Shown here one piece after another: positions 1 to 64,000 of a DNA stretch of 64,000 nt. The stretch lies in NCBI GenBank assembly GCA_963924555.1, contig OZ004586.1:6344501-6408500 (forward strand). The letters are read 5' to 3'. Position 1 is the stretch's first letter. Each line of letters opens with the position of its first letter. Made by a program: the position numbers and the translations under genes. Origin of the DNA: Crambe crambe. Lineage: Eukaryota; Porifera; Demospongiae; Poecilosclerida; Crambeidae. The notes beneath the pieces are model-generated. The model was not told where the DNA came from. It saw nothing but the letters and a program-made list of their open reading frames with translations, and ran no database searches.

Positions 1-36
1 GGGGGGGTGGGGGGGGGGGGGGAGGGAGGGAGGAGG
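1..36. repeat. Poly-G tract in receptor intron 1 (copy 1)
   Basis: Nearly uninterrupted G run followed by GGGA/GGAGG steps. It is cut by the window start. The counterpart is at 19,386-19,431. Such runs can fold as G-quadruplexes and are prone to assembly error. Confidence 0.9.
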
Positions 37-1052
37 AAGAACTGCAATCATTAATTTTTTTAAAACTAAATAGTCGTTCCACACACAAATGCAGTTGCAG
101 AATGGGTAGCCAACCCTGGCACCTCTCTTATAGCTGCTATATAGCCATATGTTATATAAGCATTCCATGTTATCTAAGTGAAGTGTGTACTAAAGAGGTA
201 ACCTTCCTCCTCTTCATACGTACAATATTTGCAATAATTATACGGGCTCATTTTGCACACCTATTGACCAATCAGATTTGGAATTAGCTATATAGTCCAG
301 TCATTTCAACCAAAATTAGGGAATAAATTGCAACATAATTGCTCTCAAGTGTTTCTGGTGCAGGAAAATAGCTATCAAGGAATCCCAGGGGTGTCTGCCA
401 TGATGTACAAGTTGCATGCATCATTCCAGACCATTGATCCAAACATGACTGAAAGGACATCTAGATGGGCTGTAGGATCCTTAATTAGCCCTGAAGCTGT
501 GCAATTTTTCATGTCACCATAGTCATACCAAGATTTTCCTCTCTCTGTGGAATTGGACTTGGTGTAACTTTCACTCTGAGATTTGGATTGCTTTCTTGAT
601 CTCAGGGGTTGTGGCAGCTATCATGCCCATGCCATGGACAGTATCATTTCCATCCAGAGTTTGATGTTGATTGTCTGGAATATATTGGACAAACTGTGAT
701 GAGTAGCTAGGAATGTCAGTTCTATAACTCAGTACGGCATTTTGTTCAAACTGGTGTACTTCATTGTAGCTATGAGCAGCAGAAACTGCAACATGTCAAT
801 CAAAAACCATGAAGCATAATGGTGATGGAGCTGCACACCCAAACCAATCTGAAGTGGTCTTGGCCGAGCTGCCTGCATTAGCTATGGCCTATCAAATTTA
901 GGCAATTTTTGTCTGTACATCTTTTCCAATGAACATGCAGATATCTGTAAGCAGTACTCTCAAAGATGTAGGCAAATAGTTGATTGACTCTTCAGACCCC
1001 AGGCTATACCAGGATAGTAGCAGTGAGATGTTTTCACTATTTTAATGTCAAC

Positions 1053-1914
1053 TTAGCAGCAGTTTAAATTTATCTTTTCAGGATCAAGATCACACTGACT
1101 ATAAAAGTCATACAGCACTTCCCTAGCCTTATTTCTAAAAGTAACATTCATTAATCTTATTTCTGTCTGGATAATCTTGTTTCCAAAATATTCCTTGAAT
1201 CTTTGCTGCATAATAATGTGGATTGCTATAAGCACTGTGTTCCGTATTGGCCAAATTTTCCTCCATATACATTGAATTAGATCCTGAATCTGCATGCATC
1301 ATTCTCTTCCAGAAATCTGGTAACCTCAAAGAATGCATTTGTCCTTTGTTTCTCTGGTGGTCGACTTACATTTACTTTTTCAATGAGCTAGCTATCTTTG
1401 TGGTCGTGAGTTGCGGGTATCTGCTCTTCATGGCATGGAAATTGGCACTGCACACTCTATGATATACTGCATCTGCAGCATGCACATCATGAATATGTAA
1501 AATTCTTGCCCAATCGTCTCCCCCTTCTTGACATAATGCCAAAATTGTGTCTCTTATTTCAGCTATCCTGACAGGAACAACATCTGAAGCTTTCTCTTTT
1601 CTGAATGTTGCTGGTTCGCCACAATAAAAAAGTTAGTGTTAACATTAAGTTGCCTTTCTGCTGACCTGAGGAGTATCTGTAGCTACACCTTGTTGGACAG
1701 TTTGTTTTAAGACCCATGGCACAATACCTATGGCGACATTCCTGATGTACCTGCTGCCCAGCTGTACAAAATAAACTTTCATTCCTCTCCTTACTTGCTT
1801 TGTTGATGCTTGCACTTCCTTTTCCCCTAGGGTGGCTTTTGGTGATGCTCCTATTAGCTCCTTGCAGATAACATACTCATGATCTTCATTGCAGCAAAGC
1901 ATGGCAGGGGTCAA
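1053..1914 (-). pseudogene. Antisense remnant of a mobile-element-like protein, intron 1 of copy 1
   Basis: Minus-strand pieces in several frames look coding but are interrupted: about 1,645-1,914, then a segment near 1,500-1,560 with the pattern HDMHAADAVYH (read clearly in copy 2), then 1,053-1,338 with VTFRNKAREVLYDF. From general familiarity these patterns recall a multicopy uncharacterised protein family in sponge and cnidarian genomes. No single frame spans the region, so it is degenerate. It sits antisense inside the large first intron of the receptor. The family assignment is inference and I do not assign a function. Confidence 0.4.
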
Positions 1915-2311
1915 AGGAGCACATGGATTTTTGCTGACTCATAGCAAGCAAGGCACATGGATTTTTGCATGAAAAATGCCAGCTAGCTAAAGCTGTAAGA
2001 AATGTACTGTGTAATTCATCACTTAGCTTACTCTGCAGAATTGTATTATTATTATTATTGGATAATAAAAGTGGTCTGGTGAAAACCGGACCAACCGGAG
2101 TGGTGGATACACCCCTGTATAAAGTACCAGAAAAAGTTGAGAGCATTTGACGTCAAACGTTGCAATTTGTTTAAGGTCAAACCATAGAATGACAGGACTA
2201 ATAGTGTAGAGAGAGTGAGGTGGCACTGAAAATTAGAAGTGTCTCAATGTAAATGATAAGTGAAGGGAAAAATTGTGCTAGCTAAATAAAAAGGCTATGA
2301 AGGGTTAGCTA

Positions 2312-2475
2312 GTCTAGCAGTTTCTGTGAACAAACATTGAAATTATGCTGCCTTCAATAATAATCCCTAAATCACTGCCTCCCACCAAGCTGTTCTGCTT
2401 GGTTTAGGCAGTGACGTAGGGATTATTATTGAAGGCAGCATAATTTTTGATGTTTGTTCACAGAAACTGCTAGAC
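2312..2475. mobile_element. Foldback MITE, copy 1
   Basis: An almost perfect 164-bp inverted repeat. The left arm begins GTCTAGCAGTTTCTGTGAAC and the right arm is its complement ending GTTCACAGAAACTGCTAGAC, with a short centre around TCTGCTTGG. No coding capacity. The same element is at 21,897-22,051, and a single arm is at about 4,339-4,398. A transcript through it would form a long hairpin. Confidence 0.85.
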
Positions 2476-2802
2476 ACTTGTTTGTTTACTTTTTATATGA
2501 CCTTTACTTCCTGTATCAACTCATTTTTAGTTAATATTTTTTTATTACTGACCTTTACTTACTCCGTCATGTTTTCACTGACATATCTCCAGCCGGCTGG
2601 CTTGCACATGCGTGCACTCAATGTAAATGATATGGAGACCCACTCACATACATGAAGCTATAGCTACACACACTGCATGCTCGGATATGTATTTTGTGCA
2701 TTGTGTACTGTGATATTTTAACTTTGTGGTTTTCATAATTTCCATTTCACTAATTTTTCCCGCTTGAATGTTTCAGTACAATCACATTAATCATTCATGT
2801 AG

Positions 2803-5763
2803 TACTTCCAGCTGCACTGCTGTTTATGATATGCATTATTGTCTTTTGTGTCAGCTGAAACGGTCAAAAATCAGGTCAGGCAGTATGAGAGAAGCAAGCA
2901 AGTCATCCTTTCAGCCATGCAGCTGCTCACATTGATTCACCATATGTAGCTAGCTATGTGCAATGTGAATCTTGACAATAAAATTGAATTCCTGGAAATA
3001 GGTTGGTGCACACTGGTATTCACAACTATCTCCCCGGATCCTGGCCCTTGTGATCATTATGTGTTACATGATGTGCAATTTACTACGTAGCTATAGCTAT
3101 CTAGGAATCCCAGCCTCATGCAGGGAGCAAACTTCAAGAAAATTAAGCCATTATCTAACTAAACATTATTAGATCACGCAAAATTTCAAGATCTTGAATC
3201 TGCAAAAACGAAATTGTTATTTTAACACTTGAGATTAATCCTGTCAAAATGACACTATATTTTTGGTGAACATGTTATTTCAACAATGATTAGTCTCACC
3301 TAACAGTTATGTTTATCAAAATAACAATTCTGTTTTTGCAGTGTGGGTTAATTGCCAAGATCCTGGCAGATACTTATCTTGTTGTTACTCCTTATACTGC
3401 ACTAAAGATGCTTATCCTAAAAGTTATCTACTCTCCTCCCTCTCGAGACAACAAAACGTTAGTAGCTATAAACACCAGCTCTGGCTGAGCTAAACTGTTC
3501 TCACTTCACCATGCCATGCACATGCATGTCATTTAGCTACATTGCTGTTGCTGTAAAGTTTGATACTAATAGACAAAAATTTTGTTGTCAATTCTTCAAT
3601 CACCAGTAGCTACCTACAAAAGAAAAGATATCGGTTTTATGTACGGATGGCCCTATATCTTGCTTTGTATAGATAGTACTGATGGCCCTATATCTTGCTT
3701 TGTATAGATAGTACTGTAGCCTCGCCTGCATTTAGCTGCTGCCAGAATTATAATGCTAACTAGAGCTTATACAATCATGTATACATATTATCGCTGGCAC
3801 ACTATGCACGTATCAGAGAGTACGGAATGGGCGTGGCTTCTCTCATTAGAACAATACAAACTGGACTCTCTGTATCTCTTCTATTCTTGCTACAGGCTCA
3901 ACTAAACTTCTTACATCTGGAAAACAATGCAGAAGATGATATGTCCGCTCAAACTCCTCCAGAACAGCGTCAACAATCGGCACTGACTAGCCGCCGACCG
4001 TCTAAATCTAAAATTTTTATGATGCGTTCATCATCATCATCATCATCTTCTTCTTCTTCTTCTTCTTTGACGGCTGTAACTTCATGATCTTTTCACATAC
4101 GACAATCAACTTGTGTAGTATCACACAATGTGCTTTTACCATCGTTATTCACACAGTTTTCCTCCAAAATAATCAGTTCATATCGAATTACTGTCGATGT
4201 CAGCCATTTTGAAATTAATGACGTCATTTCTCACGCGCGAGCGTCTGTCATGATGCATGTACGCGCGTGCCAACCAGTATAAGCTAAACAAACAAGTGAA
4301 AGGAAATATAGCTATATACTATTATAAAAAGGCCATGTAGTGTTAGTCTGTACTTTCTGTGAACAAACATCAAAATTATGCTGCCTTCAAGCAGAACTTT
4401 TACACTATACAAGTAATGCATGTTACTTTATTGAGCCGAGCTAGCTAGCTGAACAGTACTTGATTACTCGATGCATGCCACTGTATTATAAATTTCTTGG
4501 CTGTATGAATGGATTGATGATATGATTGGTGTGATTATTGATTTTTTTGGCATAGAGTTATTCAAAAAATAAAGATATGAATGTCATAAATTTCCTCTGC
4601 AGTGTTTATATTGTAAATTCCATATGTATAGTGCCATAAGATATCAGTGACATTGGAATCTAAAGCAAAATAATTGGGCTATATGAAATTTTACTGACGG
4701 TGTTTCTTCATAATCCACAAACTGCAATTAATCTAGGCAAATTGAAGGACCCTCATCATCATGATAACCTCAAATAGCTAAAAGGCTAGCAAGACTGGCT
4801 CCAACAAAAAGGAGGTGTTCTAGCTGCGTCCAAGAGGTCTGGACCAGCTGCTTAGCAAGGCAAGAAAGTTCACCCTCTGAGAACATATTAGCTATCAATG
4901 TGTTGGCACATTCTTCAATCATGGGGAATGTCTTCTCCTGATTGCCATCCACATGCAATGCCGTCCCTCTTCTCACTATACACTCTTCAATACTTGATCA
5001 GAGGAGTAGCTACCATTAGGGCAACTGGGGCACTTGCCCCAGTAAAAGTTTATGGAAACAAAGCTGTCTGAAAATGGGAGTGGTCAGCAAAAAGGGTATG
5101 GCCGGTCAAATTAATTTTTTGCCCCACCAAATCTTAAATCCTAGCTATTTACTGTAGAGATACATTCCTCCTCAATTCACCCACAGTCGATAATTTATAA
5201 AGGAAAAGACAAGAACACCGAGGCACTTCTCTTTCCTCTGCTCTATTTGAGGGGCTCCTTATTAAACGTTTGAGAACATTTGCATATGATGATACATCAC
5301 TTCATAAGAGGAGCTAGTGTGGCACTTCAGTACAATTTCACTAGACATTGATGCTAAAGCATGAAGGTGCCTTCTGCGACTCTCACCTGGTAGCTACATG
5401 TATATAGCAGCAAGGTGAGGATAGGTGGTGAGAAGGTGATGGGCAGTCTCTGGCTGTTGTCCACATACGTAGTTTGCATGCTGGATTGCTAGCAGGTGTC
5501 CCATTCTAGCTACAATGGATTCAAGACCATGCACTAGAAGCTGCACACGAATTAACCCTCATGATTCTATTTGTCCAGACCTCATCCACCTTTATAACCA
5601 CCATGTAAACCACCCGGTCACTCTTGCTTATTCCTCCTTAGTTAGCTATTGCCTGCTATCGCACTCTAGCTCTGCCCCTTCATTCGGCCCATGCATGCAT
5701 GCACATTATATAGGTACTCTCCATTTTCACAAGGTCGACTAGAAGAAGGCAAGCACACTCATG
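2803..5763. other. 2.96-kb block present only in copy 1; no confident gene
   Basis: Copy 2 passes directly from the sequence matching about 2,802 to the sequence matching 5,764 (near 22,393). A CATG tetranucleotide occurs at both ends. The block holds a 35-bp tandem repeat (3,646-3,715), one arm of the 2,312 foldback (about 4,339-4,398), and a short plus-strand frame at 3,827-4,087 with a hydrophobic N-terminus and a serine run encoded by TCA/TCT repeats. I see no transposon ends, so I cannot say whether this is an insertion in copy 1 or a deletion in copy 2. No gene is supported. Confidence 0.6.
3646..3715. repeat. Two-unit 35-bp tandem repeat
   Basis: The unit starting GATGGCCCTATATCTTGC and ending GATAGTACT occurs twice head to tail without a gap. 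Probably a recent slippage or replication duplication. Confidence 0.9.
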
Positions 5764-6063
5764 CTTATAGTTTATACAATGGTCATCATTTTTTTGAGTA
5801 AACTGCATGCTATTTTTATTGCAAGATCTTAAGACTGGACAGCAGACCCAAACAAGGGAAAAATAGTGTAGACTGTATAGTCATAGCATTCATTTTGCCT
5901 CACAGACCTGCATGATGTCATTTTCTCTGTAGAGGATTAATTCTTGTGTGTTATTATACACATGCAAAAACAATGTTCCAACCACCTAGTCAGCATTGGG
6001 CACACCCATAATTGTCCAAAAATGATGCAATAATAATTATGTCACAAAATATAGCTAAGTAGC

Positions 6064-6512
6064 TACCGTATGGGTAGATATTTTCGAGGGATTAAAATTT
6101 CGTGAATACCAGTACCAAGCAGATTTAAAAAATTTCGAGGATTTTAATTTCGCTTCGCGTGCGTTGCAATATATCGCGTGCGCGCAGTACAGTGCACACG
6201 TGGCGATCGTGAGCAGCTGGAACGATGACCAGTTTTAGTTACCCTTCAATGGTTAGTAGATTTTACATTTATAGAGAAATTTGGGAAGTTTCAGAACTTC
6301 TTTGACCGTTTCAGCTGGTACAGAAGACGATAGTGGCAACTTGAAATACTTGTAGAGAGCCATCTGAGGTCGAGTACTCCGTAATGACTAATGCGCATGC
6401 GCTAAATATCTAGGCTATTTATATTATATATCGAGTAAAAATTCCGTGAAATCATAAGTGACCGCGAAAACCACGAAATTAAAATCCCTCGAAAATATCT
6501 ACCCATACGGTA
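6064..6512. mobile_element. MITE with TACCGTATGGG termini
   Basis: About 450 bp with roughly 40-bp terminal inverted repeats: TACCGTATGGGTAGATATTT on the left and its complement ending CCCATACGGTA on the right. The interior is rich in CG and TTTCG motifs and has no frame. The aligned position in copy 2 (near 22,735) reads straight through without the element, so it inserted in copy 1 or was lost from copy 2. A TA target duplication is plausible (Tc1/mariner-like ends) but the exact flank is ambiguous. Confidence 0.8.
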
Positions 6513-6920
6513 TACAGAAACTATACGTACGTAGCCATGATGGTATCAGAATTTCAAAAAAAAACAAAAAAAAAACAACAACAAAAAAAATAAGAGTTTT
6601 GCCAGATTCTTTCCTTCACAAGGTGTGCTGCCTTGTATGTAACTGGTGGGTAGGGAGGCATAAGAATAAATTTATCCACTAACAGTGTTGACACTTGATT
6701 GTGTGTTTTAGCAATTATGCTGCCCATGCATACTACTGTATATAGCGAGCTACTAGCTACGAATATGGCGTTGCATGCCCACTCTCTCTTCATGGTTGAT
6801 ACACACTTACATGGTTAATGCTTCTCAGAGGGTCTGCTATTTAAGAGAGGTCCACTGAAGTCATGTGACTCAAACACTGTGCTGAGGCACCAGACTTAAC
6901 TTGTTCATTCACTATTACAG

Positions 6921-9900
6921 TGCAAATTACTTCAAATGATGCCAGTGGGAGAACTGAGAAAATGATAATAAAAATATGTGGATCTCAGGGAAGCAGTTTT
7001 CTTTCCTCAACTAATATCAGTGAGATATCCACATGTGTCTTCAGAAATGTAAGATTTACTTTTCCTATGATGTTTAGCTATAGCTACGTAGTTAGAATAA
7101 GTGAACTTTATTGGGACCAACAAAGTGTGTATCCTGAATTACAGAGGTTTTATATTTCTAGCTAGCTAGCTCTAATAATAATTTGAATTACAAGGCTTTG
7201 CATTTCAACGGGCTTTCTAGCTAGCTAGCTAGAAAGCCTGTTGAAATGCAACATGATGTTACACAATGGATTAGTGCATGACACTGTTTTCCACACAACT
7301 TTCCATCCATATTATAGGACTTAACTGTGATATACAAATTTCAAAACTTCCGTTCGTTTTATCTACCTATATCCATCACGTCTCCACAAACAGTACTTAT
7401 TTTCAGGTACGTAAGTGCATAATTGGCAGTGCCAATCATCAAGCCTCAGTATGGTGAAGAAATGGTTTACTGAGTATGTACGTCATACATATACGCACAC
7501 ACATAATCACTTCTCAAGATCTCCTCGTACTGTCTCTTTGTTACAGCAAGCAAATAATCATGATTCATTATGCATAAGTATATTTATTTTCATATGCCTG
7601 TCTAAGTTATGCATACAGTTTCTTTTGATTGCAGCATTGTTGTCCAACGGAGTGTGAAATATCAAAGCAGTGGCATATCATCACTTATCAGTGATCAATA
7701 CCAGGTCTATAATTATTCTTACTAGATACGTATGAGATCAGCAGGTGTTCACACCATGAGAATATAAAAATACATAGCTATATACGTATATAGTAAAGCA
7801 TACTGTAAATCTGTTTGAAGTTGCAATTTTTTAACTGCAGGAAAGCAACAACCAACTTCATGTGGGCACCTACAAGAAAGCAGCAAGGAGAGTAGCACGA
7901 GGTAAATACAGGAGATAATTGTGCAGAAATATGTTATTACATAGTTCCTTTTTATGGTACACTATTAGCTATAACTATGATTACTATCAGGTAGCAATTG
8001 TTGGTGTAGAGGTATTATAGCTAATAAAAAATTAAGTTTGAACGGTTTTATCAAAGCATGCAAAGCAATAATTCTATTTTGAATATAAAATTCTAGCTAT
8101 TTGGGTCTGTCAGATTTGGTACCTTCTTACAGCTGTTCCTGAGAACAGATACTTTCTGGTAGCTACCGGAAATACCATCTCAAGAGTTAGTCTTGATGGA
8201 CTGCGATACCAAGTCCTTGTCAGCAATCTTTCAGGTGCAGTTGCAGTGGATTATGATTATAGGTATGCATCAAATAATTAATCCAACTGACCACACCTAT
8301 TATCAACAGAAGAAATTTTTTCATTGACAGACTCGAACTTAAGCTACTCTTTTTTTACATTATGGTAGGAATGGCTTCATATTCTGGACAGATATATATA
8401 ATATTTCTAGTGGTTTTATTATGAGATCGAACTTAGATGGATCATCTGTGCTAAGATTGCCACTAAGATTATTCAGGCCAGGTTAGCCATGAGATAAGTC
8501 AAAACCCTATTTTACCCAGATGCATAAGTTTCAGTTATAACTTGAAATTTTAGATGGTCTTGCCTTCAATTGGCTGACGAATAGGCTATACTTCACAGAT
8601 GCACTAGCATCTATTGTGGGTGTGGTCGACTTTGTTACATTGAATGCCATTATTCTTTTCACAACTGGAGCAAATACACGACCTCGTGCTATAGTTTTGG
8701 ATCCATTTGCTGGGTAACTCAGGATGTATGTCAGTGTTAAAATATTGATATAATCCTGTTTCATAGTTTGATGTACTTTACTGACTGGGGCCGTGTGGGA
8801 CGCATCGAGAAAGCATCACTGACTGGAGCAAATAGAACTGTCATCCACAACACCAGCCTAGTCTGGCCCAATGCCCTCACCCTGGACATTCCAACACAGA
8901 CACTCTACTGGGCAGATGCTAGTCTGGACAAATTGGAGAAATCAAGTGTGGATGGACGAAACAGAGTTCTACTGGCTCAGCTAGGAATTGTCCATCCATT
9001 TGGCATTGTGTTTGCCAACAATACCCTGTATTTCACTGATGGATCAGACAACACCATCAGATACGTTAGTGCCAATGGAGGAGTTGTGAGGAGTCTGCAC
9101 TCTGTGACTGCATACTCCAGGAGGACCAACTCAACGATATTTGGAATTCAAATTGTTGGACCCCTTGAACAAGTTGCAAGTTAGTAGTCATGAAATTGAG
9201 TTGTAATTTCTATAGTGCACAATCAAGGATCCTACAGAGTATGCTCATAGTAACTTTCACTACTTTGTAGATAATGGGATGATAATTCCTGTGACACCTA
9301 GCTACATATCGAAATCCTTTGTGTACACTGTAGCTATAGCTATGTAGTATTAATATAGAGTGTATATTTTGCAATGCCGTTGGTCCTTGGTGTAGAGGTA
9401 TTATAGCTAAGAATACATGCATAAAAAATTAAGTTTCGAACAAAGCATGCATGGCATATGTAAAATATAACATTCTAGCTATTTGGCTATTAGGGTCTGT
9501 CAGATTTGGTACCTTCTTACAGGTGTTCCTGAGAACAGATACTTTCTGGTAGCTACCGGAAATGCCATCTCAAGAGTTAGTCTTGATGGACTGCGATACC
9601 AAGTCCTTGTCAGCAATCTTTCAAAGGCAGTTGCTGTGGATTATGATTATAGGTACACATCAAATAATTAATCCTAGGCAAGCAACTGACCGCACCTATT
9701 ATCAACAGAAGAAATTTCTTCATTGACAGATTTGAACTTTAGCTACTCTTTTTTACTTATGGTAGGAATGGCTTCATATTCTGGACGGATACTTCTAGTG
9801 GTTCTATAATGAGATCAAATTTAGATGGATCATCTGTGCTAAGAGTGCTAAGAGGATTAATCGGACCAGGTTAGTCATGAGATAAGTCAGATCCCTATCT

Positions 9901-11994
9901 TGCCCAGATGCATAAGTTTATTTTATACAGAGAATGCATAGTGATATCCTAAACCACATTACATGATTTCCCCATACAGTATAAAATAATCTAACTATTG
10001 AAAATTTTAGATGGCCTTGCCTTCAATTGGCTGACGAATAGGCTATACTTCACAGATCAAGTAGCATCTTTTGTGGGTGTGCTTGACTTTGTTGCATTAA
10101 ATGTCACAATTCTTTTTACGACTGGAGCAAATACACGACCTCGTGCTATAGTTTTGGATCCATTTGCTGGGTAACTCAGGATGTATGTCAGTGTTAAAAT
10201 ATTGATATAATCCTGCTTCATAGTTTAATGTACTTTACTGACTGGGGCCGTGTGGGACGCATCGAGAAAGCATCACTGACTGGAGCAAATCGGACTGTCA
10301 TCCACAACACCAGCCTAGTCTGGCCCAATGCCCTCACCCTGGATATTCCAACACAGACACTTTACTGGGCAGATGCTAATCTGGACAAAGTGGAGAAGTC
10401 TAATGTGGATGGACGAAACAGAGTTCTACTGGCTCAGCTAGGAGTTGTCCATCCATTTGGCATTGTGTTAGCCAACAATACCCTGTATTTCACTGATAGG
10501 TCAGACAACACCATCAGATACCTTAGTACCAGTGGAGGAGTTGTGAGGAGTCTGCACTCTGTGACTGCATACTCCAGGAGGACCAACTCAACGATATTTG
10601 GAATTCAAATTGTTGGACCCAATGAACAAGTTACAAGTTAGTAGTCATGAGTTATAATCTCTATAGTGTACAACCAAGGATCCTAAAGAGTATGCTCACA
10701 GTAACTTTCACTACTTTGTGCATTTGTTCATCCAGTCCCTGTAATGCTAATGCTTCTTGTACTGATTCTGATAATTTTATCTGTACCTGTAATAGCGGAT
10801 TCTCAGGAGATGGGTTAACTTGCCAAGGTATTTTAGCTATAGGAGGTGATGGGAAAAGGACACTCATAACATATGATAATTTTACCTGATCAATGAATAA
10901 TTCTATGACACCTACATATCCTTTATGTACACTGTAGCTATAATATTCATATAGATATATTCGATCAAATCCAACTGAAATTATAATTTGCCATGCTGTT
11001 GAAGTGCACCTTCAATGAGAAACAAGATTTAGCTTTGAAGTGCAGTTCTACTGACTTTATGATTACTATTTTCATTTTGTTGTTTCGTTTTGTTTGGCAT
11101 TTCTTAAAACAGAATTAGCATCCAAAGAGCCATAGTAGTGGAATGCAGAATCTGCTCAAGCACACTAAACACTTTGATTAATGTGTTCTCACTTATATCA
11201 TCCAGACATCAATGAGTGCGATTTCATGCATCCTTGCAATGGCAATGCCACATGTACTGATACACTGGGTTCCTTCATTTGCACATGCAACAATGGATTC
11301 ACAGGAGATGGAGTGACTTGTCAAAGTAAACACATTCTTGCTTCTTGTTGTGACTAATTTTTTATCTTTCCAATTTGGGCAGATATTAATGAGTGTGAAA
11401 TCATGAGTCCTTGTAGCATCAATGCTGTGTGTATTGACACTCATGGTTCATACACTTGTTCCTGCAATGCTGGATATAGAGAAAATGGATTCACTTGTGA
11501 AAGTAATACTATTCATAGTGTAATTCTGATCAGAAGTCAGATCTTTAATTTTGTTGCAGACATTAATGAGTGTGACTCCATGCATCCTTGCAGTGGCAAT
11601 GCCAATTGTACTGATACACTGGGTTCCTTCATTTGTACATGCAACAATGGATTCACAGGAGATGGATTGACCTGTCAAAGTACGTATTTACTTTCAGTTA
11701 CATTGTTATTCTTTCAGATATCAATCCAATCCTCGTCACAGCATGTAGCGACACCATGCAGTGACTACTGAAATTATAGCATTCAGTTGATAGCTCTATA
11801 ATTTTTTTCCTAAAGCAAACCAAAAACAACAACAACAACAACAACAAAAACAAAAAATAAACATATTTTTTCTCTGTGTAGGTAGGGAACTTCAAAGTAA
11901 CTCAGCATTCGTAACTACCATCTCTCCAGTGTCTGTATTGGCAATAGTGGTTGTCATCATGGCTCTATGTGAAGAAATGAAGCCATTACCCTGA
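6921..11994 (+). CDS. LRP-like YWTD-propeller/EGF receptor, copy 1 (5' partial, tail-truncated)
   Basis: Exons with GT-AG borders and consistent phases: 6,921-7,048; 7,318-7,406; 7,635-7,704; 7,841-7,901; 8,133-8,262; 8,369-8,481; 8,554-8,713; 8,767-9,179; 9,523-9,652; 9,766-9,869; 10,011-10,170; 10,224-10,636; 10,702-10,827; 11,206-11,325; 11,383-11,502; 11,560-11,679; 11,882-11,994. Exon 1, with the signal peptide, lies before the window. Two blocks of about 270 residues carry blade motifs such as FIFWTD, LYFTD, MYFTDWG and LYWAD, so each is one six-bladed LDLR class B propeller. Four EGF modules follow, the last three of the calcium-binding kind (xINEC). The last exon encodes only about 14 hydrophobic residues (VSVLAIVVVIMALC) then EEMKPLP and stop. 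Copy 2 has 42 more residues here. The product may be secreted, weakly anchored or unstable. Ligand unknown. Confidence 0.85.
7200..7249. repeat. 50-bp palindrome in a receptor intron (copy 1)
   Basis: GCATTTCAACGGGCTTTC, a TAGCTAGCTAGC centre, then the complementary arm ending GTTGAAATGC, with one mismatch. It is retained at the same intron position in copy 2. It could extrude as a cruciform or form an intronic RNA hairpin. Confidence 0.85.
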
Positions 11995-11997
11995 AAA

Positions 11998-13345
11998 ATG
12001 TTCTTTTTGTGTTTAACTGAACATCATTAGTTATTATACTCCATGTTATCAATATTAATTAATGCAGTTGATAGTGGACTTAGTAGCCTTTTGAACCAAC
12101 TATTGTGATACAACTACTGTAATTGAATTTTTCGTCATCAGTTATTATGTTGTTGGAAATCAGGAATCTTAAAATATTTTATGGGTATCTTAGGTAACTC
12201 TGAGAGAAAAATTGGTAACCAGCATGAGAATCCTCGTTTCTTGTGAGTCCCATTGGATCCATTTCTATAGTGACCACATGGGTGACAATCAATTCGGCCA
12301 CTTCAGAAGAGAAACTGCCATTATATTTGGTGCAAGGGATGTGGTCGGGTGTCTTGGGCATGTGGGCGAAGTCTAAACTGAAGGTGTCCAACACAGCTGG
12401 TTCATTGAGGAGGGAGTGAGTGGATGGGTCGTGCTCAGAGAGGTGGTGAGTAGGGACTGCTGGCACATTCTGCCAGCATATAGTTTTGGTCTATCTATTC
12501 AGGAAGCATAATGCTGGCATAATAGGTGAACTGCAAGATCACTTCATGGTTGATCTTGAAATGTGTGCCTACATGCTAATCTCGTGCACACAGCCCCCTG
12601 TATTAACCTTAAAGCTGCACGCGTGTAAGACTATACACTTGACCAAACTTGTCTGAGATAGCAAATAGCTATTTACGTAATCTTTCAAATACAGCTATGA
12701 GCATAATTAAAGAATAATAGGTCAGTAAAAAAATTATACAGCTGGAATTAAAGAATAAAATAATAGGGAAGCAAAAAAGCATAATGTGCCAGTCCCTAGT
12801 GGTGAGGGTATTTGTGGTTGTCATCAAACTACTGAGTGGGAGGAGGGACTGTTTCCAAGTGAGGAGGTCAGAGTTCTGAACCCTGTCCAGAATTTAGCTT
12901 TGTCTTCCTTAGACGGTTTTCTCTTCCCTTCTTGTGTCCTCCTGGTGAGTCATATGATTTGATGGTTGGCATGTGGGGATGGGATGTCCTACATATTCTC
13001 TACATTATCACTGCTGTCAGAAGTCCCGCAGTTGAGTAGGGGTGTGGCTGTGTGATGGGAAACCTCCACCTACAGAATGATGTTTCATCTTGTCATTCAG
13101 CTGTCTCACCTGTCTGGAAAAAGAAAATAAGTAATGAGAATCACTATCCTGGTTCTTTTTCTTCCCACCTAGAAAGAAGATAAACAAAGTTAGCTAGGTT
13201 TCTTGAAATGGTGATGTAGCGTACATAAACCCTTCTTAAAATGAGGCCATAGCATAAATCCTGTTCCAGTTACCTTTAATGAACTCTCTCACCTTGTCAG
13301 TTTCCACACAGGATGACTCAGATGTCTAGAGCATCAGTTCCTCCT
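11998..13345. other. 3' flank of receptor copy 1 with antisense coding remnants
   Basis: No intact gene. On the minus strand about 12,179-12,466 reads as one open stretch with a coding look (PTHHLSEHDPSTHSLLNEPA), and 12,840-13,110 has acidic/serine fragments (TSDSSDNVENM then stop). The matching copy 2 region (28,340-29,420) carries the same remnants with different indels. This fits the decayed 3' end of a convergent neighbour gene that was duplicated with the receptor. Function not recognised. Confidence 0.4.
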
Positions 13346-13462
13346 CTCTATGCTGGATCAGTTGAAGTCATTAGGAGGGATCCCCTTGGTATGAAGCTTG
13401 CTAAACATTCTTCTGTCTCACCTCTCCAACTCTCCTACAAATCAAAAATATATTACTGTACA

Positions 13463-13676
13463 TATTGTATCTACTCAAATTTCTTTATTGTGCACAAAAG
13501 CATGCAGAACAAAAAAGGAATAAGGATGATGGCGGCGGGCGCCCACAAATTAACTGAAACATGACATAACATTACATAAGATGACATAAGGCCTATGTGA
13601 TTACAATGACACAGTGTAGCTACGTAAATAATCAAATAACATAAGAAAACAGTACAGTCAGTTCTCAGATATTACA
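13463..13676 (-). repeat. 3' LTR of the Gypsy element
   Basis: 214 bp, identical over its length to 17,644-17,857. The outer edge abuts the GTACA target duplication, and the inner edge abuts the polypurine tract (complement of 13,677-13,690). It contains a CG-rich stretch GGCGGCGGGCGCCC. Confidence 0.95.
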
Positions 13677-13687
13677 TTCCTCCACCC

Positions 13688-16600
13688 TTAAGTGTTAACA
13701 TACGCACCATAGCGATCAGGTGGATTCCTTAATCGGGAAGACCGACGAAGCGGTTCTCCAGCAGGGGGTGAAACCGGTGCAACAGGTGGAGGGTTGGCTG
13801 GATTGTCAACAGTAGGATGACTTGAGGTACCAGGTTGTTTTGGCAGAATGTCCAGTTCATTGTCTTGGTCACCTTGGTCAACAGTCTTGGTCTCAGCACT
13901 GCGGGCCCGAATCTGGTCAACATGTCGTCGGAATATTCTGTCATCTGCTAACCGGACTCTGTAAGAAACAGGACCACATACCTCCGAAATTTCTCCAGGT
14001 AACCATTTGGGATCGCTTGGTGAGCCTCGTACAAAAACCTTATCTCCACATTGAAAGATACGTTCCCGAGTTCCTCGGTTGTCATGCAGGACTTTCTGTG
14101 TCCCCTGGTGACGTCGAACTCGTGCACAAACATCTGGTTTGAGTAAATCAAGGTGGGATCGCAACTGTCGACCCATCAGCATCTCTGAAGGACTAACTCC
14201 AGTAGTGGTATGGGGAGTGATGCGATACTTGAAAAGGAAACGAGCGAGTTGAACTTCCATGGAATTTGAAGAAGACTTCTTTAAGGCTTCCTTCAAAACC
14301 TGCACAGCCCTTTCGGCCTGTCCATTAGAAGCTGGATGGTATGGTGAGGTTCTGACGTGGCGGATTCCATTCTTCTGGGTGAACTCGTGAAATTCCAAAC
14401 TTGTGAAAGGTGAACCATTATCCGAGACAATCACCTCTGGAAGGCCATGGACTGAAAACATGGAACGGAGTTTCTCGATGGTGTGGAATGAATTTGCAGA
14501 GGGTACAATGACCACCTCTAACCACTTTGAGTGTGAATCAATTACAACAAGGAGCATCTTCCCACGCACTGGACCTGCATAGTCAATATGTAGGCGGCTC
14601 CAAGGACGTCCAGGCCACTCCCACGGATGTAAAGGTGCCAGGGGCGGGGACTTTTGATGAAGTTGGCACTGGTAGCAATCTTTCACTTTCGCTTGTAAAT
14701 CTTCATCCAGGTTTGGCCACCACACAATTCCTCTTGCCAGGCTCTTCATTCGGCAGATACCAATGTGGCCCTCATGTAAGAGCTCAAGCACTCTCTCTCG
14801 ACCAGCTGGTGGTATCACCACTCGGCTTCCAATCAAAATACAGCCATCTTGTACTGATAGTTCTTGGCTCCGACGTTGATATGGGCGTAATTCAGGATCA
14901 TTCGTATGAGACCATCCCTTTTTCACCATGTCTCTAACTCTTGACATTTTTGGATCCCGGTTGGTCCATTCTCTGATGTGGGTGTCTGTGACGGGTGAAT
15001 TACGTAAGGTCTCAATCAGCAGAATCACGTCACCTGGTGGTGGTACTGTACTGGGGGATTCAGAGAGTGGTAACCGACTTAGAACATCGGCATTGGAATG
15101 TTCTTTCCCTGGCCTATACATCATGGTATAGTTGTATGCACCCAGTGTTAAAGCCCATCGTTGTATACGAGAGGAAGCCAATGGGGGTACTGCTCGGCCT
15201 TCCTTAAACAAGTGCTTCAGGGGCTTATGGTCTGAGTAAATGGTAAACTTCCGGCCCAAGAGATATTGGTTAAATTTCTTGACTCCAAAAATGATTGCTA
15301 ATCCCTCCTTATCTATTTGGGAGTACCTCTTTTCAGCAGGGGCCAGCGTCCTTGATGCGAACGCTATAGGCTTCTCCTCCCCATCTACCAGGTGGGACAG
15401 GACTGCTCCCACTCCATAGGGAGATGCATCACATGATAACAACAGTGGTTTCCCAGGGTCAAAGTGGACTAGTAAACACTTGGAAGTTAGCTGCTGCTTG
15501 GCTTCCTGAAAGGCATTCTGTTGTGGTTTGCCCCACTTCCACTTAACCCCATGCTGTAATAACTGATGAAGAGGTGCTAACAAGCTTGACAAATTAGGGA
15601 GGAACTTACAATAATAATTTACAACTCCCAAGAATGACCTCAGCTGTGAGATGTCTGTTGGTGCAGGAGCCTTTGTAATGGCACGGATTTTCTCCTCACT
15701 TGGTTGTAGACCAGCTGCACTAATTCTGTGTCCAAGATACTCCACCGATGGCAGCATGAAGGCACACTTTGCTTGTTTCAGCCTAAGTCCCGCTGCCTTC
15801 AATCTGCCAAGGACCTCATCTAAGTTTCGGAGATGATCTTCTTCACTTTTCCCAGTAACTAAGATGTCGTCAAGGTAAATTGACACATGAGGGAGACCTT
15901 GTAGAATACTCTCCATCATTCTTTGAAAGATGGACGGGGCTGAAGCCACTCCAAATGGTAGTCTGGTATACGTATACAGTCCTTTCTGGGTGTTAACTGC
16001 AACGTACTTTTGGGACTCTTCATCCAGTTTCACCTGGAGGTAAGCATGTGCCAGATCCAATTTGCTGAAGGTTTGGCCTCCGGACAGTGATGCAAACAAG
16101 TCCTCTATACGAGGGAGGGGGTAAGTATCCAGCTTGGCCACCTGATTCACAGTGAGCTTGTAGTCACCACAGATGCGGATGGAACCATCTGGCTTAACCA
16201 CAGGGACAATAGGGGTTGCCCACTCAGAGAACTGAATAGGTTTGATAACATTCAGGTCCACCAATCGTGTAAGTTCCTTCTCCACCTTCTCTCGAAGTGC
16301 GAACGGTACCAATCGTGGTCGGTAATATCGTGGAGGTTTGTCTTCATCGACGTGGATCTTGGCGGTGAACCCAGAAACTTCACCCAATTCCTCTCGAAAC
16401 ACCTCACCATGCTTCTTAAGGACTGCTTCCAATGTTGCTTTATCCTGTATTCTGTGGAGACTCCGCCAGTCAAACTGAAATTTTCCTAGCCAGTCCCTCC
16501 CCAACAAGCTAGGTCCATTTCCTTGTACTACGATCAAGTCCAGTTGATCTGTCTGGTCCTGGTACTTGACCTGTGCTGAAATATAACCCAGGGTCTCCAG

Positions 16601-17611
16601 TCGCTCACCAGTGTAAGTCTGAAGTTGGGCCGAAGTGGATTGTAACTCCGGAACTTGACCTTCTCGCTTGAGATTAAGGTAAGTATACTCGCTTATCAGG
16701 GAACGGGATGCTCCGGTATCCACTTCCAATGTCAGTTCCATATCATTCACAGTGACAACGGCTGTGATTGGTTTGTTATTTTTCCCAATGACTGTAAATA
16801 GTGAGTACTCCTCGCTTTCGGCAGCTTCCTTACTCTCTCCCACGTGATGTGTCTTGTGTGAAGTCGGTTTTCGCCGCTTCTGTTGATGTGGGTGTGTTTT
16901 ACTCCTACACACCCTTGCAAGGTGCCCCACCTTCTGACAGGTGTGGCACTTAGTGTTCTTGAATCGACAATCAGGAGCCTTGTGTTGGCCTCCACATCGA
17001 TAACAGGTTACTGCTGGGCTTTGTTGATGTTTCTGTTGGCGTGAGGGGTCCCTCTCACGGAGAGAGTGCACTGATGAATTTTGTGGCTTTTGCAAGTCCT
17101 TGGAACTTGCTTCTGCAGCTTCCCAAGCCTGGGCCATCTCTAAAGCTGTTTTGAACGTAAGTTCCTTCTCTGCTAACAGCTTCCGTTGAAGAGGGCCATT
17201 TCTTATCCCACAAACAAGGCGGTCACGTAGTAAATCATTCAGACTTGTGCCATAGTTGCAGTGTTGGGACAGCTTTCTGAGTTCGGAGACGTACGTCGAT
17301 ATGTTCTCTCCTTCCTTTTGATCTCGGCAGTTGAAGTGATAACGCTGGACTATTTCTGAAGGTTTTGGTTTGTAATGATTCTCTAGTAGAGTTACCAATT
17401 CGTCAAAACTTTTGTCTTTTGGGTCAACTGGTGCCAACAGGTTCTGAATAAGTTCAAATGTGTCTGATCCACTCGCACTTAGGAGTACTGCTTGCTTCTT
17501 CGCATCAGTCGTGATATCGTTTGCTATGAAATAGTACGAAAGTCTCTCTGCGTAGGACTTCCATTCTTCCTTTTTTGGATCGAATTCTGAAACATGTCCG
17601 TGTACTGCCAT
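13688..17611 (-). CDS. Gag-Pol polyprotein of the Ty3/Gypsy element
   Basis: One 1,307-codon frame. Order: Gag-like region (residues 1-195); two zinc knuckles near 203-235 (CYRCGG..., then CHTCQKVGHLARVC); aspartic protease with DTG near 298-300; reverse transcriptase with LPFG near 551 and active-site YLDD near 579; RNase H with SCDASPYG near 726 and a later YSDHKPL; integrase with an HHCC zinc module (HEGHIG ... CYQC, about 946-982) and D,D,E core near 1010, 1064 and 1100 (HIDYAG, SDNGSPF, GQAERA). The PR-RT-RH-IN order defines Ty3/Gypsy (Metaviridae-type). Gag and Pol are fused in one frame, so no frameshift is needed between them. No chromodomain is seen. The start is the first ATG after the primer-binding site. 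All key residues are present, so it looks active. Confidence 0.96.
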   Translation of the reverse strand: MAVHGHVSEFDPKKEEWKSYAERLSYYFIANDITTDAKKQAVLLSASGSDTFELIQNLLAPVDPKDKSFDELVTLLENHYKPKPSEIVQRYHFNCRDQKEGENISTYVSELRKLSQHCNYGTSLNDLLRDRLVCGIRNGPLQRKLLAEKELTFKTALEMAQAWEAAEASSKDLQKPQNSSVHSLRERDPSRQQKHQQSPAVTCYRCGGQHKAPDCRFKNTKCHTCQKVGHLARVCRSKTHPHQQKRRKPTSHKTHHVGESKEAAESEEYSLFTVIGKNNKPITAVVTVNDMELTLEVDTGASRSLISEYTYLNLKREGQVPELQSTSAQLQTYTGERLETLGYISAQVKYQDQTDQLDLIVVQGNGPSLLGRDWLGKFQFDWRSLHRIQDKATLEAVLKKHGEVFREELGEVSGFTAKIHVDEDKPPRYYRPRLVPFALREKVEKELTRLVDLNVIKPIQFSEWATPIVPVVKPDGSIRICGDYKLTVNQVAKLDTYPLPRIEDLFASLSGGQTFSKLDLAHAYLQVKLDEESQKYVAVNTQKGLYTYTRLPFGVASAPSIFQRMMESILQGLPHVSIYLDDILVTGKSEEDHLRNLDEVLGRLKAAGLRLKQAKCAFMLPSVEYLGHRISAAGLQPSEEKIRAITKAPAPTDISQLRSFLGVVNYYCKFLPNLSSLLAPLHQLLQHGVKWKWGKPQQNAFQEAKQQLTSKCLLVHFDPGKPLLLSCDASPYGVGAVLSHLVDGEEKPIAFASRTLAPAEKRYSQIDKEGLAIIFGVKKFNQYLLGRKFTIYSDHKPLKHLFKEGRAVPPLASSRIQRWALTLGAYNYTMMYRPGKEHSNADVLSRLPLSESPSTVPPPGDVILLIETLRNSPVTDTHIREWTNRDPKMSRVRDMVKKGWSHTNDPELRPYQRRSQELSVQDGCILIGSRVVIPPAGRERVLELLHEGHIGICRMKSLARGIVWWPNLDEDLQAKVKDCYQCQLHQKSPPLAPLHPWEWPGRPWSRLHIDYAGPVRGKMLLVVIDSHSKWLEVVIVPSANSFHTIEKLRSMFSVHGLPEVIVSDNGSPFTSLEFHEFTQKNGIRHVRTSPYHPASNGQAERAVQVLKEALKKSSSNSMEVQLARFLFKYRITPHTTTGVSPSEMLMGRQLRSHLDLLKPDVCARVRRHQGTQKVLHDNRGTRERIFQCGDKVFVRGSPSDPKWLPGEISEVCGPVSYRVRLADDRIFRRHVDQIRARSAETKTVDQGDQDNELDILPKQPGTSSHPTVDNPANPPPVAPVSPPAGEPLRRSSRLRNPPDRYGAYVNT

Positions 17612-17643
17612 AGCCCAGCTACTTCTTTATCCTCGTCGCCAGT

Positions 17644-17857
17644 TATTGTATCTACTCAAATTTCTTTATTGTGCACAAAAGCATGCAGAACAAAAAAGGA
17701 ATAAGGATGATGGCGGCGGGCGCCCACAAATTAACTGAAACATGACATAACATTACATAAGATGACATAAGGCCTATGTGATTACAATGACACAGTGTAG
17801 CTACGTAAATAATCAAATAACATAAGAAAACAGTACAGTCAGTTCTCAGATATTACA
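17644..17857 (-). repeat. 5' LTR of the Gypsy element
   Basis: 214 bp, identical to the other LTR. In element orientation it is followed after two bases by TGGCGACGAGGATA, which starts with the TGG expected for pairing to a tRNA CCA end. The tRNA was not identified. It would carry the promoter. Confidence 0.95.
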
Positions 17858-17862
17858 GTACA

Positions 17863-18578
17863 CTCCACATATCTATCATTGTGAACTGAAACTCGCCTGC
17901 ATGTGACATAAGGTAAGTGTGGAGGGATGCATCAGCTATGAGATCAAGATGCATCAGAATCTGCCGGAAAGTTGGTCTGTTAGCTACTAGGCTTGGGATT
18001 GATGGAAGAAGAAAACCTTTTCATAGCCTACCAAGCAAATGAACAATGTTGCTGTTAACAGAAACTGTCTCAATAGACCTAGATGACATGCATGGTAAGC
18101 TGAAAGATACCATAGCAGTAAAGAGGTTGTTATAGACCCGACCCATTGCAACCATTTCTATTGGAGAGAGAAGTGTTTATTTGTACAAGATGCTTCATAG
18201 TCATATTGTTACATATCTATAATAGCTATAGTAGTTCAGGCGAAGAGATTTGTGGACCTGTGTTCTGTTGCTATAATAATTATCTGGATCATGGCAGATG
18301 CCACTGATTCTTGGTTAGTCCTTTGCTCTTTCTGTTAACTTAAGTGTTTACTCTTGCTGCCCTCTCAAACCAATCTAGAAATGCACTTACCGGGCTAGCT
18401 CTTGTTTTTGCGCTGTCAGCCTCTGAACTCTATAATAGAGCATAAACAGTGTCAGTTAGCCTCGTCCCCAGGCTCTATTGAAATAGACAGGTCTCAAAAG
18501 AGTGCCTGGGGCCAGGCCGTCATCTGGCGACGCTTGGATTGGTACAGGGTGCCGCTAGGGAGCAGATTTCGCCGCGCT
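17863..18578. other. Intergenic stretch between the Gypsy element and receptor copy 2
   Basis: No gene seen. It contains short inverted matches around 18,471-18,510 (CCCCAGGC and GCCTGGGG), typical of a small foldback repeat. The MITE at 18,579 follows. This probably includes the upstream regulatory region of the receptor at 18,941. Confidence 0.4.
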
Positions 18579-18800
18579 GCAGTAAGGCAAAGCGGGGCTA
18601 TTCCGAACGGTGGGGCTATTCCGTAGGGTCAAATATTTTCAAAACTCCTCGAGCTTATGAGCTCTAATTTGAAAGGTGTATTCTACTATTATAGTAGATT
18701 ATATCCTCCAACATTGAGCTCAGAAGCTTCAGTAGTTTCAGAAATATTTGAACAATACGGAATTACCCGCCATTCGAAATAGCCCCGCTTTACCTTACAG
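18579..18800. mobile_element. MITE with TAAGGCAAAGCGGGGC termini
   Basis: About 220 bp. Left end AGTAAGGCAAAGCGGGGCTA, right end complementary (TAGCCCCGCTTTACCTTACAG, read without its first base). A CAG flank on both sides could be the target duplication. A shorter relative with GGTAAGGCGGGGCAATT ends is at 44,398-44,519. The right end lies only about 140 bp upstream of the receptor start codon. Confidence 0.75.
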
Positions 18801-18940
18801 TACCGTATGCACATCCTGGGCTGCTATAACCCCTTACATTCATTGTGGGTAATTTCCTTGATACATCCCATTCCCATTGGTGACTAGGTATTTATGGCAG
18901 AGGTGGGATAAACACTTCCACTAATTCTAATCCTTGGTGA

Positions 18941-21900
18941 ATGATGGAAGTGAAATTGCTTCTTACCTTGTTTATGCTGTCAACACCAACATTTTCAGTT
19001 AAATATGGTGATAGCAGATCAGATCAAGATAGCTTCTTGAAGGGAGACTGTTCTATTCAAAGTTGTATGAATGGCACAGTGGCTGCAGCACTTGATGAAA
19101 GTAGTTCAACTGTTCTAACTTTTGTTGCAAGGTCTGAATATGATGCTTCTACAGCAAGTTTTGTTTTGAAGCTTGAGCACGAATATGAAAACTCTGCCTT
19201 GAAACAAATACTTTCTTTTGATGTAAAACTGTTGAATATGGATGAAGGAGCTAATCAGAAATGTAGGTTAAACGTCGTAGCTATTAGGTAGCTAGCTATG
19301 CGTAGTGTTATACTTGTGTATTTCCTGTAACATAAAAGGCTGGACACATTGAACATGTCATAAAGGAGTCTCCATTGAATCCTTGGGGGGGGGGGGGGGG
19401 GGGGGGGAGGGGGAGGGAGGGAGGAGGAAGAACTGCAATCACTAATTATTATGATTTTTAAAAAAATAAATAGTCGTTCCACACACAAATGCAGTTGCAG
19501 AATGGGTAGCCAACCCTGGCACCTCTCTTATAGCTGCTATAATATAGCCATATGTTATATAAGCATTCCATGTTATCTAAGTGAAGTGTGTACTAAAGAG
19601 GTAACCTTCCTCCTCTTCATACGTACAATATTTGTAATAATTATACGGGCTCATTTTGCACACCTATTGACCAATCAGATTTGGAATTAGCTATATAGTC
19701 CAGTCATTTCAACCAAAATTAGGGAATAAATTGCAACATAATTGCTCTCAAGTGTTTCTGGTGCAGGAAAATATCAAGGAATCCCATGGGGTGTCTGCCA
19801 TGATGTACAAGTTGCATGCATCATTCCAGACCATTGATCCAAACATGACTGAAAGGACATCTAGATGGGCTGTAGGATCCTTAATTAGCCCTGAAGCTGT
19901 GCAATTTTTCATGTCACCATAGTCATACCAAGATTTTCCTCTCTCTGTAGAATTGGACTTGGTGTAACTTTCACTCTGAGATTTGGATTGCTTTCTTGAT
20001 CTCAGGGGTTGTGGCAGCTATCATGCCCATGCCATGGACAGTATCATTTTTTCCATCCAGAGTTTGATGTTGATTGTCTGGAATATATTGGACAAACTGC
20101 GATGAGTAGCTAGGAATGTCAGTTCTATAACTCAGTACGGCATTTTGTTCAAACTGGTGTACTTCATTGTAGCTATGAGCAGCAGAAACTGCAACATGTC
20201 AATCAAAAACCATGAAGCATAATGGTGATGGAGCTGCACACCCAAACCAATCTGAAGTGGTCTTGGCCGAGCTGCCTGCATTAGCTATGGCCTATCAAAT
20301 TTAGGCAATTTTTGTCTGTACATCTTTTCCAATGAACATGCAGATATCTGTAAGCAGTACTCTCAAAGATGTAGGTAAATAGTTGATTGACTCTTCAGAC
20401 CCCAGGCTATACCAGGATAGTAGCAGTGAGATGTTTTCACTATTTTAATGTCAACTTAGCAGCAGTTTAAATTTATCTTTTCAGGATCAAGATCACACTG
20501 ACTATAAAAGTCATACAGCACTTCCCTAGCCTTATTTCTAAAAGTAACATTCATTAATCTTATTTCTGTCTGGATAATCTTGTTTCCAAAATATTCCTTG
20601 AATCTTTGCTGCATAATAATGTGGATTGCTATAAGCACTGTGTTCCGTATTGGCCAAATTTTCCTCCATATACATTGAATTAGATCCTGAATCTGCATGC
20701 ATCATTCTCTTCCAGAAATCTGGTAACCTCAAAGAATGCATTTGTCCTTTGTTTCTCTGGTGGTCGACTTACATTTACTTTTTCAATGAGCTAGCTATCT
20801 TTGTGGTCATGAGTTGCGGGTATCTGCTCTTCATGGCATGGAAATTGGCACTGCACACTCTATGATATACTGCATCTGCAGCATGCATATCATGAATATG
20901 TAAAATTCTTGCCCAATCGTCTCCCCTTTCTTGACATAATGCCAAAATCGTGTCTCTTATTTCAGCTATCCTGACAGGAACAACATCTGAAGCCTGAATG
21001 TTGCTGGTTCGCCACAAAAAAAAAGGTAGTGTTAACATTAAGTTGTCTTTATGCTGACCTGAGGACTTGTTGACCAGTATCTGTAGCTACACCTTGTTGG
21101 ACGGTTTGTTTTAAGACCCATGGCACAATACCTATGGTGACATTCCTGATGTACCTGCTGCCCAGCTGTACAAAATAAACTTTCATTCCTCTCCTTACTT
21201 GCTTTTTTGATGCTTGCACTTCCTTTTCCCCTAGGGTGGCTTTTGGTGATGCCCCTATTAGCTCCTTGCAGATAACATACTCATGATCTTCATTGCAGCA
21301 AAGCATGGCAGGGGTCAAAGGAGCACATGGATTTTTGCTGACTCATAGCAAGCAAGGCACATGGATTTTTGCATGAAAAATGCCAGCTAGCTAAAGCTGT
21401 AAGAAATGTACTGTGAAATTTTGCACTTCCCCCCATGGGATTCCTTGAGACTTTTAGTGTTACAGGGGTGTATCCACAGAATTTTGAGTGGCCCGGTGTG
21501 CCTGTGTGTGGGATCACCATGCCCACTTTACTTAGTTTCGATATAGCTGTGCTAGTATGATCATGATTCTTGAAGGTCATGGTGCTTCACTTACACATCA
21601 TCACTTAGCTTACTCTGCAGGCATGGGATAGAATTGTATTATGGATAATAAAAGTGGTCTGGTGAAAACCGTACAAACCGGAGTGGTGGATACACCCCTG
21701 TATAAAGCACATTTTTCTGTACCAGAAAAAGTTGAGAGCATTTGACGTAATTTGTTTAAGGTCAAACCATAGAATGACAGGACTAATAGTGTAGAGAGAG
21801 TGAGGTGGCACTGAAAATTAGAAGTGTCTCAATGTAAATGATAAGTGAAGGGAAAAATTGTGCTAGCTAAATAAAAAGGCCATGAAGGGTTAGCTAGTCT

Positions 21901-24900
21901 AGTGAACAAACATTGAAATTATGCTGCCTTAAATAATAATCCCTAAATCACTGCCTCCCACCAAGCTTTTCTGCTTGGTTTAGGCAGTGACGTAGGGATT
22001 ATTATTGAAGGCAGCATAATTTTTGATGTTTGTTCACAGAAACTGCTAGACACTTGTTTGTTTACTTTTTATATGACCTTTACTTACTGTATCAACTCAT
22101 TTTTAGTTAATATTTTTTTATTACTGACCTTTACTTATTACTCATGTTTTCACTGACATATCTCCAGCCGGCTGGCTTGCACATGTGCACATGACAGATG
22201 CACTCAATGTAAATGACATGGAGACCCACTCACATACATGAAGCTATAGCTACACACACTGCATACTCGGATATGTATTTTGTGCATTGTGTACTGTGAT
22301 ATTTCCTGAGATTTTAACTTTGTGGTGTTCATAATTTCCATTTCCTGCCTGAAGTTAAATGTTTCAGTACATGCACATTAATCATGTATGCTTAGTTTAC
22401 ACAGTGGTCATCTTCTTTTTCTTTTTCCTTTTTGAGTAAAGAGACAGCTGCATGCTATTTCTATTGCAAGATCGTAAGACTGCATGGATAGCAGACCCAA
22501 ACAAGGGGGAAAATAGTGTAGACTGTATAGTCATAGCATTCATTTTGCCTCACAGACCTGCATGATGTGCGTAATCCATTTTCTTTGCAGAACATTCCAT
22601 TCTTGTGTGTTATTATACGCATGCAAAAACAATGATCCAACCTCCTCTGTATACCTATAGTCAACACTGGGCTCACCCATAGTTGTCCAAAAGTGATGCA
22701 ATCATAATTACGTATGTCACAAAATATAGCTAAGTACAGAAGTTATACGTACGGCCATGATGGCATCAAAATTTCAAAGCTATAGAGTTTTGCCAGACTC
22801 TTTCCTTCATGAGGTGTGCTGACCCTTTACCTGACCCTTTACCTACAGGGAAGCCTTGTATGTAGCTGGTCTGGGGCAGGGAGGCATAAGAATAAATTTA
22901 TCCATGAACAAAATTGACACTTGATTGTGTATTTTAGCAATAATCATATGCTGCCCATACTACTGTACATAGCGAGCTACTAGCTACAAACATTATGGTA
23001 TTGCATGCCCTCTTCCTCTTCATGGTTGATACACATTTAAGTAGTTTAATGCTTCTCAGAGGGTCTGTTATTTAAGAGAGGTCCACTGAGGTCATGTGAC
23101 TCAAACACAGTGCTGAGGCACCAGACTTAACTTGTTCATTTATTATTACAGTGCAAATTACTTCGAATGATGCCAGTGGGAGAACTGAGAAAATGATAAT
23201 AAAAATGTGTGGATCTCAGGGAAGTAGTTTTCTTTCCTCAACTAATATCAGTGAGATATCCACATGTGTCTTCAGAAATGTAAGATTTACTTTTCCTATA
23301 GTGATGTTTAGTTATAGCTAGTTAGAATAAGTGAACTTTATTGGGACTAACGAAGTGAATTACAGAGGTATTGGGATTTCTAGCTAGCTAGCTATAATAA
23401 TATAATATAATAATAATAATATAATTACAAAGGCTTTACATTTCAACGGGCTTTCTAGCTAGCTAGCTAGAAAGCCCGTTGAAATACAACATAATGTGCA
23501 CAATGGATTAGTGCATGACACTGTTTTCCACACAACTTTCCATCCATATATTATAGGACTTAACTGTGATACACAAATTTCAAAACTTCCGTTCGTTTTA
23601 TCTACCTATATCCATCACGTCTCCACGAACAGTACTTATTTTCAGGTTAGTGCATAATTGGCAGTGCCAATTATTTCCTTATATTAAGCCTCAGTGTGCA
23701 CATACACAGTGAAGAAATGGTTTACTATATTATATGCACACACATAATCACTTCTCAAGATCACCTCGTACTGTCTCTTTGTTACAGCAAGCAAATACGT
23801 AAATCATGATTCATTAGCTATGCATAAGTATAATTTATTTCATATGCCTGTCTAAGTTTCTTTTGATTGCAGCATTGTTGTCCAACGAAGTGTTGTGAAA
23901 TATCAAAGCAGTGACATATTATCACTCATCAGTGATCAATACCAGGTCTTTAATTATTCTATAGATACGTATGAGATCAGCAGGAGATGTTCACACCATG
24001 AGAATAAAAAAATACATAACTAGTAAAGCAGACTGTAAATCTGCTTGAAGTTGCAATTTTTAACTGCAGGAAAGCAACAACCAACATCATGTGGTCACCT
24101 ACAAGAAAGCAGCAAGGAGAGTAGCACGAGGTAAATTCATGAGATAATATTGTGCAGAAATACTGATAATGTTATTACATGAATTTTGCAGTGCCTTTCT
24201 ATGGTAATAGTTATTATCAGGTAGCGATTGGTCCTTGGTGTAGAGGTATTATCGCTAAGAATACTTGCATAAAAAATTAAATTTCAAACGGATTTATCAA
24301 AGCATACATGGCATGTAATAATTCTATTTTGAATATAATATTCTAGCTATTTGGGTCTGTCAGATTTGGTACCTTCTTACAGCTGTTCCTGAGAACAGAT
24401 ACTTTCTGGTAGCTACCGGAAATACCATCTCAAGAGTTAGTCTTGATGGACTGCGATACCAAGTCCTTGTCAGCAATCTTTCAAGTGCAGTTGCTGTGGA
24501 TTATGATTATAGGTACACATCAAATAATTAATCCTAGGCAAGCAACTGACCACACCTATTATCAACAGAAGAAATTTCTTCATTGACAGATTTGAACTTT
24601 AGCTACTCTTTTTACTTATGGTAGGAATGGCTTCATATTCTGGACAGATACTTCTAGTGGTTTTATTATGAGATCAAATTTAGATGGATCATCTGTGCTA
24701 AGAGTGCTAAGAGGATTAATCAGACCAGGTTAGTCATGAGATAAGTCAAATCCCTATCTTGCCCAGGTGCATAAGTTTATTTTATACAGAGAATGCATAG
24801 TGATATCCTAAACCACATTACATGATTTCCCCATACAGTATAAAATAATCTAACTATTGAAAATTTTAGATGGCCTTGCCTTCAATTGGCTGACGAATAG

Positions 24901-27900
24901 GCTATACTTCACAGATGCACTAGCATCTATTGTGGGTGTGGTCGACTTTGTTACATTGAATGCCATTATTCTTTTCACAACTGGAGCAAATACACGACCT
25001 CGTGCTATAGTTTTGGATCCATTTGCTGGGTAACTCAGGATGTATGTCAGTGTTAAAATATTGATATAATCCTGTTTCATAGTTTAATGTACTTTACTGA
25101 CTTGGGCAGTGTGGGACGCATCGAGAAAGCATCACTGACTGGAGCAAATAGAACTGTCATCCACAACACCAGCCTAGTCTGGCCCAATGCCCTCACCCTG
25201 GACATTCCAACACAGACTCTCTACTGGGCAGATGCTAGTCTGGACAAAGTGGAAAAGTCTAATGTGGATGGACGAAACAGAGTTCTACTGGCTCAGCTAG
25301 GAATTGTCCATCCATTTGGCATTGTGTTTGCCAACAATACACTGTATTTCACTGATAGTTCAGACAACACCATCAGATACGTTAGTGCCAATGGAGGAGT
25401 TGTGAGGAGTCTGCACTCTGTGACTGCATACTCCAGGAGGACCAACTCAACGATATTTGGGATTCAAATTGTTGGACCCTATGAACAAGTTGCAAGTTAG
25501 TAGTCATGAAATTGAGTTGTAATCTCTATAGTGCACAACCAAGGATCCTAAAGAGTATGCTCATAGTAACTTTCACTACTTTGTAGATAATGGGATGATA
25601 ATTCCTGTGACACCTAGCTACATATCGGAATCCTTTGTGTACACTGTAGCTATAGCTATGTAGTATTAATATAGAGTGTATATTTTGCAATGCCGTTGGT
25701 CCTTGGTGTAGAGATATTATAGCTAAGAATACATGCATAAAAAATTAAGTTTCGAACAAAGCATGCGTGGCATATGTAAAATATAACATTCTAGCTGTTT
25801 GGCTATTAGGGTCTGTCAGATTTGGTACCTTCTTACAGCTGTTCCTGAGAACAGATACTTTCTGGTAGCTACCGGAAATACCATCTCAAGAGTTAGTCTT
25901 GATGGACTGCGATACCAAGTCCTTGTCAGCAATCTTTCAAATGCAGTTGCTGTGGATTATGATTATAGGTACACATCAAATAATTAATCCTAGGCAAGCA
26001 ACTGACCACACCTATTATCAACAGAAGAAATTTCTTCATTGACAGATTTGAACTTTAGCTACTCTTTTTACTTATGGTAGGAATGGCTTCATATTCTGGA
26101 CAGATACTTCTAGTGGTTTTATTATGAGATCAAATTTAGATGGATCATCTGTGCTAAGAGTGCTAAGAGGATTAATCAGACCAGGTTAGTCATGAGATAA
26201 GTCAGATCCCTATCTTGCCCAGGTGCATAAGTTTATTTTATACAGAGAATGCATAGTGATATCCTAAACCACATTACATGATTTCCCCATACAGTATAAA
26301 ATAATCTAACTATTGAAAATTTTAGATGGCCTTGCCTTCAATTGGCTGACGAATAGGCTATACTTCACAGATGCAAGAGCATCTATTGTGGGTGTGCTTG
26401 ACTTTGTTGCATTAAATGTCACAATTCTTTTCACGACTGGAGCAAATACACGACCTCGTGCTATAGTTTTGGATCCATTTGCTGGGTAACTCAGGATGTA
26501 TGTCAGTGTTAAAATATTGATATAATCCTGTTTCATAGTTTGATGTACTTTACTGACTTGGGCAGTGTGGGACGCATCGAGAAAGCATCACTGACTGGAG
26601 CAAATCGGACTGTCATCCACAACACCAGCCTAGTCTGGCCCAATGCCCTCACCCTGGATATTCCAACACAGACACTCTACTGGGCAGATGCTAGTCTGGA
26701 CAAAGTGGAGAAGTCTAATGTGGATGGACGAAACAGAGTTCTACTGGCTCAGCAAGGAGTTGTCCATCCATTTGGCATTGTGTTTGCCAACAATACCCTG
26801 TATTTCACTGATAGGTCAGACAACACCATCAGATACCTTAGTACCAGTGGAGGAGTTGTGAGGAGTCTGCACTCTGTGACTGCATACTCCAGCTCAACGA
26901 TATTTGGAATTCAAATTGTTGGACCCAATGAACAAGTTACAAGTTAGTAGTCATAAGTTATAATCTCTATAGTGTACAACCAAGGATCCTAAAGAGTATG
27001 CTTACAGTAACTTTCACTACTTTGTGCATTTGTTCATCCAGTCCCTGTAATGCTAATGCTTCTTGTACTGATTCTGATAATTTTATCTGTACCTGTAATA
27101 GCGGATTCTCAGGAGATGGGTTAACTTGCCAAGGTATTTTAGCTATAGGTGATGAAAAAAGGACACTCATAACATATAATAATTTTACCTGATCAATGAA
27201 TAATTCTATGACACCTACATATCCTTTATAGCTATAATATTCATATAGAGTGTATGTATATTCGATCAAATCCAACTGAAATTATAATTTGCCATGCTGT
27301 TGAAGTGCACCTTCAATGAGAAACAAGATTTAGCTTTGAAGTGCAGTTCTACTGACTTTATGATTACTATTTTCATTTTGTTGTTTCGTTTTGTTTGGCA
27401 TTTTTAAAAACAGAATTAGCATCCAAAGAGCCATAGTAGTGGAATGCAGAATCTGCTCAAGCACACTAAACACTTTGATTAATGTGTTCTCACTTATATC
27501 ATCCAGACATCAATGAATGCGATTTCATGCATCCTTGCAATGGCAATGCCACATGTACTGATACACTGGGTTCCTTCATTTGCACATGCAACAATGGATT
27601 CACAGGAGATGGAGTGACTTGTCAAAGTAAACACATTCTTGCTTCTTGTTGTGACTAATTTTTTATCTTTCCAACTTTGGCAGATATTAATGAGTGTGAA
27701 ATCATGAGTCCTTGTAGCATCAATGCTGTGTGTATTGACACTCATGGTTCATACACTTGTTCCTGCAATGCTGGATATAGAGAAAATGGATTCACTTGTG
27801 AAAGTAATACTATTCATATATACAGTATAGTACAGTGTAACTCTGATCAGAAGTCAGATCTTTAATTTTGTTGTAGACATCAATGAGTGTGACTCCATTC

Positions 27901-28336
27901 ATCCTTGCAATGGCAATGCCAATTGTACTGATACATTGGGTTCCTTCATCTGCACATGCAACAGTGGATTCACAGGAGATGGATTGACCTGTCAAAGTAT
28001 TACTTTCAGTTACATTGTTATTTCATGCTTGAATCTTTCATAATGTATTATTACAGTAGCTAGCTATATATTGTTGTTTTTTTCCCCCTCTCTATAGGTA
28101 GGGAACTTCAAAGTAACTCGGCATTTGTGACTACCATTTCTTCAGCATCTGTGTTGGCAATAGTGGTTGTCATCCTGGCTCTATGTGTGATCTTGGTGGT
28201 TGCATTCTTGGTAGTCAGGAATTGCAGAAGAGTGTTCGTTCCTAATAATGATAACACCTTTCAAAATCTTGATGGGCTCACGATGAAGAATGATGCATAT
28301 GTAACCACAAATGAAGAAATGAAGCCATTACCCTGA
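18941..28336 (+). CDS. LRP-like YWTD-propeller/EGF receptor, copy 2 (complete)
   Basis: Eighteen exons: 18,941-19,262; 23,152-23,279; 23,557-23,645; 23,873-23,945; 24,070-24,130; 24,383-24,512; 24,625-24,728; 24,870-25,029; 25,083-25,495; 25,839-25,968; 26,081-26,184; 26,326-26,485; 26,539-26,942; 27,008-27,133; 27,507-27,626; 27,684-27,803; 27,877-27,996; 28,098-28,336. All phases join, giving 1,000 codons. Order: signal peptide (MMEVKLLLTLFMLSTPTFS), an N-terminal domain of about 200 residues I do not recognise, two six-bladed YWTD propellers, four EGF modules (three with xINEC calcium-binding starts), a membrane segment (SVLAIVVVILALCVILVVAF) and a 40-residue tail with NDAYVTTNEEM. LDLR class B propellers followed by EGF typify LRP/nidogen-type ligand receptors. 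No LDLR class A repeats are seen. Exon borders are my prediction. Confidence 0.88.
19386..19431. repeat. Poly-G tract in receptor intron 1 (copy 2)
   Basis: About 27 G with one A, then GGGGGAGGGAGG steps, 120 bp downstream of exon 1. It matches the window start. G-quadruplex potential. Confidence 0.9.
20456..21318 (-). pseudogene. Antisense remnant of a mobile-element-like protein, intron 1 of copy 2
   Basis: Counterpart of 1,053-1,914. The middle piece (20,775-21,038) is open here and reads ERGDDWARILHIHDMHAADA. The 20,456-20,741 piece has QRFKEYFGNKIIQTEI then VTFRNKAREVLYDFYSQ in overlapping frames, so at least one frameshift separates parts of the same protein. Function unknown. The same lesion pattern in both copies means decay preceded the tandem duplication. 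Confidence 0.4.
21897..22051. mobile_element. Foldback MITE, copy 2
   Basis: Same element as 2,312-2,475, but the left arm has lost about 8 bp (AGTCTAGTGAACAAACAT instead of the version with CAGTTTCT) while the right arm is intact. The hairpin is therefore asymmetric in this copy. Confidence 0.85.
23440..23485. repeat. Palindrome in a receptor intron (copy 2)
   Basis: CATTTCAACGGGCTTTC, a TAGCTAGC-repeat centre, then the complementary arm GAAAGCCCGTTGAAAT. Central pairing is perfect here, and the mismatch seen in copy 1 is absent. Confidence 0.85.
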
Positions 28337-28339
28337 AAA

Positions 28340-29298
28340 ATGTTATTGTTCTCCCCTTTCATGTTTATACTGAACATCATTAGTTATTATACTTTTGTGT
28401 TTATCCTGTTAGCTATCAATAATTAATTAATGCAATTACGATAATTGGTTTAAAGGGTTTTAATAGCCTTTTGGACTAACTAAAGTGATACAATGACTGT
28501 AATTGAATTTTTGTCATCAGTTATTATTATGCATAGTGTGGGAATCTTAAAAATATTTCTATAGGTAGCTATCTCTGAGAGAATAATAGGTAACCAGCAT
28601 GAGAATCTGAGAATAGAATCCTTGTTTCTTGTGAATCCCATTGGATCCATTTCTACAGTGACCATGTGAGTGACAATCAGTTTGGTCACTTCAGAAGAGA
28701 AACTTGCAAGGGATGTGGTCAGGTGTCTTGGACATGTGGGTGGAGTGTGGGTGGAGTGAGGAGGGTGGAGTGAGGAGGGAGTGAGTGGATGGATCGGATA
28801 GGTGGTGAGTGGTATTTGTAGTTGTCATCAAACTACTGAGTGGGGAGAGGGACTGTCTCCAAGTGAGGAGGTCAGAGTTCTGAACCCTGTCCTGACGACT
28901 CTTTAGCTTTGTCTTCCTTAGACTGGCTTGGTTTTCTCTTCCGATGACACACCCTCTCCTGGTGAGTCATAATATGATTTGATGGTTGGCACGTGGGGGT
29001 GGAATGTCCTCATTATCACTGCTATCAGAAATCTCACAGTTGAATGGGGGTGTGCTGTGTGATGGGGAAACCCGAATGATGCTTCATCTTGTCATTCTGT
29101 CTCACCTGTCTGGAAATAGAAAACAAGTAATGAGAATCACTGTCTTGGTTCTTTTTCTTCCCACCTAGGAAGAAGATCTTAGCTTCTACTCTTGGAATGG
29201 TGATGTAGCCTAAACCCTTCTTACAAATGAGGTCATAGCATGAATCCTGATCAAGAGGTTTGAAAGGGAGTATAGTTACCATTAACACACTCTCTCAC
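28340..29298. other. 3' flank of receptor copy 2 with antisense remnants
   Basis: Aligns with 11,998-13,345. Minus-strand fragments (SDSSDNEDIPPPRANHQ near 29,000; IVTHMVTVEMDPMG near 28,650) look coding but are interrupted. A G-rich imperfect tandem (GTGGGTGGAGTG units) at about 28,735-28,800 disrupts the frame that is open in copy 1. No intact gene. Confidence 0.4.
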
Positions 29299-29405
29299 CT
29301 CGTCAGTTTCAACTCCTTTGCTTCCAATTGACTCTTGCAGGACTTGAGTTCCTTGTAGAGCTTCTCTGCCATCTTCAACTTCTGCTCATACATGACTCGG
29401 ATGTC
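29299..29405 (-). pseudogene. Isolated coiled-coil exon, weakly like the MAP3K12/13 zipper region
   Basis: A minus-strand frame reads VMYEQKLKMAEKLYKELKSC and continues KSQLEAKELKLTR up to a clean donor (AG|GTGAGAG). The heptad pattern and residues resemble the segment after the kinase domain in DLK/LZK-type kinases (from general familiarity, not a search). No kinase exon is visible upstream on this strand, and copy 1 has lost most of this exon. Most likely the stranded 3' part of a convergent gene. Low certainty on the family. Confidence 0.35.
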
Positions 29406-29589
29406 TTGAGTTCATTCACTGATCTTTGCACTCATCAACCTTCGTGCGCCCATACCTATTTGATCCTAACACACAGCACCAACTGAATGGAGGAAGACTC
29501 TTGACTGATAACCTCCTCTCCCAGAAGTGATATTTGCTTTCACAGAAGCAGGTCTGGATGAGATCAAGAGACAGAATATGCATATCCAT

Positions 29590-30216
29590 TATCATGTTCC
29601 TGATGGAGTGTAGTTGTGACCCTGAGAGTAGAAATGATGAGCATGCCACCCCCCTACATCTAGCTGCAATAGTAAAGTAGCTATGTGAAGACATGAGGTG
29701 TGATCGCTCCTCTCTGTAGGAACAAGTGGAACAACATGCCGTTTCACAATGCAGCCCTTGATGGACAAGGTGATGTTTGTGACTATTTAATAAACATTTT
29801 GCAGTGCAATTCTAATGCTCCTTGTCAGTATGGAAGACGACCACTTCACCATGCTTTGCAAGAAGGTCACCTCCACCTCATCAACAATCTCATAGAGAAT
29901 CATGCCTGCGATCCCAATTCTCTGGATGACAGGAATTCTACACCTTACATATTGCATCCGGGAAAGGACACCTATCCCCATCCAATATCTAACTCAAGTC
30001 AAAGGATTCGAAGTAGTCAAAGACAAGAAGAATGGCATTGCAGTCCACTGGGCTGCAAAGTACAGTCAGATCAGCTCACAATTAGCTATCAAGTATTTCA
30101 TTGAATATCTCGATTTTTCCACAAGCATCAGAAATATATTTAACAAGACTCCACTACAGCTGGCCCAAGCAGAGGGTCACAGTGAAGTGGTGGATTATTT
30201 CCACTCACACTGTTAG
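29590..30216 (+). pseudogene. Ankyrin-repeat gene fragment, frameshifted
   Basis: At least four ankyrin-type repeats are spread over different frames: DEHATPLHLAA near 29,640 followed by an in-frame stop; YGRRPLHHALQEGHLHLINN in the frame from 29,700; TLHIASGKGHL near 29,945 in a shifted frame; then GIAVHWAA and TPLQLAQAEGHSEVVDYF in a third frame ending at 30,216. Reading all repeats needs at least two indels near 29,940-30,000 and bypass of a stop. Short introns could explain part of this, but I see no good splice pairs. Probably a dead fragment. Confidence 0.65.
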
Positions 30217-30374
30217 TCTCCTTCATAACTATGCTCTTATTCATTTTGTAATAATTTTGGTTTCCCTCACTCACATCATCAGTTCACTTACACTTTTTGT
30301 TTCACTTCTCATATTCTAATTGTGTTTGTATAGCTAATTATAATTATTTCAGTATAAAGTACCAAAAATGCACA

Positions 30375-30766
30375 TGGACCTAAATTCCTTTGATGTGGTT
30401 ATACCTCATGGACATGTTCTCAAAGAAACTCCAAACAATGCCAGTCATGGAATATATCTTAGATTTGGCATTACAGAGCCACCTGGAGTGAAATGGAGAG
30501 ATATCAGTAGAACTAACTCTCCACTGCAATAATAGGTAAAGGGTTTCAATATTAATATCACCAAACAAGTTAACTTACTGTCGTCCTTTCTTTCTGGGCT
30601 CTGCACATGTCGAATGTGCACAGGAATGGTCAAACTGGTTGAATTTGTTGGCTCAGTTGATGATTATGGCCCACTATTCTCAACTGCAATACCAGTGAGA
30701 AGACTTGGAGGTTGCTATGGCGTGAGCTCCTGCCAGCTGTTGGAGTGTACTATTTGTGGTGTGTAG
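30375..30766 (+). other. Two possible short exons of unknown identity
   Basis: About 30,375-30,535 is open from ATG and reads LNSFDVVIPHGHVLKE then ITEPPGVKWRDI before a stop. About 30,628-30,766 follows a CAG and reads GMVKLVEFVGSVDDYGP before a stop. Both look compositionally coding but are short and unlinked. No family recognised. Confidence 0.2.
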
Positions 30767-31050
30767 CTATGTGAGCATATTCCCTGAAACAAAGAGATCA
30801 GTCTTGTGGGTAGGTCCAGGGGAACTCCTTTCATTAGTTGGTGGGGTGGATGACTGGATACAGTCGTACTCATCACAGTTACATTCTTATAGCTAAATCA
30901 GTTCTACTGGAATCAATTTGATTGGAATGGATTTTCGGAAGTTAGATTGGTGGATTAGTCCTGGTATAACTAACTCTCCACTCCAATAATAGGTAAGGGT
31001 TCCAATATTAATACTACCAAACAAGTTCTCTTACTGTCGTCCTTTCTTTG
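30511..31050. repeat. Dispersed direct repeat of about 85 bp
   Basis: The segment 30,511-30,596 (CTAACTCTCCACTGCAATAA onward) recurs at 30,966-31,043 with a few changes, both ending in ACTGTCGTCCTTTCTTT. The copies are about 455 bp apart. Purpose unknown. Confidence 0.75.
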
Positions 31051-31600
31051 TGGAATCTTTTGGAAAGTTCTTGCTGCATGCTAAGTACGTATAGCTGTTA
31101 AATGCAAGGCATCATGCATGTCATTAGGCTATGTGCATGCCCAGAGCAGACTGAATCATGAAAATTAGTTAACATACAGAAGTCCAATGATACACTTGAG
31201 TAATAACAAAAATAATTGCATCACTATGATCATATTATTATATCCACATAAACAATAATCTCATCACACAGGGTTAAAATTGTAATACAGGAATAAGCCT
31301 GCTCTATGAGTACAAGACACATTAAGGACAACATAATTATTTTATGCAATAAGTACACAACTCAATCAAGTCTGCCACTATGACTATGACTTATACTATA
31401 GCTAGCCAAACTAATCATGTTAACATAACTGCGACATTGAAGATAATAATAAGTACTTGTTGCTGGGTTTCTATTAAAGGTACTGCTCCTGTGTATTATG
31501 GAACTGATGACAGAATTTTCAACAATACTAACTAGCTAGCTATAGCTAGTGTATTCTAAGTGATCACCTTCTTAAAGGACAAGATCCCTTCCCCAAGCTT
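31051..31600. other. Gene-free stretch
   Basis: AT-rich, with TAGCTA-type words. I see no frame, repeat or RNA gene worth calling. Confidence 0.4.
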
Positions 31601-32581
31601 GGGTGTACGTATATAAACGGTGGACTGAACTACTGGACTACTGGATTCACTAGAGAATCATTTGATAGTGCAGAGCAAGGCTTAAACGTGACTCTTGTCT
31701 GGCTATTTTACTTGAGACTTGCTAGCTCTGTGTACGTATATATCTGGTATAGCGTGCTATGTAAGAAATTCGAAGCACGCACAAGCTAGCCTGCTTTTTG
31801 CTTTTGCAGGGCGCTACACGGCTATGGCAGACCTTCCCAGAAGCAGACAACCTCCATTAAATGGAAGAGACAGAAATAGCTACCTTCTGGTGAGAAGCAA
31901 ATCACCTCCTTCACTGCATTGGTGACAGAAACAGTTTCAATCTGAGGGGGCACTCACTACATTAATAATTATTGTACATAAATAATTTATTATGATAATT
32001 CCTTTTCCTAATTTTACAAAATCAGCTGTATTGTGAATAATCAGTTTTGTCTTTGAACATGATATTTTTAAACAGTGTTTGTGTCATTAAAGCTAACTAT
32101 CTTATCAGAGGAGTGCCCCCCTGTGCCCCCGATTCTAGAAAACTGGGGGGGGGGGGGGCAAGTGCCCCCCTGGCCCCCCACTTCCAGCACCTATATGCAC
32201 TGAGATCATTTATGACTAGCTACGAATGTCTCAATTGTATGAACTTTTTTTAAAAAATGAATAATGCACTTTTTATTTCCTGACTGGATCTATTTTTTCA
32301 ACTGTAGATGTACAAATCCACTTCAACGCCGTGCAATAGCCATACGTAGCACCCTGCAAAAGAAATTTTGAAAAGCCTCAGGCTAGTTTGCGCACGCTTC
32401 AGATTTGAGTGCAGTGCGCTAGCAGACATGCAGAGCTGTCACGACGGTCAGTCACGAGTATATATCTATAGCTATAGACTCCAGTCATGTTTGAGCCTTG
32501 TTCTACAATAATGAGCGATTCTCTAGTGAGTCTAGTAATCCAGTCCAGTAGTCCATGGAGTCCACCGATTGTATGCACCCC
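31601..32581. repeat. Imperfect inverted repeat of about 980 bp
   Basis: The left arm (about 31,601-31,835) and right arm (about 32,315-32,581) are diverged inverted copies. Shared blocks include CGGTGGACT, CTACTGGA, CACTAGAGAATC, CAAGGCT-AAAC-TGACT, CTAGCCTG and TTTTGCAGGG-GCTAC. The spacer holds a run of G and C (about 32,117-32,180). Either a foldback element or an old inverted duplication. Each arm carries the same splice-acceptor-like TTTTGCAGGG. Confidence 0.7.
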
Positions 32582-32657
32582 ATTTGTTTATTTAGTTAGC
32601 CATAATTATTATTATTAAAGTATTTCGTGTTTGATAATCCCATGTAATCAACCTTAC

Positions 32658-34561
32658 CTGATGAATCTGGTGAACGGAGGTTAGACTTTGATCTTTGTTG
32701 ACATTAATTTTATCTAAAGTTTCCACGAGAAAACGGGGATTTGGCACATCATCTTGGATTGCCATCAGGGTTGATGTTGTGTTTGGATGAAGGATGGTTG
32801 CTTTAATAGTTTCATTATTGTCACCATTCATTGCAATAATTTTATAATTTTCAATGTTTCGAATGTCATTAGCCACCCATGTTAGATTGAAGAACTTCAT
32901 ATTAGATTTTGAGTCATGGAAAACCAGATGCACACTGAAGTTTCTAGGGGGGTCAGGACCATAACTTCCTAAAGAATATTAGTATAATAGCCATGAAATT
33001 CAATAATAATAATAGCTACATACCTAGGACTTCAAATGAAGAAGAATTAGTAGCATTCCTATTGTTTTGTCTATCCATAGTCACACATTTTATAGTTACA
33101 CGCCCGGATATGTTGGCAGTTATCGTCATGAGAGAAGTGCATTCATAAAAGCAATCTGACCTATTTGAGGCACAGTCTTCTGTTGGAATGTTGCTTGCCA
33201 ACAGAAAATCAGGAGCATAATTAATACAATGATTAGTGTTGACATCATTGCATTGAGTAAAGGTACCACACACATCATCAGCATTATAAGTTTTTACATT
33301 ATAACCATTTAAAAACCATAATAGATGCCTGCCAACAATAGAACATGTGAAAGTGACTTTTTCCATAAAGCAAGCTGGATCATTGTATTTCGAGTATGTT
33401 ACATTGGCAGTCAAATTTATGCTTGCTACTTGGCATTCACCTATCAATAACAACAAAAATAAAATGCAAGTTATAAAAATTGCATTTTTAAATGGCAGCT
33501 AATGTGATTAGTCAGTGTCTAATTGTGCTCATTAAGAGTTAGACCCTGTAGCTACTAGCTATCACATAATATGCACTGAAGAATGAAATTCACAGCTATA
33601 GCTAAGCAGTTCTATATTCATTCTTCTATGAACCTTATTAGCTAGTAGACTATCAGATTACAGGTTTGGTTCCTGTTTCTATTCAACATATTATTTCTAA
33701 TAGTGTAGAAAATGCCCAGTCATGTCCTGAACCAAACCGATTCCATGTTGGTGGAAAGAATTCTGGATGATCTGGTTCACAATATGCACATGCACTTGGA
33801 GTAATTACATGGAGTTGTCAGTAGAAATTACGCTATACCAATTTAAGCATAGCTATTGGGAAATAAATAATCACAGCAATAATAATAATAAGGGCAAAAT
33901 TAAAGTAGTGATATTCCATGCTAGGAACGCAAAAAAAAATTTTTTTCAGCATACCAAGCAGAAAAAAATGTAACACTATTTTCTACACAGCAGTAACCAG
34001 TTAGCTATTAGGTCTTCAGGAATAAGAGGAGGCAAAAAGTCATCAGCACAGCACACAACCTATATAAGAGCTACAGCTACATTCCTTACAGAATCTTAAA
34101 ATCTTAAGAAGTAGAACTAGCTAGCTACATTTCCTTAATGTATAGGTGTGTATTGCTTATGGAGCGCGCGCGGTTTGTGCATGTTGCGCGCCTCATTATT
34201 GCATTCCGTTGAGTCACGCATACGTGGTCATCAGACGCTTTCCTTCTCTTGCGGCTAAAGGGTCGGCGTGCAAGACTAAGGGCCGGCCGTGTCGCGACGG
34301 CACAAGTCGCGTGCGCAGCAGGATTGGCTGGGCGGCCTACTAGTGGGTTAGAACTTGGCTAGCTACAAAAGTTAATATAAATCACAGCTCCAGGACCTTC
34401 TATGAGCTCAAAATATTTTTCTACTTGGTGGGTATTATTAATAATTAATTTCAACAATGAAATTAATTATTTTTTTTAGCTAGCTAGAGAAACTTACAGT
34501 GAACTATGAACAATAGTCCTAATAAAATGGTCTTCCAAACTTTGGTGAATTCTTCCATCAT
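32658..34561 (-). CDS. Ig-FN3 receptor, gene 1 (3' end not found)
   Basis: Three minus-strand exons join in phase: 34,561-34,498 (signal peptide MMEEFTKVWKTILLGLLFIV), 33,440-33,024 (Ig-like domain: FTCSIVGRHLLWFLNGYNV with later paired cysteines and ECTSLMTITANISGRVTIKC), and 32,968-32,658 (FN3-like: PPRNFSVHLVF, FFNLTWVAND, IENYKIIAMN). Donors are GTAAGT, GTATGT and GTAAGG. Many N-x-S/T sites suit an extracellular glycoprotein. Same plan as gene 2 at 40,511-43,948, but I find no membrane or tail exon downstream. The region that should hold it is the inverted repeat at 31,601-32,581. It may be a secreted form, have a distant last exon, or be truncated. Confidence 0.7.
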
Positions 34562-35480
34562 TTGTTAAAAAAACTGCCAGAATTAAGCTTTTCTGAAAAC
34601 TAGTATAGTAAATACAGGTGCCACACCCACTTTTTACAAATTTGAAACCTACCTGATGAATACCATTGTCAGGGTTCTATATACTCTACTGGGCCATTTT
34701 ACTCAGTGCCCCCCTCCCTCCCCCCCCCCCTCCCCTTATTTGTAGAGTCTCCTTCAATTTCTTCCCCAAAACATAAATTCTAACTCTGGATAGAACCGTG
34801 ATACCCTTCAGGTATCAGTGCATGTGTGTGATAATTATTCGTTATTAGCTAGTGTATGTAATAGCAGGATCAATAGCACCAAGTAATGCAGGGAGGCAAA
34901 ACCTAGGCCATGATATAGCTAGTAGTTTTCTTGTGCTAACCCTCAGCACAGAATGCTTAGTATCATGCATAGATATTTTTATGGGTCACTAGTACAAGGG
35001 TATATCAGTGTAGCTACCTAGTCTTTTGACAATGCATCATATAGGGTTGAAGATGTATTTTTAACTGGTGCAGTAGCCACCTAGGAATTTTTCCATCTCC
35101 CGATTCCAGGTAGAGCTCATCTGTATCTTGTGTTCTGTGAGTAGTTATCAAGAAATACTGTAACGGCATGGGGAAGAAGAAGTGCTCTCTGGAGTAGCTT
35201 TTTAGCTATGAAAATCAAACTTGCAAGAATTACTGGTCAGTTCATCAATATTTTCGTCTTTCATTTTTTCCTTCCATAGCATCAAATCTATTAGAGCCAT
35301 GAGCCTGTTCCTCTATCTGATTTAATATAACTGAATGCATGTCATATCAGGATTTGCATATAGTGTCTGCTCATGTTAAACCAGGATCAACTCCTGTTGG
35401 ATTAAGCAAATATTCAGACATTGTTATGGCATCTGGACTGAGCCTAAAATAGGAGCCCTCGGGCCTGTCTAGTATTTGGG
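34562..35480. other. Intergenic, no gene
   Basis: A C-rich run lies at 34,707-34,735. A CG-rich patch at 34,165-34,340, inside intron 1 of the Ig gene, stands out from the AT-rich surroundings. Nothing coding is recognised. Confidence 0.4.
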
Positions 35481-35484
35481 TGTG

Positions 35485-35905
35485 CTACACATGCATATGT
35501 TTATGTGTTTGAATACATGTGTTGGTAATGTGTCTTACATAGTGACATGTGTGTAACAAATCTGAAATATTTCTTTGGCGGGCATGATTATCTTTTGCCA
35601 GGATGTGCATCCAGGATACATGTGTTTTATTATGTGACCCATCAGAACTCTGTTTCCATATAGGGATGTACTCGGGATCAGACCGGTGTCTTTTCACTTC
35701 CCTGGTGTGTGCATGGCATATGCAGCTAATGCTTGGAATTTCAGATCCAAAAATGGGTCTTCAAGCACTCTCGATTAGCTTACTGAAGTGGTCATTCCTT
35801 GGTTGTTCCTTTTTACAGACAAAGCAGGGCCCACAGCATTTATTACAGCGAAAGCTGGACATCACCTTTGGCCAGACTTTTTTACTGGAACTTGCCACAA
35901 TTTTT
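35485..35905 (-). pseudogene. Cys-rich protein remnant
   Basis: The minus-strand frame reads MSSFRCNKCCGPCFVCKKEQ, then a stop near 35,762, then continues in the same frame with SISCICHAHTREVKRHRSDP and onward to about 35,485. Clustered CxxC and C/H residues suggest a zinc-binding protein, possibly transposon-derived. One in-frame stop and no start mean it is probably dead. Family not identified. Confidence 0.3.
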
Positions 35906-35994
35906 TTCACTTGTATATTATCATTATTATTCCTCTTTGAGGTATTATAAAATTGCTTGTTTCTACACAGATATAACGCACAAACACTTATGAT

Positions 35995-36050
35995 AATTCG
36001 GAAATAGTGGTGGTATGATAATTCAGAAATAGTGGTGGTTTATCTTCTAG
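35995..36050. repeat. Short tandem duplication
   Basis: GATAATTCGGAAATAGTGGTGGT is followed directly by a second copy with CAG for CGG: two units of about 23 bp. Confidence 0.8.
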
Positions 36051-36374
36051 ATAAAACACATCACTTATCTGAACACGTGCAAAAACAGCAGTGTGCCACT
36101 ACATTCCAATGGCTATCAGTGAATGAAGCGCTCTTTTTGTGTGATTAGAAGGAATTTAAGGGACATAATTATTACTTGCAGTACCTGCCTGAAGCATCTT
36201 TAGATCAGCAAAATTTCATACTTAGTATTTACACCGAAATCATTCAGAAAGCTCGATCAAGAAGAAATTGGGCATTAATTGGAATTGCAATTAAATCTCC
36301 CGTTTAGAACGTTTTCGCGGATGGTAGTGGTCCGGCGTCCGCCTGTAGCTATGTATATGCTGTTCTCTACACAA

Positions 36375-36404
36375 GTCCACAGAAACAACATTGTTTCTGT
36401 GGAC
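36375..36404. repeat. Perfect 14-bp stem hairpin
   Basis: GTCCACAGAAACAA, a two-base loop CA, then the exact complement TTGTTTCTGTGGAC. No U-run or gene end is next to it. Confidence 0.85.
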
Positions 36405-36413
36405 TGCATTACA

Positions 36414-37664
36414 GTAGTGATACCGGGCTATTTTTAAAAATACTATAAAACTATAAATTCATTTCTTAAAAATATTAAGCTCTCTTTCCTCAGCCAGATA
36501 AACTTTATCCGATAGAAATCCATCCAGTAGAAGCAGAGATACGTAACATTTTACAATTGAAATTGTACAGGAAAATTTTACTTTCTTTTAATTTAAAAAA
36601 AACGACACCTTTCCAAATAGGTTAAAGGTCATAATGGCTAATAGTACTGCAATCTTTTGCTCGTATCTTAGGATCTACTGGATGGATTTTCTTCAAACAA
36701 AGTTCATATGGAAGAGTATGAAAGTGAGTATAGAACTAAGGGTAAATTTAAAAAAATAGGCCATGTAGTCTGGACTACACCAGACTAGTAAAACTGTTGT
36801 ACAATCGTTGTTAATTTGTCCTAGAGTCTGTCCCTGTTCTGAATGTACACAACATTGACAAAGTTAGGAACTTGAGTAGGCCTACCCTCCCCATCTAAAA
36901 CGTGTTTTTGGTTGCTCATTTCAAATTTACTGTATTACGGCTTTGCTATATTTTAGAATTTGTGGCATTAAACCTGCAATTTCTGCTTCCAAGCTTTGCA
37001 GTGGACAGTGATTGATGTTCAAAGTCATGTACAGGATCTGAGAGCTTTGCTGTTATTAAGGAATTCAGACTGCAGCATTAATCAACTATGACTCCACAGC
37101 CAGAACTGATTTATGTTGTTCAGAGATTGATTCAGAATTCAAACCTTTTTCACAACTTTTATTTTACATTAAAATGTGTACTATGGGGGTGAGGGGGGTT
37201 AGGCTATTCACCTGAGGCAGCACAGATTCAAATTTAGCAGGAAAGGGTTGAGGTCGTGAACTTTGACCTATCAGTTATATAAGTTGAATGCCTTATCCTT
37301 CTTGCGTGCCTTCTTTTCCGCTTGATGCAAGAAGTTATCCAAGGTACCAGAATCAGTTTTTGATGCAGTTTCCAAAACATATGGTTTCATGACCTATTCA
37401 AGCGTTATATCATAAGAAAATCGAAATTTAAATATGTTTTTGAACATTAAATCTAATTTTAGCACTATATCTAAAAGAAACTGTCACAGTTAGATTCTCT
37501 AGAATATTAGGATTCTGTTGATATGCTTTTTTTCTGAATTTCTTTGGATCTGGACCTTCGCAGCCAGGTTATATCTTGGTCACTTTTGGTGCTGTCCTGC
37601 AGTATTATCTTTACGTATAAAAAATTGACCCGCCCACCTTAGCATCCGGTATCACTAATTACAG
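36414..37664. mobile_element. Possible 1.25-kb DNA transposon with TAGTGATACCGG ends
   Basis: ACAGTAGTGATACCGG near 36,413-36,428 is mirrored by CCGGTATCACTAATTACAGT near 37,648-37,667. The interior has no recognisable transposase and is AT-rich. With only about 12-14 bp of matching TIR this is a weak call. Confidence 0.4.
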
Positions 37665-38600
37665 TGCATTATTATAGCATTAATAATGCAGTGTAATAGA
37701 TAGAACGATATAGCTATAAATTGCTCAAACAAATGTGAATAATGAGAACTCAACTAAACTGTCAAGCTAGATATACATCTGGCTAGCTATAGGGCATAAT
37801 AATAATAACTAGCGAGTACCCGCAGAAACTCTGCGCATGCCTGCGTCCGCAAAAACTCTACACACGGAATGTGTGTGTGTCCACTCACTGGCAGTGAGTG
37901 GCTACCAGTGACATATATGAAGGGTACAAGTTATGCATGTCAAGTAAAGGTCTATTTGAGACTATTGCAAGGGCATTATCATGTCAGATTCCACTAATTG
38001 TAATGTACAAACTTTAAGCGAGATTTAATTGTGCAAATATTTTGATTTTAACTTGTATGCTTGAGTTTATTCTCCCTTTTCACATGCATTAATCTGTAGT
38101 GAGTCTGACTATCCATCTAACACCATGCCACCAGTCCACATAGGTACCTGGAATCAAATCAAACTCTCAGCTGTGGGACTTCAGCCACTTACTGGAGAAG
38201 TATAGTCAGTTTGAGACAATAATTGTGTACAGCTGACCATCTGCCTTTACTGTCCTATATAGGATGTAGGTTCTGACTTTATTAAGTACCACAACCTGCA
38301 ATAGAGGGTTGCAAGTGTTTGCATAAGGATTGATTTTCTCACGTGCAACATAGCTAGCTAGTTACTCAATCCATTTCTCAACTGGAGTAAATCCTTTTAG
38401 TGATCAATTCCAAGTTGTCCCAAATTTCATTTTAACCAGTAAACAGTTCTTTGAGTGCAGAAGGATAATCAGTAAGAGGTAGCTAGTCCATTGTGACAGC
38501 AGTTGAGAGCTTCACTTGCAAACCTCAGACTTGACAATGGGCCCAAGGTGCTGCTTGTTTCATTAGCACCTACGTAGCCTATGTCTTTGTTCTTCCCTGT
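37665..38600. other. Gene-free stretch
   Basis: AT-rich, no convincing frame on either strand. A short GT run is present near 37,870. Confidence 0.4.
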
Positions 38601-38609
38601 TAGTTTTCT

Positions 38610-38830
38610 CCTAATACTCTCTCTCTCTCTCCCTTCTCTCCTTCACTCTGTACCTCTCTCTTTCTCTTGCTCTTTCATCTTCTGTCAAGTGTGTTCTTCG
38701 ACTTCTCTCCCTCTCTCTCCCTTGCTCTTTCATCTTCAGTGAAATGTGCTCTCTGACTTCTTTGCCTCTCTCTCTCCCTTGATCTTCTAGTTTCTGAACT
38801 TCAACTCTGCCTCTCTCTCCCTGAATTTCG
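38610..38830. repeat. CT-rich imperfect repeat
   Basis: Units of the type CTCTCTCTCCCTTGCTCTTTCATCTTC-GT recur about three times with diverged spacers, a polypyrimidine array of about 60-bp period. Confidence 0.6.
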
Positions 38831-39119
38831 TGCCATTGTATTTAAATCTGAGCATGCGCAGTCATGTCTAAGTATGCGCACATTCGTCGCAAGCTGACTT
38901 CCCATCTCTCATCTTGCTACTCTGTGGGAGTTGAATTTATCCCACTTGTGGCTGAAATTCTAGGTGGCCTCGTGGAGGATGCTATCACCTGATGCCACCT
39001 CGTCCACCAAGCACCTTTTCGGGCATGTCGCCATTGCTCTTCGGCATGGGAATGCAAGTTTATGGCTGCGACCCTGCCCCCTGAACTGGATGGTCTTTGT
39101 TCTACTGCTGTTGTGTTTT

Positions 39120-39445
39120 TGTTGTTTTATTTTATCTTTCTTTTGATTTTGTTCACTTGTTTTTTGCTTGTCCCTTGTTTGTTTGTCTTTTGGTTTCATA
39201 TCATCAGAATTCAATCAAAAAAAAAACAGCATATCTGATCTGCAAAATTATTTTGTTTTTCTTTTGGTTTCTGTTCACTTATTTTTTTGTTTGTCCCTCT
39301 TTTGGTTTTATCTTTTCACAATCATCAGAATTCAATCAAAAACAAAAAAAAACAAAAAAAACCCAGCATATCTGATCTGTTTTTGTTTTTTGTTTGTCCC
39401 TTATTTGTTTCTCTTTTGGTGTTATCTTATCAGAATTCAGTCAAC
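39120..39445. repeat. Tandem repeat of about 110-bp units, three copies
   Basis: Each unit contains TTTGTTTGTCCC, CTTTTGGTTT, ATCAGAATTCA and CAGCATATCTGATCTG. The third ends in a truncated form. Internal A runs vary in length. Short frames across it are artefacts of the T-rich sequence. Confidence 0.8.
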
Positions 39446-39564
39446 TGTGATGCATACCTTGACATAATGTGACGTAGTGCGTATGTACGCACTGACAAGC
39501 ACATTATTATATAGATAATGTACACCAACTTATTGTCACTTGCTTATGTATGGAAAAAGAATAA

Positions 39565-39785
39565 ACATGGGGGCCCTACATACTATAAAGGGCCCAAATC
39601 AGCTCCAATTTATAAATGGGGCCCCAGGGTATTTAGAGGGGGGCCCATATTTATATAAAACTAAGGCCCCCTGGGGGCCCTAATATCATAAAGGGGGCCC
39701 CAAATACATATGAGAATGGGGCCCCGGCCAGGGCCCCCATATTTATATAAATATGGGGCTGGGGGCCCTGATTATAGGGGAGGCC
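39565..39785. repeat. Cluster of GGGGCCCC palindromes
   Basis: At least ten GGGCCC or GGGGCCCC-type cores alternate with AT-rich spacers such as ATTTATATAAATAT over 220 bp. The strand is close to self-complementary at several scales, so it could fold into multiple hairpins. No gene. Confidence 0.75.
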
Positions 39786-40510
39786 TATTTTCATATGACA
39801 CTAGTCCCACCCGACATAGCTAGTGCTTTTAACAATGACTTGATGGTCCTGACAGATAGAGCTACATGGAGTTATGTTTATTATAGTAGTTACTTCAGCT
39901 GTAGCATGCACACATCATGTACGTAATCTGAAGTTTATATCATGTTCTCGTTTGGTGATTTTTGTTTAATCAAAATGGGCGTATTAATAAGAAGTGGGTG
40001 TGGTCAAAAAATCTTCACATGTGCCTATGGCATGCATACACTGTCCCTATATTCTATTTCCAGAAGTTGGCAACTATAGCAACAGGTTATCTAAATCTGT
40101 GATTTGAGTGTGAGTTTTGATAGCATCCTGTATTCCCAAAATGCTCTCACTTTCATCTTCGTTTTAGGTTTGCCACAGCTTCAACCTTAGCCTTATCCAC
40201 CTGTACTTCCCCTCCTCCAACCACATGCTCTTACATACCCAATTGACATTTCTTCAATTTTACCATTAACCCTGCCTTCTGCAACCTCTCCAAAACCATC
40301 CTGCAAATGTGCATGAGTGGCCAATGATCAAATCATCCGGGTACGTATCATCCAGGTAAGCATAAGCAAACTCTTTCAACCCTTCCAATAATCTGTCGAA
40401 TAAAGTGAGGTGATTATTGCAACTTATATCTACCTAATAACTGTTATAAACAACAACAACAAAAAACACAAACTTAATGGTAATTGTAGTTTTGCAACTT
40501 TTAAAAGTTT

Positions 40511-43500
40511 TTACAGTTTGTAAGCTTTATTATCACAAAATTTAATATTAAACGACCTATTGGGCACATAATTTGCATTTATCTCATCATACATAGGCTC
40601 ATGTTGTCCTTGTTGATTTTCATTGCCTGAGGCTTGTGTAATGGTCTGTTTCTTAGCTTTCCTCCATTTAGTCAGCATAATACTCATGAGACAACAAGCC
40701 CCTACAAGAATCCCTGAACCAAAACTAGAGCTCAGGATAACAGCAATTGAAGCATTTAGGCAATTTTTAAAATCTGACCCTATAGGTAAGAAATAATAGT
40801 GAAGATGAGAGAGACTGGAGTACTGACTCTGGCTCAATAATTCAAATAGCTAGGCCTGCCATAGCACTCATTAGGATTGGGGTTAGGAGTGTACAATATA
40901 TTTACATAATTTCTCTTCCTGAGATTCCCTAAGAGTGAAGTTTAGATTTATGGAGTGTACATGTACTGTCAATCATCGCTCACTTGCTAAATTTATGAAG
41001 AAGTTACGTACCTGTATCATTAGCTACTGACTGATAAACAGGGCATGATACTGAAGTCACTGTAGGATAACTTGAAGTTGGTTCAATGGTGGAACGAGAC
41101 TGAGTTGAAACTTCAGTAAAGATGTGTTTTTCTGTAAAGTAAAGCAATTATTAGTAATGTTTGGACCCCTCAGGCCTCAGCTTTAATAAGATATTCATAT
41201 TGCATGGAAAATGCTATGGCCAAATACGTACCTAACCATTTCCAAAGTGTTTGGGCTGTTGGGCCAATTGATAGTATAATAAAATTATAGACGATCACTG
41301 ACCTGGCAGGCTCATGGATAATTATGTTGCATAATTGCATACATTATAAATTTTCCTGTTATATTAAACGTGGTAATATTAACGGTACTGTAAAGGTACT
41401 GTTTAAAGAAAGCATTCCTTATTATAGATACATTATTATAATTATGTAGTAAACATTTTCACTTTCAAAATGTAACTTAGAAGTGTTAAGTGAAAGCCCC
41501 ATGCGGATGAGCAGACTGGCTTCAGAATGCTGTATTGTTGCCTCGGCACCAAAGTAGCTACATACAGTACTTAAATTGTTTTTATCAAAATTACAATCAT
41601 ACAAAAAATTACCTAGCTACAGTACATTATTCTCTTTGGATAACACAATCCAGTCATCTTACCTTGATGTAAGTTCAAGTTAAATGTGGTTGCAGGAGTA
41701 AGCCCAAAACAGTTGATAGCCCTTAAGTCAATTGTTATATCAGTAACATTTGATAACAGAGTAATAAAAGCCCTTGTTTCAGTTGTATTAATAGCAACAG
41801 CATTAACTTCAAGCAGATAAGCATCCACAGTTATTACCGCGATAGGTATTATCCATGAATGGTTCATTCCAATACAACTGAACTAGGCGTTGTGATAAAC
41901 TTTCATTGATCCTTAAACTCAGGTTACTTATGTGTGTCAGGTGACCTACAATAAGAGATAATAATTATACTATAAGCTCTAAGATATATTCCACCTAGTA
42001 CATTTAGTCCCATAAACCAGTATGGCATAAAGTCCTCCCCTAGGGGATAGGACTATAGCTATGAAGTTCTCCCCTTGGTTAAATAATTCTTAGAGTAATG
42101 CAATGAAAAGAAATTGTGAGATATATAGCTAGCTAGCTATAATATGTATGCTTTGAAAGTTTCTTCATATTAATTATGGCATAAAAGTCCACAAAGAAAG
42201 TTGCTCGGATACTGTTCACTGGTCTCGATAATGAGGTCTCAGATACGTAGTACTTGTGCATCAGTGCACTACAAAATATCATCAGGCACAGAGGAAAGCT
42301 GCTATTTCTACAATCTTTCCATGAACTAAACATTTTTAATTCCACTATAGGTATAGGGTGTACCAAACCATCTCCAAGTTTAGAAAGTTCTTCCTCATGC
42401 AAAGTTGAAGCGAGAGAGGGGCTGGTCAGTATTAGGTTCCTCTTGAGGGCGTAACAGTGTCGGGGTCAAATACTGTGAGCGTGGCTCCTTCGAAGCACCA
42501 ATATTAGCAGTATACATACTTAGACAGGACAGAAAAACAGCCATTGAATCTACATACCTTGCCGGTGCTGGTGTCGTGAGAGAGTAACTACAGTAAGCAA
42601 CATAGCCTAAAGGCAGAGCCTAGTCAGCCAATCAGGTGGAACATATAATAGTTATAGTAAGGTTACCTTGGAAATTATGGCTGTGAACGGTCCAAGTCTG
42701 AGGGTGCAGACGTAGACCTTTCACAGCAATAATTTCCTCAGCACCGTACTATAACTATTACTTAAAATTAGAATTAGCTACCGTGACATAATTATTTTGT
42801 GCAGCATAATCATGATCTACATGTCATTAGCTGTATACCTCATGTTTGGACTTTCGGTACTCAGTTGGCTAACTACAGTATTACTAAGCTATATATATAT
42901 AGCTATTATAGCTAAAACAACAATATCATGGGACTGGAAATCTGGAACTCTAAACTAGAAAGTTATTGTGACTGTGGGTCATGACTACTATATTATTATG
43001 TACACAATTAGCAGTATAGCTATTAAGTTTGGTAAATTAGGTACAATATATTCTCCAAAGTCCATCAATAAGCAAACTATTGGATCACATGAATAGCTCT
43101 AATTATAGCTATTGTAATAAATCTCCAAAATCTACAATAATAGTTATTTCCTAAAAGATTTTGTACTGCAGCTAGATTTCTTCAAAACCATGCATGCAGA
43201 CTGCTTGCAAAACTACATACCCAATAATAGTCTTGCCAGCTATAGCTACTACAGCATGTATTATACTTACCCGCTATTAGCAAATGTTGAGATGTTGCAC
43301 TGTCTCCTGAGCAGGTAAAGAGTGCTTCATGAAATTCAGATGAAGCAGTAACTTCAGCTGTGGATGTCATTGTGCTAGAAGTACTGGACGTATAAGTTAG
43401 CCATACCGTAGTGCTCAATCCTAACCATGACATTTCTTGTCTGGAATTTAAGGGTGAATTATTTTTTATGAATGTTTTTTCTTTGAAATTTTGAGAGCGA

Positions 43501-43948
43501 GGAGTGATTCTCCATTCCAACACTCCTGAATCAACAGTGCACTCAAATACAACTCTCTCATTAGGGCAATGTGTTGTACTATTCCTGTGTTTTGTCAGTC
43601 TTGCCGCTGCATGGAAGATAATTATTATTGCATGAATGCCAATATAATAATACACTAGCCCTCTACTGCAATCCCAAACTTTCATTCAGTAGCTAGCCAG
43701 GCTTGTAGCACAGGCTTGAGCCCTTTGCTGGAAATAGTTATAATAATTATTGCATTAGTTTGCTGAATTAATCTTAGTTCTCACATTGAAAATATCTTAG
43801 CTGAGTAACAATAATATTGTATCCTGGCTACATTCAGCAAGACCACACTGACCAGTTACACACACAGAAGGCTGTGTGTTGCATGCTCACCTAGCAATGG
43901 CTCCAAACCTATTAAAACTGCAACGACACAAACATGGATGATATTCAT
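40511..43948 (-). CDS. Ig-FN3 type I receptor with tyrosine tail, gene 2 (one frameshift)
   Basis: Five minus-strand exons with matching phases: 43,948-43,891 (signal peptide MNIIHVCVVAVLIGLEPLLG); 43,606-43,271 (Ig: CPNERVVFECTVDSGVLEW ... ALFTCSG); 41,945-41,663 (FN3: RLVQLYWNEPFMDNT ... VDAYLLEVNAVAIN); 41,131-41,012 (Ser/Thr-rich stalk, TEVSTQSRSTIEPTSSY); 40,779-40,511 (membrane segment AVILSSSFGSGILVGACCLM, basic stop-transfer KWRKAKK, tail). The tail has YDEI, resembling a Src-type SH2 site, plus NANYVPN and NKAYKL. The FN3 exon is one base too long: the frame must shift near 41,835-41,845 to connect its two halves, as domain logic and exon length both require. This is a pseudogene lesion, an allele or an assembly error. 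Confidence 0.75.
42646..42760. mobile_element. 115-bp hairpin MITE
   Basis: Left end TAATAGTTATAGTAAGGT, right end ACCGTACTATAACTATTA, with further inner matches (GGAAATTAT-GCTGTGAA). Lies in the intron between the Ig and FN3 exons of gene 2. Confidence 0.8.
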
Positions 43949-44098
43949 CGTGGTAGAAGAGAACTCTGGCTGCATAAAATTAACGGCCAGCTATATTTGG
44001 CAGGCCGGCCGGCTGGTGTAAGCGCGCGCCGCCTAGTATACTGATGGGTGTGTTCCCTCCATTTAGCACAGATAATACTAGCATAGCAAACCAAGGAC
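43949..44098. promoter_or_regulatory. Putative shared bidirectional promoter
   Basis: Only 150 bp separate the start codon of Ig receptor gene 2 (minus, 43,948) from that of the ADP-ribosyl cyclase (plus, 44,099). It contains a CG-rich core with GGCCGGCCGGC and GCGCGCGCCGCC near 43,999-44,032, unlike the AT-rich surroundings. No TATA box is obvious. Promoter function is inferred from geometry and composition. Confidence 0.5.
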
Positions 44099-48795
<4,697 letters not shown>

Positions 48796-48998
48796 TACTA
48801 TCATTAACCAAATAATATTATAGTGGCTAAAACAATTATTGTAGCAGCATTTTATAACTACTATTGATTTAATCAGTGTGATATGAGTAGCTAACATTAA
48901 AAATAGAAAAAATTGAGAAACTAAATATCAACTAATGTACTATTTTTCCACATTCCTTTTATGATTTCCTATTCTGATGACTACACAATTAATAGTGG

Positions 48999-49816
<818 letters not shown>

Positions 49817-50155
49817 CTATAAGAGGTTAGAGGAAAGAATATACGATATCAGAGTATAGTGAGGAAGAAAGCACAGTAATGAAACAAGTAGGCTCCATTG
49901 TTAATGTTTAGTAATGAATCGAGTACATCACTGTCATAAAACTGTATTGCTAGCTATAACCTTAACCATAGGCATATTTTGATTAGGGGGGCAGCAGCAA
50001 TTCCTCTTACAGTAAACTATAGCTTTAAACTTGTCTTGCTCCCTGGTTCCCACGTCTATGTTAACAATGGAGCATGCTCATTTCATTACTGTCCATACAT
50101 AATGTGCTTTCTTTCTCACTTAACTGTCACTTACTACAGCAGCTAGCTAAGGAGT

Positions 50156-50625
50156 TGAGGCAAGGTTATTTGGTAAAGGGTCGTTCTCGACATCCTTAGC
50201 CTAGCCGGCCACGCCCCTAGAAAAAAGTATGCAAACAAGTGAGAGTAAAAACATTTCTTCTAAATAAAAGAGTGATATAGGCTTGAGTACATGACTATAA
50301 AAAGTACGGAAACAAGGTGCTGGTTCATAAGCTCTACAGAATTGACAAACCCTACAATTGACACAAACCCTACATCACTGATCCTTTTGGCTACACCTTG
50401 CAGCGATGTAGGGTTTATGTCAATTGTAGGGTTTGTCAATTCTGTAGAGCTTATGAAGTATATACCAGCACCTTGTTTCCGTACTTTTTATAGTCATGTA
50501 CTCAAGCCTACATCACTCTTTCGTTTAGAAGAAATGTTTTTACTCTCCCTGTTTGCATACTTTTTCAAGGGGCGTGGCTAAGGATGTCGATAACGACCCT
50601 TTACCAAATAAGCTTACCAAGCCTC
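50156..50625. mobile_element. Large foldback element, about 470 bp
   Basis: Arms of about 210 bp are near-perfect inverted copies: GGTAAAGGGTCGTT on the left, AACGACCCTTTACC on the right, with internal blocks such as CTTGAGTACATGACTATAAA and its complement. Centre near 50,385-50,410. No frame of note. It sits upstream of the cathepsin exons. Confidence 0.88.
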
Positions 50626-50727
50626 AGCAAGGCAGTTTTTCTCAGTGTATATTGCTAACTGTGTCTACGAAGCATTCTAGCATTCTAATGTTGTCTACGT
50701 AGCGTCTACGAAGTGTATAAACTAAAG

Positions 50728-51524
50728 TCTATTCGCGTTCACCTCGACCTTTTTATATCCGCGATAACTTGCTCAATTCTTGACCAATTTCAAAATTTCA
50801 AACACCAGCAGCTAGCTAATTATCCGAGATTTATGATGATACTTTTTATAAAGACTCAATCCTTACCAGTAAGAAGTTAGCTGTATGTCCCATAAGCAAA
50901 GTATGGAGCTGCCATTCACCACAAGGAATGTAGTGCGCGCGCATTGCGCGCGATAGAGCAACAACAATGGCTGCCAGGTGCTACTGAATCTCGAGTAAGT
51001 TAGCTAGCTTACACGAGTAACTGCTGGTTAAAACTAAGAAATATGAATTATAGAATAGTTCAGCTAACTAGAAAACTGAATCACAGAATCTTTTAGCTAA
51101 CTAGATCGATAGAATCAATGAGAAGTCACATTTTCAAGTTTAACTACAATATTCGAATCACTGCTAATCTTCCCGGCAGTTTAGCTTATACAGAACATTC
51201 ATTGCTAAACCCTCCAGGAGTTGCTGGGATCAGGAAAGGAAGGAGCAGGCTTGAGATGTCAGCTGAACCACCCTACCTCTCTGGGGATTGTCCAGTAGAA
51301 GAACAAGGCAGAAGTCCAGGGAGAGTCATGGCAGGCATGATAGAAAGTCACGCAAAAAACGAGAAAATAACTTGATCTAAACTGATAACACGTGGCTTGG
51401 CTCCAATTACCCGCGCATACTTCTAGCCATAACTATGTGGCTAATTGGATTAATACGCGTTCTTACGTAAGCTTACTACACCACAGCTACTTCCGGGTCG
51501 AGGTGAACGCGAATAGACTTTAAC
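50728..51524. mobile_element. TIR element of about 0.8 kb carrying a short ORF
   Basis: TIRs of about 26 bp: AAAGTCTATTCGCGTTCACC on the left, with its complement on the right ending GAATAGACTTT. The interior has a CG-rich patch (GTGCGCGCGCATTGCGCGCG) and an 86-codon frame (51,118-51,375) with no recognised domain. Probably a non-autonomous DNA element. Confidence 0.65.
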
Positions 51525-51547
51525 TGTGCTATCTTGTTATAATTATA

Positions 51548-51709
51548 ATGATGGACAGTGAAATCAGGAACAGCAGTATCACAGACGATTCCAATTTGAC
51601 GGTACCTAATATGGAGGAATTATGAGGGGTAAAATTTTCATGCATGAATTTATGATTCTGAAAATTAATTTTAAAATATTTTTCTTATCACTGAATCACT
51701 TAATTTAAG
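51548..51709. repeat. Inverted duplicate, right arm
   Basis: Reverse complement of 48,614-48,767. It ends exactly where the TIR of the outer P-like element begins (TTTAAG then CTTAGATAATT), about 2.8 kb from its partner. Confidence 0.9.
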
Positions 51710-52334
51710 CTTAGATAATTAGACTACGCACACAGGATTGGAAACAGCTCACGTGCGCCCATTATGCTAATACAAATCGTCGCGGACGATCCGTGTTGCT
51801 ATGCGCGAAGGAAAATTGGAAATTTATTCCTTGTTTCTCGAGTATACTTTTCATGAAAGGAGAATAAACTGGTGAGTTTTAGCATCAAATAAAGGGCTAC
51901 TTTACAGAGTATGTTCCAGGGATGTGAAATGTGTTTCTTAAGTATAGTTAGTTTGCTCATAAAATAGTTTTCCATGAAGATTTTTATCACCCTAGCAACG
52001 GATAAAGTTTTTTTCTTCTTTCATTGCAAAGGCATAATTCCTGTGTCCTTTTAATGAAGTTTATGTTATTGAGTGATGCTTGCCATACGGAATGGTGTGC
52101 ATAATATATGTTTTTGTCCTGAATCTTTGATGCTTTCTGGCTTTTTCTGTGTTTGGAGGTGTATATTTTTGCTTTCTTTCACACAAAAGGCACTGTTGCA
52201 TGAGCAATGAAATTTTTCTAACTGATAAAGTTAGTGCTGCAGTTTGGAATAGCATCAATCCCATAAGCTGCAGTGACCAAAATTATAGCTAATGTACATG
52301 CTAACTTATCCACATTGATTTATTAGTTACAGCT

Positions 52335-52583
52335 ATGCCAAGGAGGAAAAAAAGTAAACTGTGTGTCAAAAAACATGGAAGTAAGAACATTCTCAAGGTG
52401 CCATTATCTTCAAGTCCTGCTTCTAGTATCAGTGATCTTTCAATCACCCTGGACAGACTTCCATCTAAATGGGTCAGATTGAAAGAGCCCAACCTCACCT
52501 TGGTGAAACTCTCAAAATGCCCAAATTCCACAGCAGTTTGTTCACTCTTTAGCATCAAAATTAAGCTAGTATATCAGCAGTAG
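52335..52583 (+). pseudogene. N-terminal exon of a transposase-like protein (family B)
   Basis: Starts MPRRKKSKLCVKKHG, a basic leader, and contains RLPSKWVRLKEPNLTLVKLS, which parallels LPQQWQTHVSDDITHFVKI in the inner element's transposase exon 2, including the spacing to a CxxxxLFSI / CQVSTLLSI block. No following exons are recognised, so this looks like the stub of a related gene. Confidence 0.5.
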
Positions 52584-52779
52584 AAACTATATAATTATAA
52601 AATTATAATACCTACATAATAATAGTCATAATAATTAATTTTATGATAATCTATTGAGGGTCTTAGTTGTCTTCCTTATGCCCTTGGTTTTCTGGGTCAA
52701 TTTCTTAGCTACTTGCCATTTTGAGCTAGCAAAAGCAAAGCTCGTGTGGTGATCCAAAGGTCCACTATCATTTCAATCA

Positions 52780-53165
52780 CCTTGCTCTCCTCTTCATCCC
52801 AATCCTCAGAAATTTCAGACTATTTTTGTACATTCCTTCTTCAATACTTTTCTTAATGTTATCAATGGGCTTTATCAAATGATTCTGAACTTCTTTCTCC
52901 ATCTCCACCATGAAACTATACATGGAGTTTGAAATGTGGAGTAATCTCCTATCGACCAAGTCTATATCCAATCCTCTGATTCTTCATCATCATCATAGTA
53001 ACAAATCATCAATATAACATCAAATTTTCTTTCAAGGGTGAGAGGAACTTTTTTAATCTCTTGTGCAGAGCCCTTGGGATGTACCCTGCTGCATACCGCA
53101 ATGCATTACTCTCTTCGTAAGTAATTACACACTCATAATCATGCTGGGAGGCGGAGCTGAGGTCA
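52780..53165 (-). pseudogene. Accessory-gene relative (family B), degraded
   Basis: Minus-strand pieces read ESNALRYAAGYIPRALHKRL near 53,080-53,120, then after stops DLVDRRLLHISNSMYSFMVE near 52,905-52,970. These match in order the NAVRYMSGYV and ELIDRGGLYQINDTVF motifs of the intact accessory protein at 57,350-58,596. At least two stops lie between them. Confidence 0.6.
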
Positions 53166-53819
53166 CTTGAAATAGGGCAATTATTAGGAATTACTCGTTC
53201 AAATAGCTAACACATCTGTAATTTTCTAGTACAGGAGGGGTGATTGCTATACCAGCTTGACAAAAAAGTCTTTTCAGATTTTCTGAAACTCTGTGGTGGT
53301 TCTAATTTTATGGTACTGCCCCCACATAATTCGTTGTGTTTTCTCTAAGGGATGAGGGTCAAGTAATTTTATTAGAAGCAATTCAACATTTCATAGCTTG
53401 AAGGATTTGTGCACCACTCAAGAGCTGCAGTAGCAATTTCTCGAACAGCAATATTGTGTGGATGAGAGAACATCTTAGTCTTCACAATTTGTTGCAAAAC
53501 TTGGACAATAATTCCACTAGGATCTATAGTTAAAGCAATTAAGCTCAATGAAGTGGTCATGTAAGCTTCAGTTAATAGCTAGCTAGCTAGGTCTCTAGCA
53601 CTGTAAATTAGCAGTAGCCAGCTAGCTGATAGAGCTAGCTAGATCATAGCTAGGTCTCTTAGCACTGGCTAGCCAATAACAACACAATTTTACCTTGTAA
53701 ATCAGGTTTTCTCCAGCTATACAAGCACTAACAAGCCACACACTTAGAGAAACCATAGATATTAGACACGGAACAGGATTGGAAACTTAATACTACCATA
53801 GATAATATAGATACTCCGT

Positions 53820-56800
53820 ATGGATATGAAACGCCCGCGAACACGGAATAGTATACGGAATTCCCCGGTACAATCACTGTCTCGCTTGACTACCAATGTT
53901 GCAAGCGGTGTCACTGCAGTTTTTCTTTTGCGGTTGCTTACTAAATTGTATTGTGGTATAGTTCACGTGCGAAAATTAATGGATGATAATCAGGTAAGTA
54001 GTACCTTAAAAAAATTAGTGGAAATAACCAACCAGTCAGCAATGGGAACTGCTACAATATTGTATCAACACTAAAAACAACTTTTGGTTAGATTTACTGA
54101 AGACCAATGCACTGCATCAGGAAAAAAAGTAATACAGAGGCAACAATACATTATGTTAGACCGGGAGAATGTGAAAGTTAATGTCAAATAGCATTGTAGA
54201 GCTGAATTTGAGCATATTAATGTAGTCCATTTTGGTTAGATTTTCTTCAGGACTACGCATTGTTAACATTGAGACTACATGCCATGCAACAGTTTAAATA
54301 TTGGTACACCGGGAGAATCTATCATTTTTTCCTTCTAACTGATATGGCTAGTTCTAGAAGCCTTTAAAGTAGAGGACTCTCATACTTTCAGCCTATAGCC
54401 AGTGGCAATAATAGTTGTAATTGGACATTTCATGCATTTCAATGGCTATTTTTAAATGATGTACAATCATAGCAAAGAAAAAAGGGTTTCCCATATCATA
54501 AGAAGCGGAAGAAAGGAGCAAGATGGAAGTTGGACAAAAGAAAAAATAGAAGAAGAGAAAGCCATTGTGGACACAAAGAAAATATCCCCCCAATATATAT
54601 CTCTCAAGTGACACTCACACTGCCACAGCAATGGCAGACTCATGTGAGTGATGATATCACTCATTTTGTCAAGATTGACAGTGGGAAAAAAGAAGAAATG
54701 TGCCAAGTATCAACCTTACTTTCCATCCATCTAGATGGTACTTGGAGTGTATTTTTTGTCGGACATAAAATTCCTAAAACAAATATGAGTTTAGGAAAAT
54801 TTCCCAATAATATTACTTCAATTGATGTGATTAACCAACTCATTTTTGTTTTGAATCATGCTTCATTATGTCCTGGAAATTCAGAAGAAAAATATATTGA
54901 TGTGTGCAAGAGAAGAAAGGATGAAAAAATTAGTGGAGAGAGAGGGTTTGGTGAGACCGTGGGCTACATAGATGTCAGAAATTCACATGGTAAGAACATA
55001 ACTATAGAAAAGTTTAACTTTTTGAGTGATTGGTGTGCATGTTAGAAACTGTGCGAAGTGTCAACTGTGAACTGATGTGTGAGGAGTTCACAATGTGTAA
55101 GTCATGTGTACATATCTCAGAGGCACACTCAGAAAAGCTGCACTCCGCCAACAGAAGCCAAATGATGGATGTATATTAGCTCATAGCCATACCACTTACC
55201 ATAACCTCACATCTGAGGAAAAGGATGCAAGGCTGAGAAATATTCATCACTCTCTAGCTGTGATGAAACAAAGGAATAAAACGTTAAATTCTAAAGTGGC
55301 ACACATGATTGATGATCAAAGCATCCATCTTGAAGAATCTGATATCAGTGATACTCTTTCACTGATTTCAGAAGTGAGTCCTATTGTTGAATCTAGATTT
55401 CCATCATATAAACCTCAAAAGATTTTCTGGGATCAGCAAATTTCATATAATGCTCTGAAGGACAAACGACTGATGAGGTAGCATCCACTCATCATTCGAT
55501 TTGCTCTCAACTTAAAATACCTATCAACTTCTGCATATAAGGCGATTCGCCAGAGTGGCATTATACACTTACCAAGTGAGCGAACCTTATCCGATTACAC
55601 ACACTGGTCAACTCCCAATAGTGGTGTTAATCTTGAGTTTATTGAGGAGTTCGCTAGAATGATGGGTGATATACCTAGTGCTCAACACTGCTGCACCTTG
55701 AGCATGGATGAGATGAAAATAAAACGCGGGTTAGTATTTGATAAGCATAATGGTAAATTGGTGGGATTTGTGGATCTTGGTGGTGTCAATCGAGATATTG
55801 AATTGCTGTTGAGTGGGGAAGATTCAAGTACAAAATTTGCTGACCAGACACTAGTATTCATGGCACGAGCTGTTTTTAAACCATCTTTAACTATGCCAAT
55901 AGCCCACTATTTCAGCTTGAATCTCAAAGGTATGATCTGCATGCATGGCTTAAGTAAAGATCACCATGTATACACACAGTGATAATGATGTACATATATT
56001 ATATGTGACACAGGTGAGAAACTATTTCCAATGGTGTGGGAGGTTATTCAATCTTTGGAAATGTACAACATTCCTGTGGTCTCACTTACAAGTGATGGTG
56101 CTAAGCCCAACAGGCGATTTTACAGAATGTGTCAGACAGAAAAGCATGGGAAAAAGCTACCATACAAAACATTCAATCGATTCTGTCAAGGTCGTGAGCT
56201 ATTTTTTATCTGTGATCCTCCTCACCTCTTAAAAACAGCTAGAAATTGCTTTAGCAATTCTTTTGCTCATTCTTGTAGTCGGACGATGCAGGTAAATAAT
56301 CATGCCTTAGATGAATTAGCTATAATGAGAATGATAATGCTGTATGACAGAAAAATGGCCAGCAAATTTCATGGAAGTGGATAGAGCACCTTTACCTCAC
56401 AGAATCAACAACAGACACTCCTGGGGTTAAGATTTGCCCTAAGCTCTCTAGGGATCATGTGTGGCTGAATGCTTTTTCAAGAATGAAAGTATACTTGGCA
56501 GCTCAAGTTAGCTACCACTTATACTGGTAAAGCCTTACATTATAATAGTGCATTATTTTTTATAATAGGTAATGAGTGAAACAGTAGCATGTGGTTTAGA
56601 GATGTTGAACAGGGATAATACTCGGGAAACTAGATTATTCATCAGAATGATCGACAAATTTTTTGATTGCCTAAACGTAAAGGGCCCCTTAGTGGGACTG
56701 CTGAAACAAAAAGAAAACCTGAAGCCTTACACAAGTTGCAGAGATGAAAGGTTTGAAGTAAGTACCAAACAATGCAAACCTGGACCAATTAGCTAAGATA

Positions 56801-57297
56801 TTCCTTTGTGATACAGTGGCTGAAGAAAGACTTCCTAAATTATCTCAGAGAATGGGAGGATGAGGTAAAGCTACTCCCTATGAGCAGAAGGCTTCAATTA
56901 AAGTGCTGCTTAAGCAGAGAAACTTTGGAGGGGATCAGAATTACTGGTAAGAACTACAATGACTAAGCTTCTCTACTATAAAGTGGCTTTTATACTTACA
57001 GTACATTCATTCACTGAATTGGGACCGAAACTTGTGAAATTGGAAGGAGTTAAATATTTACTCAGTGAGGTATTTTCACAAGATCCTCTTGAGAGGTATT
57101 TCAGCAGACAGCGCCACCGGGGAGGAAGCTGTGATAACCCCACAGTTCATCAAGTGCCTTACAATGCAGCCACATTAGTTCAACAAAGATCAATATATAG
57201 GGATCTGAAAACAATGAATGTTGAGCCTGAAGAAGTCAACATAGAGGTTGCTTCACAGCCACTGATGAAAAAAAGGCCACGGCGTAGAAGTAGCTAA
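53820..57297 (+). pseudogene. P-element/THAP9-like transposase gene, two lesions
   Basis: Eight exons in consistent phase: 53,820-53,993; 54,473-54,989; 55,046-55,929; 56,014-56,291; 56,351-56,506; 56,569-56,757; 56,817-56,946; 57,002-57,297. Family signatures: SMDEMKIKRGLVFDKHNGK and GFVDLGG, with acidic residues as in the first catalytic segment of P-type RNase H folds; MPIAHYF; NIPVVSLTSDGAKPNRRFY; ICDPPHLLKTARN; KNGQQISWKWIEHL; SQDPLERYFSRQRHRGG near the C-terminus. No C2CH THAP finger is seen; instead the N-terminus is strongly basic. Exon 3 needs a one-base shift near 55,115 (its length is also off by one) and has an in-frame TAG at 55,480. The element is therefore probably not autonomous now. 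The start codon lies inside the left TIR and is uncertain. Confidence 0.8.
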
Positions 57298-57349
57298 TGA
57301 AAGTAATGAAAAATCACTGTATAAATTTACATCATGATAATAAATGAAA

Positions 57350-58596
57350 TCATGCTTCCATTTCCTGTTGTAATGACTTTCTGGTCCCCTTCTTGCACCT
57401 CCTCTCAAAGTTCATTGTCCACCCTTTGGCGAATGCATTGGCACGTACATTTATCCATAAGTCCATGATGTTTGAAAGTAATTCCAAACTATATTTTTCA
57501 TATATCGGTGGGAAATTATCTGCTATTTCTTCCCATGTATCCATTATTTTCTTTGTATTAAATGCTTCCTCACGAATAACTGATATTATGTTTACACCTG
57601 TTTCCATATGAGATATACTTAAGTGCCTTCGAGTTACAATTTCTATTCCTTCCATTAGTTTGAATACAGTATCATTAATTTGATACAATCCACCACGATC
57701 AATTAACTCCAGCCATAGAGTGCTATACTCTGCCACAGAATTAGGGTTCCCAGGCTGTTCACATGCTTTCATTTTTTCAAGTGTGTCTACAAAGAGTTTG
57801 TGCTTGGCCACAATTTTTGGATTTTTGGGCGAACGTCGATATTTTTTAAGTAGTTTTACTGCCACATAACCTGACATGTATCGGACAGCATTACTTTCAT
57901 ATATCGTAAGTGACATATTTCTTTCAGGACCTTGGTGATGTTTCAGTAATTCTGCAGAATTCTTAATGAGTTTCTTCATTCCTCTATCTAACAATAGTTG
58001 TAAAGATAGTTCATACTCCTTCAGGTCTACAGCAAGTACATTGGATGTGATAAAAACTTTCCATGTCTGTCTAATGTCTTCCCTGGCACGCATTTTATGA
58101 AATGCAGTCCACATAGCAGATTGTGCAAGGGAAGGAAGTTTGTGTTTCCTTCCAGTACAGAGGCATTTGCTGAGCTCTGTTAAAATATGAACTGCAAGAT
58201 GATGATAGTCACAGTCCTTGATTTGGTCTAATAGCTCTCCAACCTTTTGACCTCTTGGAGACCGTTTGATAATTTGCTCTGTGGACAAATCAGAAATCAG
58301 AGTTGCAAAAAACCCTGAAAAGCCCAACCCCCCCAGAGATCCTTCAGGCAATGACTCTACAGCTGGAGTAACTTGTGATGCCACTGAATGTCCCTATATA
58401 ATTATAATGAATCAACAATGATTAAGGTTCACTACTAGAAAGCTACGTGCTTTTAAAAAACTACACTAACATCTTTCTTAGTAACCAAAATCATTGTTTT
58501 GCATCCATCATCTTCTACTTCCTCTTCATACAGGCTCTCATCACTAGAATCAGTATTATCACTCAATTCTGAGTTCATTTTGTTTCTATTCTGCAT
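57350..58596 (-). CDS. Accessory protein of the inner P-like transposon (GYV/DRGGL family)
   Basis: Two minus-strand exons, 58,596-58,471 and 58,393-57,350, joined at phase 0 by a GT-AG intron, give about 389 residues without a lesion. The N-terminus is acidic (DNTDSSDESLYEEEVEDDG). The body has SNAVRYMSGYVAVKLLKKYR and LWLELIDRGGLYQINDTVF, then a C-terminal block NAFAKGWTMNFERRCKKG. Degraded relatives lie in family A (58,928-59,729) and family B (52,780-53,165). Its stop is 53 bp from that of the transposase, tail to tail. The GYV...RGGL pattern recalls the C-terminal part of some P/THAP-type transposases, so it may act with the transposase. That is inference; no catalytic motif is evident. 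Confidence 0.75.
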
Positions 58597-58927
58597 TTTG
58601 TTGAATAACTATAATCATTCACTGCATGCATATCATGCAGTACTTACCAGTCTTATGCAGCATAAAGAGCTCTTAGCACATGAGCAGGTATTATTATTAT
58701 TGTTGCTGTTATTACCATGGAAGCCCCGTAATTTCAATTAGGCGCGCATACTAGTCCGCATCATGCGCGAGACAATGATTGAATTTGCCGTAGAAGGATA
58801 TCCGGAAGCGTTTCACATCCATACGGAGTATCTATAATTATCTATGATACTACCATGCGCGTGCTATCCGTGTTTGCCGGGAAATATTGGCGCGAGATAT
58901 GAATGCATAGTTACTGCGTAGTTACGA

Positions 58928-59729
58928 ATGGCTTCTTCAAGGTCCTTGAGTTCTGCCAAAGATATCAGAGCGGATATTCAAGAAAAAGGTATTGGTAGCT
59001 TAGTATTAGCTAGGCTGGAGTGTTTCCATGTTGTGCTTTTGTATAGACTACTACAAATTAATGAGAGATTCTGTATCTCAAGTTTTGAGAGATGACGAGT
59101 TTAGTCTTCCTCTTCAGGCAGCTATGGATGCCCGTTCTTGCACAGAGAGTTTTATGGAATGGATGTCAAAACATGACAATTTGTTATCAGCAACTGAATT
59201 TGCAAAGCAATTAGCTAGTAGCCTTTGTGGATGCTTTTCTACATCTAAAAGTGCACGAATTTCAAGAGAGAAGATGTGGGAGAGCTACTATAAACTATGT
59301 TCTTCTGATGAATTCAAGGATAAATGGGTCAAAATAATAGGCAGTAAAGCGACTCCTATATTCTACCAATTTATCACAGACAAAAATAATGATGGAAGCT
59401 CTAATCAAGTGTCATTATACAGTGGAGCAGTCAGCAGCAGTCACTCCTGTAACACCATTGGACTATAAAGAAATGAATGCCCTGCGGTACATGGGAGGCT
59501 ATGTTATTCGATCCCTCAAAGAAAAGATATTAAGGTCATCACATCCACACAAAAAAGAGATGATGCTTTGTTTAAAAGAAATGGAAGAAGATTTTGGTGA
59601 GTTTTTATGAGGTCATTTTTAAAACAATGATTAATCTTAATTGTATCTTAATTATGAAGGAAGTGCTCACCCTTCAGATGAGTGGACCGATTTGGTAGAC
59701 AGAGGAGGGCTTATATATGTCAGTGACAC
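58928..59729 (+). pseudogene. Accessory-gene relative (family A), frameshifted and truncated
   Basis: Exons 58,928-58,988 (MASSRSLSSAKDIRADIQEK), 59,047-59,596 and 59,660-59,729. Contains EFAKQLASSLCGCFSTSKSA, EMNALRYMGGYVIRSLKEKI and EWTDLVDRGGLIYVSDT, matching the intact minus-strand protein of the inner element. Exon 2 is one base too long, with a shift near 59,385 (AAAAATAATG). The gene is cut off at 59,730 by a left-type TIR. Confidence 0.7.
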
Positions 59730-60120
59730 CATAGATAGTAGACACGGAACAGGATTGGAAACTTAATACTACCATGCGCGTGCTATCCGTGTTTGCTGGG
59801 AAATTTTGGCGCGAGATATGAATGCATAGTTACCACATAATAGTTAAGAATGAGTTCTGAAAAAGATATCAGAGCAGATATTAGTCTAGTAGCTTAATAT
59901 TAGCTGGACTAGAGTGTTTCCATGTTGTGCTTTTATAAAAATAATAAAATTTAATATGAGACTAGATCTAGCTAGATAGTACAAATCTATGAGAGATTCA
60001 GTATCTCAAGTTTTGAAAGATGAAGAGTTTAGTCTTCTTCTCCAGCCATCTATAGATGCCCGTTCTTGTGCAGAGAGCTTTGTGGAGTGGATAATAAAAC
60101 ATGATAATGCAAATAAATAA
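59730..60120 (+). repeat. Second copy of the family A 5' end
   Basis: Begins with a left TIR (CATAGATAGTAGACACGGAA) and repeats the 5' part of the element: first 53,754-53,796, then 58,847 to about 59,190, with indels. It includes a diverged accessory exon 2 start (DSVSQVL to SVSQVLKDEEF). Flanks do not show a target duplication with either right TIR, so it may be a tandem duplication rather than a separate insertion. Confidence 0.7.
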
Positions 60121-60683
60121 TAGAAATATAATAATAATAACTATTTAACCCATGTAGTTTAACACTGCATTAAAAGAAAACCAACAGCTATGAATCAATA
60201 TAGCATATATCATCCGATAGACAAACTATTATACTACTAAAAGATACCAAATACTTGACTTCTAAATTTATGTGAGTCCTGTTCTAGTCCCACAAATTGG
60301 TAGGCCTATAAAATCTTTAGCAACATATCCTACACCAAAAACAATTACTACACTCTTTATTTCAGTCTATTCCAGTAAGAAACTTTACCTTCCAAACTTC
60401 TATAGGATAAAATTGCTAGAAAAGTACTTGCACTCGTAGCTCTAGTCCCACAAAGTCTGTACCGCTCTTCCTCAGAAAATGTATTGCGACAATAGGGCTA
60501 AATTTTCTATGGTTACAACGCGGATAGCACGCGCGAAATGTATTAGCTTAATGGGCGTGACGTCACATGACATAGGCAGTTTCCAATCCTGTTCCGTGTC
60601 TAATATCTATGGAGAAACAAACCACACACTGTAAACAGCTGCAATAATTTGGCGCAACGCGCATGGTCCGCGCGCGAATAATT
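60121..60683. other. Right part of family A element and short family B tail
   Basis: AT-rich, no frame. Family A right TIR at about 60,579-60,611, then GAGAAAC and about 65 bp with a CG-rich patch before the family B right TIR. Confidence 0.5.
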
Positions 60684-61223
60684 GTTTCCAATCCTGTGTA
60701 CGTAGTCTAATTATCTAAGCTTTAACCCTTTATGGTTGTTGCTGGAACTTCCAAATAATTCCAATATATATATATATAGTTATATATGCACAAGACTATG
60801 ACCATTAAACAAGTTATAACAGAATTCATCCTACATAAGAAAGTCATTTAATCCAGTAGTTCATACCTCAATGCATGCAATTTATACTTTCTAAAACTTT
60901 AATGCTATCTCCTAACTAGAGAAAATGTGACACAAAACATTTCAGCCATGAAGTAAGGTCACTAAACAGTCCTCCAACTCTCGTATGGTTACTGCTTTCT
61001 CACCTGCAATAAGAAAAGATGATCGTGGTAAGTTCCGTGCATGTTTCACGGACAGTCCTGGCCTAGCAAACTGTAGCACGCTTTGCAAAAACCACAAAAC
61101 CACAAGACAGAGCGTCTACAATATAGTCTACAATATCGCCTAAAACCATGGCAAAGGAGCGAAAATGCTATGGCAAGGATTATCCGTTTACAATTATATT
61201 AGGCCTATGGGCGCACATGACGA

Positions 61224-61256
61224 GTTTCCAATCCTGTTCCGTGTAATATATCTATG
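61224..61256. repeat. Orphan right TIR of family A
   Basis: GTTTCCAATCCTGTTCCGTG then TAATATATCTATG, a right-type end without a partner sharing its flank GTAGAAC. Confidence 0.7.
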
Positions 61257-61277
61257 GTAGAACCGTCTTAATTGGGC

Positions 61278-61314
61278 CATAGATATACTAGACTACGTAC
61301 ACAGGATTGGAAAC
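61278..61314. repeat. Orphan left TIR of family B type
   Basis: CATAGATATACTAGACTACG then TACACAGGATTGGAAAC. No matching right end inside the window, so it may be a solo end or an element extending beyond recognition. Confidence 0.7.
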
Positions 61315-62984
61315 AGGGCATGCGCGCGTAGAATTTATAGACCATCCATGTAGGTACCTGGCGAACAGAGAAATCTTACACAAAATAAGAAAGAGGGTGA
61401 AAGGCAAGGTATTTAGCGCAGCAATAATTATGATTATAAGTGAAAAGGCTCAATGACCTATAGCTGTAGTAGTTTATCATGTCAGTTTAGTCTATTTACT
61501 GTTGCTATGGAAGAAAAACGTGGAAACAGGTGACTGAAAAGTTTTGTGGCACTCCTACTATTAAAATAGAAGTCTAGCTGCCTTACTTTTGGTATAAAAT
61601 GAAAGATACTAGTTGACCATATGTACTCAAGTAGTTTTAATTTTGTGCAGGGCTGGAGATGGCATGCCATTTGCCATCGATGGTTTAAGAAGCCATTTCA
61701 CTATGTTGTTGTTCTTATATGAGGAGATGAGATACCTTCTTGTGTCAGGGGCAGGAAAGGATACACTGGGGCAGCTTTACTCTTCATCTTGATCCCTCAA
61801 AACAAGTATATCACAACAAATCTCTCGATGAATTGGATGTTCAGCAGTGCACTATCAGTACTTATTATCATTTTTTAAAATTATAACATGAAAGGAAATA
61901 TGTGTAAAGTGACAGTATTAGTTGCTACATTATAGTATCCTTCTTTACTATAGCTTTTCTTGAAAGCCAGGCATGGGTAATCTGAAGAAACAGTAACATC
62001 AACATGATTTTTTTACAGGCACCTTTAAAAAGTACATATGTACATATAAATGATCACTACCTAACAGATTAGTGGGGGAAAAGAGACTATACTTTTAACA
62101 TCCAAGCTCCAGAGGTCCACAAAGTCGAACTACCATTGTTACTCGCAATTATACCCTCCAACACTTGAGAAACCAGCCTTTTTAAGAACTATGCTTGTTT
62201 AGCACTATACTAGCCCACTCTTTGCATTCTTTGAACTTACCAATTGGCTATAGTTTAGCAGAAATTTGGCACACTACTTCTCCTCCCCTGTTTGTTTGGG
62301 GCAATTTAGCACGAACAGCTGCCTACACGGATTGTAGTCTGGCATAGCACCGCCCACCGACTGGAGTAGGTATAGGTGGTCTGGTGACATACAATACAAC
62401 GAGTTGTGCCGGTGGATTCTACTGCGCATGCGCGTTACTAACAGGAAGTGTCGTAGGAAACGGTATTATAATTAGCCAGTGACATCACAGTTGTCATAGG
62501 TATGAATTATGAGTGAATTGATAATGTAGCTAAGATTTAAAATAACCTTAGATTACTCATTTTTTACTCCATCTTGTAGCATCATTGCTTCCCTGCGCCT
62601 TTTTTTATTCAGATTGGTAAAAAAGGTTTAAGATTATGAATAAAGGCATTTTCTGGTAGCTATGATTTTATTACCAAAAAAAATTATCAAGTTTTCATAT
62701 CTAAACTATCAACTCTTGTAGATTCTTATCAAGTGGATAGAGACCGACTCATAATACCCACATCTACGCTAACTACTGTTGATGTGACAGAATATAACAC
62801 TAACACTGTCTATCTTTAGTAGCCTTGCATCAGGTGATTTTTGTTGTGTTGTAATCTTGGTTTTGGATCTATCAAAATCCTATATGGCGGCAGCAGTGGG
62901 ATTCAACCGAAATGACTGGTGCCTAAAACCAGTGAAAAGATACTGTATTGCCCTTCACATCAACTGCTGGAAGTTCAGGGACAA
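61315..62984. other. Gene-free stretch
   Basis: AT-rich with short meaningless frames. A CG-containing patch lies near 62,330-62,460. No repeat pairing or RNA gene seen. Possible weak continuation of the Gypsy remnant starts about 62,885. Confidence 0.4.
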
Positions 62985-63690
62985 TTCAGAGGAAAGTTCC
63001 GGTACAAAGACAGGTATGTAGAGTCATCAGAGGCCTCAAGACAAACTGGGACTACAAGCAATTATGGCCCTGAAACTTCTAGATGAAACAAGCACTTCAG
63101 TCATGAGGAGATACTCATTGATCTTCCAAGGACTAGGAAACTTGGGGGAACCATACAAGATAAAACTCAATCATGATGCAAAACCCCACTCCCTGTTCAC
63201 AGTAAGAAATGTACCTCTTATCTAAGTATTATTTTAGAATTGAAGCATTTTTGGCTTCACACTCTGCGCGGATCCCCCTCCCGCACCCTCCCCCCCACTG
63301 TGGCCTTATGGACACACGTTCCATGAGCTTCCCCTCCAAGGTGAAATTCCTAGATGAAACCCTGCTCTACTACTACGTGACAAAGTCAAAGACGAGCTCT
63401 CGAAACTCTATTGCCAACAGTGGATTCTGGCACATTCCACTTGCCAATGAATCAAGACATCTCGCACCTTTCGGGAGATACTGCTTCAACAAGTTGCCAT
63501 TTGATGATATCTCCATGAGCAATATCAGCATCATCCTATCTGGGTTGGAAGGAGTCTTATGCCTGATGGACGACATGCTGGTGCATGGAAAAACCATGGA
63601 AGAACATGACAGAGCATATTGTAGCTGCAGGAGCAATGTTATAAAAACCCAACCTTTTCTCTGTTTCTCAAATCTTTTCTTAGATGGAGA
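62985..63690 (+). pseudogene. Degenerate Ty3/Gypsy pol fragment
   Basis: Plus-strand remnants in pol order: GLGNLGEPYKIKLNHDAKPH then LFTVRNVPL near 63,130-63,220; after an indel-rich stretch NSGFWHIPLANESRHLAPFG; RYCFNKLPFDD; LEGVLCLMDDMLVHGKT with the MDD equivalent of YxDD; EEHD. Several residues normally between these blocks are missing and there are stops upstream. Different from, and much older than, the intact element at 13.5 kb. No LTRs recognised. Confidence 0.7.
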
Positions 63691-63743
63691 ATAGAGTCAA
63701 TGCCCCAGTTTCCCTATTCTTTACTATTATTTCTTGTCTGTAG

Positions 63744-63956
63744 GGTCATGTTCATAAAATGTTGTTATCCTGGGCTCTAGTTTTGTTTCTTGTAGGGGCT
63801 TGTTGCTTCATGAATATCATACTAACTAAATGGAGATAAGCTAAGAAGCAGACTGTTCCAGTAATGAAAATCGACAAGGTCAACATGAGCCAATAATTAC
63901 GTATGTAAATGAACCCAACATGTTACAAATTCATGAAAATGAAGCTTACAAACTTA
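63744..63956 (+). pseudogene. Third copy of the Ig-receptor membrane/tail exon
   Basis: Matches the 40,779-40,511 exon (opposite strand) from its acceptor (TTTCTTGTCTGTAG) through GACTAAATGGAG-AAGCTAAGAA to AAAGCTTACAAACT. It encodes a hydrophobic LVLFLVGACCFMNIILTKWR followed directly by TAA where gene 2 has KAKKQ. The acceptor is retained, which argues for genomic duplication rather than reverse transcription, although an A-run (63,955-63,971) follows. No upstream Ig/FN3 exons are seen. Confidence 0.75.
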
Positions 63957-63971
63957 AAAAAAAAAAAAAAA
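63955..63971. repeat. Poly-A run
   Basis: About 17 A directly after the receptor-tail remnant. No polyadenylation signal placement is evident. Confidence 0.9.
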
Positions 63972-64000
63972 CTCTATCAGACAGCTACAACTCATCAGTT

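Follow-up and report, generated by a model that had tools for sequence, protein, structure and literature searches.

The sponge Crambe crambe probably carries P-superfamily-like cut-and-paste transposons whose transposase is made of two subunits, encoded by two convergent genes within a single pair of terminal inverted repeats (TIRs). The window analysed here, a stretch of 64,000 nucleotides (GCA_963924555.1, contig OZ004586.1, positions 6,344,501 to 6,408,500), is part of a 143-Mb assembly, and clear gene pairs are known from this one genome. The THAP genes of the assembly point to an animal, and relatives filed as symbiont-type microbes (P0128 and L056) suggest a sponge. The original prediction had proposed a two-gene P-like element with either a split transposase or a helper protein; the two-gene structure is supported, and the structural and profile evidence favours the split transposase. 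Below, gene 1 denotes the catalytic transposase gene and gene 2 its partner.

Three P-like elements are nested in the window, with element C inside element B and B inside element A. Element C, a P-like transposon of 5,050 bp (53797-58846; termini CATAGATAAT...), lies within the left terminal part of element B and is flanked by a perfect 7-bp target site duplication (TSD), ATACTAC, at 53790-53796 and 58847-58853. Element B (53754-60611) has terminal repeats identical over 31 bp and a perfect 7-bp TSD, GAGAAAC, and is broken up by element C as well as by a second left end of B-like type at 59730. This left end, which falls within gene 2 of B, and a further B-type right end at 61256 are insertions of the same family into itself. 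Element A (51710-60719; termini CTTAGATAATTAGACTACG...), an old copy of the L045 family, encloses B, and no matching TSD was found at its flanks. Elsewhere in the window, positions 50159-50618 hold nested, foldback-like inverted repeats (92 nt at 93%, 57 nt at 96%, and 48 nt at 90%), and a 1,312-aa open frame at 13691-17626 (- strand) has a start that, from its first 70 residues only, we take to resemble a Copia-type retrotransposon polyprotein. Four very similar open frames of 144-147 aa (8741-9181, 10198-10638, 25057-25497, and 26513-26944, + strand) are presumably LDL-receptor YWTD repeat-like, as in a duplicated receptor-like gene. Comparison of the window with Rfam at gathering scores and a tRNA scan gave no match.

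The transposase gene of element C (54473-57297, + strand, approximate limits) is multi-exon, its predicted exons encoding the N-terminal part of an RNase H domain, a GTP-binding insertion, and the C-terminal part of the RNase H domain, with a basic tail that ends the protein shortly past the catalytic Glu. The RNase H N-terminal part (PF21787; 55482-55928, + strand; E = 7.4e-16) and C-terminal part (PF21789; 57007-57195, + strand; E = 1e-6), the latter with the catalytic Glu in the motif QDPLE, were both over cut-off, PF21788 fell just under it (E = 1.9e-4, 22.3 bits, cut-off 24.8), and the three matches lie on separate exons. An in-frame stop separates two matching stretches of this gene, and a sister copy of the C family on contig C11 is open at that stop (open frame of 316 versus 166 aa). 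Element A retains a transposase-like 5' exon remnant (52335-52583, + strand) with the same protein start as L045. The RNase H N and C stretches of element C are the only ones found in the window, and no transposase of element B was found.

Gene 2 of element C lies on the strand opposite to the transposase and consists of an open exon 2 of 347 aa (57350-58393, - strand) and an acidic exon 1 of 42 aa with an ATG start (58471-58596, - strand), joined by a predicted splice across an intron whose ends, read from the sequence, are GT...AG. The original prediction, which described this two-exon gene as intact next to a broken transposase, is borne out on both counts. The gene carries the motifs NAVRYMSGYV and LIDRGGL. 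A broken gene 2 of element B, in three profile pieces (59064-59733, + strand), has NALRYMGGYV and LVDRGGL. Element A holds a gene 2 remnant in pieces (52730-53575, - strand, converted from C9:6397518-6398075 and 6397230-6397325), the longer of which shares 68% identity with the intact L045 gene (342 aa), and the second motif of A has decayed to LVDRRLL. A gene with both motifs, expected in all three nested families, is therefore present in C and B, and in A as pieces without an intact second motif; the opposite-strand arrangement, claimed for B and C, is confirmed for C and is also seen in A. An ordinary downstream, C-terminal exon of the transposase was rejected as an identity for gene 2: the two are encoded on opposite strands, and in element C gene 2 starts with a predicted ATG exon of its own.

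Throughout the genome, PF21787 gave at least 150 matches over its cut-off, and a query with the RNase H N exon gave at least 153. The first catalytic D (15 of 15), the D of ADGA (12 of 12), and the E of QDPLE (19 of 19) are invariant; that these correspond to the D, D, and E of the Drosophila enzyme is our assumption, made in part from a weak alignment to 6p5a_A. A helix-turn-helix (HTH) domain before the RNase H was recognised in L044 (PF12017, 23.5 bits against a cut-off of 23), and PF12017 was below cut-off or absent in the other transposase copies scanned. All 30 THAP matches are more than 10 kb distant from the 144 listed RNase H C exons; for one of them, a single RNase H N match is found at a distance of 8.8 kb. 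No THAP domain was found in nine transposase proteins or pieces scanned, a scan that a THAP domain cut by an intron could escape. At all 21 loci gene 1 stops at most 79 codons past the catalytic Glu (65-79 codons at 19 loci, 17 and 35 at the other two) with no C-terminal domain (CTD) in frame, and most of these tails contain a basic PLPKR-like motif. The Drosophila P transposase extends for about 220 residues beyond its catalytic glutamate.

A single gene 2 query gave at least 118 matches in the genome, 55 of the 118 listed being open over at least 300 codons with no stop within the match, and these numbers exclude chance. An initial count of 112 merged gene 2 places found 78 with a transposase match within 6 kb; at 76 of these 78, gene 2 lay downstream of the transposase and on the other strand. 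More queries raised the totals to at least 145 gene 2 places and at least 144 RNase H C exons (of the 135 rows of an L045-related gene 2 query, the pairing count used 12). Among the matches listed, 103 gene 2 and RNase H C neighbours lie within 1.5 kb of each other, 102 of them convergent and none in a fused arrangement, and the sole non-convergent pair (C13:390067) adjoins a gene 2 with its own convergent partner at C13:388265. Gene 2 is thus not found mostly outside the elements, as a convergent transposase exon lies within 1.5 kb at 102 of the 145 places listed; 42 of these places and 41 of the 144 listed RNase H C exons have no partner within that distance. The 102 convergent pairs are spread over many contigs, and near-identical copies among them point to recent copying. 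The possibility that the pattern is an artefact of the nested window was rejected, since it is genome-wide.

Eight equally scoring RNase H C exons, in open frames of 112-118 aa and without a listed gene 2 of their own within 1.5 kb (C1:2386441, C8:4448073, C13:390067, C14:1082647, C19:2314770, C19:2535608, C21:739268, and C21:3420349), probably stem from an internal-deletion derivative of the L050 family that was amplified; they comprise seven of the 41 partnerless exons and the one at C13:390067. Many decayed L045-related gene 2 copies, with several stops each, occur across many contigs, together with six intact ones that are 99-100% identical to L045; the pattern would fit an old element that amplified and then died. 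A 455-aa open frame in L035 (1608-2972) contains a gene 2 that is almost the same as the one in L050 and gave no Pfam match at E ≤ 0.1; no transposase was found in this 10-kb locus, which is probably a truncated copy. The stretch AILPTGFGK before its gene 2 presumably reflects a RecQ-type helicase motif.

Terminal repeats were sought at 15 loci (12 + 3). The expected co-occurrence of both genes with TIRs was seen at nine, where P-type TIRs surround both genes, and no such repeats were found at the other six; the 397-nt inverted repeat of L037, which is not P-type, was left out of the count of TIR pairs. Perfect 7-bp TSDs were present in 9 of 11 elements tested and 8-bp TSDs in none of the 11; where both genes and a perfect TSD are present, in eight elements, the length is 4.9-5.5 kb. 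The TIRs mostly start with CA, and with CT in the family of A and L045. The two stop codons are separated by a median of 65 nt (range 23 to 428).

The identity of gene 2 was examined by structure prediction and profile searches. The predicted model of exon 2 of element C gene 2 is all-helical, its residues 160-332 matching the CTD of the Drosophila P transposase, and the predicted fold was matched to DmTNP residues 617-734. For gene 2 models from two families that are 20% identical, the same P-transposase chain was top-ranked in both; in the second model (pLDDT 73.5) it scored 8.6 versus 8.3 for an unrelated row, on a scale where helical folds may reach about 13 by chance. Foldseek alone gave nothing for gene 2 at E ≤ 0.001, a PDB sequence search with gene 2 did not match P transposase, and PF12596 appeared in gene 2 at sub-threshold scores only, never reaching its cut-off. 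Genome-wide, 12 of 12 PF12596 matches fall in gene 2 copies; these are largely copies of one family, so they represent at least two independent families, not twelve. Among 76 gene 2 relatives in the protein database, nine have a precomputed THAP9_C (PF22824) label. A scan of four of these nine did not reproduce it, THAP9_C does not appear among the families matched by 50 relatives, all nine labelled ones included, of which 25 of 29 were listed, and a genome search with this profile found none, nor did it find any in control genomes. The N-terminal half of gene 2 is an extra helical domain with no recognised relative or fold. No match to gene 2 was obtained in a viral structure library at E ≤ 0.001 or in viral contigs and plasmid records, and a search for fused proteins returned 0 of 5,781 candidates at E ≤ 1, with a sensitivity limited to shared 5-residue words. 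The predicted folds and the PF12596 matches favour the C-terminal half of gene 2 as the counterpart of the P transposase CTD that is lacking from the gene 1 frame. On the only contig found from a second species (L056, 3,981 bases, filed in a Nitrosopumilus MAG), the transposase ends shortly past the RNase H C part with a basic tail; no gene 2 was found there, and the ORF that comes next, on the other strand, is one we take to resemble a retroelement integrase. This contig neither confirms nor refutes the pair outside the present genome.

Conservation of both genes was assessed by codon position, as ordinary dN/dS (duplicate loci L001, L029, and L041 and pairs under 150 codons left out) was uninformative: copies are nearly identical within families, and 456 of 595 pairs between families are saturated at synonymous sites. 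In gene 2, codon position 2 was more conserved than position 3 in 136 of 136 pairs from 17 families (mean identity 0.55 versus 0.33), and in the two transposase exons in 91 of 91 and 120 of 120 pairs, all on protein-level alignments, which favour positions 1 and 2. The test covered 17 loci for gene 2 and 14 and 16 for the two transposase exons, with L033, L036, L049, and loci matching in more than one piece left out. Protein distances of gene 1 and gene 2 over 20 families were correlated (Mantel r 0.82, reached in 0 of 10,000 permutations), and this correlation led to rejection of a recently captured host gene as the source of gene 2. Tree splits common to both genes numbered 7 of 17, three large groups included, and nearest neighbours agreed in only 7 of 20 families. 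From these sequence comparisons, the two genes appear to have mostly travelled together.

In the mechanism that we propose, gene 1 would provide the catalytic subunit, with an HTH domain, an RNase H split by a GTP-binding insertion, the DDE residues, and a short basic tail, and gene 2 a helical protein in which the CTD counterpart follows the extra helical domain. The two proteins would assemble in trans on the transposon ends, the CTD being supplied by gene 2, and the RNase H would cut and join, leaving 7-bp duplications; both genes would be needed for transposition. The arrangement may have originated from a fused ancestor that was split and underwent an inversion. In Drosophila, according to passages of PMC7776569, the CTD is entirely helical, is joined to the RNase H by a disordered linker, lies between the RNase H and the GTP-binding domain of another subunit, and touches both transposon and target DNA, with a basic helix toward the target. 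A domain already so loosely tethered, and acting on a neighbouring subunit, could be cut loose.

Among the alternatives, gene 2 could be a regulator: a free, CTD-like protein would compete with or cap the transposase and so repress or tune transposition. The 41 of 144 transposase exons listed without a nearby gene 2 would suit such a role, and a truncated P protein acts as a repressor in Drosophila, but that protein lacks the C-terminal third, so it is no free CTD (passages of PMC7776569). We consider a regulator unlikely: with no CTD in the gene 1 frame at 21 of 21 loci, nothing would perform the CTD function if gene 2 were a repressor, and gene 2 has been kept with the transposase in at least 102 convergent pairs, recently copied ones included, with both genes conserved. 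Less probable again is an unrelated helper, such as a chromatin or targeting factor, with a helical half that is merely CTD-like in fold; chance structural matches do occur for helical bundles, the sequence similarity is sub-threshold, and the N-terminal half has no recognised relative, but the same P-transposase chain came first for two models from such diverged families, and an independent CTD sequence profile has all 12 of its matches in gene 2 copies. That gene 2 is a C-terminal transposase exon attached by trans-splicing, or that the pattern is an artefact of assembly or nesting, is very improbable. The three elements of the window are nested, partly decayed, and potentially misleading, but the same arrangement is found on many contigs, at no fewer than 102 places, and in 20 diverged families; gene 1 ends in a C-terminal tail of its own with a stop at a near-constant position, and gene 2 of element C has its own predicted ATG exon.

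P elements, with their THAP9 relatives, are the textbook single-gene eukaryotic transposon. The elements described here, read as encoding a two-subunit transposase, share with Drosophila P and THAP9/Pdre the HTH domain, the RNase H split by a GTP-binding insertion, the DDE residues, and the CTD fold; in P and THAP9 the CTD lies within one polypeptide, whereas here it would be encoded by a separate gene, on the other strand and with an extra helical domain. P and THAP9 are described, in passages of PMC7776569 and PMC10983969, as single polypeptides with an N-terminal THAP domain and an 8-bp TSD, whereas the elements here have a 7-bp TSD and no THAP domain found near the listed RNase H C exons. 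They are named P-like relatives and not canonical members because no THAP domain and no fused CTD were found. Galileo, a P-superfamily element of Drosophila, has a 7-bp TSD in most copies with the consensus GTANTAC, long TIRs, and a single transposase protein that contains both a THAP domain and the catalytic core (residues 14-93 and 251-884; passages of PMC4168063); two of the nine TSDs here fit this consensus at 6 of 7 positions and the other seven at 3 to 5. Among the open-licence papers listed, none was found on a split or two-gene P element, and passages of PMC10027918, on sponges and P elements, make no mention of one.

If correct, the pairing represents a natural split version of the P transposase across 20 diverged families of one genome, in which the CTD can act as a free subunit and its role could be tested directly by omitting it and adding it back; annotation that seeks a single transposase gene can overlook half of these elements. 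It would also be a second case of a convergent two-gene transposase, beside RAG. In RAG1L-RAG2L transposons, according to passages of PMC7204232, the gene pairs are invariably convergent, tail-to-tail, catalytic gene plus partner, inside TIRs and TSDs, an arrangement shared with the elements here. The RAG-like elements have a TSD of 5 bp and those described here one of 7 bp; the catalytic gene of the latter is P-type, Pfam scans of it giving TNP-like (P) families and no RAG family, and the partner matches a domain of the P transposase, whereas the RAG partner is the Kelch-type RAG2. On balance we lean, by a modest degree, towards a THAP-less sister lineage of P elements with an obligate two-subunit transposase, in which RNase H/GTPase and CTD proteins from converging genes would meet in trans on the transposon ends, the close converging 3' ends may allow self-limitation by antisense RNA, and the RAG1-RAG2 plan would have been paralleled independently, through relocation of a domain to the opposite strand.
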